Below are positions 1 through 64,000 of a stretch of 64,000 nt of DNA, one piece after another. Made by a program: the position numbers and the translations under genes. Under the pieces are notes generated by a model. That model was not told the DNA's origin and did not search any database. It saw nothing but the letters and a program-made list of their open reading frames with translations. Source of the DNA: Dermatophilaceae bacterium Soc4.6. GTDB taxonomy: Bacteria; Actinomycetota; Actinomycetes; Actinomycetales; Dermatophilaceae. The stretch's first letter is position 1; the number at the start of each line of letters is the position of its first letter. The stretch is from contig JAZGVH010000002.1 in the NCBI GenBank assembly GCA_039889245.1, positions 744,001-808,000 on the forward strand. The letters run 5' to 3'.

Positions 1-2064
1 ACCACCGAGGCGTGCCACCGTGGTGCTGGCGCGCAGCATCCTCTGCATGCGCTGGGCGACGGCGAGCAGCAACGCGTCACCCGCAGCGTGGCCCCGCGTG
101 TCGTTGACCACCTTGAAGTCGTCCAGGTCCACCATCGCCAGGACGATCGCCGTGCCTGTGCGGGCGGCCCGGGTGAGCGCGTGCTCGACCCGGTCCTGGA
201 AGAGGGCGCGGTTCGGCAGGCCCGTCAGGGCGTCATGGAAGGCCTGGTGCATCAGCTGTTGCTCCAGGGCCCGCCGCTCAGAGACGTTGCGCATCGTCAA
301 CACGAAGCTGATGGCACCGGAGTCATCGGACAGGGCGCTGGTGAGGACCTCGAAGAACAGGTAGCGGTCGTCGGCGTGACGGACTCGCCAGTCCGACCTC
401 AGGGTCACCTGGGAGGAGCGCCCCCCGATGCCGGCCACCAGGGCGTTCGCCGTGGCGGACTCGTCGGGGTGCAGCAAGGCAGAGAGAGGAGTCCCCACGA
501 GATCAGGGACGATGTGCCCGAGCTCGCGCTCCAGAGACGGGGTTGCGTAGCTGATCCGCAGGGACTCGTCCACCACCACGATGACGTCCGAGGCGTTCTG
601 GATCATGCCGCGGAACTGCTCCTGGACCTTGCGCTGGCTGAGCTCCTCGACGAGGGTGGCGCTCACGACGGCGAGCGCCACCTGCGATGCGACGGTGGTG
701 AGCGCGTCGTGCTGGTCCACCGTGAGGACGCTCCTGCCCTTCGTGACGAGCATGCCGAGGTCCTCACCGTCGTAACGCAACGGGTTGACGCTGATGGTGC
801 CGGACGAGCTCAGGCTTCCGCCGGCCTGGGCGACGTCCCACAGGGCGGCCACGTCGGCGGGGTCGAGCCGCACCCCGATGTCGGCCACGCAGTGGACGCC
901 GTCGGGGTCGGCGACGTGGACGGATGCGCTGTGCAGCCGCTCGGACCCCACCAGGGACATGACGCTGCTGAGGGCGGCCCGGTAGATGTCCGGCAGTCCC
1001 CGGGCGATCACCAGAGACTCACTCGCCTCACGAAGGGCTCTTTCTCGGCCGACCGACTGCTGGTGAGCCGAGAGGATGCCCCACATCCGGGCCAGGACCA
1101 GGATGAACAAGGCGGCCGAGAAGATCGCCACCGTCGTCGCGGGGGTGTCCGTGTGCATCTGCGACTCGGCGAGCAGGACGCCGGGCGCGATGAGGCTGGC
1201 CGAGGCCAGGAGCGCCAGCCGCGCGCGTCCGATGGCGACGCTGCCCAGTGGCGCGACGTCGCTCAGTCGGCCCATCGAGGGGTGCAGGGCGGCCAAGCCC
1301 CAGCCGATGTAGAAGATGGCCCAGCCGAGGTCGACGGGGCCGCCGATCTGCCACGATCCCCGCAGCTGGACGAGACCGTAGGCGAAGTCGGCCGCCATGA
1401 GTCCTACCGCTCCCGTGACCAGGCATCGCATGGCCGTGAAGCGCAGCCCGCCACCCGCGACGAGACGCGCCAGCAGGGCCAGGATCATCACGTCCCCGGC
1501 CGGGTAGGCCACCGAGGTGGCGCGCTGCAGCCCGTCGAGGCCGTCGGCCTGGAAGTTCGGCACGATGAGGTAGACCCACGAGAGCAGACCCAGACCGGTC
1601 GTGATGATCACGGCGTCGATCAGGCTGGGGAGGTCGCGCGACGACGACCGCGCCCGGATGATCAGGAAGATGCCGGCCGCGAAGAGCGGATAGGTGAGGA
1701 GGTACAAGAGGTCGGCCACGGAGGGGAAGGGGTTGTCCTGGTGGAGCACGTCGGTCAGGACGTTGTAGGTCGTGTCACCGGTGATGAAGGCGAGCTCGGC
1801 GGCCGCGAGCAGGTACCAGGCAAGGGGCTGCCTCGGACGGTGTCGGCGCACCCCCACGACGGTCGCCACCACGGACGACAGACCCAGAGCCGTCCATACG
1901 GGTGACTGGTACGCGGGGAACAGGTAGTAGCAGCACGTGAGTGCCGTCGCAAGGGCGAGGTATCCAACCCACAGGCCGGGACCCCTGTGACGCGGCAACC
2001 CCGCATCCGGGTGCCCGGAGGCGCGCACGACCGACGACAGGATCCGACCCGCCTCGACTGTCAT
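1..2064 (-). CDS. Membrane-bound GAF-PAS-GGDEF diguanylate cyclase (3' end cut by window edge)
   Basis: Probable c-di-GMP signalling protein. Translation from the ATG gives about nine or ten hydrophobic helices (residues ~32-330), then a linker, a GAF-like region (~350-475), a PAS domain (~480-600, ending DSGAISFVLTMRNVSERR) and the start of a GGDEF domain (FHDALTGLPNR; VDLDDFKVVNDTRGH around residue 642). The frame is still open at base 1, right where the GG(D/E)EF signature (ARLGG) begins, so catalytic competence and any EAL domain cannot be judged. This ATG is the first start in frame after an upstream stop. It overlaps the stop of a 17-codon ORF as ATGA, so translation is probably coupled. 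Domain calls are from motif reading; family identity is firm, the signal sensed is unknown. Confidence 0.85.
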   Translation of the reverse strand, partial: MTVEAGRILSSVVRASGHPDAGLPRHRGPGLWVGYLALATALTCCYYLFPAYQSPVWTALGLSSVVATVVGVRRHRPRQPLAWYLLAAAELAFITGDTTYNVLTDVLHQDNPFPSVADLLYLLTYPLFAAGIFLIIRARSSSRDLPSLIDAVIITTGLGLLSWVYLIVPNFQADGLDGLQRATSVAYPAGDVMILALLARLVAGGGLRFTAMRCLVTGAVGLMAADFAYGLVQLRGSWQIGGPVDLGWAIFYIGWGLAALHPSMGRLSDVAPLGSVAIGRARLALLASASLIAPGVLLAESQMHTDTPATTVAIFSAALFILVLARMWGILSAHQQSVGRERALREASESLVIARGLPDIYRAALSSVMSLVGSERLHSASVHVADPDGVHCVADIGVRLDPADVAALWDVAQAGGSLSSSGTISVNPLRYDGEDLGMLVTKGRSVLTVDQHDALTTVASQVALAVVSATLVEELSQRKVQEQFRGMIQNASDVIVVVDESLRISYATPSLERELGHIVPDLVGTPLSALLHPDESATANALVAGIGGRSSQVTLRSDWRVRHADDRYLFFEVLTSALSDDSGAISFVLTMRNVSERRALEQQLMHQAFHDALTGLPNRALFQDRVEHALTRAARTGTAIVLAMVDLDDFKVVNDTRGHAAGDALLLAVAQRMQRMLRASTTVARLGG

Positions 2065-2114
2065 GGCGCCGTGGGCGCCGTCGGCGCGGTAGGCCGGATC
2101 GTGGGCGCACCCAT
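2061..2114 (-). CDS. 17-aa Pro/Ala/Thr leader ORF coupled to the diguanylate cyclase gene
   Basis: A short ORF reads MGAPTIRPTAPTAPTAP and stops with TGA overlapping the ATG of the GGDEF gene by ATGA. It has a much better ribosome-binding site (GAGGAG, about 6 nt before its ATG) than the downstream gene, which has none of its own. The likely role is to load ribosomes for coupled translation; whether the peptide acts in any other way is unknown. It is too short to identify by homology. Confidence 0.5.
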   Translation of the reverse strand: MGAPTIRPTAPTAPTAP

Positions 2115-2477
2115 GTCGGTTCTCCTCACGGCAGGTTCCTCCTGGCCCGATGCCAGGTCGAGACCGCTCTCGCAGCGTCGTCAGCGGCCTGGGTGTGACA
2201 TCGTCCAGGTAGGTCGCAGGATGAGTAGTTCAGACACAGGATGTGCCGTGCAGGGTGGGTGCTCCGTGAGGAGGGTCGTCGCGGTCCTGGACGGCAGGCA
2301 GGGCCCCCTCCCGGACCCATCGGGCGGGCGCGGCTCGACCCGAGGACAACACCGGTGACCCTGTCGTGGCGGAGGCCCGACCGTCGGTCCTCTCCCGGGG
2401 CATTGCCACCGGAGGGGCGTGAGCCCTAGTGTGGCGCGCCAGCACGTCAACCCCACACGCCCTCGGAGGGACCGTCT
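2115..2477. other. Intergenic region between divergent genes
   Basis: Gene-free spacer between the diguanylate cyclase transcript (leftward) and the zinc dehydrogenase (rightward). The short ORFs here have no codon bias or ribosome-binding site that I would trust. It must hold both promoters, but I could not assign clear -35/-10 pairs. Nothing else is recognisable. Confidence 0.5.
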
Positions 2478-3575
2478 GTGAGAGCCGTCGTCTTCACCTC
2501 GACCGACCAGCCCGTCGAGGTCACCGACGTCGACCTGGCCCCGCCGGGGCCCGGTGAGGTGAAGGTCAGGATCGCCGCTGCCGGTGTCTGCCACAGCGAC
2601 CTGCACGTGCGCCGCGGGGAATGGCAGGTCCCGGTGCCGCTGGTCATGGGGCACGAGGGCTCGGGGGTCGTCGTCGAGGTCGGACCGCAGGTCACCAGCC
2701 TCGCCGAGGGGGACCACGTCGTGCTGTCGTGGGTGGCGCCGTGCGGGGAGTGCCGCAACTGCCGGGCCGGCCGCGAGGCCCGGTGCCTGGTCGCGGCGAC
2801 GGTCGTCGCCCCGGGCGGCGTGCTGCCGTACGGCGGCTCCCGGCTATCGCGTGGTGGCGAGACGGTCTACCACTACCTGGGGGTGTCGTCCTTCGCCGAG
2901 CACGCGGTCGTGCCTGCGTCCGGCGCGGTGCGCGTGCGCGACGACGCCCCGCTCGACCTGATGGCCCTGATCGGGTGCGCGGTCGCCACAGGGGTGGGTG
3001 CCGTGAGGAACACCGCCGCGGTGGAGGCCGGGGCCAGCGTCGTCGTGATCGGCTGCGGCGGTGTGGGTCTCTCTGTCGTCCAAGGCGCGAGGCTGGCGGG
3101 CGCCGAGCGCATCGTGGCCATGGACGTACGGCCCGAGAAGGCCACTCTTGCCCTGACCATGGGGGCCACCGACGCCGTGGACGTCTCCGGCGTCGACGCC
3201 GTGGAGGCGCTGCACGACCTGCTCCCCGACGGCGTCGACTACGTCTTCGACGCGATCGGCAAGACCTCCACGACCGAGCAGGCCATCCGGATGCTCGGTC
3301 TCGGTGGGGCGGCGGTCATCGTCGGGCTCCCGCCCGCAGGGGCTCGAGCGTCGTTCGAGCCCCTCGTGCTCGCCGAGGCCGACCAGCGCATCCTCGGATC
3401 CAACTACGGCAGCGTCCGACCGGCAATCGACATCCCGGCGCTCGTGGACCGCTACATGGACGGTGACCTCATGCTCGAGGAGCTCGTGTCGTCGCGGCAG
3501 CCCCTCGAGGCCGCAGTGGCCGCCCTCGACGACCTCGAAGCCGGGCACGCCCTGCGCACGCTGCTCGTCCCCTGA
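2478..3575 (+). CDS. Zinc-dependent alcohol dehydrogenase (MDR superfamily)
   Basis: NAD(P)-linked medium-chain dehydrogenase of 365 aa, the usual length. Catalytic zinc ligands are visible as C38 and H59-E60 (GHEGSG); the structural zinc set is C89, C92, C95 and C103. The Rossmann motif is GCGGVGLSVVQGA. The sequence resembles the class III/mycothiol-type branch, but the substrate cannot be read from sequence. Start is GTG with GGAGGG about 7 nt upstream. An APC permease follows after 39 nt, so the two probably form an operon that imports and oxidises a small alcohol or amino-alcohol; that pairing is inference. Confidence 0.88.
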   Translation: MRAVVFTSTDQPVEVTDVDLAPPGPGEVKVRIAAAGVCHSDLHVRRGEWQVPVPLVMGHEGSGVVVEVGPQVTSLAEGDHVVLSWVAPCGECRNCRAGREARCLVAATVVAPGGVLPYGGSRLSRGGETVYHYLGVSSFAEHAVVPASGAVRVRDDAPLDLMALIGCAVATGVGAVRNTAAVEAGASVVVIGCGGVGLSVVQGARLAGAERIVAMDVRPEKATLALTMGATDAVDVSGVDAVEALHDLLPDGVDYVFDAIGKTSTTEQAIRMLGLGGAAVIVGLPPAGARASFEPLVLAEADQRILGSNYGSVRPAIDIPALVDRYMDGDLMLEELVSSRQPLEAAVAALDDLEAGHALRTLLVP

Positions 3576-3614
3576 CGACCGCCCCCCTGAACCACCCCCA
3601 CACCAGGAGTCAAC

Positions 3615-5063
3615 GTGTCCCCATCCGAGGAGATCCCCGTGCAGCCGGGCAGGTCCGTGGCCGCTCAGCCCGACGGGCGGGAACTGCGCACGGGGGCCCT
3701 CGGCCTGCGCAGCGTGGTGTTCCAGAACATGACCAACATGGCGCCTGCTGCGGCGATCGTCTACGACTTCCCCACCCAGATCGCCGCCGCTGGGGCGGCC
3801 CTGTGGATCTCCAACAGCATCGCGCTCTTCGCCGTGCTCCTCATCGCCAGCTCCATCATCCAGTTCTCCCGGCAGCTGCCCCACGCAGGCGGCTACTACA
3901 CCTACCTGTCGACCGCCCTGGGTCCGAAGGTCGGCGCCTTCTCGGCGTGGATCTACTTCCTCTACGCCCTGGTACTGCCGGCCGAGGTCACCCTCATCTG
4001 GTCCGGCATCGCGTCGGACCTGGTCAGCACCTACCTGCACCTGGGCATCCCGTGGTGGGTGTTCCAGGTCGTCATCCTCGGGCTCGTCGGCTACCTCGCG
4101 TTCACCGGCGTCCAGCGGTCTGCCCGCATCACGATGATCGCGGGCGCGTTCGAGATCGCGGTGTTCGTGGTCCTGGGCGTCTCGCTACTCGTCAACCCGG
4201 TCAGCCCGATCAACCTGGGCGACCTCAGCCTCAGCAGCTCACCCTCGGGCTGGGAGGGCGTCCTGGGCCTCGGTCTCGTCTTCGGGATCCTCAACTTCGT
4301 CGGCTTCGAGTCGGCGGCTCCCATGGCGGAGGAGACCGACAACCCGACCCGTAACGTGCCGCGCGCCGTGCTCTTCTCGGTGCTGATCCTCGGCACCCTC
4401 TACCTGTTCATGTCGGTCGCGGCGGTCTTCGGCTACGGCCTGGCCAACCTCGGGAACTTCTTCTCCGACGCCGCCCCCTTCGACACCATGGCCAACCGCG
4501 TGCTCGGCATCGGCACCCTGGTGGTCTTCTTCGCCATCACCAACTCCTCCTTCGGATGCTCCCTCGCCACGATCAACCAGGGCAGCCGGGTCCTGATGTC
4601 CATGGGCCGGAACGGTCTGCTCCCCGCGCAGATCGGTGCCGTCCACCCGCTCTACCGGACCCCGCACGTCGCGGCGGCGATCATCTCCGCCCTCGCCCTG
4701 GTCATCTCGCTCACCGCCGGCGCCGTCTGGGGCACCCTGGTGGGCTTCGGGGTCCTCGCCATCACCCTGACCGCCGGCGCCCTGATGATCTACATCCTCG
4801 GCAACATCGCGCTGCCCGTCTTCTACCGCAACCACGTCCCTGCTGCGTTCAGCTGGCTGCTGCACCTCGTGCTCCCGGTGGTCGCCGTCGTGCTCCTTGG
4901 CTACGTCTTCTACCGCAACTTCTGGCCCATCCCCGACTCGCCCTACAACCTCCCCGGGTACTTCGCGGTGGGTTGGGCCGTCGTCGGCCTCGTCCTCGTC
5001 AGCCTCGCCAGCAGGTTCCGCCCTCAGTCGCTGCAGGCGGTCCTCAGCGACGAGGCGAGCTAA
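3615..5063 (+). CDS. APC-superfamily amino acid/amine permease
   Basis: Cytoplasmic-membrane secondary transporter of 482 aa with about twelve hydrophobic helices. The N-terminal region (VVFQNMTNMAPAAAIVYDF) and helix 6-7 region (NFVGFESAAPMAEETDNP) are typical of APC amino acid-polyamine-organocation permeases. The first ~35 residues are hydrophilic. Start is GTG with AGGAG about 6 nt upstream. It lies just downstream of the zinc alcohol dehydrogenase and is probably co-transcribed with it, so its substrate may be the precursor of that enzyme's alcohol. The exact substrate is not predictable. Confidence 0.85.
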   Translation: MSPSEEIPVQPGRSVAAQPDGRELRTGALGLRSVVFQNMTNMAPAAAIVYDFPTQIAAAGAALWISNSIALFAVLLIASSIIQFSRQLPHAGGYYTYLSTALGPKVGAFSAWIYFLYALVLPAEVTLIWSGIASDLVSTYLHLGIPWWVFQVVILGLVGYLAFTGVQRSARITMIAGAFEIAVFVVLGVSLLVNPVSPINLGDLSLSSSPSGWEGVLGLGLVFGILNFVGFESAAPMAEETDNPTRNVPRAVLFSVLILGTLYLFMSVAAVFGYGLANLGNFFSDAAPFDTMANRVLGIGTLVVFFAITNSSFGCSLATINQGSRVLMSMGRNGLLPAQIGAVHPLYRTPHVAAAIISALALVISLTAGAVWGTLVGFGVLAITLTAGALMIYILGNIALPVFYRNHVPAAFSWLLHLVLPVVAVVLLGYVFYRNFWPIPDSPYNLPGYFAVGWAVVGLVLVSLASRFRPQSLQAVLSDEAS

Positions 5064-5325
5064 CCACCCGCTCATCCCCCGCTTCCTCGTCGACGACCTG
5101 GCCGCTCGCGCCGCCGGCCGCGACCCCTCAGAGCCGGTTTCCCCCCTCAGGGGCGGCGAGATGCGGGCGCAGGAACTCCACGGCACCGTCCTGAGCGACG
5201 CCGCCAGGCCCCTGGGCCACGCCGGCCTGCACCCCCACCCTCTGCGCCCCACCGCAGCGTCACACGCGCGGTTGTGCACCCGATGTGTAGCCGAGCCGAC
5301 ATCGCCCCGCATCCCACGGGATAGC
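5064..5325. other. Intergenic region, no convincing gene
   Basis: Spacer between the permease stop and the tRNA-Glu terminator. One plus-strand frame is open through it with mildly coding-like composition, but it has no start of its own and runs into the tRNA terminator, so I do not call a gene. It could be decayed coding sequence. Confidence 0.4.
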
Positions 5326-5363
5326 AAAAGGCCGATCCCCCTGTGAGACAAGGGAATCGGCCT
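5326..5363 (-). terminator. Intrinsic terminator after tRNA-Glu
   Basis: On the minus strand AGGCCGATTCCC can pair with GGGGGATCGGCCT across a ~10-nt loop and is followed by TTTT. The 5' arm starts at the CCA end of tRNA-Glu, so this hairpin ends the tRNA transcript, and probably the gltX-tRNA transcript as a whole. Confidence 0.8.
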
Positions 5364-5438
5364 GGTAGCCCCGACGGGATTCGAACCCGCGCTACCGCCT
5401 TGAGAGGGCGACGTGCTAGGCCGCTACACAACGGGGCC
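5363..5438 (-). tRNA. tRNA-Glu (CTC)
   Basis: Acceptor arms GGCCCCG and CGGGGCT pair (first pair G-U). The T-arm is GCGGGTTCGAATCCCGT, and the anticodon loop CTCTCAA gives anticodon CTC. The 3' CCA is encoded. It follows gltX and tRNA-Gln on the same strand, so GluRS and both of its tRNA substrates are clustered. An intrinsic terminator begins at its 3' end. Confidence 0.95.
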
Positions 5439-5546
5439 CTAGCTGTGCTCCCGGCACCGTCTCCGGCGCGGGCAACGGAGTAGATCTTACCGTCTGGCAG
5501 GACATTCTCCGAATCGTTGCCGTCTGCGTGGAGCGGCGACGAACGC

Positions 5547-5617
5547 TGGGGTACCAGGACTCGAACCTAGAACAACTGAACCAGAATCAGCCGTGTTGCC
5601 AATTACACCATACCCCA
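5547..5617 (-). tRNA. tRNA-Gln (CTG)
   Basis: Acceptor arms TGGGGTA and TACCCCA pair fully. The anticodon stem GCTGA/TCAGT encloses loop TTCTGGT with anticodon CTG, and the T-loop is GGTTCGAGTCC. CCA is not encoded. The weak U1-A72 acceptor start is usual for tRNA-Gln. It lies between gltX and tRNA-Glu. With GatCAB also present in the window, this tRNA is probably charged with Glu first and then amidated. Confidence 0.95.
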
Positions 5618-5707
5618 TGGGGTGTCAACCGGCCTCCGTGGAAGAGGAAGGCGAACCGAGGGCAAACTCTACCGGCCCGCCCACCGGCACCCCAAATCCA
5701 CCCGTCG

Positions 5708-7252
5708 TCAGAGCGTGGCGCGCAGAGCCCGCAGACGGGTGAGGGTCGAGGCCTTGCCGAGGATCTCCATCGACTCGAAGAGCGGCGGCGAGACCCGCTG
5801 CCCCGAGACCGCCGTGCGCAACGGGCCGAAGGCGAACTTGGGCTTGACGCCCAGGCCCTCGACGATGGCCGCTCGGAGCGCCGCCTCGATGGCCTCCGCG
5901 GCAAAGCTGGCGTCAGAGCCGAGCGGACCTCCGTGCTCGTCGGGCAGGGCCTCCACGGCGTCGATGGCGGCGTCGAGCACCCGCGGGGCGTCGTCGTTCA
6001 GCTGGGCGCGGGCGTCGGCGGCGACCTCGAGCACGTCGTCGGCGACGAAGAACGGGCGTACGAGCGGAGTGGCCTCCGTGAGCAGCACCATGCGGGTCTG
6101 GATGAGGGCGGTGACCTGCTCGAGCCGGCCCAGCTCGCCCAGGGACGGCGAGTCGCCGAGGACGCCGTCGCGCTGGAGGAAGGGCAGCACCCGCGAGGCC
6201 AGCTCCCGGGTCTCGAGCTCACGCACGTAGACGCCGTTGAGCCAGCCCAGCTTGTCGAGGTTGAAGACCGACCCGGCCGGGTTGACGTCCTTCCACGTGA
6301 AGCGCTGGGAGAACTCCGCGAAGGTGAAGACCTCGCGCTCGGTGCCGTCGGCCTCGAGAATCGGCGGATATCCTTGCAGCGCAAGGAAGTTGACGAGCGC
6401 CTCGGGCAGATAACCCTGCTCACGGAACCACGTGAGCCGCGCCCACGGGCTCTTGCGCTTGGAGATCTTGGCCTTCTTCTCGTCACGCAGCAGCGGGAAG
6501 TGCGCGAAGCGAGGCGGCTCGAGACCGAACCAGCGGTAGAGCAGCAGGTGCTTGGGGGTCGACGAGATCCACTCCTGACCGCGCACCACGTGGGTGATGC
6601 CCATCTCGTGGTCGTCGACGACGACGGCCAGGTGGTAGGTCGGGAAGCCGTCGGCCTTGAGCAGCACCTGGTCGTCGGGGTGCGGGGCCTTGGTGGGCCC
6701 CATGATGAGGTCGTCGAAGACGAGCTCGACATCGTCGGGCACCTGCATCCGCACCACGGGCGTCTCGCTGAAGCCGGGCAGCAGGGCCCGCTCCTCGCGC
6801 GTCTTGCCCAGGCACATCCGGTCGTAGCCGGTCGGCTCCTTGGCCTTCTGCTGGATCTCGCGCATCGTCGTCAGCCGCTCGCCGGAGCACCAGCACAGGT
6901 AGGCCTTGCCCTCGGCGAGGAGGCGGTCGGCATACGGCCGGTAGTGGTCGAGCCGCTCGCTCTGCCGGTAGGGCGCGACGGGGCCACCGATGTCGGGGCC
7001 CTCGTCCCACGTCAGGCCCAGCCAGCGCAGGGTGTCGTAGAGCTGGCTCTCGCTGTCGGCCTGGAAGCGAGCGCGGTCGGTGTCCTCGATGCGCAGCAGG
7101 AAGGTACCGCCCTGCTGCCGCGCGAAGGCCAGGTCGAACATCGCCATGTAGGCCGTGCCGACGTGCGGGTCGCCCGTGGGCGACGGGGCCACCCGCAGTC
7201 GTGGGGCGGACGGCGGGACGGGGCTCGTGGGGCTGCTCGGTGCGTCGCTCAT
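5708..7252 (-). CDS. gltX: Glutamyl-tRNA synthetase
   Basis: Charges tRNA-Glu, and probably tRNA-Gln in this GatCAB-containing genome. 514 aa, class I. The HIGH-type motif is in APSPTGDPHVG near residue 25, followed by FLLRIEDTDRAR, and the KMSKS equivalent is KISKRK. The motif context is closer to what I recall of Thermus-type enzymes (DPHVGTAYMA, GPDIGGPVAPYRQSERL) than to the usual actinobacterial form (CPSPTGTPHVGL). About 20 Ser/Pro-rich residues precede the catalytic fold. A -10-like TAGGCT lies 9 nt before the ATG, which suggests a leaderless mRNA. tRNA-Gln and tRNA-Glu follow on the same strand. Confidence 0.95.
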   Translation of the reverse strand: MSDAPSSPTSPVPPSAPRLRVAPSPTGDPHVGTAYMAMFDLAFARQQGGTFLLRIEDTDRARFQADSESQLYDTLRWLGLTWDEGPDIGGPVAPYRQSERLDHYRPYADRLLAEGKAYLCWCSGERLTTMREIQQKAKEPTGYDRMCLGKTREERALLPGFSETPVVRMQVPDDVELVFDDLIMGPTKAPHPDDQVLLKADGFPTYHLAVVVDDHEMGITHVVRGQEWISSTPKHLLLYRWFGLEPPRFAHFPLLRDEKKAKISKRKSPWARLTWFREQGYLPEALVNFLALQGYPPILEADGTEREVFTFAEFSQRFTWKDVNPAGSVFNLDKLGWLNGVYVRELETRELASRVLPFLQRDGVLGDSPSLGELGRLEQVTALIQTRMVLLTEATPLVRPFFVADDVLEVAADARAQLNDDAPRVLDAAIDAVEALPDEHGGPLGSDASFAAEAIEAALRAAIVEGLGVKPKFAFGPLRTAVSGQRVSPPLFESMEILGKASTLTRLRALRATL

Positions 7253-7570
7253 GGTGGAGCCAGCCTACTGGCGCGGCGCCACCGGCCGGCTGGTCGCCGC
7301 CTCGATGGTGCTCGACGCGGCGTGGCCGCTGGTCACCCAGCGGGGCTGGATCTGGGTCAGCGTCGCCGTCATCGTCGCCTGGTGGCCGTGCTCGGCGAGC
7401 TCGTCCGGCGACTGACGACCACGCCCCGCACCACCACCGGCCGAACCGCCACGGCCGAGGTCACCGCCGTGGTCGCCGCCGCCGTGGTGGTCGGGGCAGC
7501 CGTGCGCTGGCACGTCGGCTCCCCCGCCGCCGACGTGTCCTTCGTGCCGGCGAGCGCCCGGCGGGCCTGA
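7251..7570 (+). pseudogene. Small membrane protein gene with a -1 frameshift (candidate)
   Basis: Two overlapping frames each show near-100% G/C third positions. The first runs from ATG at 7251 to about 7379 (MVEPAYWRGATG...GWIWVSVAVIVA). The second runs from 7379 to a TGA at 7570 (LVAVLGELVRRL...). Joining them by one missing C in a GCC(C)TG context gives a ~106-aa protein with a continuous first transmembrane helix (VSVAVIVALVAVLGELV) and a second (VTAVVAAAVVVGAAV). Read as it stands, frame one stops after 54 codons. The ATG overlaps the gltX start on the other strand and lacks a ribosome-binding site. It may be a real frameshift mutation or a sequencing error; I do not recognise the family. 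Confidence 0.4.
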
Positions 7571-7600
7571 AGGCAGAGCCCCCGGCCCGCCGACCTCCCG

Positions 7601-8962
7601 TCAGCGGGCGAGGGCGCCCATCGGGTCCCACGCCGGTAGCACCAGGGGCTCGTCGTCGAGGTGGGCCCTCAGCTCCTCCGGGAGGGCGTCGCGCCGGACG
7701 GCGATCTCGAAGACGTGCTCGGCGAACCAGCTGTCGTTCATCGTGAAGAAGCCCTTGTCGGCGTCCTTCTCGCCCCAGCTGTTCTCGACCCGCCAGCGTC
7801 GGGCCACCGGCTCGCCGCCCTCGGCGTCCTCGCCGCCCACCACGTCCACCCCCGTCAGCAGCATCGCGTGGGTCATCATCGTGGCCCCGTGCAGCAGCCG
7901 GTCGGCCTTGGGCAGGTCGGTCGTCGTGCCGTAGACCGCGTCGTAGTCGTAGAGCGCCGCGTCCCAGACCCCGGTCTCCTTCTCGTACATCTGGTCGACG
8001 TCGCAGCCGAACCACACCGGCTCCCCGGCGACGATGGTCTCGCGAGCCAGCCGCTTGATCAGGTCGATCTCGACGTTGAGGTAGGTCACGGGCGGTGCGT
8101 CGAGCACGTTGCCCAGGAACTCGACGGTGAAGGAACGCCCGCGGGGGCTCGACGCCCGCGGGTCGTCGACGAGGCTGACGTAGTCGTCGAGCGGCACGGT
8201 GACATAGCGCGCGGCGAACTCCTGCGGGGTGAGCACGCCGTCGCGGTGGAAGGCCTTGTCCTTGTCACGCCACTGCCAGTCGACGGTCTCGGGTGGGGTG
8301 CCGAGGTGGAGGGACAGCATCCGGTGCACGGTCGAGAGCACGGCCGACTTCGCCTCGCGGAGCTGGTCGACGTCGTCGCCGGCGGCCGCACGGGCCCGCA
8401 GGTCGCGGGCCGCCTGTCGCAGCACGCTGGTGAGGTCGCGGTTCATCTGGCGGGTGCTGGAGGAGGCGACCGTCTCGGGCATCGACGACTTCGGCACGAG
8501 GCCGTACTTGCGCACGAGGGCGACGAACATGTTCCACTGCCCACCATCACCCGTCGGGTCGGTCATCAGGTGGGTCACCGTGCGGTCACCGACGTCGCGC
8601 GACGCGGTCTCGATCACCGCCTCGAGCCAGAAGTTGGCCTTCTCGAGCTTGTCCCAGAAAAGCAGGTGGTTCTGGCTGAACTCGAAGTCCTTGACGCCCA
8701 GCCGCTCGGCCGCCCCGACACGCAGCAGGTTCAGCCCGGCGAAGAGCCAGCATCGCCCGCTCTGCTTCTGGTTGGTGACCGACCAGTCGTCGAGCTGGTG
8801 CGACATCGTGCGCTGCGCCGAGACGAGCACGTCGTGGTCGAGCGCGACGGCGTCGACCTGGTTGCGGGTGAGGGCGTTCTGCAGCAGCTTGTGCCGCGGG
8901 TCGGCGGCCAGCTGCTTCGACAGCTGCTCGAGGTCCTGCGCGGTCAGCGATCCGTTGCTCAT
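7601..8962 (-). CDS. pepC: Aminopeptidase C / bleomycin hydrolase (peptidase C1B)
   Basis: Cytosolic papain-like cysteine aminopeptidase of 453 aa, the expected size for the bleomycin hydrolase family. Q65 and catalytic C71 sit in NQKQSGRCWLFAGLN; the catalytic His is in MMTHAMLLTGVD (~363) and the Asn in VENSWGEKDADKGF (~393). An upstream open stretch reaching 9316 has no similarity to the family and is excluded. The chosen ATG has no ribosome-binding site but has TACCGT 7 nt upstream, as expected for a leaderless transcript. It lies between the FAH-family gene and gltX on the same strand. Its likely job is peptide turnover. Confidence 0.92.
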   Translation of the reverse strand: MSNGSLTAQDLEQLSKQLAADPRHKLLQNALTRNQVDAVALDHDVLVSAQRTMSHQLDDWSVTNQKQSGRCWLFAGLNLLRVGAAERLGVKDFEFSQNHLLFWDKLEKANFWLEAVIETASRDVGDRTVTHLMTDPTGDGGQWNMFVALVRKYGLVPKSSMPETVASSSTRQMNRDLTSVLRQAARDLRARAAAGDDVDQLREAKSAVLSTVHRMLSLHLGTPPETVDWQWRDKDKAFHRDGVLTPQEFAARYVTVPLDDYVSLVDDPRASSPRGRSFTVEFLGNVLDAPPVTYLNVEIDLIKRLARETIVAGEPVWFGCDVDQMYEKETGVWDAALYDYDAVYGTTTDLPKADRLLHGATMMTHAMLLTGVDVVGGEDAEGGEPVARRWRVENSWGEKDADKGFFTMNDSWFAEHVFEIAVRRDALPEELRAHLDDEPLVLPAWDPMGALAR

Positions 8963-9006
8963 GCGAACCACGGTAGCCCCCCGCGGCCCGGCGCGCGCGC
9001 GAGGGA

Positions 9007-9789
9007 TCAGCGGCGCAGGAAGGGGTTGTCGAGCGTGCCGATGCCCTCGATCTCCACCGAGACGCGCTGGCCGGACAGGACCGGGCCGACCCCGGCCGGT
9101 GTGCCGGTGAGGATCACGTCGCCCGGGAGCAGGGTGAAGGCCGACGACGCATACGAGACGAGCTGGGCCACCCCGAAGACCAGGTCGGCGGTCGTGCCGT
9201 CCTGCACGACCTCGCCGTCGAGCCGGGTCGTCAGCCGCAGGTCGCTCGGGTCGAGCTCGGTCTCGATCCACGGCCCGAGCGGCTTCGAGGTGTCGAAGCC
9301 CTTGGCCCGTGACCACTGGCCGTCGCTCGTCTGCAGGTCGCGGGCAGTGACGTCGTTGGCCACCGTGTAGCCCCAGATGCAGGCGCCCGCGTCCTCGACC
9401 CGCACGTCCTTGCAGATCTTGCCGATGACGACCGCGAGCTCACCCTCGTAGTGGATGGTGTCGCTGGCCGCCAGCATCACGACGGGGTCACCGGGCCCGA
9501 TGACGGCGGTGTTGGGCACGAGGAACATCAGCGGCTCGTCGGGCAGCTCTCCGCCCATCTCGGCCGCGTGGTCGGCGTAGTTCTTGCCGATGCCGATGAC
9601 CTTGCTGCGCGGGATGACCGGCGCGAGCAGCCGCACCTCCTCGAGCGGCACGCTCGAGCCGCCGGGGGCGGGCACGATGCCGACGTAGAGCGGGTCCCCC
9701 TGCAGCGGGTGCACGACCTCGCTGCCCGGCTCGCCCTCGACGACGCCGTACGACGGGTCGTCACCGGTGGTGTACCTCGCGATGCGCAT
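9007..9789 (-). CDS. Fumarylacetoacetate hydrolase-family protein
   Basis: 260-aa FAH-fold enzyme; members hydrolyse or decarboxylate beta-diketo acids. Family motifs are VIGIGKNYADHAAEMG, the metal-binding EGELAVVIG and GYTVANDVTARD, and the C-terminal GDVILTGTPAGVGP. This short FAHD1/YcgM-like type is often found beside gltX in actinobacteria. The ATG has TAGGGT 6 nt upstream and no ribosome-binding site, so it is probably leaderless. A 15-bp odd-centred palindrome sits at the expected -35 region. Substrate (oxaloacetate or an acylpyruvate) is unresolved. Confidence 0.9.
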   Translation of the reverse strand: MRIARYTTGDDPSYGVVEGEPGSEVVHPLQGDPLYVGIVPAPGGSSVPLEEVRLLAPVIPRSKVIGIGKNYADHAAEMGGELPDEPLMFLVPNTAVIGPGDPVVMLAASDTIHYEGELAVVIGKICKDVRVEDAGACIWGYTVANDVTARDLQTSDGQWSRAKGFDTSKPLGPWIETELDPSDLRLTTRLDGEVVQDGTTADLVFGVAQLVSYASSAFTLLPGDVILTGTPAGVGPVLSGQRVSVEIEGIGTLDNPFLRR

Positions 9790-9819
9790 GCCCCCACCCT
9801 AGAGCGGCCCCGACCTCAA

Positions 9820-9834
9820 TTGACGCAGCGTCGA
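9820..9834. promoter_or_regulatory. Operator-like palindrome, copy 1
   Basis: TTGACGC-A-GCGTCGA, a near-perfect odd-centred dyad (6 of 7 pairs). It sits ~18-33 bp upstream of the -10 of the FAH-family gene. It matches copy 2 at 9871-9885 in 14 of 15 positions when one is reverse-complemented. A further half-site (GCGTCAA) lies at 9860-9866. It probably binds an unknown regulator. Confidence 0.5.
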
Positions 9835-9870
9835 GGCAGTCGAGGCATGCAGCTCCTGGCGTCAACTGCG

Positions 9871-9885
9871 TCGACGCTGCGTCGA
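9871..9885. promoter_or_regulatory. Operator-like palindrome, copy 2
   Basis: TCGACGC-T-GCGTCGA, a perfect 7+1+7 palindrome whose centre is 51 bp (about five helical turns) from copy 1. Its right end falls where the -35 of the rightward gene should be, 17 bp before the -10-like TACGAT at 9903-9908. Both divergent promoters thus appear to share one regulator. Confidence 0.55.
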
Positions 9886-9915
9886 GTCGCGCCCGGGGTC
9901 CGTACGATCGGGTGG

Positions 9916-10806
9916 GTGAGCAGGGTGGTCGAGGGCGTCGAGGTGCGGCCGCAGGAGCAGTGGCGCCCGGATGAAGCCGCCCACGCGGCCCGCGTCGACG
10001 ACGCCACCTGCGCCCACCGCACGCGGCGCAGCGACGGCCGCGCGCACCCGGTGGAGGACTTCCTCTTCACCTACTACAACCACAAGCCGTCGCACCTGCG
10101 GCGGTGGCACCCGGGTGTCGGCGTCGCCCTCGCCGGGGCCTGCGCCGACGAGCGCGCGACCTGGCGGTTCATGCGCGTCGACGGTGACACCGTCACCCTC
10201 GACACGGACGCGTTCCTCGCCGTCCGGGGCGCCAGCGTGGGCTTCGTGCGCGAGCTGCTCGGCCGCACGCTCGGGCGTCCGGCCCACCTCGGCTGCTTCG
10301 GTCTGCACGAGTGGGCGATGGCCTACCGGCTGCGGCCCGACGAGCAGCGACACGCCGACTGGCCACTGCGCCTCGGCGCCGAGGGCACCGACGCCGTGGT
10401 CGAGAGCCACCCGGTGACCTGCTCGCACATCGACGCCTACCGCTTCTTCACCCCCGAGGCGGTCCCGCTCAACACGCTGCGCCCGACCCGCGAGACCCAG
10501 GCCGCCATGGAGCAGCCGGGCTGCCTCCATGCCGGGATGGACGTCTACAAGTGGGCCTACAAGCTGACCCCGGCCGTGCCCTCCGACCTGGTCATGGACT
10601 GCTTCGACCTGGCCCGAGAGATCCGCGAGCTCGACATGCGGGCGGCGCCCTACGACCTCAGCGAGCTGGGCTACGCGCCCGTGCGCATCGAGACGCGAGA
10701 GGGCAGGGCGGCCTACGTCGCCGCCCAGCGGGCCTTCGCAGAGCGGTCCAATGCGCTGCGTCGGCGTCTGCTCGTCGTGTGCGACACCCTGCTCGCCGTC
10801 GGGTGA
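9916..10806 (+). CDS. Actinobacterial conserved protein, commonly annotated '3-methyladenine DNA glycosylase'
   Basis: 296-aa cytosolic protein. It carries the block HPVEDFLFTYYNHKPSHLRRWHPG and later CSHIDAYRFFTPEAVPLN and LHAGMDVYKWAYKL, which I recognise from an actinobacterial family routinely labelled 3-methyladenine DNA glycosylase. I see no HhH-GPD or AAG active-site motif that would justify that label, so the enzymatic role is unproven. Start GTG is chosen because TACGAT lies 7 nt upstream (leaderless pattern); no ribosome-binding site is present. A second GTG three codons in is an alternative. It is divergent from the FAH-family gene, with two palindromes between them. Confidence 0.7.
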   Translation: MSRVVEGVEVRPQEQWRPDEAAHAARVDDATCAHRTRRSDGRAHPVEDFLFTYYNHKPSHLRRWHPGVGVALAGACADERATWRFMRVDGDTVTLDTDAFLAVRGASVGFVRELLGRTLGRPAHLGCFGLHEWAMAYRLRPDEQRHADWPLRLGAEGTDAVVESHPVTCSHIDAYRFFTPEAVPLNTLRPTRETQAAMEQPGCLHAGMDVYKWAYKLTPAVPSDLVMDCFDLAREIRELDMRAAPYDLSELGYAPVRIETREGRAAYVAAQRAFAERSNALRRRLLVVCDTLLAVG

Positions 10807-10846
10807 CCGCCGACGACGGAACCCGGGCGCCCGCCGGCGGCGGTGG

Positions 10847-11338
10847 TCAGCGGCTCCGCCGACGACCGCGGTGTCGGTCTCGCTCGTGCCCACCGTGGTG
10901 GGTCCCGAGCAGGGTGTAGGCGATGGGGACGAGCAGGAAGAAGTACCAGCTCTTCGTCAGGAAGAACAACAGGGTCGCGACCAGCGGCACGAGCGTCGAC
11001 ATCGCGCCGCGGTTGCGGGCCACCCAGGAGGTCCCCTCCTGCGCCGTCGTCGCCACGGGGGCGGCAGGTGCGACCACCGGATGGCTCGCGGGGGTCGGCC
11101 CGCCGGCCGCCACCCCCGGCTCGCCCGGCAGGTCGGCGAAGAGCACGTCGAGATCACCGCGGGTGGTCGCGGAGAAGGCTGCCGTCGTGCGGCGCTCGTG
11201 CTCCGCGGGGTCGAGCCGCCCGGCCCGCCACTGCTCGCCGAGGCCCGCGATCGCCGCCTGGCGCTCGGCGTCACCGACGCGCAGCGCGGCATACGGGGTG
11301 CGGCTCGTGGTGGGCTGGTGCTCGTCGGCCTGGCTCAT
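10847..11338 (-). CDS. DUF1707 domain membrane protein
   Basis: 163-aa protein. The N-terminal DUF1707 block (LRVGDAERQAAIAGLGEQW...GRLDPAEHERRTTAAFSATTRGDLDVLFADLP) is followed by an Ala/Pro-rich linker and a C-terminal hydrophobic hairpin (TLVPLVATLLFFL; WYFFLLVPIAYTLL), ending in a very basic tail. The family is actinobacterial with no defined function, and this one is probably anchored in the membrane by the C-terminal segment. I start at the second ATG because DUF1707 proteins begin shortly before RVGD; an in-frame start 14 codons earlier is possible. Confidence 0.82.
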   Translation of the reverse strand: MSQADEHQPTTSRTPYAALRVGDAERQAAIAGLGEQWRAGRLDPAEHERRTTAAFSATTRGDLDVLFADLPGEPGVAAGGPTPASHPVVAPAAPVATTAQEGTSWVARNRGAMSTLVPLVATLLFFLTKSWYFFLLVPIAYTLLGTHHGGHERDRHRGRRRSR

Positions 11339-11406
11339 GCGCCCATCCTGACCGGCCCACCGGGCCGGCGCCGATGACACCCGTCACGATCGTGCGCCGA
11401 CACCCG

Positions 11407-13017
11407 TCAGCGCAGCGGCACCCCGTGGCGGTGAAGGCCGTAGGTGATGCCGTCGGCGAGCGCCTGCCACGACGCCTCCACGATGTTGGCGGCGACACCG
11501 AGCGTCTGCCACGACGTCTCGCCGTCGGCGGTCTCGATGAGCACGCGCGTGATCGCGTCGGTGCCGTGCGACGCGTCGAGGATGCGCACGCGGAAGTCGA
11601 TGAGCTCGAGCCGCTCGAGCTCGGGGTAGACCGCGGCGAGCGCCTGGCGCAGCGCGTGGTCGAGGGCGTTCACCGGCCCGTTGCCCTCTCCCGTCGCGAC
11701 CGAGCGGAGGCCGCCGGCGACCACCTTGACCGTCGCCTCCGACAGCGCCTCGTCGCCGCCGCGGGCGTCGGTGATGACCCGCCACGACTCGACGGCGAAG
11801 TAGTCGAGCGAACCGGGGTGCACCGTGCGGCGCAGCAGCAGCTCGAACGACGCGTCGGCGGCGTCGAAGGTGTAGCCCCGGAGCTCGAGGTCCTTGACGT
11901 GCGCGAGCAGGTCGACGACGACCTGCGGCCGGTCCGACAGGTCGATGCCCGACTCTCGTGCCTTCATCTCGATGCTGGCCCGACCGGCCATGTCGGAGAT
12001 CAGCATCCGCATGGTGTTGCCGACTGCGGCCGGGTCGGTGTGCTGGTAGAGGTCCGGGTCGACCTTGAGGGCACTCGCGTGCAGACCGGCCTTGTGCGCG
12101 AAGGCGCTCGCCCCCACATACGGCTGCCGGCTGTAGGGCGGGACCGTGGTCACCTCGCTGATGGCGTGCGCCAGACGGGTCGCGTCGCGCAGGCGCTCGG
12201 GGGGCAGCAGGTCGTGACCGAGCTTGAGCTGCAGGTTGCTCACGACGGTGAGCAGGTCGGCGTTGCCGGTGCGCTCGCCATAGCCGTTGACGGTGCCCTG
12301 CACGTGCGTGGCACCGGCCGCGACCGCAGCCATCGAGTTGGCCACGGCGCACCCGGTGTCGTTGTGGCAGTGGATACCGACGCGCGCCGAGGTGGCGGCG
12401 AGGACGTCGGCGACGACGTCCTCGATCTGGGCTGGGAGCATGCCACCGTTGGTGTCGCAGAGGGCGACCACCTCGGCTCCGGCCTCGGCGGCCACCCGCA
12501 GCGTCTCGAGCGCGTAGGCGCGGTCGGCCCGGTAGCCGTCGAAGAAGTGCTCGGCGTCGAGGAAGACCCGGCGGCCCTCACCCCGCAGGAAGGAGACCGT
12601 GTCGCGGATCATCGCGAGGTTCTCCTCCGCGGTGGTGCGCAGGGCCTCGTGCACGTGTCGCAGGTGGGTCTTGGCGACGAGGGTCACGACCGAGGCCTGC
12701 GAGTCGAGCAGGGCCCGCACCTGGGGGTCGTCGGAGGCCCGGGAGCCGGCTCGCCGGGTGGCGCCGAACGCGGTCAGCGTCGCCGTGCGCAGGTCGAGCT
12801 CGGCGGCGGCGCGCGCGAAGAACTCGGTGTCCTTGGGGTTGGCTCCCGGCCAACCCCCCTCGATGAAGCCCACGCCCAGCTCGTCGAGGTGCCGGGCGAT
12901 CGTCAGCTTGTCGGCGACCGAGAGGTTGAGACCCTCCTGCTGCGCACCGTCGCGCAGGGTCGTGTCGTAGACGTGCAGGCCGGCGAGGGCGGGCGGGGTG
13001 GCCGACGTGACGGACAT
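11407..13017 (-). CDS. cimA: (R)-citramalate synthase
   Basis: Condenses acetyl-CoA with pyruvate to citramalate, the threonine-independent entry to isoleucine. 536 aa. The TIM-barrel start has YDTTLRDGAQQEGLNLS near residue 17, metal ligands are in GIHCHNDTGCAVANS, and NGYGERTGNADL follows; the LeuA-type regulatory domain occupies roughly the last 130 residues. CimA rather than LeuA is supported by length and by the GGWPGANPKD stretch. The ATG lies ~90 nt downstream of a terminator hairpin and a leader peptide, so expression is probably attenuated by charged Leu/Ile/Val tRNA. LeuB, IlvBNC, IlvD and IlvE elsewhere in the window complete most of the pathway. Confidence 0.93.
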   Translation of the reverse strand: MSVTSATPPALAGLHVYDTTLRDGAQQEGLNLSVADKLTIARHLDELGVGFIEGGWPGANPKDTEFFARAAAELDLRTATLTAFGATRRAGSRASDDPQVRALLDSQASVVTLVAKTHLRHVHEALRTTAEENLAMIRDTVSFLRGEGRRVFLDAEHFFDGYRADRAYALETLRVAAEAGAEVVALCDTNGGMLPAQIEDVVADVLAATSARVGIHCHNDTGCAVANSMAAVAAGATHVQGTVNGYGERTGNADLLTVVSNLQLKLGHDLLPPERLRDATRLAHAISEVTTVPPYSRQPYVGASAFAHKAGLHASALKVDPDLYQHTDPAAVGNTMRMLISDMAGRASIEMKARESGIDLSDRPQVVVDLLAHVKDLELRGYTFDAADASFELLLRRTVHPGSLDYFAVESWRVITDARGGDEALSEATVKVVAGGLRSVATGEGNGPVNALDHALRQALAAVYPELERLELIDFRVRILDASHGTDAITRVLIETADGETSWQTLGVAANIVEASWQALADGITYGLHRHGVPLR

Positions 13018-13110
13018 GGGTGCTCTTTCGTCGCGAGAAGGCGCGGGGCGCCCGGGCCGACGAGGCCCTCCCTGTCGCTGCCGCCCGTCCGGGGGTGATG
13101 GCCGGGCAAC

Positions 13111-13138
13111 AAAAAGACCTCCCGGGTCAGGGAGGTCT
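13111..13138 (-). terminator. Attenuator terminator of cimA leader
   Basis: AGACCTCCC and GGGAGGTCT form a perfect 9-bp stem with loop TGACCC, directly followed by TTTTT on the minus strand. It lies between the leader peptide and the cimA ATG, so it can only act as a conditional terminator. A second hairpin (GCGACGAG/CTCGTCGC) lies just upstream at 13141-13162. Confidence 0.8.
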
Positions 13139-13163
13139 GCGCGACGAGGAGGGTCTCGTCGCG

Positions 13164-13208
13164 CTAGCCGATAATGAGCGAGGGGGTCACCCTGGCGGCT
13201 TCGGTCAT
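13164..13208 (-). CDS. cimA leader peptide
   Basis: ATG opens a 14-codon ORF, MTEAARVTPSLIIG, with consecutive CTC-ATT-ATC (Leu-Ile-Ile) codons just before the stop. The stop is followed within two bases by the hairpin that precedes the terminator. ATT is rare in this genome and is conspicuous here. The ribosome-binding site is weak (CGGG); a GTG one codon upstream could also serve. Ribosome stalling at the Leu-Ile-Ile codons when charged tRNA is scarce would permit cimA transcription. Confidence 0.6.
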   Translation of the reverse strand: MTEAARVTPSLIIG

Positions 13209-13343
13209 CACCCGGTCACTGTGCCACGGCTGTGCCACCAGATGGGACGACTGTCTCATCATGTGGTCACTCCGTCATCTCGTGCTGTGCGCGTCCGCGC
13301 CGCCGCTGGCTCTAGCCCTCCGCGACGCGGACGCAGCGACGGG

Positions 13344-14072
13344 TCAGGGTCGTCGCGATGCCACCTCGCCTGCCGCTGCGACGAGGGCCCGGAAGATGCG
13401 AGGGTCGTCGCCGACCTCGGGGTGCCATTGCACCGCCACCCGGAACTGCTGCTGCGGATCCTCGAAGGCCTCGAGGGTGCCGTCGGGGGCCCAGGCGGCC
13501 GGCTGGTAGCCGGGGTGGCTCAGCACCCCCTGGTGGTGGTACGACGGCACGTCGAGACCCCCACCGACGGCCTGCGCGAGCCGGGTGCCGTCAACCGTCG
13601 TCACCGCGTGGGAGGCGTAGGCCCCGGGTGCGCCGGCGTGCTCGACCACCCCGGCCCGGTCAGGCAGGTGCTGCTCGAGCTCGCCCCCGGCGGCAACGGC
13701 CATCACCTGCATGCCCCGGCAGATCCCCAGCACCGGCAGGTCGCGGGTCGCGCTCGCCCGGGCCAGCCGCAGCTCGAGCTCGTCGCGGTCGGGGCGCGGA
13801 GCCTGCACCGCGGGGTGGGGGGTCGCGCCGTACCTCGCGGGGTCGACGTCGGGGCCCCCGGCGATCACCAGCCCATCGAGGCGCCCGAGCACCTCGTGGG
13901 CGAGCGCGTCGTCCGCGTCCTCGCGCGGTGGCACGAGCACCACGACGGCTCCCGCGGCCTCGAGCTGGCGCACGTAGACATACGGCAGCAGGGCCGCGGG
14001 CACCTGCGACCAGACTCCCCACGACGCCGGCTCGACGTAGGTCGTGACCCCGATGACCGGTCGCGTCGTCAC
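13344..14072 (-). CDS. Gamma-glutamyl hydrolase of the PuuD type (class I amidotransferase fold)
   Basis: 242 aa. Hydrolyses a gamma-glutamyl amide to release glutamate plus the amino acid product. The nucleophile Cys is in LGICRGMQVMAV (~119) and the His-Glu pair in VQWHPEVGDD near the end; the N-terminus PVIGVTTYVEP is typical of gamma-glutamyl-GABA hydrolases. GTG start overlaps the SDR stop by 4 nt (GTGA), so translation is coupled. As the last gene of a ligase-dehydrogenase-dehydrogenase chain, it should free glutamate and end the cycle. In an ethanolamine route its substrate would be gamma-glutamylglycine; in a putrescine route, gamma-glutamyl-GABA. Confidence 0.88.
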   Translation of the reverse strand: MTTRPVIGVTTYVEPASWGVWSQVPAALLPYVYVRQLEAAGAVVVLVPPREDADDALAHEVLGRLDGLVIAGGPDVDPARYGATPHPAVQAPRPDRDELELRLARASATRDLPVLGICRGMQVMAVAAGGELEQHLPDRAGVVEHAGAPGAYASHAVTTVDGTRLAQAVGGGLDVPSYHHQGVLSHPGYQPAAWAPDGTLEAFEDPQQQFRVAVQWHPEVGDDPRIFRALVAAAGEVASRRP

Positions 14073-14836
14073 AGCGGCGTGACGTAGGCGCCCGCGATCC
14101 CTCCGTCGACCAGGAACTGCGAGGCGGTGACGAAGCTCGAGTCGTCACTGGCCAGGAAGAGCACCGCCCCCGCGATCTCGTCGGGGTCGGCGAAGCGGCC
14201 CATCGGGATGTGCACGAGCCGTCGCGCCGCCCGCTCGGGGTCGGACGCGAAGAGCTCGCGCAGCAGGGGCGTGTCGACCGGCCCAGGGCACAGCGCGTTG
14301 ACGCGCACCCCCTGCCGGGCGAACTGCACCCCGAGCTCGCGCGACATCGACAGCACCCCACCCTTGCTCGCGGTGTAGGAGATCTGCGAGGTCGCGGCTC
14401 CCATCACCGCCACGAAGGACGCCGTGTTGATGATCGACCCCTTCCCCTGCTCGAGCATGTAGGGCAGGGCCGCCTTGCAGCACAGGTAGACGCTGGTGAG
14501 GTTGACCTCCTGCACCCTGCGCCAGGCCTCGAGGTCGGTCGTGAGGATCGAGTCGTCCTCCGGCGGTGAGATGCCCGCGTTGTTGAAGGCGATGTCGACG
14601 CTGCCCCACGTCTGCCTGGCCGTCGCGAAGAGCGCCTCCACGTCGTCCGGCGAGGTGACGTCGCAGCGCACGTAGGTGCCCGACACCTCCTGCGCGACCT
14701 GCGGCCCGGTCTGCTCGTCGAGGTCGCCCACGACGACGTGGGCCCCCTCCTGCGCGAAGCGTCGGACCGTCGCCAGACCGATGCCGCTGCATCCTCCGGT
14801 GACGACGGCCACGCGGCCCTCGAGGCGTCCTGCCAT
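14069..14836 (-). CDS. Short-chain dehydrogenase/reductase (SDR)
   Basis: 255-aa NAD(P)-dependent Rossmann enzyme. Cofactor motif is VTGGCSGIGLATV (TGxxxGxG); NNAG is at ~88; catalytic Ser is in INTASFVAV and the YxxxK motif is in ISYTASKGG. An Asp after the second strand (VVVGDLDE) favours NAD(H). It sits in the gamma-glutamylation cluster between the aldehyde dehydrogenase and the hydrolase, where its likely task is to oxidise the alcohol of a gamma-glutamylated amino-alcohol. The generic label would be 3-oxoacyl-ACP reductase-like; the context argues for a catabolic role. An AGGGAG lies about 10 nt before the ATG. Confidence 0.87.
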   Translation of the reverse strand: MAGRLEGRVAVVTGGCSGIGLATVRRFAQEGAHVVVGDLDEQTGPQVAQEVSGTYVRCDVTSPDDVEALFATARQTWGSVDIAFNNAGISPPEDDSILTTDLEAWRRVQEVNLTSVYLCCKAALPYMLEQGKGSIINTASFVAVMGAATSQISYTASKGGVLSMSRELGVQFARQGVRVNALCPGPVDTPLLRELFASDPERAARRLVHIPMGRFADPDEIAGAVLFLASDDSSFVTASQFLVDGGIAGAYVTPL

Positions 14837-14875
14837 GTCGTTCGTTCTCCCTGCTCGTGTGGTGCGGATGGTGTC

Positions 14876-16300
14876 TCAGGAATCGGTGGCGATGAAGACG
14901 TTCTTCACCTCGGAGAAGGCCTCGAGCGCGTCGGGCCCGAGCTCGCGCCCGATACCCGAGGCCTTCATCCCCCCGAAGGGCGTGGAGTAGCGCACGGCAC
15001 TGTGCGAGTTGACCGACAGGTTGCCGGCCTCGACGCCACGGGCCACCCGCAGGGCGCGACCGATGTCGCGGGTCCAGATCGACCCCGCCAGCCCGTATGC
15101 CGTGTCGTTCGCCTTCGCGACGGCGTCGGCCTCGTCGTCGAAGGGCAGGACCGCGACGACGGGTCCGAAGACTTCCTCGCGCCACACCCGGTCGCTCGTG
15201 GAGCGGGGCAGCACGACGGTCGCGGGATACCAGAAGCCCTCTCCTGCAGGCGCTTCGCCCCGGAAGGCGATGTCGACCGGCTCGTGCGCGTCCTCGACGA
15301 AGGACCGCACCCGCTCGCGCTGCCCGGCACTGATCAGGGGGCCCATCTCGGTGCTCTCGGCCCCCGGGTCGGCGACGACGACCCCCTTGACGGCCGGCTC
15401 CAGCAGCTCGAGGAACCGGTCGTAGACGCTGGCCTGCACCAGGATCCGGCTGCGGGCGCAGCAGTCCTGCCCGGCGTTGTCGAAGACGCCGTAGGGCGCC
15501 GTGGCCGCGGCCTTCTCGAGGTCGGCGTCGGCGAAGACGATGTTCGCGCTCTTGCCCCCGAGCTCGAGCGTGACCTTCTTGACCTGCTCGGCGGCCCCCC
15601 GCATGATCCCCTGGCCGACCACGGTGCTGCCCGTGAAGCAGACCTTGCGGACCGCCGGGTGCGTGACCAGCCGGTGACCCACGACCGGCCCCGCGCCCGG
15701 CAGCACGGTGAAGACACCCTCGGGGACGCCCGCCTCGAGGGCCAGCTCTCCCAGACGCATCGCGGTGAGGGGGGTGAGCTCGGCGGGCTTCAGCACCACG
15801 GTGTTGCCGGCGGCGAGGGCCGGCGCGAAGCCCCAGCCCGCGACCGGCATGGGGAAGTTCCACGGCACGATGATCCCGACCGTGCCGAGCGGCTCGTGGA
15901 AGGTGAGGTCGATCCCCCCGGCCACGGGGATCTGGCGGCCGAAGTTGCGCTCCGGGGCGGCCGAGAAGTAGGTCAGGACGTCGCGCACGTTGCCCGCCTC
16001 CCAGCGGGCGTTGCCGATGGTGTGCCCGGCGTTGGTCACCTCGAGCTGCGCCAGCTCCTCGAGGTGGGAGTCGACGAGGTCGGCGAAGCGCCGCAGCAGC
16101 CGCCCGCGGTCTGCGGGGGCGACGGCCCGCCAGGCCGGCCCGGCCGCGTCGGCGCGCGCGATCACCGCGTCGGTCTCCTCGAGACCGGCCAGGTGCACCG
16201 AGGTGACGAGGCTCTCGGTCGCGGGGTTGACGACGTCGTACGACGTGCCGCCTGCGGCGTTCGGGCCGGTGCTCCCGCCGGTGGTGGTGGTGGTGCTCAC
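14876..16300 (-). CDS. NAD(P)-dependent aldehyde dehydrogenase
   Basis: 474-aa class 1/2 aldehyde dehydrogenase. PWNFPMP and the general base Glu in LELGGKSANIVF (~257) are present; the nucleophile Cys lies in the run GQDCCARSR (~290), and EEVFGPV is near residue 383. GTG start overlaps the ligase stop (GTGA), so the two are translated together. In the cluster it should oxidise the gamma-glutamylated aldehyde to the acid. The nearest functional analogues are PuuC and the dehydrogenase of actinobacterial gamma-glutamylethanolamide clusters. About 15 N-terminal residues are Thr/Gly-rich and disordered. Confidence 0.9.
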   Translation of the reverse strand: MSTTTTTGGSTGPNAAGGTSYDVVNPATESLVTSVHLAGLEETDAVIARADAAGPAWRAVAPADRGRLLRRFADLVDSHLEELAQLEVTNAGHTIGNARWEAGNVRDVLTYFSAAPERNFGRQIPVAGGIDLTFHEPLGTVGIIVPWNFPMPVAGWGFAPALAAGNTVVLKPAELTPLTAMRLGELALEAGVPEGVFTVLPGAGPVVGHRLVTHPAVRKVCFTGSTVVGQGIMRGAAEQVKKVTLELGGKSANIVFADADLEKAAATAPYGVFDNAGQDCCARSRILVQASVYDRFLELLEPAVKGVVVADPGAESTEMGPLISAGQRERVRSFVEDAHEPVDIAFRGEAPAGEGFWYPATVVLPRSTSDRVWREEVFGPVVAVLPFDDEADAVAKANDTAYGLAGSIWTRDIGRALRVARGVEAGNLSVNSHSAVRYSTPFGGMKASGIGRELGPDALEAFSEVKNVFIATDS

Positions 16301-17661
16301 AGGCGCTCGAACCCCCTGACCCGCTCCCAGTCGGTGACGGTGGCCGAGAAGGCGGCCAGCTCGACGTCGGCGGCGTTGACGTAGTGGTCGACGACGTCGT
16401 CGCCGAAGACCTCACGGGCCAGGGCCGACCCGGCGAACCGGTCGCGGGCGGCAGCCAGGCTGCCCGGCACGTGCGGCTTGTCGCTGACGTAGGCGTTGCC
16501 GACCATCTCCGGCTCGAGTGGCAGCTGCTCCCGGATGCCGTGCAACCCGCCGGCGAGCATGCCGGCGACCGCGAGATAGGGGTTGACGTCGCCCCCGGGC
16601 AACCGGTTCTCCACCCGAAGCCCCGCCCCGTGACCCACCACGCGCAGGGCGCAGGTGCGGTTGTCGCTGCCCCAGGCCACGGCAGTCGGGGCGAACGACC
16701 CGGCCTGGAAGCGCTTGTAGGAGTTCACGTTGGGAGCGTAGAGGAGGGTGAAGTCCTGCATGGTGGCCTGGACTCCAGCGATGAAGTGCTCGAACATGGC
16801 ACTGCGCCCGCCCTCACGCTGCTCGTCGGCGAAGACCATCGAGCCGTCGACGCCCCGCAGCGACAGGTGGATGTGGCAGGAGTTGCCCTCGCGCTGGTCG
16901 TACTTCGCCATGAAGGTCAGTGACTGGCCGTGCCTGGCGGCGAGCTCCTTCGCGGCCGTCTTGTAGATCACGTGGTTGTCGCAGGTGCGCACGACCTCGT
17001 CGTACTTGAAGGCGATCTCGTGCTGGCCGAGGTTGCACTCCCCCTTGGCGCTCTCGACCGTGACACCGGCGGCGTACATCTCGTTGCGGATCTCGCGGAG
17101 CAGGGGCTCGACCTTCGTGCCACCGAGGATCGAGTAGTCGACGTTGTAGCGGTTGGCACCGGTGAGCCCGTGGTACCTCCGGTCCCAGGCCTGCTCGTAG
17201 GTGTCCTCGAAGAGGATGAACTCGAGCTCGGTGCCGGCGTGGGCGACGGTCCCGAGCGCCGCCGCTGCGTCCACCTGCGCCTTGAGCACCGAGCGCGGCG
17301 ACGGCCGCACCGGCCCGCTCCCGTCGAGCCACGACAGGTCGCACTGCACGGTGGCGGAGTAGGGCTGCCCGGGGGTGCGGCGCAGGGTCGTGAGGTCGAG
17401 GTCGAACATCATGTCGCCGTAACCCTTCTCCCAGGACGAGATCGCGTAGCCGTCGACGGTGTTCATGTCCACGTCGACCGCGAGCAGGTAGTTGCATCCC
17501 TCGGTGCCGTGCGGCAGGACGCTGTCGAGGAAGAACGCCCCGTGGATGCGCTTGCCCTGCAGACGGCCCTGCACGTCGGTGAAGGCGACGACGACCGTGT
17601 CGACCGCGCCGGACTCGATGTCGGTGCGTAGCTGACCCAGCGTCAGCAGTTGGTGCGGCAT
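16297..17661 (-). CDS. Gamma-glutamyl-amine ligase, glutamine synthetase-like (GlnA3/GlnA4/PuuA type)
   Basis: ATP-dependent ligase joining glutamate to an amine. 454 aa, shorter than housekeeping GlnA. Glutamine synthetase catalytic blocks are present (GTELEFILFED, SAKGECNLGQHE, GNSCHIHLSL, NRLPGGDVNPYLA). The adenylylation-loop Tyr of GlnA type I is not seen; the C-terminus (VTDWERVRGFERL) is the PuuA-like form. I start at the ATG preceded by AGGAG; an in-frame ATG 13 codons upstream overlaps the GntR stop. Actinobacterial relatives act on polyamines (GlnA3) or ethanolamine (GlnA4). The neighbouring SDR favours ethanolamine; this is inference. Confidence 0.87.
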   Translation of the reverse strand: MPHQLLTLGQLRTDIESGAVDTVVVAFTDVQGRLQGKRIHGAFFLDSVLPHGTEGCNYLLAVDVDMNTVDGYAISSWEKGYGDMMFDLDLTTLRRTPGQPYSATVQCDLSWLDGSGPVRPSPRSVLKAQVDAAAALGTVAHAGTELEFILFEDTYEQAWDRRYHGLTGANRYNVDYSILGGTKVEPLLREIRNEMYAAGVTVESAKGECNLGQHEIAFKYDEVVRTCDNHVIYKTAAKELAARHGQSLTFMAKYDQREGNSCHIHLSLRGVDGSMVFADEQREGGRSAMFEHFIAGVQATMQDFTLLYAPNVNSYKRFQAGSFAPTAVAWGSDNRTCALRVVGHGAGLRVENRLPGGDVNPYLAVAGMLAGGLHGIREQLPLEPEMVGNAYVSDKPHVPGSLAAARDRFAGSALAREVFGDDVVDHYVNAADVELAAFSATVTDWERVRGFERL

Positions 17662-17696
17662 GGAGGGCTCCTGGGGGTGGGGTGGGGGAAGGGGGG

Positions 17697-18458
17697 TCAT
17701 CCGAGCAGCCCGCGCAGCAGGGCGGACGTTGCGTCGCAGTGCTCCTCCATCGCCGTCCTGGCGGCCTCGGCATCGGCGGCGAGGACGGCGTCGACGACCT
17801 GCTGGTGCTGGGCGTCGGAGTGGGCGATGTTGCGGGGCAGCACAGGGATCGCCGTCAGGAGCTCGTGCAGCGCGGCCTGGGCCCGGGTGACGGCCTCGAT
17901 GAGCATCGGTGAGCCCGAGAGGGTGGCGACGGCCAGGTGCAGGCGGGAGTCGGCCAGCCGGTGGGCGGTGGGCTCGCTGGAGCGGGCCGTCTCCTGCAGC
18001 GCCTCGCAGAGCCAGCCCCGCTGGTCGGCCGACAGCGGCTGACGGGCGGCGAGGGCGGCGGCACCGGGCTCGACGACGCGACGGAACTCCAGGGCGTCGG
18101 CGAGCGCCGCTCCACGCCGCCCGACGATGCCACCGGCCGGCCGGTGGGAGGCGATGTGCGGCCCCTCGTAGACCACCACGCTGCCACCTCCCCGACCTCG
18201 TCTCGTCGTCACCAGGCCCGACTGCCGCAGCGCCGCGATGGCCTCGCGCAGGGTGACCCGGCTGACCCCGAGCCGCTCGGCCAGCTCGCGCTCCGGGGGC
18301 AGCTGTTCCCCGCGGGCGAAGACGCCCAGCCGCACCGCGGTCGCCAGCTGCTCGACCGTGGACTCGAAGGTGTTGGTCGTGACCGGCCGCAGGACGGCGT
18401 CGGAGAGCCAGTGCCCGGCCGGGCCTCCCGACCCGTCGACCGCCTGCAGGTGCGTCAT
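17697..18458 (-). CDS. GntR-family (FadR/FCD) transcriptional regulator
   Basis: 253-aa DNA-binding repressor. The winged helix spans about residues 35-95 (EQLPPERELAERLGVSRVTLREAIAALRQ, split by the turn), followed by an all-helical FCD ligand domain with R-D/H metal-site features (EFRRVVEPG, DAQHQQVVDAV). Its ATG overlaps the permease stop by 4 nt (ATGA), so regulator and permease are coupled. It probably senses the amine substrate or a product and controls this cluster. Its operator is not identified; a GTGAC-N6-GTCAC dyad upstream of the permease is one candidate. Confidence 0.88.
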   Translation of the reverse strand: MTHLQAVDGSGGPAGHWLSDAVLRPVTTNTFESTVEQLATAVRLGVFARGEQLPPERELAERLGVSRVTLREAIAALRQSGLVTTRRGRGGGSVVVYEGPHIASHRPAGGIVGRRGAALADALEFRRVVEPGAAALAARQPLSADQRGWLCEALQETARSSEPTAHRLADSRLHLAVATLSGSPMLIEAVTRAQAALHELLTAIPVLPRNIAHSDAQHQQVVDAVLAADAEAARTAMEEHCDATSALLRGLLG

Positions 18459-19993
18459 CCCAGCAGCTTCTCCGCCGGCATGGTGTCGTGGCCCGCGGGG
18501 ACCTCGCGCATGAAGTGGTGACGCCCGACGAGCACCCACATCACTGCAGCGAAGAGGAGGACGACGAGGACGGCGATCGGGGCGTAGTTGAAGGTGTCGT
18601 CACCGAACGTGCCCGGGGCGTAGGCCGGCAGCATGAAGAGGATGACGATGAAGACGACCCAGACGATGGCGACCCACCCGATGACCGTGCTCCAGCGGCC
18701 GAGGGTCCACGGTCCGTCGCGGAACTCGGGGTTGAGCCGGCGCAGGAGGATCGGCGCGGCATACGCGATGTAGAGCCCGATGACGGCGATGGACGTGACC
18801 GCGAAGAAGGCGACCGTCGTCTTGAGCGCGGGCAGCGTGAGCACGATCGAGCAGCCAACGCACAGCCAGATCGAGTTGGTGGGGGTGCCCGAGCGGGGGT
18901 TGACCTGGGCCCACAGACGCGACCCCGGGAGGGCGCCGTCGCGCGAGAACGCATACGACATGCGGGAGTTCGCGGTCACCGACGCCATACCGCAGAAGAA
19001 CTGGGCGACGGCGCAGATGAGCAGCAGGATCTTGCCCAGGGAGCTGCCAGCGGCGTCGATGAAGATCTGCGCCGGGGGGAGGCCGGTCGCCGAGCCGCGC
19101 TCGGCGGCGTAGTCCTGAATGGCCGCCGTGACGGCGATGAGCAGCACCCAGCCGGCGATGATCGAGACCCACACGGAGCGCACGATGCCCTTGGGTGCCT
19201 CGACGGCGGCCCCCTTGGTCTCCTCGGCGATGTGGGCCGACGCGTCGTAGCCGGTGAAGGTGTACTGCGCGAGCAGGAGCCCGATGAGGAAGACGTAGAC
19301 CGGGTTGGTGAAGCCCGTCTCGTTGGCGGTCGAGGTGAAGGTCCAGCTGATCGACTGGTGCTTGTCGGGCACCACGGCCAGGACCACCACGATCACCGCG
19401 ACCCCACCCAGGTGCCACCAGGCGCTGATGTTGGACAGCAGGCGCACGAGGTTGACGCCGAAGGTGTTGAGCAGACCGTGCAGGCCGATGATGATCACGA
19501 AGGCGACGAAGGTGCTCGTCAGCGAGACCTCGAGGCCGAAGACGAGGTTGAGCAGGGCCATCCACGTGATGGCCGCGCCGTAGTCGATCGCCGCCGTGAC
19601 GGCGACCTCACCGAGGAAGTTGAACCACCCGACGTACCACGCCCAGTGGCGCTTGCCGCGCACGGCGAGCCGGCCGGCCCAGAAGTAGAGCCCGCCCGCT
19701 GTGGGGTAGGACGAGCAGATCTCCGCCATCGCCAGAGCGACGCAGAGCACGAAGACGCCGACGAGTGGCCAGCCGAGCGTGATGGCCATCGGCCCGCCGG
19801 CGTCCATCCCGAGGTAGAAGGTCGTGATGCAGCCGGAGAGGACGGAGATGATGGAGAAGGAGACGGCGAAGTTGGAGAAGCCGCTCATCCCGCGGTGGAG
19901 CTCTTGCTTGTAGCCGAGGGCGGCGAGGGTGGCCTCGTCGTCGTGCTCGGGCCGGGAGGAGTCGGAGGGTGCGGTGCTGGGGGTCGCGCTCAC
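18455..19993 (-). CDS. APC amino acid/amine permease (GabP/ACT-like)
   Basis: 512-aa membrane transporter with twelve predicted helices. It shows the family's YKQELHRGMSGFSNFAVSFS entry, SSYPTAGGLYFWAGRLA and GYDASAHIAEET motifs, typical of the bacterial and fungal GABA/choline-type permease branch. It is the first gene of the leftward cluster and is translationally coupled to the GntR gene, so it most likely imports the amine that is gamma-glutamylated downstream. Choline/ethanolamine-like or GABA substrates are equally compatible with the sequence. Confidence 0.87.
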   Translation of the reverse strand: MSATPSTAPSDSSRPEHDDEATLAALGYKQELHRGMSGFSNFAVSFSIISVLSGCITTFYLGMDAGGPMAITLGWPLVGVFVLCVALAMAEICSSYPTAGGLYFWAGRLAVRGKRHWAWYVGWFNFLGEVAVTAAIDYGAAITWMALLNLVFGLEVSLTSTFVAFVIIIGLHGLLNTFGVNLVRLLSNISAWWHLGGVAVIVVVLAVVPDKHQSISWTFTSTANETGFTNPVYVFLIGLLLAQYTFTGYDASAHIAEETKGAAVEAPKGIVRSVWVSIIAGWVLLIAVTAAIQDYAAERGSATGLPPAQIFIDAAGSSLGKILLLICAVAQFFCGMASVTANSRMSYAFSRDGALPGSRLWAQVNPRSGTPTNSIWLCVGCSIVLTLPALKTTVAFFAVTSIAVIGLYIAYAAPILLRRLNPEFRDGPWTLGRWSTVIGWVAIVWVVFIVILFMLPAYAPGTFGDDTFNYAPIAVLVVLLFAAVMWVLVGRHHFMREVPAGHDTMPAEKLLG

Positions 19994-20228
19994 GATGGGA
20001 ACCTCGAGTCGTCTGGGATCGGGTCGGTCCGCCGTCCCCGGATGGCGTGGGTCACAGCGAACACCACCGAGGTCCCCACGTCAATGGTCTGGATGCAGAC
20101 CTTTGGGCGTGACCCCAATGTCACTTGTTTCTGCGGTGCGGAGACTGGTGGTGAACGGGTCACGCGGTGTAGAGGTAGAGGGTTGCGCGACCCAACCACC
20201 GGCCCGACCCCCCTGAGAGGTGACCTTC
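19994..20228. promoter_or_regulatory. Divergent promoter region with a GTGAC-N6-GTCAC dyad
   Basis: Spacer between two divergent permeases. At 20109-20124 GTGAC-CCCAAT-GTCAC is a perfect 5-bp inverted repeat in a locally AT-richer patch. It is the best operator candidate for the GntR protein of the leftward operon, though no match to a known box is claimed. Confidence 0.35.
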
Positions 20229-21896
20229 ATGACCACCGCCAGCACATCGTCCCGCCGAGCCGACCCACCCGACAGCCCACCCCTTAAGCGCCACATCGGC
20301 GCCGTCGGGCTGCTCTTCGCCAGCGTCGGCTCCATCATCGGGTCCGGATGGCTCTTCGGGGCCCTCAACGCCTCGCGTCAGGCCGGGCCTGCGGCCACCA
20401 TCTCGTGGGCCCTCGGCGGCCTGCTCATCCTCTTCATCGCCCTGTGCTACGCCGAGCTCGGCACGATGTTCCCCCTCTCCGGAGGAGTCGTCCGCTTCCC
20501 CCACATGGCCTTCGGCAACCTCGCCAGCTTCACGTCCGGCTGGATCACCTACGTCGCCGTGGGCACCACCGCGCCGATCGAGGTCGAGGCGGCCCTGCAG
20601 TACGGCACGCAGTACGCCGACTTCACCACGAAGAACACGGTCGGGGGCGAGACGGTCTACACCCTCACCGCCCTGGGCTACGCCGCGGCGGTCGTCCTCA
20701 TGGCCGTCTTCGTGATCATCAACTACTACGGGGTGAAGTGGTTCGCCCGGATCAACAACGCGCTCGTCTCGTGGAAGCTCTTCATCATCCTGCTCGTCAT
20801 CGTGGCCTTCTTCGTCACGTCGTTCCACGGCGAGAACTTCAGCTCCCACGGGTTCACCCCCGAGGGCTGGCACGGCGTCTTCACGGCGATCGCGACCAGC
20901 GGCATCGTCTTCTCCTACCTCGGGTTCCGTCAGGGCATCGAGCTCGCGGGTGAGACCGACAACCCCCGTCGCAACGTGCCGCTGGCCGTCATCGGCTCCG
21001 TGCTCCTGACCGCCGTGATCTACATCCTCCTGCAGGTGGCCTTCATCGGGTCGCTCGACCCGGCGGTGCTCACCTCGTCCGACGGCTGGGCCAAGCTGTC
21101 GTTCACCGACGACTTCGGGCCGCTCGCCGCGGTGGCCACGGCCCTCGGGCTCGGCTGGCTGGCGGTGCTGCTCTACATCGACGCGATCGTCTCCCCCGGC
21201 GACACCGGCCTGATCTACACCACAGTCACCTCACGCATCTCCTTCGCCATGGCCCGCAACGGCAACGCCCCGCAGGCCCTGGCCCGGACGACCCGTCGCG
21301 GGGCCCCGCTGATCGGCCTGCTGCTCGCCTTCGTCATCGGGCTGATCGCCTTCCTACCCTTCCCGAGCTGGCAGCAGCTGGTCGGCTTCATCACCTCGGC
21401 GACCGTGCTCTCCTTCGCCTCTGGCCCCCTCGTGCTCGTGGCCCTGCGCCGGCAGATCCCCGACACCGAGCGACCGTTCCGACTCCCCGGCGGCCACGTC
21501 ATCCCGTTCCTCGCCTTCTGGGGCTCCAACCTCATCGTCTACTGGTCCGGCTGGACGACGGTGTGGAAGCTGATGGTGGCCGTGCTCATCGGCTTCGTCC
21601 TCCTGGGCCTCTTCGCGGTGACCGGGGTGCTGCGCGGGCAGTCCCTCGACCTGCGCGCCGGTCTGTGGGTCCTGCCCTGGCTGGTGGGGCTGACCGTCAT
21701 CTCCTACCTCGGCGACTACGACGGCGGACTGGCCGTGCTCGGCTTCGGGACCGCCATCCCGATCGTCGCGGTGCTGTCGGCGGCCATCTACGTCCTCGCC
21801 TACACCCTGCGCCTGTCACCGGAGGCGGCCTCGGCGTACATCGCCGACACCGTCCACGAGGCCAGCGTGGAGGAGCAGGAGCTCTCGGGGTCCTGA
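20229..21896 (+). CDS. APC-superfamily permease
   Basis: 555-aa transporter. The helix 1 motif GLLFASVGSIIGSGWLFGAL contains the conserved GSGW; twelve or more helices follow, with GFRQGIELAGETDNPRRNVP in the helix 6 loop. A long hydrophilic C-terminal tail ends EEQELSGS. The ATG has GAGAGG 8 nt upstream; a GTG three codons earlier is in frame but badly spaced. It diverges from the amine cluster and may import the same or a related substrate. The aspartate/glutamate-type permeases of actinobacteria are the closest group I can suggest. Confidence 0.85.
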   Translation: MTTASTSSRRADPPDSPPLKRHIGAVGLLFASVGSIIGSGWLFGALNASRQAGPAATISWALGGLLILFIALCYAELGTMFPLSGGVVRFPHMAFGNLASFTSGWITYVAVGTTAPIEVEAALQYGTQYADFTTKNTVGGETVYTLTALGYAAAVVLMAVFVIINYYGVKWFARINNALVSWKLFIILLVIVAFFVTSFHGENFSSHGFTPEGWHGVFTAIATSGIVFSYLGFRQGIELAGETDNPRRNVPLAVIGSVLLTAVIYILLQVAFIGSLDPAVLTSSDGWAKLSFTDDFGPLAAVATALGLGWLAVLLYIDAIVSPGDTGLIYTTVTSRISFAMARNGNAPQALARTTRRGAPLIGLLLAFVIGLIAFLPFPSWQQLVGFITSATVLSFASGPLVLVALRRQIPDTERPFRLPGGHVIPFLAFWGSNLIVYWSGWTTVWKLMVAVLIGFVLLGLFAVTGVLRGQSLDLRAGLWVLPWLVGLTVISYLGDYDGGLAVLGFGTAIPIVAVLSAAIYVLAYTLRLSPEAASAYIADTVHEASVEEQELSGS

Positions 21897-21916
21897 GCCC
21901 CTCGACCCCCGCGGCC

Positions 21917-22768
21917 TCAGCTGTTGGCGAGGAGGTGCTCGACCACCCTCGCCACACCGTCGTCGTCGTTGCCGGCCGTCACCAGGTCGGCGGCGGCGAC
22001 GACGTCGTCGTGGCCGTTGCCGACGGCCACGCCGGTGCCGGCCCAGGCCAGCATCGGCAGGTCGTTGGGCATGTCGCCGAAGGCCCAGACCGCCGAGGCC
22101 GGTACGCCGAGCTCCCCGCACCAGGTCGCGAGCGCTGCGGCTTTGGTCACCCCCGGTGCCGTGATCTCGGCCAGTCCACCGGCGCCGGAGTAGGCGACGA
22201 CCCCGCGCTCACCGACGACCTGGGCCACCCGGGTGCGGAAGGCCTCGTCGTCGAGGTCCGGGTGCCGGGCCAGCAGCTTGCCGACCGGATCGCCCGTGAG
22301 CTCCTCGACCGGCCCGCGCAGGGCGCCGGGCGGCACCGGGTAGTCGGAGGTATAGCCCTCGTCGAGGCACAGACCCGTGCGCCGCTCGGCCCCGAAGACC
22401 GTGCCCGGCAGCTCACGGCGCAGCTCGGTCACGAGGGCCGCGACCTCCGCGACCCCGAAGCCGTGCTGCGCGACGACGGTGCGACTCGGCACGTCGTAGA
22501 CGAAGGCGCCGTTGGCGCAGAGTGCGATGCCGTGCGCCCCCACCATCGACGAGAGCTCGTCGAGCCAGCGGGGAGGTCGTGCGGTGACGAGCACCGTTGA
22601 CAGTCCTGCCTGCTCGGCCGCCGTCCACGCCGCGCGGGTGCGCTCGGACACCGACCCGTCGGTGCGTAGCAGCGTGCCGTCGAGGTCGGAGGCGACGACC
22701 CGCACGCGCCCCAGACGTCGTACGCGGTCGCGCACGACGTCGGGGCCGATCCGGTCGACCACGCTCAC
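21917..22768 (-). CDS. HAD-superfamily (Cof-type) hydrolase
   Basis: 283-aa phosphatase of the Cof/IIB class. Motif I is VASDLDGTLLRTDG near residue 27, motif II is VLVTARPP, and motifs III/IV are GVTKAAAL and FGDMPNDLPMLAWAG. These enzymes dephosphorylate sugar phosphates or nucleotides; substrate unknown. Its GTG start overlaps the ilvE stop as GTGA, so it is translated from the ilvE mRNA. The longer frame upstream of this GTG lies antisense-shifted within ilvE and is not used. Confidence 0.88.
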   Translation of the reverse strand: MSVVDRIGPDVVRDRVRRLGRVRVVASDLDGTLLRTDGSVSERTRAAWTAAEQAGLSTVLVTARPPRWLDELSSMVGAHGIALCANGAFVYDVPSRTVVAQHGFGVAEVAALVTELRRELPGTVFGAERRTGLCLDEGYTSDYPVPPGALRGPVEELTGDPVGKLLARHPDLDDEAFRTRVAQVVGERGVVAYSGAGGLAEITAPGVTKAAALATWCGELGVPASAVWAFGDMPNDLPMLAWAGTGVAVGNGHDDVVAAADLVTAGNDDDGVARVVEHLLANS

Positions 22769-23886
22769 ACGAGTCGCGTGAGCCAGCCGCGGGTGTCGTC
22801 CGTGCGGCCGTACTGGATGTCGAGCAGGCTGCTGCGGATCCGCAGGGCGGTCTCGTCGACGTGCCCGGGGCCGCGGTGGTCGACGCTGCCGCCCTCCCAC
22901 TTCAGCTCGCCCACGGGGGTGACGACGGCGGCCGTGCCGCAGGCGAAGACCTCGGCCAGCTCGCCCGAGGCGGCAGCGTCCTTCCACTCCTGGATGGGGA
23001 TGCGTCGCTCCTCGGGCCGCAGCCCGAGGTCGGCGGCCAGCTGCAGGATCGAGCTCCGGGTGACGCCCTCGAGGATGGAGCCGGTGAGGGCAGGGGTGAC
23101 GATGCGCCCGTCCTTGAAGACGAGGAAGAGGTTCATCCCCCCGAGCTCGTCGATGTAGGTCTGGGTCTCGGAGTCGAGGAAGACAGCCTGGTCGCAGCCG
23201 TGCTCGGCCCCCTCGAGCTGCCCGGCGAGGCTGGAGGCGTAGTTGCCACCGCACTTGGCGGCGCCCGTGCCACCGGCGCCCGCTCGCGCGTAGTCGGTCG
23301 AGATCCACAGCGACACCGGCTTGACGCCGCCCGCGAAGTAGGCGCCCGCCGGCGATGCGATGACGCAGTAGGTGACCTCGAGCGACGGACGCACCCCCAG
23401 GAAGCTCTCGGAGGCGAACATGAAGGGCCGCAGGTAGAGCGACTTCTCGCCCGTCTCGCCCGGCTCGGGGACCCACGCCTGGTCGGCGCTGACGAGGGCA
23501 CGCAGCGACTCGATGAAGTCGGGCGTCGGCAGCTCGGGCAGGGTGAGCCGGCGAGCGCTGCGCTGGAAGCGCGCGGCGTTGGCCTCGGGTCGGAAGGTCC
23601 AGACCGACCCGTCGGCGTGACGGTAGGCCTTGAGGCCCTCGAAGATCTCCTGCGCGTAGTGCAGGACCGCGCAGGCGGGGTCGAGCTGCAGCGGCCCGTA
23701 TGCCGTGACGGCCGGCTCCTGCCAGCCCTGGCCCTGGCGCCAGACGGCGGTGACCATGTGGTCGGTGAACGTCCTGCCGAAGCCCGGGTCAGCCAGGACG
23801 GCGTCGCGCTGCGCGTCGGGGAGCGGACGGGGGTTGGGGGTCACCTCGAAGGTGAGGGACGCCGTGGGATGCAGAGTGCTCGTCAT
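22765..23886 (-). CDS. ilvE: Branched-chain amino acid aminotransferase
   Basis: PLP enzyme (fold IV), 373 aa. It performs the last step of Val, Leu and Ile synthesis using glutamate. Signature blocks are HYAQEIFEGLKAYRH, YLRPFMFAS, the PLP lysine in GAAKCGGNYASS (~210), ELGGMNLFLV and ACGTAAVVTPVG. The ATG has GGAAGG 7 nt upstream. A -10-like TACGCT about 85 nt upstream (23976-23971) may be its promoter. It overlaps the HAD gene by 4 nt. Other branched-chain genes lie just upstream on the same strand, though no attenuator is visible here. Confidence 0.95.
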   Translation of the reverse strand: MTSTLHPTASLTFEVTPNPRPLPDAQRDAVLADPGFGRTFTDHMVTAVWRQGQGWQEPAVTAYGPLQLDPACAVLHYAQEIFEGLKAYRHADGSVWTFRPEANAARFQRSARRLTLPELPTPDFIESLRALVSADQAWVPEPGETGEKSLYLRPFMFASESFLGVRPSLEVTYCVIASPAGAYFAGGVKPVSLWISTDYARAGAGGTGAAKCGGNYASSLAGQLEGAEHGCDQAVFLDSETQTYIDELGGMNLFLVFKDGRIVTPALTGSILEGVTRSSILQLAADLGLRPEERRIPIQEWKDAAASGELAEVFACGTAAVVTPVGELKWEGGSVDHRGPGHVDETALRIRSSLLDIQYGRTDDTRGWLTRLV

Positions 23887-24027
23887 CGAAGGACCTTCCG
23901 AAACGTGTCGTCCGAGCGGGGTCGGGTCGGACCCGGCGGCCGGACGGGTGGTGCGGCTGCCGGTCAGGCGAGCGTACTGCGTCGCGAAGGGACCGGCGGA
24001 GCGCGGGGAGCGGGGAGCGGGCTGGGC

Positions 24028-25131
24028 TCAGGCCAGCCGCGACGCGATGGCGTCGCCGACGGCCTGCGTGGAGCGTGGGGTCGTGCCCCGCTCGGCGAGG
24101 TCGGACTCGACCGCGGCCTCGACGCGGGCGGCGTCGTGGGTGCGGCCGAGGTGGCGCAGGAGCATGGCCACGGACAGGATCGTCGCCGTGGGGTCGGCCT
24201 TGTGCTGCCCCGCGATGTCGGGCGCCGACCCGTGCACCGGCTCGAACATGCTCGGCGCGGTGTGGTCGGGGTTGATGTTGCCGCTGGCGGCCAGCCCGAT
24301 CCCGCCGACGATGGCGGCGGCGATGTCGGTGATGATGTCGCCGAAGAGGTTGTCGGTGACGATGACGTCGAAGCGACCGGGGTCGGTCGCGAGGAAGATC
24401 GTCGCGGCGTCGACGTGCAGGTAGGCCGTCTCCACCTCGGGGAACTCGGCGCCCACCTCGTCCACGGTGCGGCGCCAGAGGTGGCCGGCGTTGACCAGCA
24501 CGTTGTGCTTGTGCACCAGGGTGAGGTGCTGACGGGGCCGGGCCGCGGCGCGCGCGAAGGCGTCGCGCACGACCCGCTCGACGCCGAAGCGGGTGTTGAT
24601 GCTCACCTCGGTGGCGATCTCGTTCGGGGTGCCGGTGCGCACCGAGCCACCGTTACCGACGTACGGTCCCTCGGTGCCCTCGCGGACGACGACGAAGTCG
24701 ATGCCCTGCGGGGCGACGCGCTCCACGGCCAGCGGGCTCTCGACCCCGGGGTAGAGCCGTGACGGACGCAGGTTGACGTAGTGCTCGAGCGCGAAGCGGA
24801 TCGGCAGGAGCACCCCCCGCTCGAGCACGCCGCTGGGCACGCTCGGGTCACCGATGGCACCCAGGAGGATCGCGTCCTGCTGCCGCAGCTCGGCCAGCAC
24901 GGAGTCGGGCAGGGTCTCGCCCGTGGCGTGCCAGCGGCGCGCGCCCAGGTCGTAGTCGGTGGTGGCCACGGTCAGGGCGGCGCCGGTCACGGCGTCGAGG
25001 ACCTTCAGACCCTCGGCCACGACCTCGGGGCCGATGCCGTCCCCCCCGATCACCGCCAGCGACAGGTGGTCGGCCGGGTCGGCCGGGTCGGCCGGGTCGG
25101 TGGAGGCGGCGGTCTGGGACGAGGCGGTCAT
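24028..25131 (-). CDS. leuB: 3-isopropylmalate dehydrogenase
   Basis: Oxidative decarboxylation of 3-isopropylmalate (leucine), and probably of methylmalate in the citramalate route. 367 aa. Motifs are [28 protein letters not shown] and [14 protein letters not shown]. An N-terminal extension holds three DPA repeats encoded by tandem GGCCGGGTC units. Start: TAGGGT lies 7 nt before this ATG (leaderless pattern). A GTG three codons upstream would lie inside that -10 and is rejected. It lies downstream of ilvC, separated by a hairpin terminator. Confidence 0.95.
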
Positions 25132-25216
25132 GGCCTCCACCCTAGGTGGTCGTCTTGAGGGATGGGACAGACGTCTCGGATGACGAACGCCCGGACGGCC
25201 AGTGGGGGGCGGCAGA

Positions 25217-25250
25217 CCGGCCGGTCACCCGCGAGGGGGTGACCGGCCGG
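25217..25250 (-). terminator. Hairpin terminator after ilvC
   Basis: CCGGCCGGTCACC and GGTGACCGGCCGG form a perfect 13-bp stem with an 8-nt loop, 29 nt past the ilvC stop. No T-run follows, which is usual for strong hairpins of high-GC actinobacteria. It separates ilvBNC from leuB, which has its own -10 element. Confidence 0.7.
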
Positions 25251-25278
25251 CTCGTCGTACGACGTGCTGGTGCTCGGC

Positions 25279-28751
<3,473 letters not shown>

Positions 28752-28828
28752 GGTTGTCACCTTCGTGTCGTGCGGTCGTCTCTGACGGCGGTGCTGGCTC
28801 TGACGGCGGATCGGGTGGTCGCGCCCAC

Positions 28829-28851
28829 AAAAAAGCCCTTCGGTCCGAAGG
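28829..28851 (-). terminator. Attenuator terminator of ilvB leader
   Basis: CCTTCGG-A-CCGAAGG followed by GCTTTTTT on the minus strand. It lies between the leader peptide and the ilvB start. The arms pair through at least five G/C-rich pairs with loop GGACC. Its place before the coding region makes it a conditional terminator. Confidence 0.75.
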
Positions 28852-28895
28852 AGGACGGAAGGGAGGCGCGTCGGGCTCGGGTCGGTGGACCGTCG

Positions 28896-28931
28896 TCAGA
28901 CGCGCTGGAGAACTACGAGAAGTCGTGCCAC
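28896..28931 (-). CDS. ilvB leader peptide
   Basis: GTG opens an 11-codon ORF, MARLLVVLQRV, stopping at TGA. Six of eleven residues are Leu or Val, with the run CTT-CTC-GTA-GTT-CTC. CTT, GTA and GTT are rare codons in this genome, which makes chance unlikely and stalling more plausible. GGGA precedes the start by 2 nt. The terminator follows 45 nt downstream, as in known branched-chain amino acid attenuators. Confidence 0.65.
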   Translation of the reverse strand: MARLLVVLQRV

Positions 28932-29037
28932 GTCCCAACCGTGCTCCCGGAGGCACGGTGGTGTCAATCCGGCCCCTCAGGCGTCTCACCATCCGATACT
29001 CCTGTGTCACAGGGCGGACGGCGTAGGGTCTGACGGC

Positions 29038-29949
29038 ATGGATGCGTCAGTCCCTCCCGCAGGCTACATCGCGCGCCGTCTCCAGCTCTCCGACGCCGGC
29101 CGGGTGGCCGCCGTCGTCGCCGCCTGCGAGGAGCACGACGTCGGTGAGGTCCTCGTCGAGGAGGCGGACGTGGTCGGTGACTGGCAGCGACCCGGCTTCG
29201 ACCTCGCCACCTGCGCCGTCGGGCTCGAGCACGACGGTGAGGTCGTGGCCTACGTCGAGATCTACGGCGCCCGCCGGGCCGAGGGGCACGTCCTCCCCCG
29301 GCACCGCGGGCACGGGCTCGGCACCTGGCTCGCCGCCTGGTCCCGTGACGCGGCCCGGCGCGACGGTGGCGTCGTCGTCGGGCAGGGCGTGCTGCAGGGG
29401 TCGAGCGCCGACCTGCTGCTGACCTCCCTCGGCTACGAGGTGCGGTGGACCAGCTGGGTGCTCGAGCTGCCGGAGCCGGCCGTGCTCGCCGAGCACCCCC
29501 TGCCGGCGGGTTGCACCCTGCGGGACCTCTCCCTCGACGACGAGCACGACCAGCGGCGCGCCTTCCAGGTCATCGAGGATGCCTTCGCCGAGTGGCCCGA
29601 GCGGCAGCCCATCGCCTTCGACGACTGGGCCGCGACGAGCGTGCGGCGGCCCGGGTTCGCGCCGGGGCACCTGCGCCTGGCGGTGGACGGCTCGGACGCT
29701 GTGCTCGGAGCCTGCCTGCGGGTGCCGAGCAACGGCACGACGTATGTCGACCAGCTCGCCGTGCGACGTCAGGCTCGGGGGCTGGGGCTCGCCCGGGCCC
29801 TGTTGGCCGACGCGTTCGCTCTCGGGCGCGCTGCCGGGGGCGTGCGCTCCGAGCTGTCGACCGACTCCCGCACCGGGGCCCTGGGCCTCTACGAGAGGCT
29901 GGGCATGAGCGTGCAGTCGACCTGGGTGCACCGAGCCATCGACCTCTGA
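29038..29949 (+). CDS. Tandem GNAT acetyltransferase-like protein
   Basis: 303 aa with two GNAT-type halves. The N-terminal half (residues ~8-140) has HVLPRHRGHGLGTWLAAW; the C-terminal half (~160-300) has VDQLAVRRQARGLGLARALLADAF, both acetyl-CoA-binding R-x-x-G-x-G/A loops. The end LGLYERLGMSVQSTWVHRAIDL is typical of mycothiol synthase-like double GNATs, but substrate is unknown. TAGGGT lies 8 nt before the ATG, so the mRNA is probably leaderless. It diverges from the ilvB leader, and its promoter sits at the far end of that leader region. Confidence 0.83.
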   Translation: MDASVPPAGYIARRLQLSDAGRVAAVVAACEEHDVGEVLVEEADVVGDWQRPGFDLATCAVGLEHDGEVVAYVEIYGARRAEGHVLPRHRGHGLGTWLAAWSRDAARRDGGVVVGQGVLQGSSADLLLTSLGYEVRWTSWVLELPEPAVLAEHPLPAGCTLRDLSLDDEHDQRRAFQVIEDAFAEWPERQPIAFDDWAATSVRRPGFAPGHLRLAVDGSDAVLGACLRVPSNGTTYVDQLAVRRQARGLGLARALLADAFALGRAAGGVRSELSTDSRTGALGLYERLGMSVQSTWVHRAIDL

Positions 29950-30002
29950 CCCGGCGCCGCGGCGTCGGCCGCCGGAGCGTGCGTGGAGGAGAGGATGGGG
30001 GC

Positions 30003-31103
30003 ATGACGGCCTGGGTGCTCCACGTCGACCTCGACCAGTTCCTGGCGGCGGTCGAGGTGCTGCGGCATCCCGAGCTGGCCGGCCGGCCCGTGGTCGTGGG
30101 TGGGCGGGGCGACCCCTCGGAGCGCGCGGTCGTCTCGACTGCGTCCTACGAGGCCCGAGAGCTCGGCGTGCGCTCCGGTATGCCGCTGCGGGTGGCCCGG
30201 CGCAAGATCCCTGACGCCGTCTTCCTGCCGGTCGACCGACCGGTCTACGAGGAGGTGTCGGCCCGGGTCATGGAGACCCTGCGGGCCCAGCCCGACGCGG
30301 TGGTGGAGGTGCTCGGGTGGGACGAGGCCTTCGTCGGGATCGACGACGCGGTGGCGGGCGACCCCCTCGCCTACGCCGAGTCGATCCAGCGCGCGGTGCT
30401 CGAGGCGACTGAGCTGCACTGCTCCGTCGGCATCGGGGACACGAAGGTGCGGGCGAAGATCGCCACCGACTTCGGGAAGCCCCGCGGCACCTACGTGCTC
30501 ACCCGTGACAACTGGGTGGAGGTGATGGGTCATCGGCCCACGACGGCAGTCTGGGGAATCGGGCCGAGGATCTCCGCCCGTCTGGAGCGACACGGCATAC
30601 GGACGGTGCTCGAGCTGGCGGCAGCCGAGGAGGCAGTACTGGCAACGGAGTTCGGTGCTCGCATGGGGCCGCACTACCGCAGCCTCGGGCGGGGCCTGTC
30701 CAGCGCGACCGTCGACGACACCCCGTGGGTCGCCCGGGCCCACGGCCGCGAGACGACCTACCAGAGCGACCTCACCACCGAGCTGGAGGTGACGCGGGCC
30801 ATCCGCGTGCTCGCCGATCAGGTCGAGCAGGACCTGCGGGCTGAGGGCCGCCCCTGCCAACGGGTCGCCCTCAAGGTGCGCTTCGCCCCGTTCCACACCG
30901 TGACCAGGATGCGCAAGCTCCCGGAGCCGACCTACGAGGCGGTGCACCTCGCCGCGGCGGCGCTCGAGCTGCTCGCCGCCCTCGGCGACGGTGAACGCCC
31001 CATCCGCCTGCTCGGGGTGCGAGCCGAGATGGTGCCCCCGGAGGGCGGCTACGACCCGCCCCGCACGACGGGACGAGGAGGCCCGGCAGCCTCACCGCTG
31101 TGA
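30003..31103 (+). CDS. dinB: DNA polymerase IV (Y-family)
   Basis: 366-aa translesion polymerase. HVDLDQFLAAVEV gives the first catalytic Asp, and the second acidic pair is LGWDEAFVGID, with Trp in place of the usual Ile of SIDEAF. Later blocks include VGIGDTKVRAKIATDFGKPRG, the HhH region VWGIGPRISARLERHGI and a little-finger domain. The C-terminal beta-clamp motif is not obvious. The long frame upstream is out of frame within the GNAT gene. The ATG is preceded by GGAGGAGAGG. Follows the GNAT gene by 53 nt. Confidence 0.92.
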   Translation: MTAWVLHVDLDQFLAAVEVLRHPELAGRPVVVGGRGDPSERAVVSTASYEARELGVRSGMPLRVARRKIPDAVFLPVDRPVYEEVSARVMETLRAQPDAVVEVLGWDEAFVGIDDAVAGDPLAYAESIQRAVLEATELHCSVGIGDTKVRAKIATDFGKPRGTYVLTRDNWVEVMGHRPTTAVWGIGPRISARLERHGIRTVLELAAAEEAVLATEFGARMGPHYRSLGRGLSSATVDDTPWVARAHGRETTYQSDLTTELEVTRAIRVLADQVEQDLRAEGRPCQRVALKVRFAPFHTVTRMRKLPEPTYEAVHLAAAALELLAALGDGERPIRLLGVRAEMVPPEGGYDPPRTTGRGGPAASPL

Positions 31104-31136
31104 CGCCGTCGGGCCCTCATGGTGCAGGGGCCAGTG

Positions 31137-32843
<1,707 letters not shown>

Positions 32844-32900
32844 GGACCGAGCATAGAACCGGATGTGCAGGGCGCAGCAGCGGTATCGCCGGGCCGGTGC

Positions 32901-33281
32901 TCAGGCGCTCGCGGCGCGCTCCGCCGCACTGCGCTCGACGCAGAACTCGTTGCCCTCGGGGTCGGTCATCGTCACCCAGCCCGTGCCGTCGGGTCGGCGG
33001 TGGTCGGCCACCTGGCTGGCTCCGAGCCCATGGAGGCGCACGACCTCCTCGTCACGCGTCGTCTCCGGGGTGAGGTCGAGGTGGACGCGGTTCGTGACCG
33101 ACCTGCCCTCGGGCACCTGCTCGAAGAAGACCGACGGACCGGCAGGCTGGTGGACGACCGCCGCGGGGTCGCCGGGGAAGTCCTCGGGATCCATGGCGAC
33201 ACCGAAGACCTCGCACCACCGCCGCGCCTGCGCGGAGGGGTCGTGGCTGTCGACGGTGATGTGGTTGATCGTCGTCGGCAC
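32901..33281 (-). CDS. VOC/glyoxalase-superfamily protein
   Basis: 126 aa. Single VOC fold of the glyoxalase_6 type: INHITVDSHDPSAQARRW at the start, NRVHLDLTPET mid-way and WVTMTDPEGNEFCV at the end. Members are often enzymes of unknown substrate or drug-binding proteins. GTG is chosen because GAGGGTGG precedes it; a TTG twelve codons upstream is in frame. Nothing in the context suggests a function. Confidence 0.8.
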   Translation of the reverse strand: MPTTINHITVDSHDPSAQARRWCEVFGVAMDPEDFPGDPAAVVHQPAGPSVFFEQVPEGRSVTNRVHLDLTPETTRDEEVVRLHGLGASQVADHRRPDGTGWVTMTDPEGNEFCVERSAAERAASA

Positions 33282-33391
33282 GGCGCCACCCTCGACGCGG
33301 TGACCGGCACTCGTCAAGCCGTTTCCGCCTCAGCAGGCAGGGGTCCCGTATCCGCGACCCTCGTGGGTCTGCGCCTGCACACGGCGGGCAC

Positions 33392-33913
33392 TCAGGCGCG
33401 GCCGACGTGGAACCGCTCGAGGGTGGCGTCGCCGACCCCGAGATCGGCCCACCCGACGTCGACGCGCAGCACGCTGACGCCGCAGGTCGGGTATCCGTCG
33501 GCGAGCGCCCGGTGCGCCTCCACCGACCCCTCACCGTCGCTGAGCCCGCTGGCGAGCTCGGGCACGGTCGGCGCGTGCCCGATGACGAGCAGGGTGGCCA
33601 CCTCGCCCGCGTCCTCGCGGATGGTCTGCAGGAGCGCCTGCGTCCCCCCCTGGTAGACCGCCCGGCGGTACTCGACGTACTCCGTGTGGCACCCCCCGTG
33701 GGCGATGCCGGCCCACGTCTCGCGGGTCCGCTGCGAGGTCGAGCAGATCACCAGCTCGGGGACGATCCCCTGCTCGTGCAGCCACCGGCCCACCGCCTCG
33801 GCGTCGCGCCGCCCGCGCCCCGTCAGCGTGCGGTCGTGGTCGGGCTTGCCGGGCACCTGCTCGGCCTTGGCGTGACGGACCAGCACGAGGGTGCGCTCCA
33901 GCGACGACGACAT
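33392..33913 (-). CDS. SixA-like phosphohistidine phosphatase
   Basis: 173-aa histidine phosphatase. The phosphohistidine motif LVLVRHAKAEQ is near residue 10; RTLTGRGRRDAEAVG and the second His in LLVIGHAPTVPEL follow. The family includes SixA, which dephosphorylates phosphohistidine signalling proteins. The ATG has TACGCT 7 nt upstream (leaderless); an in-frame start 12 codons earlier would include that -10 and is rejected. No partner histidine kinase is nearby. Confidence 0.86.
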   Translation of the reverse strand: MSSSLERTLVLVRHAKAEQVPGKPDHDRTLTGRGRRDAEAVGRWLHEQGIVPELVICSTSQRTRETWAGIAHGGCHTEYVEYRRAVYQGGTQALLQTIREDAGEVATLLVIGHAPTVPELASGLSDGEGSVEAHRALADGYPTCGVSVLRVDVGWADLGVGDATLERFHVGRA

Positions 33914-34068
33914 ACGCCCGAGCGTACGACGAGCCGCAGCCCCCGTCACCCCCTCGGGCTACCCGCCCACCTGCACGAGGGTGAGGTTCTCCCGGGCGAG
34001 ATCGCCTGCACGTGGCGCGAGGAGCCACCGGGGTGGCGACCGCCCGACCCCTGACCCGAGAATGAGTG

Positions 34069-35052
34069 ATGGACGATTCAACGACGACCCATCCCCTCTT
34101 CTCCCGCCGCACCGCCCTGACCTCGGCCGTGGCCCTCGCGGCGGCCGGCCTGACCCTCGGGGCCGCTGCTCCCGCCCAGGCCCGCACGACCGCCCGCACC
34201 GAGGTCGCCCTCCCCGACGGCATCCAGCCCGAGGGCATCACCTCCGGCCCCGGCGCCGTCTTCTTCGTCGGCTCCCTGAACGACGGACGCATCGTCACGG
34301 GTGACCTGCTGCGCGGCACCACCCGGGTGCTGCTGCCCGGCGCGGCCGGCCGCTCGCTGCGCGGCCTCTTCTTCGACGCGCGCACCGGCATCGTCTGGGC
34401 CGTCGGCAGCCTCGGCGCAGAGGCCCACGTCTGGGCGGTCGGCTCCGCGTCGGGTCGCGTGATCCAGGACACCGTCGTGCCCGGGGGGCTGTTCCTCAAC
34501 GACCTCGTCGTCGACGGGGACACGGTCTGGGTCACCGACTCCTCCGTGGACCGCCTGACGAAGATCGCCCTCACGGCCGGCGGGCGACCGACCGGCGCCG
34601 CTGCGCAGTTCCTGCCCCTGAGCGGCCAGTGGCCCACGGTCAACGGGAGCGCGATCAACGCCAACGGGATCCGCACCCTCCCGGGCAACGGGCTGGTCCT
34701 CAACAACAGCTCGGTGGGCGGCCTGTGGAGCGTCAACCCGAGCACCGGCCGCACGACGCAGATCCCAATCACCGGGACCCCGGCCGTGGTGTCGGGTGAC
34801 GGCCTCGAGCGGCGCGGCACGACCTTGTGGGTCGTGCGCGGCGATGGCACCTCCTCCGTCACCCAGGTCGCGCTCGCCCGCACCGCCAGCGGGTGGACCG
34901 GCCGGGTCGAGGCCCGCCTCGCCTCGGACGGCCTCGACGTCCCCTCGACGGCCACCCTGGGCGGCGGCGCGCTGTATGCGGTCAACGCCCGGTTCGGCAC
35001 GCCTTCACCCGCGACGGCGACCTACTCGGCCACCCGCCTCGAGCTCGCCTGA
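34069..35052 (+). CDS. Exported beta-propeller (SMP-30/YncE-like) protein with Tat signal
   Basis: 327 aa. The N-terminus SRRTALTSAVALAAAGL...PAQA is a twin-arginine signal with an AQA cleavage site near residue 38. The rest has repeated beta-blade strands (TSGPGAVFFVGSLNDGRIVTG; GLFFDARTGIVWAVGS; NDLVVDGDTVWVTDSS) as in SMP-30/gluconolactonase-like propellers. Enzymatic activity is not assured. GTG one codon upstream is an alternative start. Its 3' end overlaps the convergent TetR gene by 31 nt. Confidence 0.78.
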   Translation: MDDSTTTHPLFSRRTALTSAVALAAAGLTLGAAAPAQARTTARTEVALPDGIQPEGITSGPGAVFFVGSLNDGRIVTGDLLRGTTRVLLPGAAGRSLRGLFFDARTGIVWAVGSLGAEAHVWAVGSASGRVIQDTVVPGGLFLNDLVVDGDTVWVTDSSVDRLTKIALTAGGRPTGAAAQFLPLSGQWPTVNGSAINANGIRTLPGNGLVLNNSSVGGLWSVNPSTGRTTQIPITGTPAVVSGDGLERRGTTLWVVRGDGTSSVTQVALARTASGWTGRVEARLASDGLDVPSTATLGGGALYAVNARFGTPSPATATYSATRLELA

Positions 35053-35696
35053 CCGGCCGGCGCCCCGCCTCGGGCGGGGCGCCGGACCACCCGGTCCAAC
35101 AGGTCGACCCAGCCGTCGAGGACACGGTCGACCGGAAAGTGCTCGACCTGCACCTGCTGGCGCAGGACGGGCAGCTCGAGCGGAGCGAGGAGGGCGATGG
35201 CGAGCAGGGGCAGGTCGCCGTCCACCTCGAGCGCCGTGAGCAGCATCCGCACGTGCATCATCGTGAAGGAGCGGGCAGGCAGACCCCGGTCGCTGCTGGC
35301 GCCGGCGGCCTCGATGAGCTCGGCCTGGGCCAGCGTCGACTCCAGGCGAGACCGGGCGAAGGCGACGAGCCGGTCGTAGGCTGCCGCGCCCGGCCCGAGC
35401 GGCGGTGGCCCGCTGATGACGCTGGCCTGCCAGGCCGCCTCGGCTGAGTCGAGCAGCGCCCCCATCAGGCCCTCGCGGGAGTGGAACCGGCGAAAGACGG
35501 TGCCCTTGCCGACGCCCGCGGCCTGCGCGACCGCGTCCATGGTCACGTGTCCCACCCCGTGACAGGCCACGAGGGCCTGCGCCGCCTCGAGCAGGGCCTC
35601 GCGGTTGCGGGCCGCATCCGCCCGCACGGGCTCGCCCGCGCCGCCGACGGGCACGGCCGAGCCGGCCATCGGGAGCAGTCGCACTGGAGTCGGCAT
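35022..35696 (-). CDS. TetR-family transcriptional regulator
   Basis: 224-aa repressor. The HTH (residues ~28-75) reads VTMDAVAQAAGVGKGTVFRRF, followed by a TetR_C-type ligand domain. TAGACT lies 9 nt before the ATG (leaderless). Divergent from an NADPH-dependent FMN reductase; the AAACGGAC-CGCA-GTCCGTTT palindrome between them is its likely operator. It probably represses both genes and releases on binding a redox-active or quinone-like ligand (inference). Confidence 0.88.
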   Translation of the reverse strand: MPTPVRLLPMAGSAVPVGGAGEPVRADAARNREALLEAAQALVACHGVGHVTMDAVAQAAGVGKGTVFRRFHSREGLMGALLDSAEAAWQASVISGPPPLGPGAAAYDRLVAFARSRLESTLAQAELIEAAGASSDRGLPARSFTMMHVRMLLTALEVDGDLPLLAIALLAPLELPVLRQQVQVEHFPVDRVLDGWVDLLDRVVRRPARGGAPAGQASSRRVAE

Positions 35697-35736
35697 GGTG
35701 GGACGAGTCTAGGCGGGCCCCCACCGTGGGGAATGT

Positions 35737-35756
35737 AAACGGACCGCAGTCCGTTT
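35737..35756. promoter_or_regulatory. TetR operator palindrome
   Basis: AAACGGAC-CGCA-GTCCGTTT is a perfect 8-bp inverted repeat with a 4-bp centre. It lies between the divergent TetR and FMN reductase genes, about 25 bp upstream of the TetR -10. Shape and place are those of a TetR autoregulatory operator. Confidence 0.75.
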
Positions 35757-35797
35757 GAACCCACGACCTCCCTTCCCCCTTCACCAGGAGCCTCACC

Positions 35798-36343
35798 ATG
35801 AGCCAGACCATCGCCGTCCTCGTCGGCAGCCTCCGCGCCGACTCCGTCAACCGCCTCGTCGCCGAGAGCCTGCGCGACCACGCCCCCGAGGGCGTCGTCC
35901 TCGACCTCGTCGAGGGCCTGGCCGACGTCCCCTTCTACAACGAGGACCTCGACAGCGGATCGGCCCCCGCCCCGGCCGTCGCCCTGCGCGAGCGCGTCGC
36001 CGCTGCCGACAAGATCCTCGTGGTCACCCCGGAGTACAACGGCACCATGCCGGCCGTGCTCAACAACGCCATCGACTGGCTGTCGCGGCCGTACGGCGCC
36101 GGAGCGATCGTCGGCAAGCCCCTGGGTGTCGTGGGCACCACGCCCACGCCCTACGGCGGCAAGTGGTCGCACGACGACACGGCCCGCTCCGCGCGGATCG
36201 CCGGTGCCGTCGTCGTCGAGGACGTGACCCTGTCGCAGCCCGGCATCGAGGTCGACGTGCTCACCGACCCCGCGGTCCAGCAGAGGTTCCGGGCAGCGGT
36301 CCAGACACTGGCCGACTTCGCCGCGCCCGCTGTGGCCGCCTGA
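35798..36343 (+). CDS. NADPH-dependent FMN reductase-family protein
   Basis: 181-aa flavodoxin-like reductase. Flavin phosphate-binding loop VLVGSLRADSVNRLVAESL is at the N-terminus; VTPEYNGTMPAVLNNAIDWLSRP is the hallmark second motif. Members reduce FMN, quinones, azo dyes or chromate with NAD(P)H. ATG with CAGGAG 7-8 nt upstream. It is almost certainly controlled by the divergent TetR protein. Confidence 0.9.
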   Translation: MSQTIAVLVGSLRADSVNRLVAESLRDHAPEGVVLDLVEGLADVPFYNEDLDSGSAPAPAVALRERVAAADKILVVTPEYNGTMPAVLNNAIDWLSRPYGAGAIVGKPLGVVGTTPTPYGGKWSHDDTARSARIAGAVVVEDVTLSQPGIEVDVLTDPAVQQRFRAAVQTLADFAAPAVAA

Positions 36344-36381
36344 CCGAGCCACCTCGGTCTCAGGGCGTGTCCGGGTCCACG

Positions 36382-37326
36382 TCACGGCCCGGCGACGACG
36401 TGCTGCACGGGCTGGCCCGCGGCATACCGGCGCAGCTGCTCCCTGACCAGCGCCCGGGCGCGCGGCAGGAACGCGGTGCTCGCGCCGCCCACGTGCGGTG
36501 AGACGAGCACGCCGGGGGCCGACCACAGCGGGTGGTCGGCCGGCAGGGGCTCGGGATCCGTCACGTCGAGGGCGAAGCGCAGGCGCCCGGTGGCCGCCGC
36601 GGCCACGATGGCGTCGGTGTCGGCGACCTTGCCGCGGGACATGTTGACCAGGAGCGACCCGTCGGGCATGGCCCCGAGGAAGGCTGCGTCGACCAGCCCC
36701 GCGGTCGACGCCGTGAGCGGCACGATCACGACCACGACCTCGTGGTGGGGCAGCAGGTCGGGCAGCTCGTCGAGACCGTGCACGGCGGTGACCAGCTCGT
36801 CGCCGGCGCGGGCCCGACTCGCGACCGCGGTCACCTCGACCTCGAACGGGAGCAGGCGCCGCACGATGGCGCGCCCGACGTTGCCGTAGCCGACGACCAG
36901 CACCCGCTTGTCGGCGAGCGCGGGCCACCGCTGGGTCGCGAGCCACTCGCCACGCCCCTGGGCCTGCACGAACTGCGGTAGGCCGCGAAGCGCGGCGAGC
37001 GTGAGGGCCAGGGTGAGCTCGGCCGTCGAGGCGTCGTGCACCCCGACGGCGTTGGCCAGCCGCACGCCCTGCGGCAGGTGCGGGACGACGTGGTCGTAGC
37101 CCGCCGTGAGCACCTGCACGAGCCGCAGGGACGGGAGGTCGCTCAGGAGTGACAGCTGCAGCTGCTGGTCGAGGTAGGGAGGGACGACGACCTCGATCTC
37201 GTCGGCACGAGGGTGCGGCCCGTGCAGGTCCCAGGGCACGACCTCGAGCTGGTCCACCCCGCCCACGTCACCGAGGGGGCCGATCGCATCGATCCACTCC
37301 TGGTCGGGCAAGGTCATCAGGCTCAC
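36382..37326 (-). CDS. D-isomer-specific 2-hydroxyacid dehydrogenase
   Basis: 314-aa NAD(P)-dependent dehydrogenase, shorter than SerA and without an ACT domain. Rossmann motif is VLVVGYGNVGRAI; the catalytic set is Arg in NMSRGKVAD, Glu in DVTDPEPLPADHPLW and His in SPHVGGAS. Substrate (glyoxylate, phosphoglycerate or other) is undetermined. GTG start with TAGGTT 6 nt upstream (leaderless). Convergent with the FMN reductase gene. Confidence 0.88.
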   Translation of the reverse strand: MSLMTLPDQEWIDAIGPLGDVGGVDQLEVVPWDLHGPHPRADEIEVVVPPYLDQQLQLSLLSDLPSLRLVQVLTAGYDHVVPHLPQGVRLANAVGVHDASTAELTLALTLAALRGLPQFVQAQGRGEWLATQRWPALADKRVLVVGYGNVGRAIVRRLLPFEVEVTAVASRARAGDELVTAVHGLDELPDLLPHHEVVVVIVPLTASTAGLVDAAFLGAMPDGSLLVNMSRGKVADTDAIVAAAATGRLRFALDVTDPEPLPADHPLWSAPGVLVSPHVGGASTAFLPRARALVREQLRRYAAGQPVQHVVAGP

Positions 37327-37411
37327 CCGATGAACCTATCCCTGCTGGAGGTGAGGGGCGCTACGCTCCCCGAGCCGACGCTACGGGTCGGCCCGACGAA
37401 GGAGTCACGAC

Positions 37412-37960
37412 GTGTCACAGATCGACGACCTCATGGCCCAGCTGCCCCTCGACCAGATCGCGGCGCGACTCGGCGTGGACCGCACCCAGGCCGAAGCGGC
37501 GACGCGCAACGCGCTCCCGGCCCTGCTCGGGGGGCTCCACGCCAACGCGCAGGACCCGGCCGGCGAGGCGTCGCTCACCGGGGCCCTCGCGCAGCACGAT
37601 GGCAGCCTGCTCGGCTCCGACCTCGACGCCGTCGACGTGGGTGACGGGAGCAAGATCGTGGGCAACATCTTCGGGGGCCAGACCGACCAGGTCGTCAGCC
37701 GGCTGAGCGCGGTGAGCGGGGCCGACGGGCACGAGGGACCCGCCGTCGTGCAGCAGCTGCTACCGCTGCTCGCGCCCTACGTCATGGCCTACCTGGCCAA
37801 GCGGCTCGGGGTCGGCGGTGGGCTCGGCGGCATCCTGGGAAACATCCTCGGCGGGGCAACCGCTGGGAGCAGCACCTCGGGGAGCGGGTCGTCCGGAGCG
37901 CCGGGTGGCGTCCTCGGTGACATCCTCGGCGGCCTGCTGGGCGGTGGCCGGCGCGCCTGA
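37412..37960 (+). CDS. DUF937 domain protein
   Basis: 182 aa. The N-terminal helical half (QIAARLGVDRTQAEAATRNALPALLGGL) and LLPLLAPYVMAYLAKRLG are DUF937 features. The C-terminus is a low-complexity Gly/Ser tail with ILGNILGG and ILGGLLGGG repeats. The family has no defined biochemical role. GTG start with AAGGAG 7 nt upstream. Convergent with gatB. Confidence 0.82.
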   Translation: MSQIDDLMAQLPLDQIAARLGVDRTQAEAATRNALPALLGGLHANAQDPAGEASLTGALAQHDGSLLGSDLDAVDVGDGSKIVGNIFGGQTDQVVSRLSAVSGADGHEGPAVVQQLLPLLAPYVMAYLAKRLGVGGGLGGILGNILGGATAGSSTSGSGSSGAPGGVLGDILGGLLGGGRRA

Positions 37961-37963
37961 GGC

Positions 37964-39516
37964 TCAGCCCTGCCCGAGCTTCGACATTATCATCTCGCGG
38001 GCCTTCGCGGCGTCGGCCTGACCCTTCATCTGCTTCATGACCTGGCCGATGAGGGCGCCGGCGGCCGCCACCTTCCCTTCACGCACCTTGTCGGCGACGG
38101 CCGCGTTGGCCGCGATGACCACGTCGACGGCCGCCTCGAGCGCGCCGTCGTCCTGCACGAGCGCGAGACCGCGCGCGTCGGCCACCGTGGTGGGCGAGCC
38201 CTCGCCGTCGAGGACGCCGTCCATGACCTGGCGGGCCAGCTGGTCGTTGAGCCGCCCACCCGTGACGAGCGCCTCGAGCTCGGCGACGCGGGCCGGGGTC
38301 AGACCGACCTCCGCGGCATACGACACCACGTCCTGCGCCTGCGCGTTGGCGCGCCGCGACGGCTCGGCCATCCACCACTTGCGCGCGCCCGCTGGCGACC
38401 CCCCGGCCGCGATGGTCGCCTCGATGAGCTCGACCACGCCGGCGTTCTGCACGTCGCGCATCTCGAGGTCGGAGTAGCCCCAGTCCCCCTGCAGTCGCTT
38501 GCGGCGATCCGACGGCGGCTCGGGCAGGGTCGCCCGCAGGGCCTCGACCAGCTCGCGCGACGGTGCCACGGGGACGAGGTCGGGCTCGGGGAAGTAGCGG
38601 TAGTCCTCGGCGTCGGACTTCTCGCGGCCGCTGGTCGTCAGGCCGGTGTCCTCGTGCCAGTGGCGGGTCTCCTGCAGGATGGAGCCACCGCCGCTGAGGA
38701 TGGCGCCGTGGCGCATCATCTCGTGGCGCACCGCCCGCTCGACCGAGCGGAACGAGTTGACGTTCTTGGTCTCGGTGCGCGTGCCGAGCCGCACCTCGTC
38801 CTGGTCCTGACCCTCCGCGGCGAGCGGGCGCAGGGAGACGTTGACGTCGGCGCGCATCGAGCCCTGCTCCATCTTGACGTCGGAGACGTCGAGCGCCTTG
38901 AGCAGGTCACGCAGCGCCGTGACGTAGGCGCGGGCCACCTCGGGCGCCCGCTGCCCCGCCCCGGTGATGGGCTTCGTGACGATCTCGATGAGGGGGATGC
39001 CCGCGCGGTTGTAGTCGACGAGGGAGTGGTCGGCGCCCTGGATGCGCCCGGTCGCACCACCGACGTGCAGCGACTTGCCGGTGTCCTCCTCCATGTGGGC
39101 GCGCTCGATCAGCACCCGGAAGGTCGTGCCGTCGTCGAGGTCGACGTCGAGGTAGCCCTCGAAGGCGATCGGCTCGTCGTACTGCGACGTCTGGAAGTTC
39201 TTCGGCATGTCGGGGTAGAAGTAGTTCTTGCGGGCGAAGCGGCACCAGGTGGCGATCTCGCAGTTGAGCGCGAGCCCGATGCGAATGGCCGACTCGACGC
39301 CGATCTCGTTGACCACCGGCAGCGCGCCGGGCAGGCCGAGGCAGACGGGACACGTCTGGGTGTTGGGCTGACCACCGAAGGTGGTCGAGCACCCGCAGAA
39401 CATCTTGGTCGCGGTGCCGAGCTCGACGTGCACCTCGAGGCCCATCACGGGGTCGAAGACGGCCAGCACCTCGTCGTAGCCCATGAGGGTCTCGGGCTCA
39501 CGCGTCGCGTGGGTGG

Positions 39517-39520
<4 letters not shown>
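37964..39520 (-). CDS. gatB: Aspartyl/glutamyl-tRNA amidotransferase subunit B
   Basis: 518 aa. Recognises Glu-tRNA(Gln) and activates it with ATP. The catalytic domain has [19 protein letters not shown] and [16 protein letters not shown] (zinc Cys set) and [14 protein letters not shown]; the C-terminal YqeY-like tail ends [23 protein letters not shown] overlaps the gatA stop by 4 nt (ATGA). Together with GltX and tRNA-Gln in this window it should supply Gln-tRNA(Gln). Confidence 0.96.
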
Positions 39521-41037
<1,517 letters not shown>

Positions 41038-41091
41038 CAAGGAGCCTTCGTCTTGGCCTTCGTCGTGAACAGCGGGAGGAAGCTGAGGAGG

Positions 41092-41385
41092 TCAGTCCTC
41101 GTCGAGGATGCGCGGCACCGAGAAGCGCTGCTGCTCCTGGGCGGGGGCACCGGAGAGGGCCTGCGCCGACGTGAGGCTGGGGCGGCGCACGTCGGGGCGC
41201 GTCACGTTGGTCAGCGGCAGCGGGTGCGACATCGGCTCGACCCCCTGCGTGGGCGCCTGCTGCACCAGGGCCACGGAGTCGAGGATGACGCCGAGCTCGC
41301 CGAGCATCTTGTCCTGCTCGGCGTCGCTCAGGTCGATGCGGGCCAGGGACGCCAGGTGGGCCACGTCGTCACGGGTGAGTGCCAT
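41092..41385 (-). CDS. gatC: Glutamyl-tRNA(Gln) amidotransferase subunit C
   Basis: 97-aa small subunit that stabilises GatAB. Motif VAHLASLARIDLSDAEQDKM is at the N-terminus; GVEPMSHPLPLTNVTRPD is the conserved middle. First gene of gatCAB. TAGACT lies 7 nt before the ATG and there is no ribosome-binding site, so the operon mRNA is probably leaderless. Confidence 0.94.
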   Translation of the reverse strand: MALTRDDVAHLASLARIDLSDAEQDKMLGELGVILDSVALVQQAPTQGVEPMSHPLPLTNVTRPDVRRPSLTSAQALSGAPAQEQQRFSVPRILDED

Positions 41386-41446
41386 GAGGGGCAGTCTAGG
41401 AGGTCGGGGACCACCCCCTCCGCGCCCGCCCTGCGCGAGGCTGGGG

Positions 41447-42547
41447 CTACGGGCGAGGGAAGGCTGCCCGCTGCGTGGCGACGAAGGGTGAGATCTCGAC
41501 GACCTGTCCGGGGTCGTCGGCGCCGCCCTGGCAGTACGAGAGGGTAGCCCCCCCTTCAGCCCCTACCGCGCGATCGGTCAGCGGCTGACGCTGATCTGGC
41601 AGGCCGACACGGATGGTCGTCGTGTCGCTGAGGTGGCCGGTGTCGCAGCGGTACTTGGCGAGGAGGAAGTAGCCGATCCCACCCGGCTCGAGGATCACCG
41701 CCGCCGGGGGGTCGCTGCTGACGTACTGGGCGCCCGTGCTCGTGTTGTACCGGAGGGCCAAACGGTGTCCGGAGCCGTCGTAGAGGCCGAGCGATGGGTA
41801 GCCGAGCAGCAGGCAGGACGTCGGGCCGATGTTGGTGAGCGCATACATCAGGGGGTTCTCGCCGGTCTGGGCGGTCACGTCCTCGCCGTGGCCGAGCGAG
41901 AGGTCCGCTGTCGAGCAGCGGGGGGGCAGTGGCCCGCCCGAGCCCCCACCCGCCGGTGGGGTTGCGGTGGTGGGCGCATCGGCCGCGATCACCTGGAGGC
42001 GGCCGAGGCTGGCGCTCGGGCAGGGTGTCGCCCCCAAGCACGACCAGGAGACGGCGAGGAGGGTGCGAGCCCCCGGCTCGTTCGGGTTCCAGCTGGCGGT
42101 GACCCGCCTGCTCAGGAGGTCGGAGTAGAAGACGCCTCGCCCGGCGGCGTTGACCGCAAGGCGCCCTCCGGCGGCGCAGTCGCCCCGGAACACGATTGTG
42201 ACGGGATCACCCACCGGAGCCAAGACGGTCACGGTGGCCGCGAAGGGCAGCGACCGCGGGGCTGCTCCGCGAACCGTGTACTCGACAGTGGGCGGGGTCA
42301 CGCACGACACGGGGCTGGTGGTCCCCGCCACGCCGCGGCCCTGCTGCGGGTGGAACGAGCCGGTCGTCGTCACCACCACGGCGAGCACCAGGACCGCTGC
42401 GGCCGTGCTGCCGCTCGCGACCCAGCGCCGCACCGAGATCCGACGGCGTCCGGCGGCGCGGACGGTGGCCTCGTCGAGCGACATCGCGGGGACCGCCGTC
42501 GCCGCCCGTGCCCGCAGCTCGCGGATGAGGTCCTGGTCACTGGTCAT
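41447..42547 (-). CDS. DUF4232 membrane-anchored protein, partner of the broken ECF sigma gene
   Basis: 366 aa. A cytoplasmic N-terminus (~40 residues) leads to one transmembrane helix (~45-62, TAAAVLVLAVVVTT), then an extracytoplasmic part with a DUF4232 domain at the C-terminus (LGHGEDVTAQTGENPLMYALTNIG...LLLGYPSLGLYDG). The layout resembles an anti-sigma or sensor protein without a clear zinc anti-sigma motif. Its ATG overlaps the last 11 nt of the sigma-gene remnant, so it was the second gene of a sigma operon. An IS element now separates it from that promoter. Confidence 0.75.
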   Translation of the reverse strand: MTSDQDLIRELRARAATAVPAMSLDEATVRAAGRRRISVRRWVASGSTAAAVLVLAVVVTTTGSFHPQQGRGVAGTTSPVSCVTPPTVEYTVRGAAPRSLPFAATVTVLAPVGDPVTIVFRGDCAAGGRLAVNAAGRGVFYSDLLSRRVTASWNPNEPGARTLLAVSWSCLGATPCPSASLGRLQVIAADAPTTATPPAGGGSGGPLPPRCSTADLSLGHGEDVTAQTGENPLMYALTNIGPTSCLLLGYPSLGLYDGSGHRLALRYNTSTGAQYVSSDPPAAVILEPGGIGYFLLAKYRCDTGHLSDTTTIRVGLPDQRQPLTDRAVGAEGGATLSYCQGGADDPGQVVEISPFVATQRAAFPRP

Positions 42548-42610
42548 CGTCGCCTCCTGGATCTGTTCGGCCGGGCCGGGGCGCGTCGGGCAGCTCGGTG
42601 CGCAGCCGCG
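42537..42610 (-). pseudogene. 3' remnant of SigE-family ECF sigma gene
   Basis: Joined across one CTAG copy, the frame continues from the 5' portion as ALARLRTELPDAPRPGRTD and ends TGA inside the DUF4232 start. It encodes only the last ~23 residues of the sigma factor, cut off by the IS element. Confidence 0.8.
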
Positions 42611-42614
42611 CTAG
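42611..42614. repeat. Target-site duplication CTAG, left
   Basis: CTAG abuts the left inverted repeat of the IS element; an identical CTAG abuts the right one. Removing the element and one CTAG restores the sigma reading frame exactly. Confidence 0.85.
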
Positions 42615-44459
42615 GACCCTGCTGAACAAGGCTCGTTCGTGGGTCGCGGTCGTCATTCAGGGGACGGCAGGGTGCCGACTGGGGCGCTCAGGGCACCCCG
42701 GAGGGCTTGTTCCTCGCGAGACCAGAATGATGTTCCGGTTGGTGTGAGGGAGTGCGGGGCCTGTGTGGGGCCTGCAGGGGTGGTGGACGGGGGGTTCTGC
42801 CTCGTTCGTGGGCTCAGGCCAGGACCCAGGCTCCGTCGGTGCGGGTCAGGCCGAGGTTGAGCAGCCGGCGTAGGTTCAGGGCGGCGCTGCGGGTATGGAG
42901 CCAGGCGTTGTTCTTCCGCACGCCGCGGTAGCGGACCCGGCGGTTCCTCCCGGCCACGAGCCACGAGATCGAGCGTTCCACCATCGGTCGGTGCTGGCGG
43001 TAGTCCGCTTGCCAGGCCGGGTCCTTCGCGCGCTGACGATGCTCGCGCAGCAGCGTGTGATGCCGGTGCAGCTGCAGGATCCGGCCCCGCTTCGCGGTGG
43101 TGCACCGGGCCCGCAGCGGACAGCCGACGCACCCGATTCCGAAGGTGACGGTCCGGCTCTTGCTGATGGGGCGGGTCAGGCCGTTGGGGCAGGTCGCGGT
43201 GCCGGCCTGCTCGTCGACGGTGAAGTCGTCCTGGGTGAACCCGCCTTCGACGGCGGGCTTGAGGGGGCCGGGTTTGACCAGCGGACGCCGCCGCGCCGCG
43301 GTGATCTTCTCCAGCGCGTCACCGGTGGCGTAGGCGCTGTCCCCCAGGACGTCGACGACCTGCCCGTCGGGGAGATCGGCCGCCGCGGGCAGGGTGTCGT
43401 CCGCGTCCATCAGCCGCATCCCGGTCGCCCCGTCCGGCGCGAGCGGGCCCGCGCCCTTGGTCAGCTCGCACGCGGTCGTGATCCCGGTCTCGGGCTCGAC
43501 CGCGATGTGCGCCTTGAAGCCGTCCTGACGCCGGTGCACCGTCTTGTGGATGTGCCGGGCCTCGGGGTCGACGATGCTGATGACCCGATCGGGGGCGACC
43601 TTCCGCGCGATCCGCCACCGGCCGTCGGTCCCGTCCGACCCGGGCGCAGGTTCGACGTCCTGCCCCGCGATCAACGCCAGCAACGCGACCGCCTCCGCGC
43701 CGACCTCGTCGAGGTCCCACCCGGACACGACCTCCAGCAGCGCGAGGGCGTCACGCACCAACGCGTCGACCAGCACCGCCCGCGCCTCGCGGTCGTCCCA
43801 GGCGATCTGGGGCTTACCCGGGTCGTCGTAGTCATGCGCGCAGCACACCGTCGCGACGACCTCGCCCGCGCCGGGGACCTGCCGGACGACCTTACGGATC
43901 ACCGCGACCAGCTGCGTCACGGTGTCCTGCGTCGCGACCGCATCATCCAACGCGGTCGAGTCCAGGGCCCGCCGGTTCTTCCCCGTCAACACCCCCGTCT
44001 CGGCGACCACCACCTTGACCGCGTCGAAGATCCGATGCGGCGCCGCGCTCCCCGCCAACCGCTTCCGCCAGTACGTCAACGTCGACGGGTCGAACCCGCC
44101 ATGCCCGACCGGCAGGCCACACGCGACCTTCCACCGCAGATCCGTACGCAACGCCGCCATCGCCTCCCGGTCCGAGAGCCCATGCAACGACTGCAACACC
44201 ATCACCGACGCCGCGACATCCGCCGGCACCGACGGGCGACCCAACCGGGTCGGGAACAGATCAGCGAACATCACCTCCGGGAACAACACCCGCCGCTGCT
44301 GCGCCAACAACCCGAACACACTGCCCTTGTCGATCAGATGCCCCGCGACCGACTCAGCATCCAACAGCTCACGCGCATCCAGCGGACGACCCTGCATCCA
44401 CACATGATCCCAACCCCCGACCAGCGCGACCAGGACGACACGCCTTATTCAGCAGCGTC
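42615..44459 (-). mobile_element. IS1182-family insertion sequence, complete
   Basis: 1845-bp element bounded by inverted repeats GACCCTGCTGAACAAGGC (left) and GACGCTGCTGAATAAGGC (right, reverse-complemented), 16 of 18 identical, and flanked by CTAG duplications. It holds one transposase gene. About 200 nt between the left end and the transposase stop is non-coding and includes a repeated CTCGTTCGTGGG (42632 and 42801). The sharp ends and intact transposase suggest recent insertion. Confidence 0.92.
42814..44403 (-). CDS. IS1182-family transposase
   Basis: 529-aa DDE-type transposase. Landmarks are the N-terminal SVPADVAASVMVLQSLHGLSDRE, first Asp in RRALDSTALDDAVATQDT, second Asp in VVDVLGDSAYATGD, a Cys-rich CVGCPLRARC segment and the final HRPMVERSISWLVAGR with the catalytic Glu. 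The frame is uninterrupted, so the element may be active. ATG lies 57 nt inside the right end. Confidence 0.93.
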   Translation of the reverse strand: MWMQGRPLDARELLDAESVAGHLIDKGSVFGLLAQQRRVLFPEVMFADLFPTRLGRPSVPADVAASVMVLQSLHGLSDREAMAALRTDLRWKVACGLPVGHGGFDPSTLTYWRKRLAGSAAPHRIFDAVKVVVAETGVLTGKNRRALDSTALDDAVATQDTVTQLVAVIRKVVRQVPGAGEVVATVCCAHDYDDPGKPQIAWDDREARAVLVDALVRDALALLEVVSGWDLDEVGAEAVALLALIAGQDVEPAPGSDGTDGRWRIARKVAPDRVISIVDPEARHIHKTVHRRQDGFKAHIAVEPETGITTACELTKGAGPLAPDGATGMRLMDADDTLPAAADLPDGQVVDVLGDSAYATGDALEKITAARRRPLVKPGPLKPAVEGGFTQDDFTVDEQAGTATCPNGLTRPISKSRTVTFGIGCVGCPLRARCTTAKRGRILQLHRHHTLLREHRQRAKDPAWQADYRQHRPMVERSISWLVAGRNRRVRYRGVRKNNAWLHTRSAALNLRRLLNLGLTRTDGAWVLA

Positions 44460-44988
44460 CTAGAGCACGCGAGGCCGTGGACTTCACTGTCCCGACCGAG
44501 ATCCCGAGGTCGGCTGCGACCTGGGTCTCGGACAGGTCGAGCACGTAACGCAGCACCACTACCTTGCGCTGGCGGGCCGTCAGGAGGCTCAGTGCGCGGG
44601 AGAGCTGGTCGCGATGTTCCACACCGTCGTGAACCGCGCGCCCTCGCTCAGGCAGACGCTCGGGAGACATCAGGACCTCACGTCGGCGTCGTCGCCAGGT
44701 GTCGGTGCGCAGGTTGACCAGCACCCGGCGGGTGCAGGCGACCGGGTCGCGCTGGGCGCGGGGCCACGCGGCATAGGTGCGGACGAGCGCCTGCTGGGTC
44801 AGCTCTTCGGCCCGGTGCGCGTCACCCACCAGGAGCCACGCCGTGCGCAGGAGCTCGGCCTGGCTCCGGGCCATGAACTCCGCGAAGCCGTCGTCACGCA
44901 TGGCCCTCGAGGCAGCCGGGACGACGTCGCCCAGCTCTCCGGTGGATGCGCGGACCTCCGGCTCCCCCGTCACCGCACCCGCTCTCAT
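44449..44988 (-). pseudogene. SigE-family ECF sigma factor, truncated by IS insertion
   Basis: 179 aa as it now reads. Region 2 (FMARSQAELLRTAWLLVGDAHRAEELTQQALVRTY) and region 4 (LTARQRKVVVLRYVLDLSETQVAADLGISVGTVKSTASRAL) are complete. Native sequence ends at ...SRAL; the frame then reads GRC and stops at a TGA inside the IS end. Only ~23 C-terminal residues are lost, so the protein may still work. Start is uncertain: an ATG with GAGGG upstream is used, but an ATG 29 codons later (MRDDGFAEF) is the commoner family start. Loss of the DUF4232 partner's promoter may matter more than the truncation. Confidence 0.82.
44460..44463. repeat. Target-site duplication CTAG, right
   Basis: Second CTAG copy flanking the IS, within the codons for the sigma residues ...AL(A). 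Confidence 0.85.
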
Positions 44989-45067
44989 CACCCTCACACC
45001 CGCTAGAACGCAGCAGCCTGACCGGAGGTTGCCTCCGGCCTCCACCTCGCCGCACCCGGCGGCGAGG

Positions 45068-47271
<2,204 letters not shown>

Positions 47272-47392
47272 ACCCAAAACGGACACGCCGCGTCCTGTCA
47301 GATTTGGGAATCGTGCCGGGCGGGCACACACTGTTGGCATGGGTGCCCACTCGCCCACACCCCACACCAGGTCGCCTCGGGAGTCGCCCCAC

Positions 47393-48646
47393 ATGCCACC
47401 CACCGGTCTCCGTCGTCGGATCGCCGTCACCGGCATGTCGCTGGGCGTGGTCGCCTCACTGGCCGCCTGCTCGACCGTGTCGTCGTCCACCGCGGCCGGC
47501 GCACCCACCGGGACCGCCGGCGGCACGCCCACCAGCAGCGCGTCCCCGAGCACCACCGCGACGAAAGCGCTGAGCCCGGCGGTCGTGCTGACGCCCAGCG
47601 TCGGCTCGGGGGACACCGGTGTCGCGGTCGACACCGTCGTGAAGGTCGCCGCCTCGCAGGGCACGGTGGCCGACGTGAAGATGACCTACCAGGACACCAG
47701 GACCGGGGCGACGGTGCCGGTGCAGGGCACCCTCGACCCGGCCGGTGCGTCGTGGACCGCCGCCAGCCTGCTCGAGCCCGGCTCCACCTACGCGCTGGCG
47801 ATGACCGGCAAGAACGTCGACGGCGTCACCACCACGACGCAGTCCTCCTTCACCACGAAGAACCTGTCGCTCAAGGAGCAGATCTTCCCCACCATCGTCG
47901 GCGGCGGCACGGTGGGCATCGCGATGCCCGTCATCGTGCGCTTCGACGTGCCGGTCACCGACCGCGCCTCGATCGAGCGCCACCTCAAGGTCACGTCCTC
48001 GCCGAGCCAGCCCGGCACCTGGAGCTGGCTGTCCAACAACGAGGTCCACTACCGCCCGCCCGCCTACTGGAAGCCGGGCACGGAGGTCACGGTCGACGTC
48101 GACATCAACAGCGTGCCCGCCGGCAACGGCACCTACGGCCAGAAGTCGGTCTCGGGCGGATTCACCGTCGGTCGGTCCGTCGTCATGAAGGCCGACCTCG
48201 CCAGTGACCAGATGAGCGTCGCGATCGACGGCAAGGTCGCCCGCACCATCCCGGTCACTGGCGGCAAGGCGGGCTTCCTCTCACGCAGCGGCACCAAGGT
48301 CATCATGGAGAAGTTCTCCTCGCTGCACATGGACGCCAACACCGTCGGTATCGAGCCGGGCGACCCGAACTACTACGACATCCCCGAGGTGAGGTACGCG
48401 ATGCGCGAGACCAACTCGGGCGAGTTCCTCCACGCCGCACCCTGGTCGGTTGGCAGCCAGGGCACGGCCAACGTCAGCCACGGCTGCGTCGGCATGAGCA
48501 CGGACAACGCCGGCTGGCTCTTCGGCCAGGTCAAGGTCGGTGACCCGGTCGTCGTCAGCGGCACCACGCGCACCCTCGAGCCGGGCAACGGCTGGACCGA
48601 CTGGAACGTGTCCTACGCGCAGTACGAGAAGGGCTCCGCCCTCTGA
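47393..48646 (+). CDS. L,D-transpeptidase lipoprotein (YkuD) with Ig-like domains
   Basis: Cell-wall cross-linking enzyme making 3-3 peptidoglycan bonds, 417 aa. Lipoprotein signal LRRRIAVTGMSLGVVASLAAC has the lipobox LAAC; a Thr/Ser-rich linker, two Ig-like beta domains (~75-270) and the YkuD domain follow, with catalytic Cys in SHGCVGMS (~365). This is the mycobacterial LdtMt2-like architecture. I start at the second ATG, with CGGGAG 9 nt upstream; an ATG 18 codons earlier is in frame. Confidence 0.9.
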   Translation: MPPTGLRRRIAVTGMSLGVVASLAACSTVSSSTAAGAPTGTAGGTPTSSASPSTTATKALSPAVVLTPSVGSGDTGVAVDTVVKVAASQGTVADVKMTYQDTRTGATVPVQGTLDPAGASWTAASLLEPGSTYALAMTGKNVDGVTTTTQSSFTTKNLSLKEQIFPTIVGGGTVGIAMPVIVRFDVPVTDRASIERHLKVTSSPSQPGTWSWLSNNEVHYRPPAYWKPGTEVTVDVDINSVPAGNGTYGQKSVSGGFTVGRSVVMKADLASDQMSVAIDGKVARTIPVTGGKAGFLSRSGTKVIMEKFSSLHMDANTVGIEPGDPNYYDIPEVRYAMRETNSGEFLHAAPWSVGSQGTANVSHGCVGMSTDNAGWLFGQVKVGDPVVVSGTTRTLEPGNGWTDWNVSYAQYEKGSAL

Positions 48647-48692
48647 CCCGGCCGCCTCGCGTGGGCTGGGTGCGCTCAGTGGGCTGGGCAGG

Positions 48693-49748
48693 TCAGTCGA
48701 CGGCCCGCTCGGTGAGCTCGGTGGCCGTCTCGACGGTCAGACGGTGAGTCCGGCGAGCCGCCTCGGGGGTCAGGGTGCCCAACCCGCACGACGGGGTGAC
48801 CACAACCCAGCCCAGTGAGGCGAGCGGCAGGTCGAGGCGGTCCCACTGCGCCACCAACGTGTCGGCCACCTCACGCGGCGCGGTGCGTGCCGAGGTGGCG
48901 GGGTCGGTCGCGACGCACCCCGCATACAGCGGCAGGCCCTCGTCGACGGCGACGGCGACCCCCTCCCACCCCCGGGGGCCGAGCTGGGCGGTGTCGACGG
49001 CGAGACCGGCGCCGGTCTCGCGCAGGAGCGACAGGGGTGCGCCGGGTGCGCAGCAGTGCACGAGGCAGTCCCGCCCCCCTGCCGCCCCGAGCACCTCCCG
49101 CAGCGCTGTGAGGGCATCGGTCGGGTCGATGACCCGCACCCGGCCGTAGCCCGAGGCGGTCGGGAGCAGCCCCTCGAGCACGGCGGGCAGCGACGGCTCG
49201 TCGAGCTGCAGCACGAGCTGCGCCCCGGGCACCAGCCGCTGGACGGTGGCCAGGTGGGCCCGCACCCCCTCAGTGAGCGACTCGACCAGATAGCGCATCG
49301 CGCCCTCGTCGACCAGCACCCGCTCACCGCGCGGCAGCCAGATGCTGGCCGCGAGGCTCCACGGCCCCGCCATCTGCAGCTTCAGCCGTCCCGTCCACCC
49401 GTCGTAGGCCTCGGCGAGCTCGTCGAGGTCTTGCGACATCAGCGAGGTCGTGCGGCCCGCGTCGCGGCCCGGGTGGTCCACCAGGCGCCACCCTGAGGGC
49501 TGCAGGTCGACCGGCAGGTCGACGAGCAGGCCGGCCCCCCGGCCCACGAGGTCGGCCCCGGGCCCGCGCTGCGGCAGCTCCGGCAGGTAGGGCAGCCCGT
49601 GCACGTCGGGGGCAGGCCCGTCGTCGACGGCGAGCGCTCCGGCGGTCTCGCTGGCCGAGCCGAGTGATCCGAGGCTGTCCCTGACCAGCCGCAGGACCTC
49701 ACGGATGTCGGTGCCGGGCCAGGATCCGATACCACTCGCCGTCGTCAC
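48693..49748 (-). CDS. MetE C-terminal-like (cobalamin-independent methionine synthase fold) protein
   Basis: 351-aa TIM-barrel protein of the short actinobacterial 'methionine synthase' type found near mnmA and ligA. Zinc-site features are the CLVHCCAPGAP segment and a late Cys in VVTPSCGLGTLTPEAA; VLQLDEPSLPAV is the metE-like active strand. It lacks the N-terminal half of full MetE, so true methionine synthesis is unproven. GTG start with TAGGGT 6 nt upstream (leaderless). Confidence 0.82.
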   Translation of the reverse strand: MTTASGIGSWPGTDIREVLRLVRDSLGSLGSASETAGALAVDDGPAPDVHGLPYLPELPQRGPGADLVGRGAGLLVDLPVDLQPSGWRLVDHPGRDAGRTTSLMSQDLDELAEAYDGWTGRLKLQMAGPWSLAASIWLPRGERVLVDEGAMRYLVESLTEGVRAHLATVQRLVPGAQLVLQLDEPSLPAVLEGLLPTASGYGRVRVIDPTDALTALREVLGAAGGRDCLVHCCAPGAPLSLLRETGAGLAVDTAQLGPRGWEGVAVAVDEGLPLYAGCVATDPATSARTAPREVADTLVAQWDRLDLPLASLGWVVVTPSCGLGTLTPEAARRTHRLTVETATELTERAVD

Positions 49749-49792
49749 CCCGCGACCCTACCCGGAGGGTCGGCCCGTAGTCAGACCAGCAG

Positions 49793-49999
49793 TCAGGCCC
49801 GCGTCAGGCTCGACTGCTTGTGGGCTGCGCGCGACCCACTCGTGCTCGACTCGACGATCCAGTAGGGGTCGTCGTCGGTCGGCCGGAAGTGCTGGCCGTC
49901 GAAGGTGAAGTCGCTCGTACGCCTCTCCACCGTCTTGCCGTGGGTGGTGCCCTGAGGTGTGTTCCAGGACACCGACGTGCCCTTGCGGATCGCGGTCAT
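49793..49999 (-). CDS. DUF2945 / hypervirulence-associated TUDOR-like small protein
   Basis: 68 aa. IRKGTSVSWNTPQGTTHGKTVE is the DUF2945 start, followed by DPYWIVESSTSGSRAAHKQSSL. A compact SH3/Tudor-like fold of unknown function, common in actinobacteria. No ribosome-binding site is visible. Lies between the metE-like and YjbR genes. Confidence 0.78.
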   Translation of the reverse strand: MTAIRKGTSVSWNTPQGTTHGKTVERRTSDFTFDGQHFRPTDDDPYWIVESSTSGSRAAHKQSSLTRA

Positions 50000-50065
50000 G
50001 GACGGGGGTGTACCCGCTGCGGCGACGCCCCAAAATCCCACGCCGCCGCACCGGGACAGCCCGGG

Positions 50066-50434
50066 TCAGCGCTGGCCGTCGTAGGCCCTGACCAGGCGAG
50101 GTCCGGCCACGGCGCGCCACGCCTCGTCGACGAGCTGCTCGACGCGGTCCCACTCGGGGTCGCGGTCGAGCCACATGCCGATCCACCCCCTGGCACCGAC
50201 GTAGGGAGGTCGGAAGAACAGGTGCGGGTCGTCCTCGAGCAGGTGACGCTGCACACCGTCCTGGGCGGCCACCCAGCAGGCGATGCGGTCGTCGTGGTGG
50301 TGGTGGGCCAAGGCGGCGAACATCCGCTTCTCACCCACGAACCACGAGGGGACCCCGTGGCTGGTGCGCTCGACGGTGCGGGGGAAGGCCAGGCACAGCT
50401 TGCGCATCGACCTCACCAGCTCGGGCTCGCGCAT
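50066..50434 (-). CDS. MmcQ/YjbR-family protein
   Basis: 122 aa. RTVERTSHGVPSWFVGEKRMFAAL and the end GWIGMWLDRDPEWDRVEQLVDEAWR are typical of the MmcQ/YjbR fold, a CyaY-like domain with suspected DNA-binding or regulatory roles. The start is taken at the ATG before REPELVRSMRKL; a GTG six codons earlier is possible. Confidence 0.82.
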   Translation of the reverse strand: MREPELVRSMRKLCLAFPRTVERTSHGVPSWFVGEKRMFAALAHHHHDDRIACWVAAQDGVQRHLLEDDPHLFFRPPYVGARGWIGMWLDRDPEWDRVEQLVDEAWRAVAGPRLVRAYDGQR

Positions 50435-50485
50435 GTCGGACCGATCGTCCACGTCCTCTACCCACCTGTCCGCGCCGACTCGCCC

Positions 50486-50517
50486 CGAGACCCCGAGACC
50501 CCAAGACCCCAAGACCC
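50486..50517. repeat. Tandem 8-bp repeat (GAGACCCC/AAGACCCC x4)
   Basis: Four consecutive near-identical octamers just upstream of the YjbR gene, in non-coding sequence. A slippage-prone minisatellite with no obvious function. Confidence 0.7.
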
Positions 50518-50576
50518 GATGAGGCACCCTACTCCCGCTCCCCCACCCTCAGAAGCACACGGACGGGCTGATCCCG

Positions 50577-51080
50577 TCAGTCGGGCCGGTGGCCCTCGGG
50601 GTCCCCGCTGCCCCCGGTGCTGCCGCCACGACTCGGCGGGAAACCCCCGGTGGCCACCGGACCCCACCGCTGCGGTGTGACGCGGATGAGGCACTTGCCC
50701 TGTCGGAGCATCGCCTGCCGGTAGTCGTCCCAGTCGGGGTGCTCGCCCGAGATGGCCCTGAAGTAGTCGACCAGGGGCTCCAGCGCGTCAGGCAGGTCGA
50801 TCACCTCGACCGCACCGTCGAGCTGCACCCACGCTCCGTCGAAGTCGTCGGACAGCACGAGCACGCTGGCCCGCGCATCACGCCTGGCGTTGCGCACCTT
50901 CGCCCGCTCGGGATAGCTCGAGACGACGATACGGCCCTGCTGGTCGACCCCGGCCGACACCGGTGAGCTCTGGGGCGAGCCGTCCCGGCGGAAGGTCGTG
51001 AGGATCACACGGTGACGAGGCCGCACGAAGGCGAGCAGCGCCTCGAGGTCGACGTCGGTGGTGCTGGCGGTCTGCGGCAT
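50577..51080 (-). CDS. PPOX-class F420-dependent oxidoreductase-like protein
   Basis: 167-aa split-barrel flavin/F420-binding protein. HRVILTTFRRDGSPQSSPVS and IVVSSYPERAKVRNARRDARASVLV are PPOX (Rv1155-like) signatures; the C-terminus CLIRVTPQRWGPVATGG is also typical. The cofactor is probably F420 in this phylum. TACCGT lies 6 nt before the ATG (leaderless). Located between mnmA and the YjbR gene. Confidence 0.88.
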   Translation of the reverse strand: MPQTASTTDVDLEALLAFVRPRHRVILTTFRRDGSPQSSPVSAGVDQQGRIVVSSYPERAKVRNARRDARASVLVLSDDFDGAWVQLDGAVEVIDLPDALEPLVDYFRAISGEHPDWDDYRQAMLRQGKCLIRVTPQRWGPVATGGFPPSRGGSTGGSGDPEGHRPD

Positions 51081-51115
51081 ACCAGCACGGTATGCGAGGC
51101 GCGCCGCAGGCGCGG

Positions 51116-52195
51116 TCAGGCGCGGCCGGTCGAGGTGATCGTCGCCGAGCCGAGCACGCGCGTGCCGTCGTAGAGGACCACCGACTGGCCCGGCGCGACA
51201 CCCCGCACCTGCTGGGTCAGGCGCACGTGGACGCTGTCGCCTCGGGCCCAGGCGGTCGCCGGCACCTCCTCGCCGTGGGCCCGCAGCTGGGCACCGACCT
51301 CGACCACCCCGTCGGGCGCCGGGCCGCACCACCGGGCGTGTCCACCCTCGACGACGTCGACGCCCAGCAGGTCGGCGGTGCCGATGACCACGGTGTTGGT
51401 GGGGGCCTCGACGCGCACGACGAACCGCGGGTCGCCGTCGAGGCTGCTGCGCTCCAGCCCGAGACCACGACGCTGCCCGACGGTGAAGCCGTAGGCGCCG
51501 GAGTGCTGCCCGACGACCTGGCCGTCGCTGTCGACGAGATCGCCCGGCTGCTCACCCAGCCGGCGCGTCAGCCAGCCCCGGGTGTCGCCGTCGGGGATGA
51601 AGCAGATGTCGTGGCTGTCGGGCTTGCGGGAGACCGCGAACCCGCGGCCGGCGGCCTCCTCGCGCACCTGGATCTTGAGGGTGTCGCCGAGCGGGAAGAA
51701 GGCGCGGGCGAGCTGGTCGGCGTCGAGGACCCCCAGCACGTAGGACTGGTCCTTGCCCGGGTCGATGGCCCGGTGCAGCTCACGGGCGCCGTGCGGGCGC
51801 TCGACCACCTGGGCGTAGTGACCGGTGGCCACCGCGTCGAAACCGAGGGCCACGGCCTTGTCGAGGAGCGCGGCGAACTTGATCTTCTCGTTGCACCGCA
51901 GGCAGGGGTTGGGGGTGCGACCCGCTGCGTACTCCTGCGTGAAGTCGTCGATGACGTCGCGGCGGAACCGGTCACTCATGTCCCACACGTAGAAGGGGAT
52001 GCCGAGCACGTCGGCGACCCGGCGGGCGTCTCCGGCGTCCTCGATGGTGCAGCACCCGCGCGCACCCTCGCGCAGTCTCGCGGCGTTCTGGCTGAGGGCG
52101 AGGTGCACGCCCACGACCTCGTGGCCCGCCTCGAGCATCCGCGCTGCGGCCACGGCCGAGTCGACCCCACCGCTCATCGCGGCGACGACCCGCAT
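51116..52195 (-). CDS. mnmA: tRNA-specific 2-thiouridylase
   Basis: 359 aa. Thiolates U34 of tRNA-Lys/Glu/Gln with sulfur from the cysteine desulfurase encoded just upstream. P-loop [12 protein letters not shown] at residue 6; catalytic Cys residues in [12 protein letters not shown] and [13 protein letters not shown] overlaps the desulfurase stop by one base (TGATG), so the sulfur donor and acceptor are made together. The longer frame upstream lies within the desulfurase gene and is not used. Confidence 0.95.
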
Positions 52196-53379
52196 CAGCG
52201 TGCGCCCGCAGCCCGACGGGCCCGCTCGACGGCGCCGGGCAGGGCAGCCAGGAAGGCGTCGACATCGGCCTCGACGGTGGTGTGACCGAGCGTCACCCGC
52301 AGCGCCCCTCGCGCCTCGTCCTCCGACAGACCCATCGCGAGCAGCACGTGGCTCGGCTGGGGAACGCCGGCCTGGCACGCTGAGCCGGTGGAGCACTCGA
52401 CGCCGGCGGCGTCGAGCAGGTAGAGCAGCGAGTCCCCCTCGCACCCGGGCACCAGCAGGTGAGCGTTGCCGGGCAGCCGACGCGTGTGGTCGCCCGGGGC
52501 CCAGTACCCACCCGGGCGGATCCCTCCGCCGAGGGCCATGGCACTCTCGAGCAGCCGGTCGCGCAAGGCGGTCAGCCGCTTGGCCTCCACCTCTCGATCG
52601 GCGACGGTCTCGCCGATCGCCACAGCGAAGGAACGGATGGCGGCGACGTCGAGGGTGCCGCTGCGCACGCCGCGCTCCTGGCCCCCACCGTGGCTGAGGG
52701 GCACGAGCGCCGCGTCGCGCTTGCAGACGAGGGCGCCCACGCCCACGGGGCCACCCAGCTTGTGCGCGCTCACCGCGACGAGGTCGACACCCGAGGCCGC
52801 GACGTCGACCGGCAGGTGGCCGACGGCCTGCACGGCGTCGCTGTGCAGGGGGATGCCGTGCTCGTGCGCGACCTGGCCGATGGCCTCGACGTCCTGCACG
52901 GTGCCGACCTCGTTGTTGGCCCACATCACGGTCACGAGGGCCACCGACGACGGGTCGCTCTCGACCGCACGCCGGACGGCTTCGGGGGTCACCACCCCGT
53001 CGGCATCCGGGGCGACCCAGGTGACCTGCGCGCCCTCGTGCTCGACGAGGAAGTCGACGGTGTCGAGGACCGCGTGGTGCTCGACCGCACTCGCCACGAC
53101 GCGCGAGCGCCGAGCGTCGGCGTCGCGTCGCGCGGTGAGGGTGCCCCACAGGGCGAGGTTGTCGGCCTCGGTGCCGCCGGAGGTGAAGACCACCTCGGAA
53201 GGACGAGCGCCCAGCGCCGCCGCCACCTGCTCGCGCGACTCCTCCACGACACGCCTGGCGGCTCGACCCGACGTGTGCAGCGACGACGCGTTGCCCGTGC
53301 GGGCCAGGACCTCGCTCATCGCCGCGACCGACGACGGACGCATGGGCGTGGTCGCGGCGTGGTCGAGGTAGTGGGGCAC
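52195..53379 (-). CDS. Cysteine desulfurase (IscS/NifS class)
   Basis: 394-aa PLP enzyme supplying sulfane sulfur, most directly to MnmA. N-terminus [15 protein letters not shown] Lys in [15 protein letters not shown] (~205); catalytic Cys in [11 protein letters not shown] (~330). GTG start with TAGACT 6 nt upstream and no ribosome-binding site, so a leaderless mRNA. Heads an operon with mnmA. Confidence 0.94.
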
Positions 53380-53677
53380 GGGACCAGTCTAGGTTTCGTC
53401 GGCGCGGGCCTGCGTCGCAGCACGACGGGGGTGGTCATTCGTGCGGTTCGACCTCCGTGTCCTCCGAACGGCCGATGCACACCTAGCCGATCATCGGGAA
53501 CTTGGACAAAAGATACCGATGGCGCCTCAGGGTCTTCTCAGCAAAGATTCATGGGAGAGGTGCGGCGCCTGCACTGACCACGACGGCCACTGGCCGGCGA
53601 CGCCCCTCCTGCCTCCCCCACTCCCCCACACGAGCAGATCGCCTTGCGGTCGGCTCGCTTCGAAAGGTGACGACCCC
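53380..53677. other. Intergenic region upstream of the 55-aa gene
   Basis: About 300 nt between the cysteine desulfurase promoter and the small plus-strand gene. An AT-richer patch (CTTGGACAAAAGATACC around 53500) is a plausible promoter area, but the -35/-10 spacing is not clear. Nothing else recognised. Confidence 0.4.
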
Positions 53678-53845
53678 ATGCGCAGCACCCGGATTGCACC
53701 GACCCCCACTCGGACCCTCCTGCTCGCCGCCCGTGCCCGCCAGAAGCAGACGAACATCCGCCCGACCCACGGCACCACCGGCTGCCGCGACGTGTCGATG
53801 TACCGTCCCTCCAGCACCATGGTCCAGACCCAGATGCCCTGGTAA
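53678..53845 (+). CDS. Small hypothetical protein, 55 aa
   Basis: Basic, Thr/Arg-rich peptide starting MRSTRIAPTPTRTLLLAARA and ending MVQTQMPW. Third codon positions are almost all G/C, and AAAGGTGA lies 6-7 nt before the ATG, a strong ribosome-binding site by local standards. Both argue for a real gene missed by length filters. No domain is recognised. It is convergent with the GNAT gene, 9 nt between the stops. Confidence 0.55.
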   Translation: MRSTRIAPTPTRTLLLAARARQKQTNIRPTHGTTGCRDVSMYRPSSTMVQTQMPW

Positions 53846-53854
53846 CCACGCCGA

Positions 53855-54412
53855 TCAGGGCCGGTCGTCACCGGCCAGCAACGCCATCTCGTGGACGTCG
53901 AACCACCGCCCGTCGCGTCGACCGGCGTCTCGGCGCACTCCCTCGAGGCGGAAGCCGCACCGTCGGTAGACCGTGAGGGCGGCGAGGTTGTCGGCATTGA
54001 CCTCGAGGGCCAGTCGGTGCAGCCCCAGCGCGCCGAGCGCGAAGTCTCGGACCAGCTGCGTGGCCTGCGTGCCGTAGCCCCGGCCGAACACGGTCGGCCC
54101 ACTGAGGGCGATGCGGAAGGTCATGGCCTCGACCTCCTCGTCGAGGTCCATCAGGACGACCTCGCCGATGACGGCGGCGTCGACGACGCGCACGACGGCC
54201 CAGTCGGCGCGGTCCTCGCGGGTGGCCGCCTTGGCCAGCCCGGCCCGCAGCTGCTCACGGGCGAACTGGTGCATCGTGCCGCTGCCCACCCGCACGTCCT
54301 CGTCGAGGAACATCGGCCACAGCCCGTCGAGGTGCTGGACCCCCATGGGTTCGAGACGCACCAGGTCACCCTCCAGGACGGGCTGGTCGGTGAGCAGAAA
54401 AGGATCGAACAC
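53855..54412 (-). CDS. GNAT-family (RimJ/RimL-like) N-acetyltransferase
   Basis: 185 aa. LEGDLVRLEPMGVQHLDGLW at the start, GRGYGTQATQLVRDFALGALGLHRLALEVNADN as acetyl-CoA loop and beta-5, and AALTVYRRCGFRLEGVRRD at the end, all typical of RimJ/RimL-type acetyltransferases. GTG start is tentative, with no ribosome-binding site. Substrate unknown. Confidence 0.87.
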   Translation of the reverse strand: MFDPFLLTDQPVLEGDLVRLEPMGVQHLDGLWPMFLDEDVRVGSGTMHQFAREQLRAGLAKAATREDRADWAVVRVVDAAVIGEVVLMDLDEEVEAMTFRIALSGPTVFGRGYGTQATQLVRDFALGALGLHRLALEVNADNLAALTVYRRCGFRLEGVRRDAGRRDGRWFDVHEMALLAGDDRP

Positions 54413-54490
54413 AGGGTGCAGCCCAGCACGTCTGACCCCGCACCGGCAAGCAACGCGCCGAGCGGGGCCGTCACACCCGTGTCGAGCGGG

Positions 54491-57400
54491 TCAGAGAGCC
54501 CCCACGCCGACCGGTGACCCGTTGCCGCTGGGCGCGTCGTATCCCGCGACCCCGTGGCAGAGGTAGTCACCACCACAGAACCCGTTGAACCCGCCCACGA
54601 CGTCGTGCAGGGCGGCGCCCGGCGCATACGTGCGGGCGGCCGTGGCCATCGACGGCCCGTTGCCGGCGAGCCCGATCATGCCCGCCACGAGAGGGGCCGA
54701 CAGGCTCGTCCCGCCGACGACGATCCAGCCGTTGGACGGGCCGAGACCGAAGGTGTCGTAGACGGCCAGCCCGGTGCGGGGGTCGGCCACGGCGGAGACG
54801 TCGGCGACGGTGCGCATCGAGCAGTGGGAGTCCTTCTGCCACGCGGGCTTGGCGACGTAGGCCGAGCATCCGCTGCCGGCCCCTCCCCAGACCTTCTCCT
54901 GCCAGGCGGTCGCCCCACCCGAGGGCCGGGTCAGGCGCGTGCCACCGACGGCCACCGACGACGGCAGCACCGCCGGGAAGGACGCCGTCGTGAAGCCGTA
55001 GTCACCCGAGGACACCACCTGGGCCACACCGGGGTGGGTGTAGTAGTCGCGGGCGAAGCGCTGCATCCCCGCGAACTCGTCGGCGCCGTAGGAGTTGTTG
55101 ACGATCGTGGCCCCGAGCGCGACGGCCCGGTTGACCGCGGCCCCGATGTCCTTCAGCGACGAGGTGTCGGCCTCGACGAGCAGGATGCGGCACCTCGGGC
55201 ACGCGGCGCTGACGGCCTGCGTGTCGAGCGCCGTCTCGAGCCCCCACCCGGCATCGGGCGCGGGTAAGGCCTGCCCACCGCGCTGGTCGACCTTGCGGAA
55301 GCAGCCGGAGGCCCTGGTGCAGGCGGGCAGACCCCACGTGCGACGGGCCACGGCGAGATCGGCCTCGAGGTTCGGGTTGTCGTAGGCACCGACGATGGCG
55401 ACGGTCTGACCCGCTCCCGCCGTGGCGTCGAGCCCGTAGGCCGCCTGGATGTCGGCCGGGCCGTAGCCCTCGGTGGGACCTGCCGCCTGCGAGCGGGCCC
55501 CGGCCGGCGCGACGGCTCCCGAGCCGGGCAGCCACTGCGCGAGGCAGCGGACCGAGCCGGGCCGGGCCGCAGCGCAGGCTGTGCGCGGGGTCGCGCTCCA
55601 TCCGGCCGACGCGGACGGGGCGGACGGGGCGGACGGGGCGGACGGGGCGTTGGCAGGAGCCGGGGCCGCGGTGATCACGAAGGCTCGCTGCACCGTCTGC
55701 TTGAAGGTGCTGCCGCCGGCGTCGACGGCCGCGATCGACACGTCGACGGTGGACCCGACGAGGAAGGAGGGCAGGGAGACCTGGGCGCTGTAGCGACCCC
55801 CACCGGCCGAGACGAGGGGATAGTCCTGGGGGAAGTAGCCGACCGGCCGCACCGTGATCGTGCCCGAGGTGACGCCCGCGGGCTCTGCCCCGGGCACCCG
55901 GCCCAGCTCGACCGTGAGGGTGCGACGCCCGGCGGGGATCCCACCGCGGCCGTCGGTGGGCAGCAGGGCCCTGCCCTGCAGGACCGGCAGCACCCGGCAC
56001 TGCGTGCCGAGGCAGTGCCAGCCGGCCGGCGCAGCCGCACCGGAGCCCGCTGCGGAGGAGAAGCCGAGCTCGGTGTGGCTGCGGGTGGACAGCAGGGGGA
56101 TCGCGGCGTAGTGGTCCACGTCGAGGACCGCCGTGTACGTGGCCCTCGCTGCGGGCACCGGCAGGGCGACGACCCCCAGGGAGTCGTCCTGGTCGACCAC
56201 GGTGGTGGCGCCGCGGGTCAGGGACAGGTGCGTGACCGGGGTGCCGTCGCTCGAGCCGAAGAGCTCGCTCGAGTGCGTGCGGGTCCCGTCGGAGAGCGGG
56301 TCGAGGATCAGCGTCAGTCCGTCGCTGGAGCGGCAGGCGAGGCAGCTGTGGTTCGACGCCTGATCGGGCACGGCGGGTGCCAGCGGTGCATGGCGCCAGG
56401 TCACCGTCCGAGTCGTGCCGGGCAGATAGCGCTCGAACCCGACGAGGATGTCCCAGTCGTCGGCCCGTGTGTTGCCGAACTCTGTCTCGCTCCATCCCAC
56501 GGCGTCGGCCCCGTAGACGTAGGAGGTGGTCGTGAGCGGGACCGCCAAGGGCCTCAGGGTGGTGAAGACGAAGGACGAGTTGCCGGTCACGGCGGCCCGG
56601 CCGAATGCGGTGGCCGCCCCGTCGGTGTCGGTGTCGTGGCGCTCGGTCACCGTGGTGAGACGGCCGGTCGGCAGGGTCGGGTGCGTGAACGCCCGGTCGA
56701 CGACCGTCGCGGAGAAGGACAGGTCGTAGGCGTAGGCGTCGGCGCTGGGCCCGTCGAGGTGGAACGAGGTCGTGATCGACTGGGTGCCGCGGGTGGGTGC
56801 CGGGACGGGGGCGACCCGCAGGCCACCGTCGAGGGCCCCGGAGACGCCGATACCGACGCCGGCGTATCCGCCGGCGTCGCCGCGGGAGAACATGAGGTCG
56901 ACCTCGCCGGAGGACACCGATCGGGGGGTGGTCACGCGTGGGGCCAGCGTGGCGGTGCGGGCGTCGACCGTGAGCACCTGCTGGTCGGTGGCAACCGTGG
57001 TCTCGGGAAGCGGGACCAGCTGTGAGGTCCACGTGCCGTCGTCCTGCCGCCGGGCGAAGGAGAGGGCGCCGGAGTAGACGCCGTTCGGCACGCTCAGCCG
57101 GGCCTCACCCCCGCGGAGGGTGACGAAGCCGACGTAGCGGCGCCCGTCGACGACGTTCAACAGCAGCCCGCCGGCGGACCGCGCCGGTGCCCCCTGGTCG
57201 TCGATGCCCTTGATGACCAGCGTGTGCATCACGAAGCTGGGCGTGACCGGTCCCGAGGCCGTCGAGCTCGTCGAGATCGCCTCGATCCTGGTCACACCGG
57301 CGAAGACGCCGGTGGAGGCGCCCTTCACGACGGCCGTGGCCTCACGCACGAGCGCGGCACCGAGTGCTGACGCCGTCGTGGCCGTGACGGCCGCCGTCGC

Positions 57401-57901
57401 GACACCGGCCGCGTCGCCGACGACCGTCACACCAGGCAGGTGAGGAGTCGCGCCGGAGTGGCGGATGCGCAGGCGCAGGTCGCCGGAGGTGGACGCAGGG
57501 CGTGCCACGTCGAAGAGCGCGGGGTCGAGGAGGCCCCCGACGAGCGCGGAGACCGTGGCCGGCACGACGTAGTGGGCGCCACCGCCATCGAGCTGGCTGA
57601 CCGGACCCGAGCTGTGGGAGGCGCGCAGCAGCGCGTACGACGGCGTGCCGGCCGCTGTCCCGACGACCACCCGGTCCCCCGTGGGCAGCAGCCGCACCTG
57701 GCCGCGCGTCGACACCTTCGCGGCTTCACCTGCGGTGGTCGGGGCGGCGGTGGGGGCGGCGGTGGTGGCCAGTGTCGCGGCGGAAGCCTCGGCGGCCCGG
57801 GACGCCGCCGAGGCGGTGGGCGTGAGGGCCAGTGCCGGCACGAGGGCGGCCGCCCCGGCCGCTCTCAGAATGGCGACAAGACGACGACGACGTGCAGGCA
57901 T
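54491..57901 (-). CDS. Large exported sedolisin-type (S53) serine-carboxyl peptidase
   Basis: 1136 aa. Sec signal (RRRRLVAILRAAGAAALVPALAL...ASA) is followed by a ~700-residue beta-rich N-terminal region with no clear peptidase motif, then an Ala/Pro/Ser linker encoded by 9-bp repeats, then an S53 catalytic domain (~830-1136): Glu and Asp in GLETALDTQ (~890), Asp in SSGDYGF (~964) and the nucleophile Ser in GGTSLSAPLV (~1066). All sedolisin residues are present. The huge N-terminal part is longer than a normal S53 prodomain and begins like subtilisin prodomains of actinomycetes (LLPTGDRVVVGTA). ATG with GGGGGA 6 nt upstream. Probably secreted. Confidence 0.82.
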   Translation of the reverse strand: MPARRRRLVAILRAAGAAALVPALALTPTASAASRAAEASAATLATTAAPTAAPTTAGEAAKVSTRGQVRLLPTGDRVVVGTAAGTPSYALLRASHSSGPVSQLDGGGAHYVVPATVSALVGGLLDPALFDVARPASTSGDLRLRIRHSGATPHLPGVTVVGDAAGVATAAVTATTASALGAALVREATAVVKGASTGVFAGVTRIEAISTSSTASGPVTPSFVMHTLVIKGIDDQGAPARSAGGLLLNVVDGRRYVGFVTLRGGEARLSVPNGVYSGALSFARRQDDGTWTSQLVPLPETTVATDQQVLTVDARTATLAPRVTTPRSVSSGEVDLMFSRGDAGGYAGVGIGVSGALDGGLRVAPVPAPTRGTQSITTSFHLDGPSADAYAYDLSFSATVVDRAFTHPTLPTGRLTTVTERHDTDTDGAATAFGRAAVTGNSSFVFTTLRPLAVPLTTTSYVYGADAVGWSETEFGNTRADDWDILVGFERYLPGTTRTVTWRHAPLAPAVPDQASNHSCLACRSSDGLTLILDPLSDGTRTHSSELFGSSDGTPVTHLSLTRGATTVVDQDDSLGVVALPVPAARATYTAVLDVDHYAAIPLLSTRSHTELGFSSAAGSGAAAPAGWHCLGTQCRVLPVLQGRALLPTDGRGGIPAGRRTLTVELGRVPGAEPAGVTSGTITVRPVGYFPQDYPLVSAGGGRYSAQVSLPSFLVGSTVDVSIAAVDAGGSTFKQTVQRAFVITAAPAPANAPSAPSAPSAPSASAGWSATPRTACAAARPGSVRCLAQWLPGSGAVAPAGARSQAAGPTEGYGPADIQAAYGLDATAGAGQTVAIVGAYDNPNLEADLAVARRTWGLPACTRASGCFRKVDQRGGQALPAPDAGWGLETALDTQAVSAACPRCRILLVEADTSSLKDIGAAVNRAVALGATIVNNSYGADEFAGMQRFARDYYTHPGVAQVVSSGDYGFTTASFPAVLPSSVAVGGTRLTRPSGGATAWQEKVWGGAGSGCSAYVAKPAWQKDSHCSMRTVADVSAVADPRTGLAVYDTFGLGPSNGWIVVGGTSLSAPLVAGMIGLAGNGPSMATAARTYAPGAALHDVVGGFNGFCGGDYLCHGVAGYDAPSGNGSPVGVGAL
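55610..55650. repeat. 9-bp tandem repeats in the S53 peptidase linker
   Basis: Units of GACGGGGCG repeated about four times encode an Ala-Pro-Ser repeat between the N-terminal region and the S53 domain. Copy number is likely to vary between strains; the frame is kept because the unit is nine bases. Confidence 0.75.
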
Positions 57902-58070
57902 GACATTCCCCCGACAGGCTGGTCAGACAGACGGCGAACCGATCGCCTCGGCGCGGCGGCTCGGCGCGGCGGCTCGGCGCCGAGCCTCCCGCACCTTTGC
58001 TCTCCAGCGCAAGGCCCGGACCGCAGTGGCGATCGGGGCCCCTCCTGCACACGTGTGGTCCGGCCGGTCG

Positions 58071-59027
58071 TCAGCCCTTGGAGGACTTCACGGCATCGGT
58101 CGCCTGCGGCAGCACGGCGAAGAGGTCGCCGACGACACCGAAGTCGACGAGCTCGAAGATCGGTGCCTCCTGGTCCTTGTTGACGGCGATGATGGTCTTG
58201 CTGGTCTGCATCCCGGCGCGGTGCTGGATCGCACCCGAGATGCCGCAGGCGACATACAGCTGCGGGGAGACCTGCTTGCCGGTCTGGCCGACCTGCGAGG
58301 TGTGGGGGTACCACCCGGCGTCGACGGCGGCCCGGCTCGCACCCACCGCCGCTCGGAGGCTGTCGGCGAAGTCCTCCACCTTGGTGAAGTCGCCACCGGT
58401 GCCGCGCCCGCCGGAGACGACGATGGCCGCCTCGGTGAGCTCAGGGCGACCCGACTTCTCCTTGGGGCTGCTCGCCGTGATGCGGGCGGTGCGCGCGAGG
58501 TCGGAGGCGGTGAAGTCGACCGGGGTCAGCTCCGGCTGGGCCGGCTGCTGCTGGGGCGGCGCCGAGTTGGGCTTGACCGTGATCACGGCGTTTCCCTTGC
58601 TGGGCGTGGACTTCACGGTGTAGGACCCGGCGAAGACCGACTGGGTCGTGACGATCCTGCCGTCCACCGACTGCACGTCGACGGCGTCCGTCACCAGGCC
58701 GTAGCCCGTCTTGACCGCGAGTCGCGCCGCCACCTCCTTGCCCTCCGGAGTCGAGGGGATGAGCACCGCCACGGCCGACGTCTCCGCGACCAGCTGGGCC
58801 AGCAGCTCGGCCTGCGGCACGACGAGGTAGTCGGTCAGCTCGGCCGAGTCGCAGTGGTAGATCTTCTGCGAGCCGTACTTGCCGAGGATGTCGGCGGCAG
58901 CCTGGACGTTGGCGCCAAGGAAGACGGACGAGGGCTCACCGATGCGGCGGGCGATGGTCAACAGCTCGGCGGTCGTCTTGCGGACCTTGCCGTCGAGGTG
59001 GTCGACCAGGACGAGGACTACGGCCAT
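58071..59027 (-). CDS. etfA: Electron transfer flavoprotein alpha subunit
   Basis: 318 aa. FAD-binding C-terminal domain with VVSGGRGTGGDFTKVEDFADSL, GASRAAVDAGW, GQTGKQVSPQLYVACGISGAIQH and the terminal NKDQEAPIFELVDFGVVGDLF. Passes electrons from acyl-CoA dehydrogenases to the quinone pool. AGGAG 8 nt upstream of the ATG. Follows etfB by 34 nt. Confidence 0.95.
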   Translation of the reverse strand: MAVVLVLVDHLDGKVRKTTAELLTIARRIGEPSSVFLGANVQAAADILGKYGSQKIYHCDSAELTDYLVVPQAELLAQLVAETSAVAVLIPSTPEGKEVAARLAVKTGYGLVTDAVDVQSVDGRIVTTQSVFAGSYTVKSTPSKGNAVITVKPNSAPPQQQPAQPELTPVDFTASDLARTARITASSPKEKSGRPELTEAAIVVSGGRGTGGDFTKVEDFADSLRAAVGASRAAVDAGWYPHTSQVGQTGKQVSPQLYVACGISGAIQHRAGMQTSKTIIAVNKDQEAPIFELVDFGVVGDLFAVLPQATDAVKSSKG

Positions 59028-59061
59028 GGGATGTCTCCTAGGAAAGAATCGTGAAGTCTGG

Positions 59062-59847
59062 TCAGACGAACTTGTGCTCGGCGAGGAAGGCCGCGAGCTT
59101 CTGCCCACCGTCACCCTCGTCGGCGACGATGGTGCCCTGCTGGCGGGGGGGCCGAGCCGCGAAGGACTCGACCGTCGTCCACGAGCTGCCCAGACCCACC
59201 TCGCCGGCGTCGACGCCGATGTCGCTGAGCGACCACGTGTCGACCGGCTTCTTCTTGGCCGCCATGATCCCCTTGAAGGAGGGGTAGCGCGGCTCGTTGA
59301 TCTGGTCGGTCACCGAGACCAGCGCGGGCAGGGACGCCTCGATCGTCTGCGACGCCAGGTCGCCGTCGCGGCGCACCGACACGGCGCCCTCGGTGACGGT
59401 CAGCTCGGATGCGTAGGTCACCGCAGGCAGTCCGAGGCGCTCGGCCAGCATCGTCGGGACCACGCCCATCGTGCCGTCGGTGGACGCCATGCCAGTGAGG
59501 ACGAGATCGGGCTGCGGGTCGAGCTTCGCGATGGCCCGCGCCAGCAGCAGCGACGTGGCTCCGGCGTCGGAGCCGTGGATCGCGTCGTCCTTGACGTGGA
59601 CCGCCTTGTCGGCGCCCATCTGCAGCGCCTTCTTCGTGGCGTCGGCGGCCTCGGCCGGCCCGATCGTGAGGACCGTCACCTCACCGTCGTGAGCCTCCTT
59701 GATCTTGAGCGCCTCCTCGACGGCGTACTCGTCGAGCTCGGAGAGCAGACCGGCCACGTTGCTGCGGTCGGTCGTCTTGTCGGAGTCGCTGAAGGTGCGG
59801 TCTGCCTGGGCGTCCGGCACGTACTTGACGCAGACGACGATGTTCAT
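59062..59847 (-). CDS. etfB: Electron transfer flavoprotein beta subunit
   Basis: 261 aa. MNIVVCVKYVPDAQADRTF at the start, LSELDEYAVEEALKIKE, VLTGMASTDGTMGVVPTMLAERLG and PSFKGIMAAKKKPV. Binds AMP and pairs with EtfA. GAGG about 10 nt before the ATG. The upstream gap holds a TTAC-N6-GTAA dyad ~190 bp away that could bind a fatty-acid regulator (tentative). Confidence 0.95.
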   Translation of the reverse strand: MNIVVCVKYVPDAQADRTFSDSDKTTDRSNVAGLLSELDEYAVEEALKIKEAHDGEVTVLTIGPAEAADATKKALQMGADKAVHVKDDAIHGSDAGATSLLLARAIAKLDPQPDLVLTGMASTDGTMGVVPTMLAERLGLPAVTYASELTVTEGAVSVRRDGDLASQTIEASLPALVSVTDQINEPRYPSFKGIMAAKKKPVDTWSLSDIGVDAGEVGLGSSWTTVESFAARPPRQQGTIVADEGDGGQKLAAFLAEHKFV

Positions 59848-60039
59848 GGGTGGAACGTCCTCTTCCGTTGCGGTCGAGGGCGCCCGGGTCGGCGCACCTC
59901 GTGCTGTAGGTCGTGCGGGTCATGCGGACCGTGCGGACCGGAGCCACGCAGACCGGTCTCGGTGGTGCTGGACCCATACTCTCAGCCAGGAGCCGTCACG
60001 GCTGGGCGGCCACCGCGTGACGCTGGCGACACCTCCGGG

Positions 60040-60053
60040 TTACTTGCCGGTAA
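60040..60053. promoter_or_regulatory. TTAC-N6-GTAA dyad upstream of etfBA
   Basis: TTAC-TTGCCG-GTAA, an imperfect palindrome in the 257-nt gap between the FGGY kinase stop and etfB. It resembles TetR-type boxes seen upstream of actinobacterial fatty-acid-oxidation genes, but the distance to etfB (~190 bp) is long, so this is only a candidate. Confidence 0.25.
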
Positions 60054-60104
60054 TGACCTCTCGGCACTCGGCCTCCGTGATGGTCGGCACTCTAGGGCGC
60101 ATCG

Positions 60105-61550
60105 TCAGACGCCGTGCATCTGGGTGCGCAGCGTCCCGTAGGCGGAGCGCACCGACGCGGCCCAGTCGCCGCCGGCGGGCAGGGTCTGCGACGACAGCGG
60201 CCAGGTCGGCGGCTCGTCCGACCCGCTCGTCCCCCCCGCCGAGACCCGCAGGACCCAGGCGGCCTGTCGGGCGGCACCCAGGGCTACGTACTCCCCCGCG
60301 GACGGGACCTCCACCGGCGCACCGAAGAGGCCCGCCGCCACCGCCTGCACAGCGGCGGAGCGGGCGGCCCCCCCGATGAGCAGGACCCGGACCACCGGCA
60401 CCCCGTTGGCCCGCAGCGCGTCGAGCCCGTCGGCCAACCCGCAGAGCATGCCCTCGACCGCCGCGCGAGCCAGGTTCTCCGGGGTGGAGTTGCCGCGGGT
60501 CAGCCCGCCCAGGGTCCCGGTCACGCCGGGGAGGTCGGGAGTGCGTTCGCCGTCGAGGTACGGCAGGAGGGTCAGGCCGCCCGCCCCGGGCTCGGCGGCG
60601 AGGGCGAGCCGCTCCAGCCCGGCGAGGTCGGTGCCGAGCACCGCGGCCGCCGAGGTGAGGACCCGCGCCGCGTTGAGCGTGCAGACGAGCGGCAGGTACC
60701 GACCGGTCGCGTCCGCGAAACCGGCCACGAGGCCGGTCGGGTCGGCGGTCGGCCGGTCACTGACCCCGAAGACCGTGCCGCTCGTGCCGAGCGAGACGAC
60801 GATGTCGCCCGGCCGGAGTCCGAGGCCGAGCCCCGCCCCCATGTTGTCGCCGGTCCCGGGACCCACGAGCAGTCCCGTTCCGCTGCGCCCGGCCGCCTGG
60901 GCGGGTCCCACCACCTCGGGCAGACCGAGTCCGCGCCCGAAGCCCAGCTCGAGCAGGTCGGTGCGGTAGCGCTCCTCACCCGACGACCAGTAGCCGGTGC
61001 CCGAGGCGTCACCGCGGTCGGTCACCAGGCGCACCCCGGCGAGGTCTCCGCCGCCGACGATCTTCGCCGTCAGCCAGTCGTGCGGAAGGAGCACCTCGCG
61101 CACCCGGGCCGCGTGCTCCGGCTCGTGTCGCGCGAGCCAGCGCAGCTTCGTGACCGTGATGCTCGCGGTCGGCACCGTGCCCGTCGCATCGGCCCAGGCC
61201 TGCGGACCACCGAGCTCCGAGACCAGGTCGCGCGCGGCGTCGGCCGAGCGGGTGTCGTTCCACAGCAACGCCGGTCGCACGACACGACGGCGCTCGTCGA
61301 GGGTCACCATGCCGTGCTGCTGCCCGGCGACCGAGATCGCCTCGACCCCGTCGAGCAGGCCACCGGAGGTCGCCTGCTCGAAGGCCGACCACCAGAGCTG
61401 CGGGTCGATCTCGGTCGAGTCGGGGTGAGCCGCTCGGCCCTGCCTGACCACCTCGCCCGTCTCGGCATCGCAGACGACGACCTTCGTGGACTGGGTGGAG
61501 GAGTCGACCCCGGCGACGAGTGTGCGCCCCCGGTCGGTCTGCGTGGTCAC
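60105..61550 (-). CDS. xylB: FGGY-family carbohydrate kinase (xylulokinase-like)
   Basis: 481 aa. N-terminal [21 protein letters not shown] phosphate loop, [20 protein letters not shown] and the C-terminal [15 protein letters not shown] and [19 protein letters not shown]. The length and GQQHG motif fit xylulokinase (XylB); in a polyol operon it would phosphorylate D-xylulose or fructose made by the dehydrogenase. GTG start overlaps the dehydrogenase stop (GTGA). Ends the operon. Confidence 0.87.
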
Positions 61551-63025
61551 TCGCCGTCGCGCAGGCGGGTGAGCGTGGCCCGCGCGCCGATCTCGTGCAG
61601 CGAGGACAGCGCGGCGGCATACGCCGTCGTGAACCGCTCGTGGCGGGCGAGGTCGCCGAAGAGCTGCTCGTCCTCGACGAAGGCCAGCGGGTCGTCCTTC
61701 TGGCGCGCCGCGGCGGCCATCACCCGCTCCTTGAGCTGGTCGACGACGTCGATGGGCTCGCCCTGCTCGTCGACGCCCTCGGCGTAGCGGGCCCAGGACG
61801 CGATGACCAGGGCCGACCGCTCGAGCGCCCCACCCGTCTCGAGATTGTGCCGGATCACGGGCACCAGCCACTTGGGTATGCGGTCGGAGCTCTCGGCGCA
61901 CAGCCTCGAGAGCGTGTCGCGCACCTCGGGGTTGGCGAACCGCGCGATGAGCTGGTGCTTGTAGGCCGTGAGATCCACCCCCGGCACCGGGTGGAGCGTC
62001 GGGGTGGCCTCGTCGTCCATGTAGCCGAGCAGGAACTGCGTGAACAGCGGGTCCTGGCAGACCTCGTGCGCGAAGCGATAGCCGCTGAGGTAGCCGAGGT
62101 AGGTCAGGGCCTGATGGCTCGCGTTGAGCAGTCGCAGCTTCATCAGCTCGTAGGGCTCGACGTCGGCGACCACCTGCACGCCCACGTCCTCGAAGGGCGG
62201 GCGGCCAGCCGGGAAGTCGTCCTCGAGACACCACTGGGTAAAGGGTTCGCACACCACGGGCCAGGCGTCCTCGATCCCGACGTCGGCGGAGAGCTGCGCG
62301 ATGTCGGCCGGTGCGGTCACCGGGGTGATCCGGTCGACCATCGAGTTGGGGAACGAGACCTCGGCCGTCATCCAGTCGGCCAGGTCGGGGTCCTTGAGCC
62401 GGGCGAAGGCGGTGACCATCCGCTTGGCGACGTCACCGTTGCCGGGGATGTTGTCGCAGGACATCACCGTGAACGGCACGGTGCCGCTGTCGCGACGACG
62501 ACGCAGGGCCTCGGTGATGAAGCCGAACGGCGTCGTCGGGACCGCCCCTGGGAGCAGGTCGGCCTGGATGCTCGGGGCGCCGGCGTCGAACTCCCCCGTC
62601 GAGGGGTGGAAGAGGTACCCGCCCTCGGTGATGGTGAGCGAGACGATCCGGGTCGACGCCGCCGTCATGAGGTCGAGCACCGTCGCCGGGTCGTCGGACG
62701 CCAGGTGGAAGCCGAGGATCGACCCGATGACCCGGGGCTCCCGGCGCCCGTCGGGATGCTTGACCACCAGGGTGTAGAGGCCCCCCTGCGGGACGAGGGC
62801 GTCACGCATCCGGGCGTCCTGGGGCATCGTGCCCACCCCGACGATGCCCCAGTCGAGGGCCTGGCCCCGGTTCATCAGGGCATCGACGTACATCGCCTCG
62901 TGGGCCCGGTGGAAGCCACCGACTCCGAAGTGGACGATGCCCGGCGTGACGGCGTCACGGTCGTAGGCGGGCCCGGGCACCCCGTGCGGGAGGGCGCCGA
63001 GGAGGGAAGGGGTGAGCTGGGTCAT
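61547..63025 (-). CDS. Long-chain mannitol/arabinitol dehydrogenase
   Basis: 492-aa NAD-dependent polyol dehydrogenase. N-terminal Rossmann region [20 protein letters not shown]; the catalytic block [12 protein letters not shown] and [16 protein letters not shown] hold the conserved Asn and Lys. Oxidises mannitol to fructose or D-arabinitol to xylulose; the downstream kinase suits the second. ATG with AAGGAG about 10 nt upstream. Coupled to the kinase and follows an ABC permease. Confidence 0.9.
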
Positions 63026-63057
63026 GGCGGGTGAGTCTCCTTGCGGGAGAGGGGGTT

Positions 63058-63942
63058 CTAGCGGACGGCGCCCATGGACAGCCCCTGCACGAGCTTGTCC
63101 TGGGCGGCGAAGCCGGCGATGAGGACGGGCAGTGACACGACGAGCGAGGCGGCACAGACCTTGGCCAGGAACAGCCCCTGGCTGGTGACGAAGCCGGTCA
63201 GGAAGACCGGCGACGTCGTGGCCACCGTGGCGGTCAGCACCCGGGCGAACAGCAGCTCGTTCCAGCTGAAGATGAAGCAGATCAGCGCGGCAGCGGCGAT
63301 GCCCGGGGTGACGACCGGGGCGACGATCTTGCGCAGGGTCATGATCAGCCCTGCGCCGTCGATCTGCGCCGCCTCGAGCATCTCGATCGGGACCTCGGCG
63401 AGGAAGGACCTCAGCATCCAGATGGCGATCGGGAGGTTCATCACCGTGTAGAACAGGATGAGCAGCCAGATGCTGTCGAGGAGCCCGACCTGCTTGGCAA
63501 AGAGGTAGATCGGCAGGAGGCCCGCGACGATCGGGAGGAACTTGGTCGACAGCAGGAAGAAGAGGACGTCGGTCCACTTCTTCACCGGCTTGATCGACAG
63601 GGCATATGCCGCGGGGAAGGCGAGCAGGATGACGAAGATCGTCGAGAGGATGCTCGCCGTCGCCGAGTTGATCAGCGGCGGCAGCGGACTCGCAGCCCAG
63701 AACGCCCGGTAGCCGTCGAGGCTGAGTGCCGCGAAGAACGAGGGCGGGTTGGTCGCGGCGTCGGCCTCCTTGTGGAACGACGTCAGGACCATCCACAGCA
63801 CCGGGAAGACGAAGATCAGGCCGATCACCCACGCCGACAGACCGAGCAGCCGCTCCCCCACCGATGGCCGACGGTGGTGGTATGCCTGGGGGGTGCCGGG
63901 GGCCGAGCCCTTCACGCGAGCGGTCGCGGTGTCGCTGGTCAT
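63058..63942 (-). CDS. ABC transporter permease for polyol/sugar (SmoG/MalG type)
   Basis: 294 aa with six helices. The EAA loop EMLEAAQIDGAGLIMTLRKIVAPVVTPGI is the contact to the ATPase, typical of the MalG half of CUT1 sugar importers. ATG overlaps the stop of the preceding permease (ATGA). It should be the second membrane component of the polyol importer; binding protein and ATPase lie outside the window. Confidence 0.92.
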   Translation of the reverse strand: MTSDTATARVKGSAPGTPQAYHHRRPSVGERLLGLSAWVIGLIFVFPVLWMVLTSFHKEADAATNPPSFFAALSLDGYRAFWAASPLPPLINSATASILSTIFVILLAFPAAYALSIKPVKKWTDVLFFLLSTKFLPIVAGLLPIYLFAKQVGLLDSIWLLILFYTVMNLPIAIWMLRSFLAEVPIEMLEAAQIDGAGLIMTLRKIVAPVVTPGIAAAALICFIFSWNELLFARVLTATVATTSPVFLTGFVTSQGLFLAKVCAASLVVSLPVLIAGFAAQDKLVQGLSMGAVR

Positions 63943-64000
63943 CGGCTCTCCTCCTTGAACAGGCTGAAGACGGTCCGCAGCGCTACGGTGGCCACCGCGA
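63939..64000 (-). CDS. ABC transporter permease, first subunit (C-terminal end only)
   Basis: Only the last 19 codons are in the window, reading AVATVALRTVFSLFKEESR and stop. The stop overlaps the next permease's ATG (ATGA), the usual coupling of the two permeases of a CUT1 sugar/polyol importer. A GAGGAG inside its last codons serves as ribosome-binding site for the second permease. Confidence 0.75.
   Translation of the reverse strand, partial: AVATVALRTVFSLFKEESR

Follow-up and report, generated by a model that had tools for sequence, protein, structure and literature searches.

The window that was analyzed, a 64,000-nucleotide stretch of contig JAZGVH010000002.1 of Dermatophilaceae bacterium Soc4.6, carries on its minus strand the citramalate synthase gene cimA (11407-13017; TIGR00977, 648 bits against a cut-off of 450). 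Upstream on the same strand, a leader ORF (13164-13211) reads GTG-ATG-ACC-GAA-GCC-GCC-AGG-GTG-ACC-CCC-TCG-CTC-ATT-ATC-GGC-TAG from 13211 to 13164. It has 15 codons when counted from the GTG at 13211 and 14 sense codons when counted from the ATG at 13208, in which case it encodes MTEAARVTPSLIIG* (MTEAARVTPS-L-I-I-G, the asterisk standing for the stop codon, TAG, at 13166-13164). Its 3' end, CTC-ATT-ATC-GGC-TAG, contains the putative sensor codons CTC-ATT-ATC (Leu-Ile-Ile, 13170-13178). The last base of the stop codon (13164) is at the same time the first base of a 10-bp hairpin, P1 (13139-13164, GCGCGACGAG[ACCCTC]CTCGTCGCGC), which is backed by folding and covariation and is presumably the element under ribosome control. 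P1 is followed with zero spacer (13139/13138) by an intrinsic terminator, P2 (13110-13138), consisting of a 9-bp stem (13138-13115, AGACCTCCC[TGACCC]GGGAGGTCT) and a U-tract with T's to 13111. A terminator scan returned this single site (9 pairs, six of them G-C) against a shuffle mean of 0.0 (sd 0.2), and the predicted fold of 13230-13090 (141 nt) has an energy of -70.2 kcal/mol (z = -5.6), a value equaled by none of 200 shuffles. No Rfam family, T-box included, was matched at E up to 1 in window positions 10000-16000 and five leader loci, and at gathering thresholds the whole window yielded only two tRNAs.

An earlier note on this DNA had described a 14-codon ORF ending in Leu-Ile-Ile codons and followed by a hairpin, then a 9-bp terminator stem with a T-run, all in front of cimA. 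ORF, codons and hairpin are all present on the minus strand, the terminator is P2 and unique in the scan, and the identity of the downstream gene is borne out by its TIGR00977 score. The length of 14 codons holds from the ATG, but the in-frame GTG one codon 5' of it is the likelier start, judging by its position behind the -10-like hexamer CACAGT (13218-13223, minus strand). Since this GTG lies exactly 6 nt past CACAGT, the putative leader promoter, transcription and translation probably both begin there; a promoter scan gave no sigma-70-type match at the CACAGT site. Across the parsed leaders of all classes, an A....T motif is located 5-9 nt before the leader start in 152/158 cases against 14-31/158 at shifted positions, the 152 being somewhat inflated because the parser used the motif as a tie-breaker among in-frame starts; at 6-7 nt before the start it occurs in 131/158 leaders against 2-22 at shifted positions. 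As the start codon thus mostly lies 6-8 nt past a -10-like box, the cimA leader is probably leaderless or near-leaderless, judged on the motif only. Such a start would fit the ilv, leu and trp leaders of Streptomyces lividans, which are reported as leaderless in the excerpted text of PMC8079986.

The surroundings of the element offer further observations. Upstream of cimA, window positions 13344-18539 (minus strand) hold what looks by eye like the genes of a gamma-glutamyl-polyamine pathway (amidotransferase, SDR, aldehyde dehydrogenase, glutamine-synthetase-like; the SDR alone scores above its family cut-off) beside a GntR/FadR-like regulator. Between terminator and cimA, a C-rich stretch, CCGGGCCACCCACACCCGG, recurs shortly after P2 in the loci L009 and L010 of relatives, with a similar one in L007.

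Among 19 relatives searched, the genome itself included, ten carry a full-length CimA ortholog (at least 72% identity), while in the other nine CimA matches are weak, distant paralogs or absent. All ten orthologs keep the leader, with Ile codons, a stop at P1, P1, P2 and U-tract. Conservation of leader ORF and terminator in close relatives was the test that the earlier note had set for its reading, and the element passes it here as well as in the wider class. For the wider searches we built a covariance model, R1, trained on 41 cimA leaders and no others; it matches the leaders of all ten relatives, all of which are in the training set. Within the best 80 cimA loci of the named collection, the element was seen by eye in 32 of the first 51, and R1 matched 34 of the 74 loci searched, including L083 (Ilumatobacteraceae) and L085 (Acidimicrobiaceae); the 45 matches of this search comprise the 41 training sequences, the window (a duplicate of L001) and others. 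In a class sample of 118 genomes, CimA was matched in 92 with an E-value no higher than 1e-100, the family cut-off being exceeded in 90, and 68 of these 92 show an R1 match on the same strand no more than 600 nt upstream of cimA. A phylum-wide sample gave R1 matches in 25/100 genomes. Class and phylum searches were run with stricter filters, so both counts are lower bounds. Outside the class, 12 of 16 R1 loci lie before ilvB, one before a leuA homolog (L269) and one before a cimA homolog with 54% identity (L280); for the two others, L270 and L276, no downstream gene was assigned.

Twenty-four of the 92 cimA genes in the class sample lack an upstream R1 match. A rescan of 22 of these loci without filters was negative save for a 26-nt partial match at L219 (E 0.24); as to the other two, the element of genome G030 sits on another contig (L156, broken contig) and the CimA match of G092 begins at a contig edge. 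In nine no-match loci (L206, L209, L210, L213, L214, L216, L221, L261, L262) cimA stands, by eye, right behind an ilvE-like gene, so that a private leader is not expected there. Family f24 is a separate case: five of its seven loci (L203, L208, L212, L215, L218) share, by eye, another stem, GCGCG, upstream of cimA, which has neither U-tract nor tandem Ile codons and is perhaps a degenerate or translation-level version. Taken over the searches, the leader element is conserved in most of the sampled actinobacteria and more widely than first stated, and this conservation makes a chance origin untenable.

The sensor codons and the stems were compared over 108 parsed cimA leaders, not all of them independent, as some species seem to be present in two collections. 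The parser allowed P1 to end at most 7 nt before P2 and preferred the ORF richest in Ile, Leu or Val, a preference that raises the sum of the three without affecting the split among them. One cimA locus (L149) and one leuS locus (L179) were left unparsed, and no ORF was obtained from L157 and L192. Two Ile codons occur in the sensor region of 71 cimA leaders, three in 26, four in one, one in nine and none in one, which amounts to at least two in 98/108 and at least one in 107/108; the single zero-Ile leader according to the parser, L248, reads MTTTRIIA* by eye. Isoleucine accounts for 229/344 residues of the sensor window, encoded by 139 ATT and 90 ATC; either codon is used, then, but the residue stays the same. 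In 41 loci, ATT makes up 45/96 of the leader Ile codons against 20/665 in the CimA genes, and in 38/41 the leader uses ATT for a larger part of its Ile codons than the gene does. A few leaders deviate: Ile-Thr or Ile-Thr-Thr replaces Ile-Ile in L223, L228, L143, L232 and L235 (e.g., MSTACCITT* and MASTCITT*), threonine being the other isoleucine precursor, while loci of genus f25, g38 (L153, L226, L229, L233, L234, L242, L244) have leaders like MLSFAMIIGSRRAGPQ* and very long P1 loops. The ilvB leader peptide of this genus equals that of S. lividans, so it is probably Streptomyces.

In the alignment of the 41 leaders, 93.7% of the P1 and P2 cells are paired against 82.5% in shuffled alignments, two-sided changes number 73 against 21.6, and the covariation score is 0.373 against 0.170 when shuffled and at most 0.107 when slid. 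Two of the five covariation measures are not clearly above shuffles, namely the pairs with a two-sided change (8 against 6.2; 53/500) and the further pair types (22 against 21.1; 189/500). The outer five P1 pairs are nearly constant, with four of five invariant in the 41 leaders, and as they hardly vary they are uninformative either way on pairing. In the more distant loci L083, L085, L268 and L271 the sequence of P1 differs with pairing kept, as judged by eye.

The same scaffold is found before other genes as well. The 50 non-cimA matches of R1 in the class sample (same 600-nt rule) lie before ilvB (30), leuS (13) and leuA (two), the remaining five being cimA on a split contig, L196, L154, L178 (contig end) and L197 (probably a false match). 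Loci were labeled leuS by tblastn against a single reference, at about 39-50% identity for several of them, and leuA by an HMM (L158) or by resemblance (L161). In the relatives, ten non-cimA matches comprise six ilvB, three leuS and one that is probably false (L125). Trained on cimA leaders only, R1 thus picks up leaders of ilvB as well, among them MRTRILVLGKRVG* in four genomes (L193, L198-L200). The codons change along with the gene: the sensor window of ilvB leaders holds 51 Val, 48 Leu and 5 Ile of 106 residues (Val and Leu together 99/106) and that of leuS leaders 36 Leu of 52, the latter leaders reading like MRTGLLLTGPR*. That the sensor codons track the downstream pathway on one scaffold supports ribosome-mediated attenuation, and no other single argument speaks as strongly for translation of the sensor codons being what is sensed.

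The window itself appears to contain an ilvB case. Its ilvB gene for the large subunit of acetolactate synthase (26907-28760, minus strand; TIGR00118, 767.7 bits, cut-off 538) is preceded on the same strand by a leader ORF, MARLLVVLQRV* (28896-28931; Leu-Leu-Val-Val-Leu, by eye), a P1 stem GCGCGTC/GACGCGC (28905-28866) and a terminator (about 28865-28829), the stems being read by eye and the terminator also found by the scan (28829-28905 in all). This leader is not among the R1 matches, so its identification rests on reading by eye; over 28829-28931 one also reads TTGACA as a -35 and a -10-like CACGGT 6 nt before the GTG of the leader. Three further cases stand apart. L154 (1592-1566, minus strand) has P1, P2 and a leader peptide with Ile codons, MFTPRIII*, in front of a small ORF that weakly matches an ACT domain (18.3 bits, cut-off 27) and possibly encodes an isoleucine-controlled regulatory protein; cimA of the same genome has its own leader. 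At L196 (about 101-199), a weaker R1 match (E 0.0044) with the leader MQRHLMAITWARD*, read by eye, lies before a threonine ammonia-lyase homolog that scores below family cut-offs, and in that genome, whose cimA is without the element, the other entry enzyme to isoleucine may carry the attenuator. Finally, L158 and L161 have leuA behind a P1-P2 terminator leader with Leu codons (MTNLLLT* and MKHLLLIESARH*, respectively), both in genomes without a TIGR00977 match.

In this study, we propose that the element is a ribosome-mediated, isoleucine-responsive transcription attenuator of cimA, a reading already advanced in the earlier note, which we hold with good though not full confidence and which gains support from the conservation, the synonymous Ile codons, the covarying stems and the switch of codons with the pathway. 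The parts, their conservation, the match of codons to pathway and the geometry are read from the sequence; from them we infer translation of the leader, the response to isoleucine and the last switching step. Transcription would begin on the leader start codon or close beside it, and in that case the ribosome would load straight onto a leaderless or nearly leaderless ORF. With ample charged tRNA-Ile the ribosome would reach the stop codon, which lies at the foot of P1, and cover the P1 5' arm; P2 would fold and transcription would end ahead of cimA. Under isoleucine shortage the ribosome would stall on the tandem Ile codons and leave P1 free, a free P1 would prevent P2 from closing and cimA would be transcribed. 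Consequently, cimA would probably be off when isoleucine is plentiful. A geometric calculation, which assumes that the ribosome covers 12 nt downstream of the first A-site base, is consistent with this course: with the A-site on the stop codon the P1 5' arm is masked by 99% on average over the 108 cimA leaders (at least 80% in 106), with the A-site on the first Ile codon by 11% and on the last by 45%. As masking differs with ribosome position, P1 would be the structure whose folding depends on it, with the polarity of known attenuators. Secondary-structure energies do not explain the switch, since by folding alone P2 is predicted to form either way, with a probability of 0.95 with P1 exposed and 0.94 with P1 masked.

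For the last step, we favor a model in which P1 touches the foot of P2 and would thereby keep the last P2 pairs open in the polymerase exit channel. The linker between P1 and P2 is at most 1 nt in 101/108 cimA, 33/36 ilvB and 10/14 leuS leaders (the parser allowed -1 to about 6), and the two hairpins have no base in common in 99/108 cimA leaders against 84/108 in a control with shuffled upstream bases. In C. glutamicum ilvBNC, antiterminator and terminator are described as sharing only three boundary bases at which mutations matter (PMC11857589, excerpt), which by analogy would give the contact step partial support. The general form of this proposal, that the whole family switches by contact and not by strand exchange, with an abutting P1 blocking P2 closure, ribosome position deciding on P1 folding and specificity being modular, is nevertheless rather unlikely at present, since the pairing seen in the window's clade led us to rate it lower and its strand-sharing rival higher. 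In that clade, the apex of P1 is GAGACC(C)TCC-like; it looks like the 5' arm of P2 and is able to form a duplex with the 3' arm. Taking the apex as the loop plus three stem bases on each side, the duplex beats shuffled apexes at z -1.4 to -3.1 in seven of eight hand-picked loci, which are related and so not independent; the window's own duplex reaches -11.5 kcal/mol (z -1.5). A strand-sharing antiterminator, made of the P1 apex and the terminator 3' arm at least in the window's clade and of some other pairing or a pseudoknot elsewhere, is thus a possibility to be taken seriously, if still short of likely. The Corynebacterium ilvB-II element is drawn so in the excerpted PMC10272879, the C. glutamicum hairpins have three bases in common (PMC11857589, likewise in excerpt), and P1 and P2 share one base in 11/36 ilvB leaders, whereas 4/36 share any in a shuffled control. 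Yet apex-arm pairing is not general: over the 108 cimA leaders its mean z is -0.26 (sem 0.11) with three flanking bases, 13/108 being at -1.5 or lower, and the effect is gone with no flanking bases (-0.09) or five (0.02). In swaps between leaders, P1 loops proved equally good partners of the P2 3' arm in 109/500 and apexes with three flanking bases in 11/200, and ilvB and leuS leaders show no apex-arm pairing on average. Single loci elsewhere reach loop-arm z values of about -1.5 to -2.3 (L059, L064, L070, L072), and the Amycolatopsis loci L065, L066, L068, L069 and L071 have a loop structure of their own (z -1.3 to -2.5). Structures forbidden to contain P2 are weaker than dinucleotide shuffles in cimA leaders (z +0.60 for n 41, with L033 omitted after it had been misparsed in the first loop-arm test; +0.33 for n 108) and indistinguishable from them in ilvB (0.07, sem 0.17) and leuS (0.30, sem 0.28) leaders; together with the 99/108 cimA leaders lacking a shared base, this speaks against strand sharing. 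Folds with the P1 5' arm masked contained no antiterminator, the outward extension of P1 into P2 was negative across the class, and so was the sequestering of the P2 5' arm before its 3' arm exists (arm 0.89 unpaired against 0.58). A ribosome at the stop codon would moreover free the 3' side of P1 and leave much of the apex exposed, so the polarity of apex-arm pairing is not obviously right. The remark in the earlier note that an antiterminator is not obvious by eye was therefore justified: by loop-arm pairing, masked folds, P2-forbidden folds, P1 extension and arm sequestration, none that shares a strand is conserved across the class, though the window's clade has its candidate. A literature search on upstream hairpins and steric antitermination gave a single paper, on a protein antiterminator domain.

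Returning to the attenuator as a whole, if a protein or RNA polymerase pausing controlled P1 and the Ile codons were not the sensor, this could account for outer P1 pairs that are more constant than pairing alone needs; for the ilvB leader of S. coelicolor, changes of the sensor codons are reported, as cited in the excerpted PMC1262725, to be without effect. Such control is improbable, given that one scaffold carries different sensor codons depending on the downstream pathway, that P1 changes in sequence with pairing kept in the four distant loci, and that in the Mycobacterium tuberculosis ilvB1 leader the change of LVVI to AAAA abolishes induction (PMC13236596, excerpt). The upstream amidotransferase-like ORF (13344-14072) is codirectional and about 200 nt separate its end from P2, which would allow P2 to be its ordinary terminator and the leader ORF to be coincidental. 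This explanation is hardly credible, as it is already contradicted by the conservation, the two or more Ile codons beside P1 in 98/108 leaders, the -10-like box and sensor codons that differ according to the downstream gene.

Placed among known systems, the cimA element is by its sequence features a member of the actinobacterial P1-P2 leader-peptide family of the ilvB/leuS type, with which it has in common the pathway codons beside P1, the order of P1 and P2, the kinship to ilvB through R1 and a leaderless start (by motif only). Attenuators or leader peptides before actinobacterial ilvB, leuS and trp were proposed in 2005, components often being missing (PMC1262725, this and the following sources being drawn on in excerpt). 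In layout it resembles the ilvB attenuators of Streptomyces (IlvL, MRTRILVLGKRVG*, reported as leaderless in S. lividans; PMC8079986) and Mycobacterium (ilvB1), which equally consist of a short ORF with branched-chain codons, a hairpin and an intrinsic terminator, and in the model proposed for M. tuberculosis ilvB1 the antiterminator is masked when the ribosome sits at the stop codon (PMC13236596). The cimA leaders differ in carrying Ile-Ile where ilvB leaders carry Ile-Leu-Val-Leu and in preceding the gene of the enzyme that opens the citramalate route to isoleucine. The Streptomyces leuS leader (LeuL2, MRAVRLLLSEPR*; PMC1262725, PMC8079986) has the same layout, but with Leu codons and a tRNA-synthetase gene as target. 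Similar to Corynebacterium ilvB-II and C. glutamicum ilvBNC, P1 precedes P2, a branched-chain uORF is present and ribosome position would decide (PMC10272879, PMC11857589), and the candidate apex-arm pairing of the window's clade adds to the likeness with ilvB-II; the Corynebacterium antiterminator, however, shares bases with the terminator, whereas P1 and P2 of cimA abut. The LEU element of leuA likewise has a leucine leader ORF, before a homologous enzyme gene, yet the published description is of a pseudoknot whose base stem contains the ribosome-binding site (PMC1262725), in contrast to the P1-P2 terminators at the leuA loci L158 and L161. Reports of a cimA attenuator were not found among papers screened by title and beginning of the abstract, mostly from outside subscription journals (an excerpt of PMC12452182 included); the available text of PMC1262725 makes no mention of cimA, and in that of PMC11109978 neither cimA nor citramalate occurs.

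The E. coli trp, his and ilv attenuators combine control codons, masking at the stop codon and a terminator, and their antiterminator uses one terminator strand. The first three are found in the cimA leader, where masking is predicted from geometry; an antiterminator that shares a strand with the terminator is not conserved over the class, which is why the cimA element is not filed as trp-type. The cimA gene of S. coelicolor is SCO5529.

In summary, what is new is cimA as a target and the modular use of codons. The entry enzyme of the citramalate route is added to the genes that are probably under attenuation, across much of an actinobacterial class. If the contact reading is true, a codon swap would retarget one scaffold, with Ile for cimA, Ile-Leu-Val for ilvB and Leu for leuS and leuA. 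The leaders form a large natural set in which codons are swapped on one scaffold, and the working of actinobacterial branched-chain leaders, for which codon-mutation results conflict and antiterminators are missing, thus becomes directly testable.
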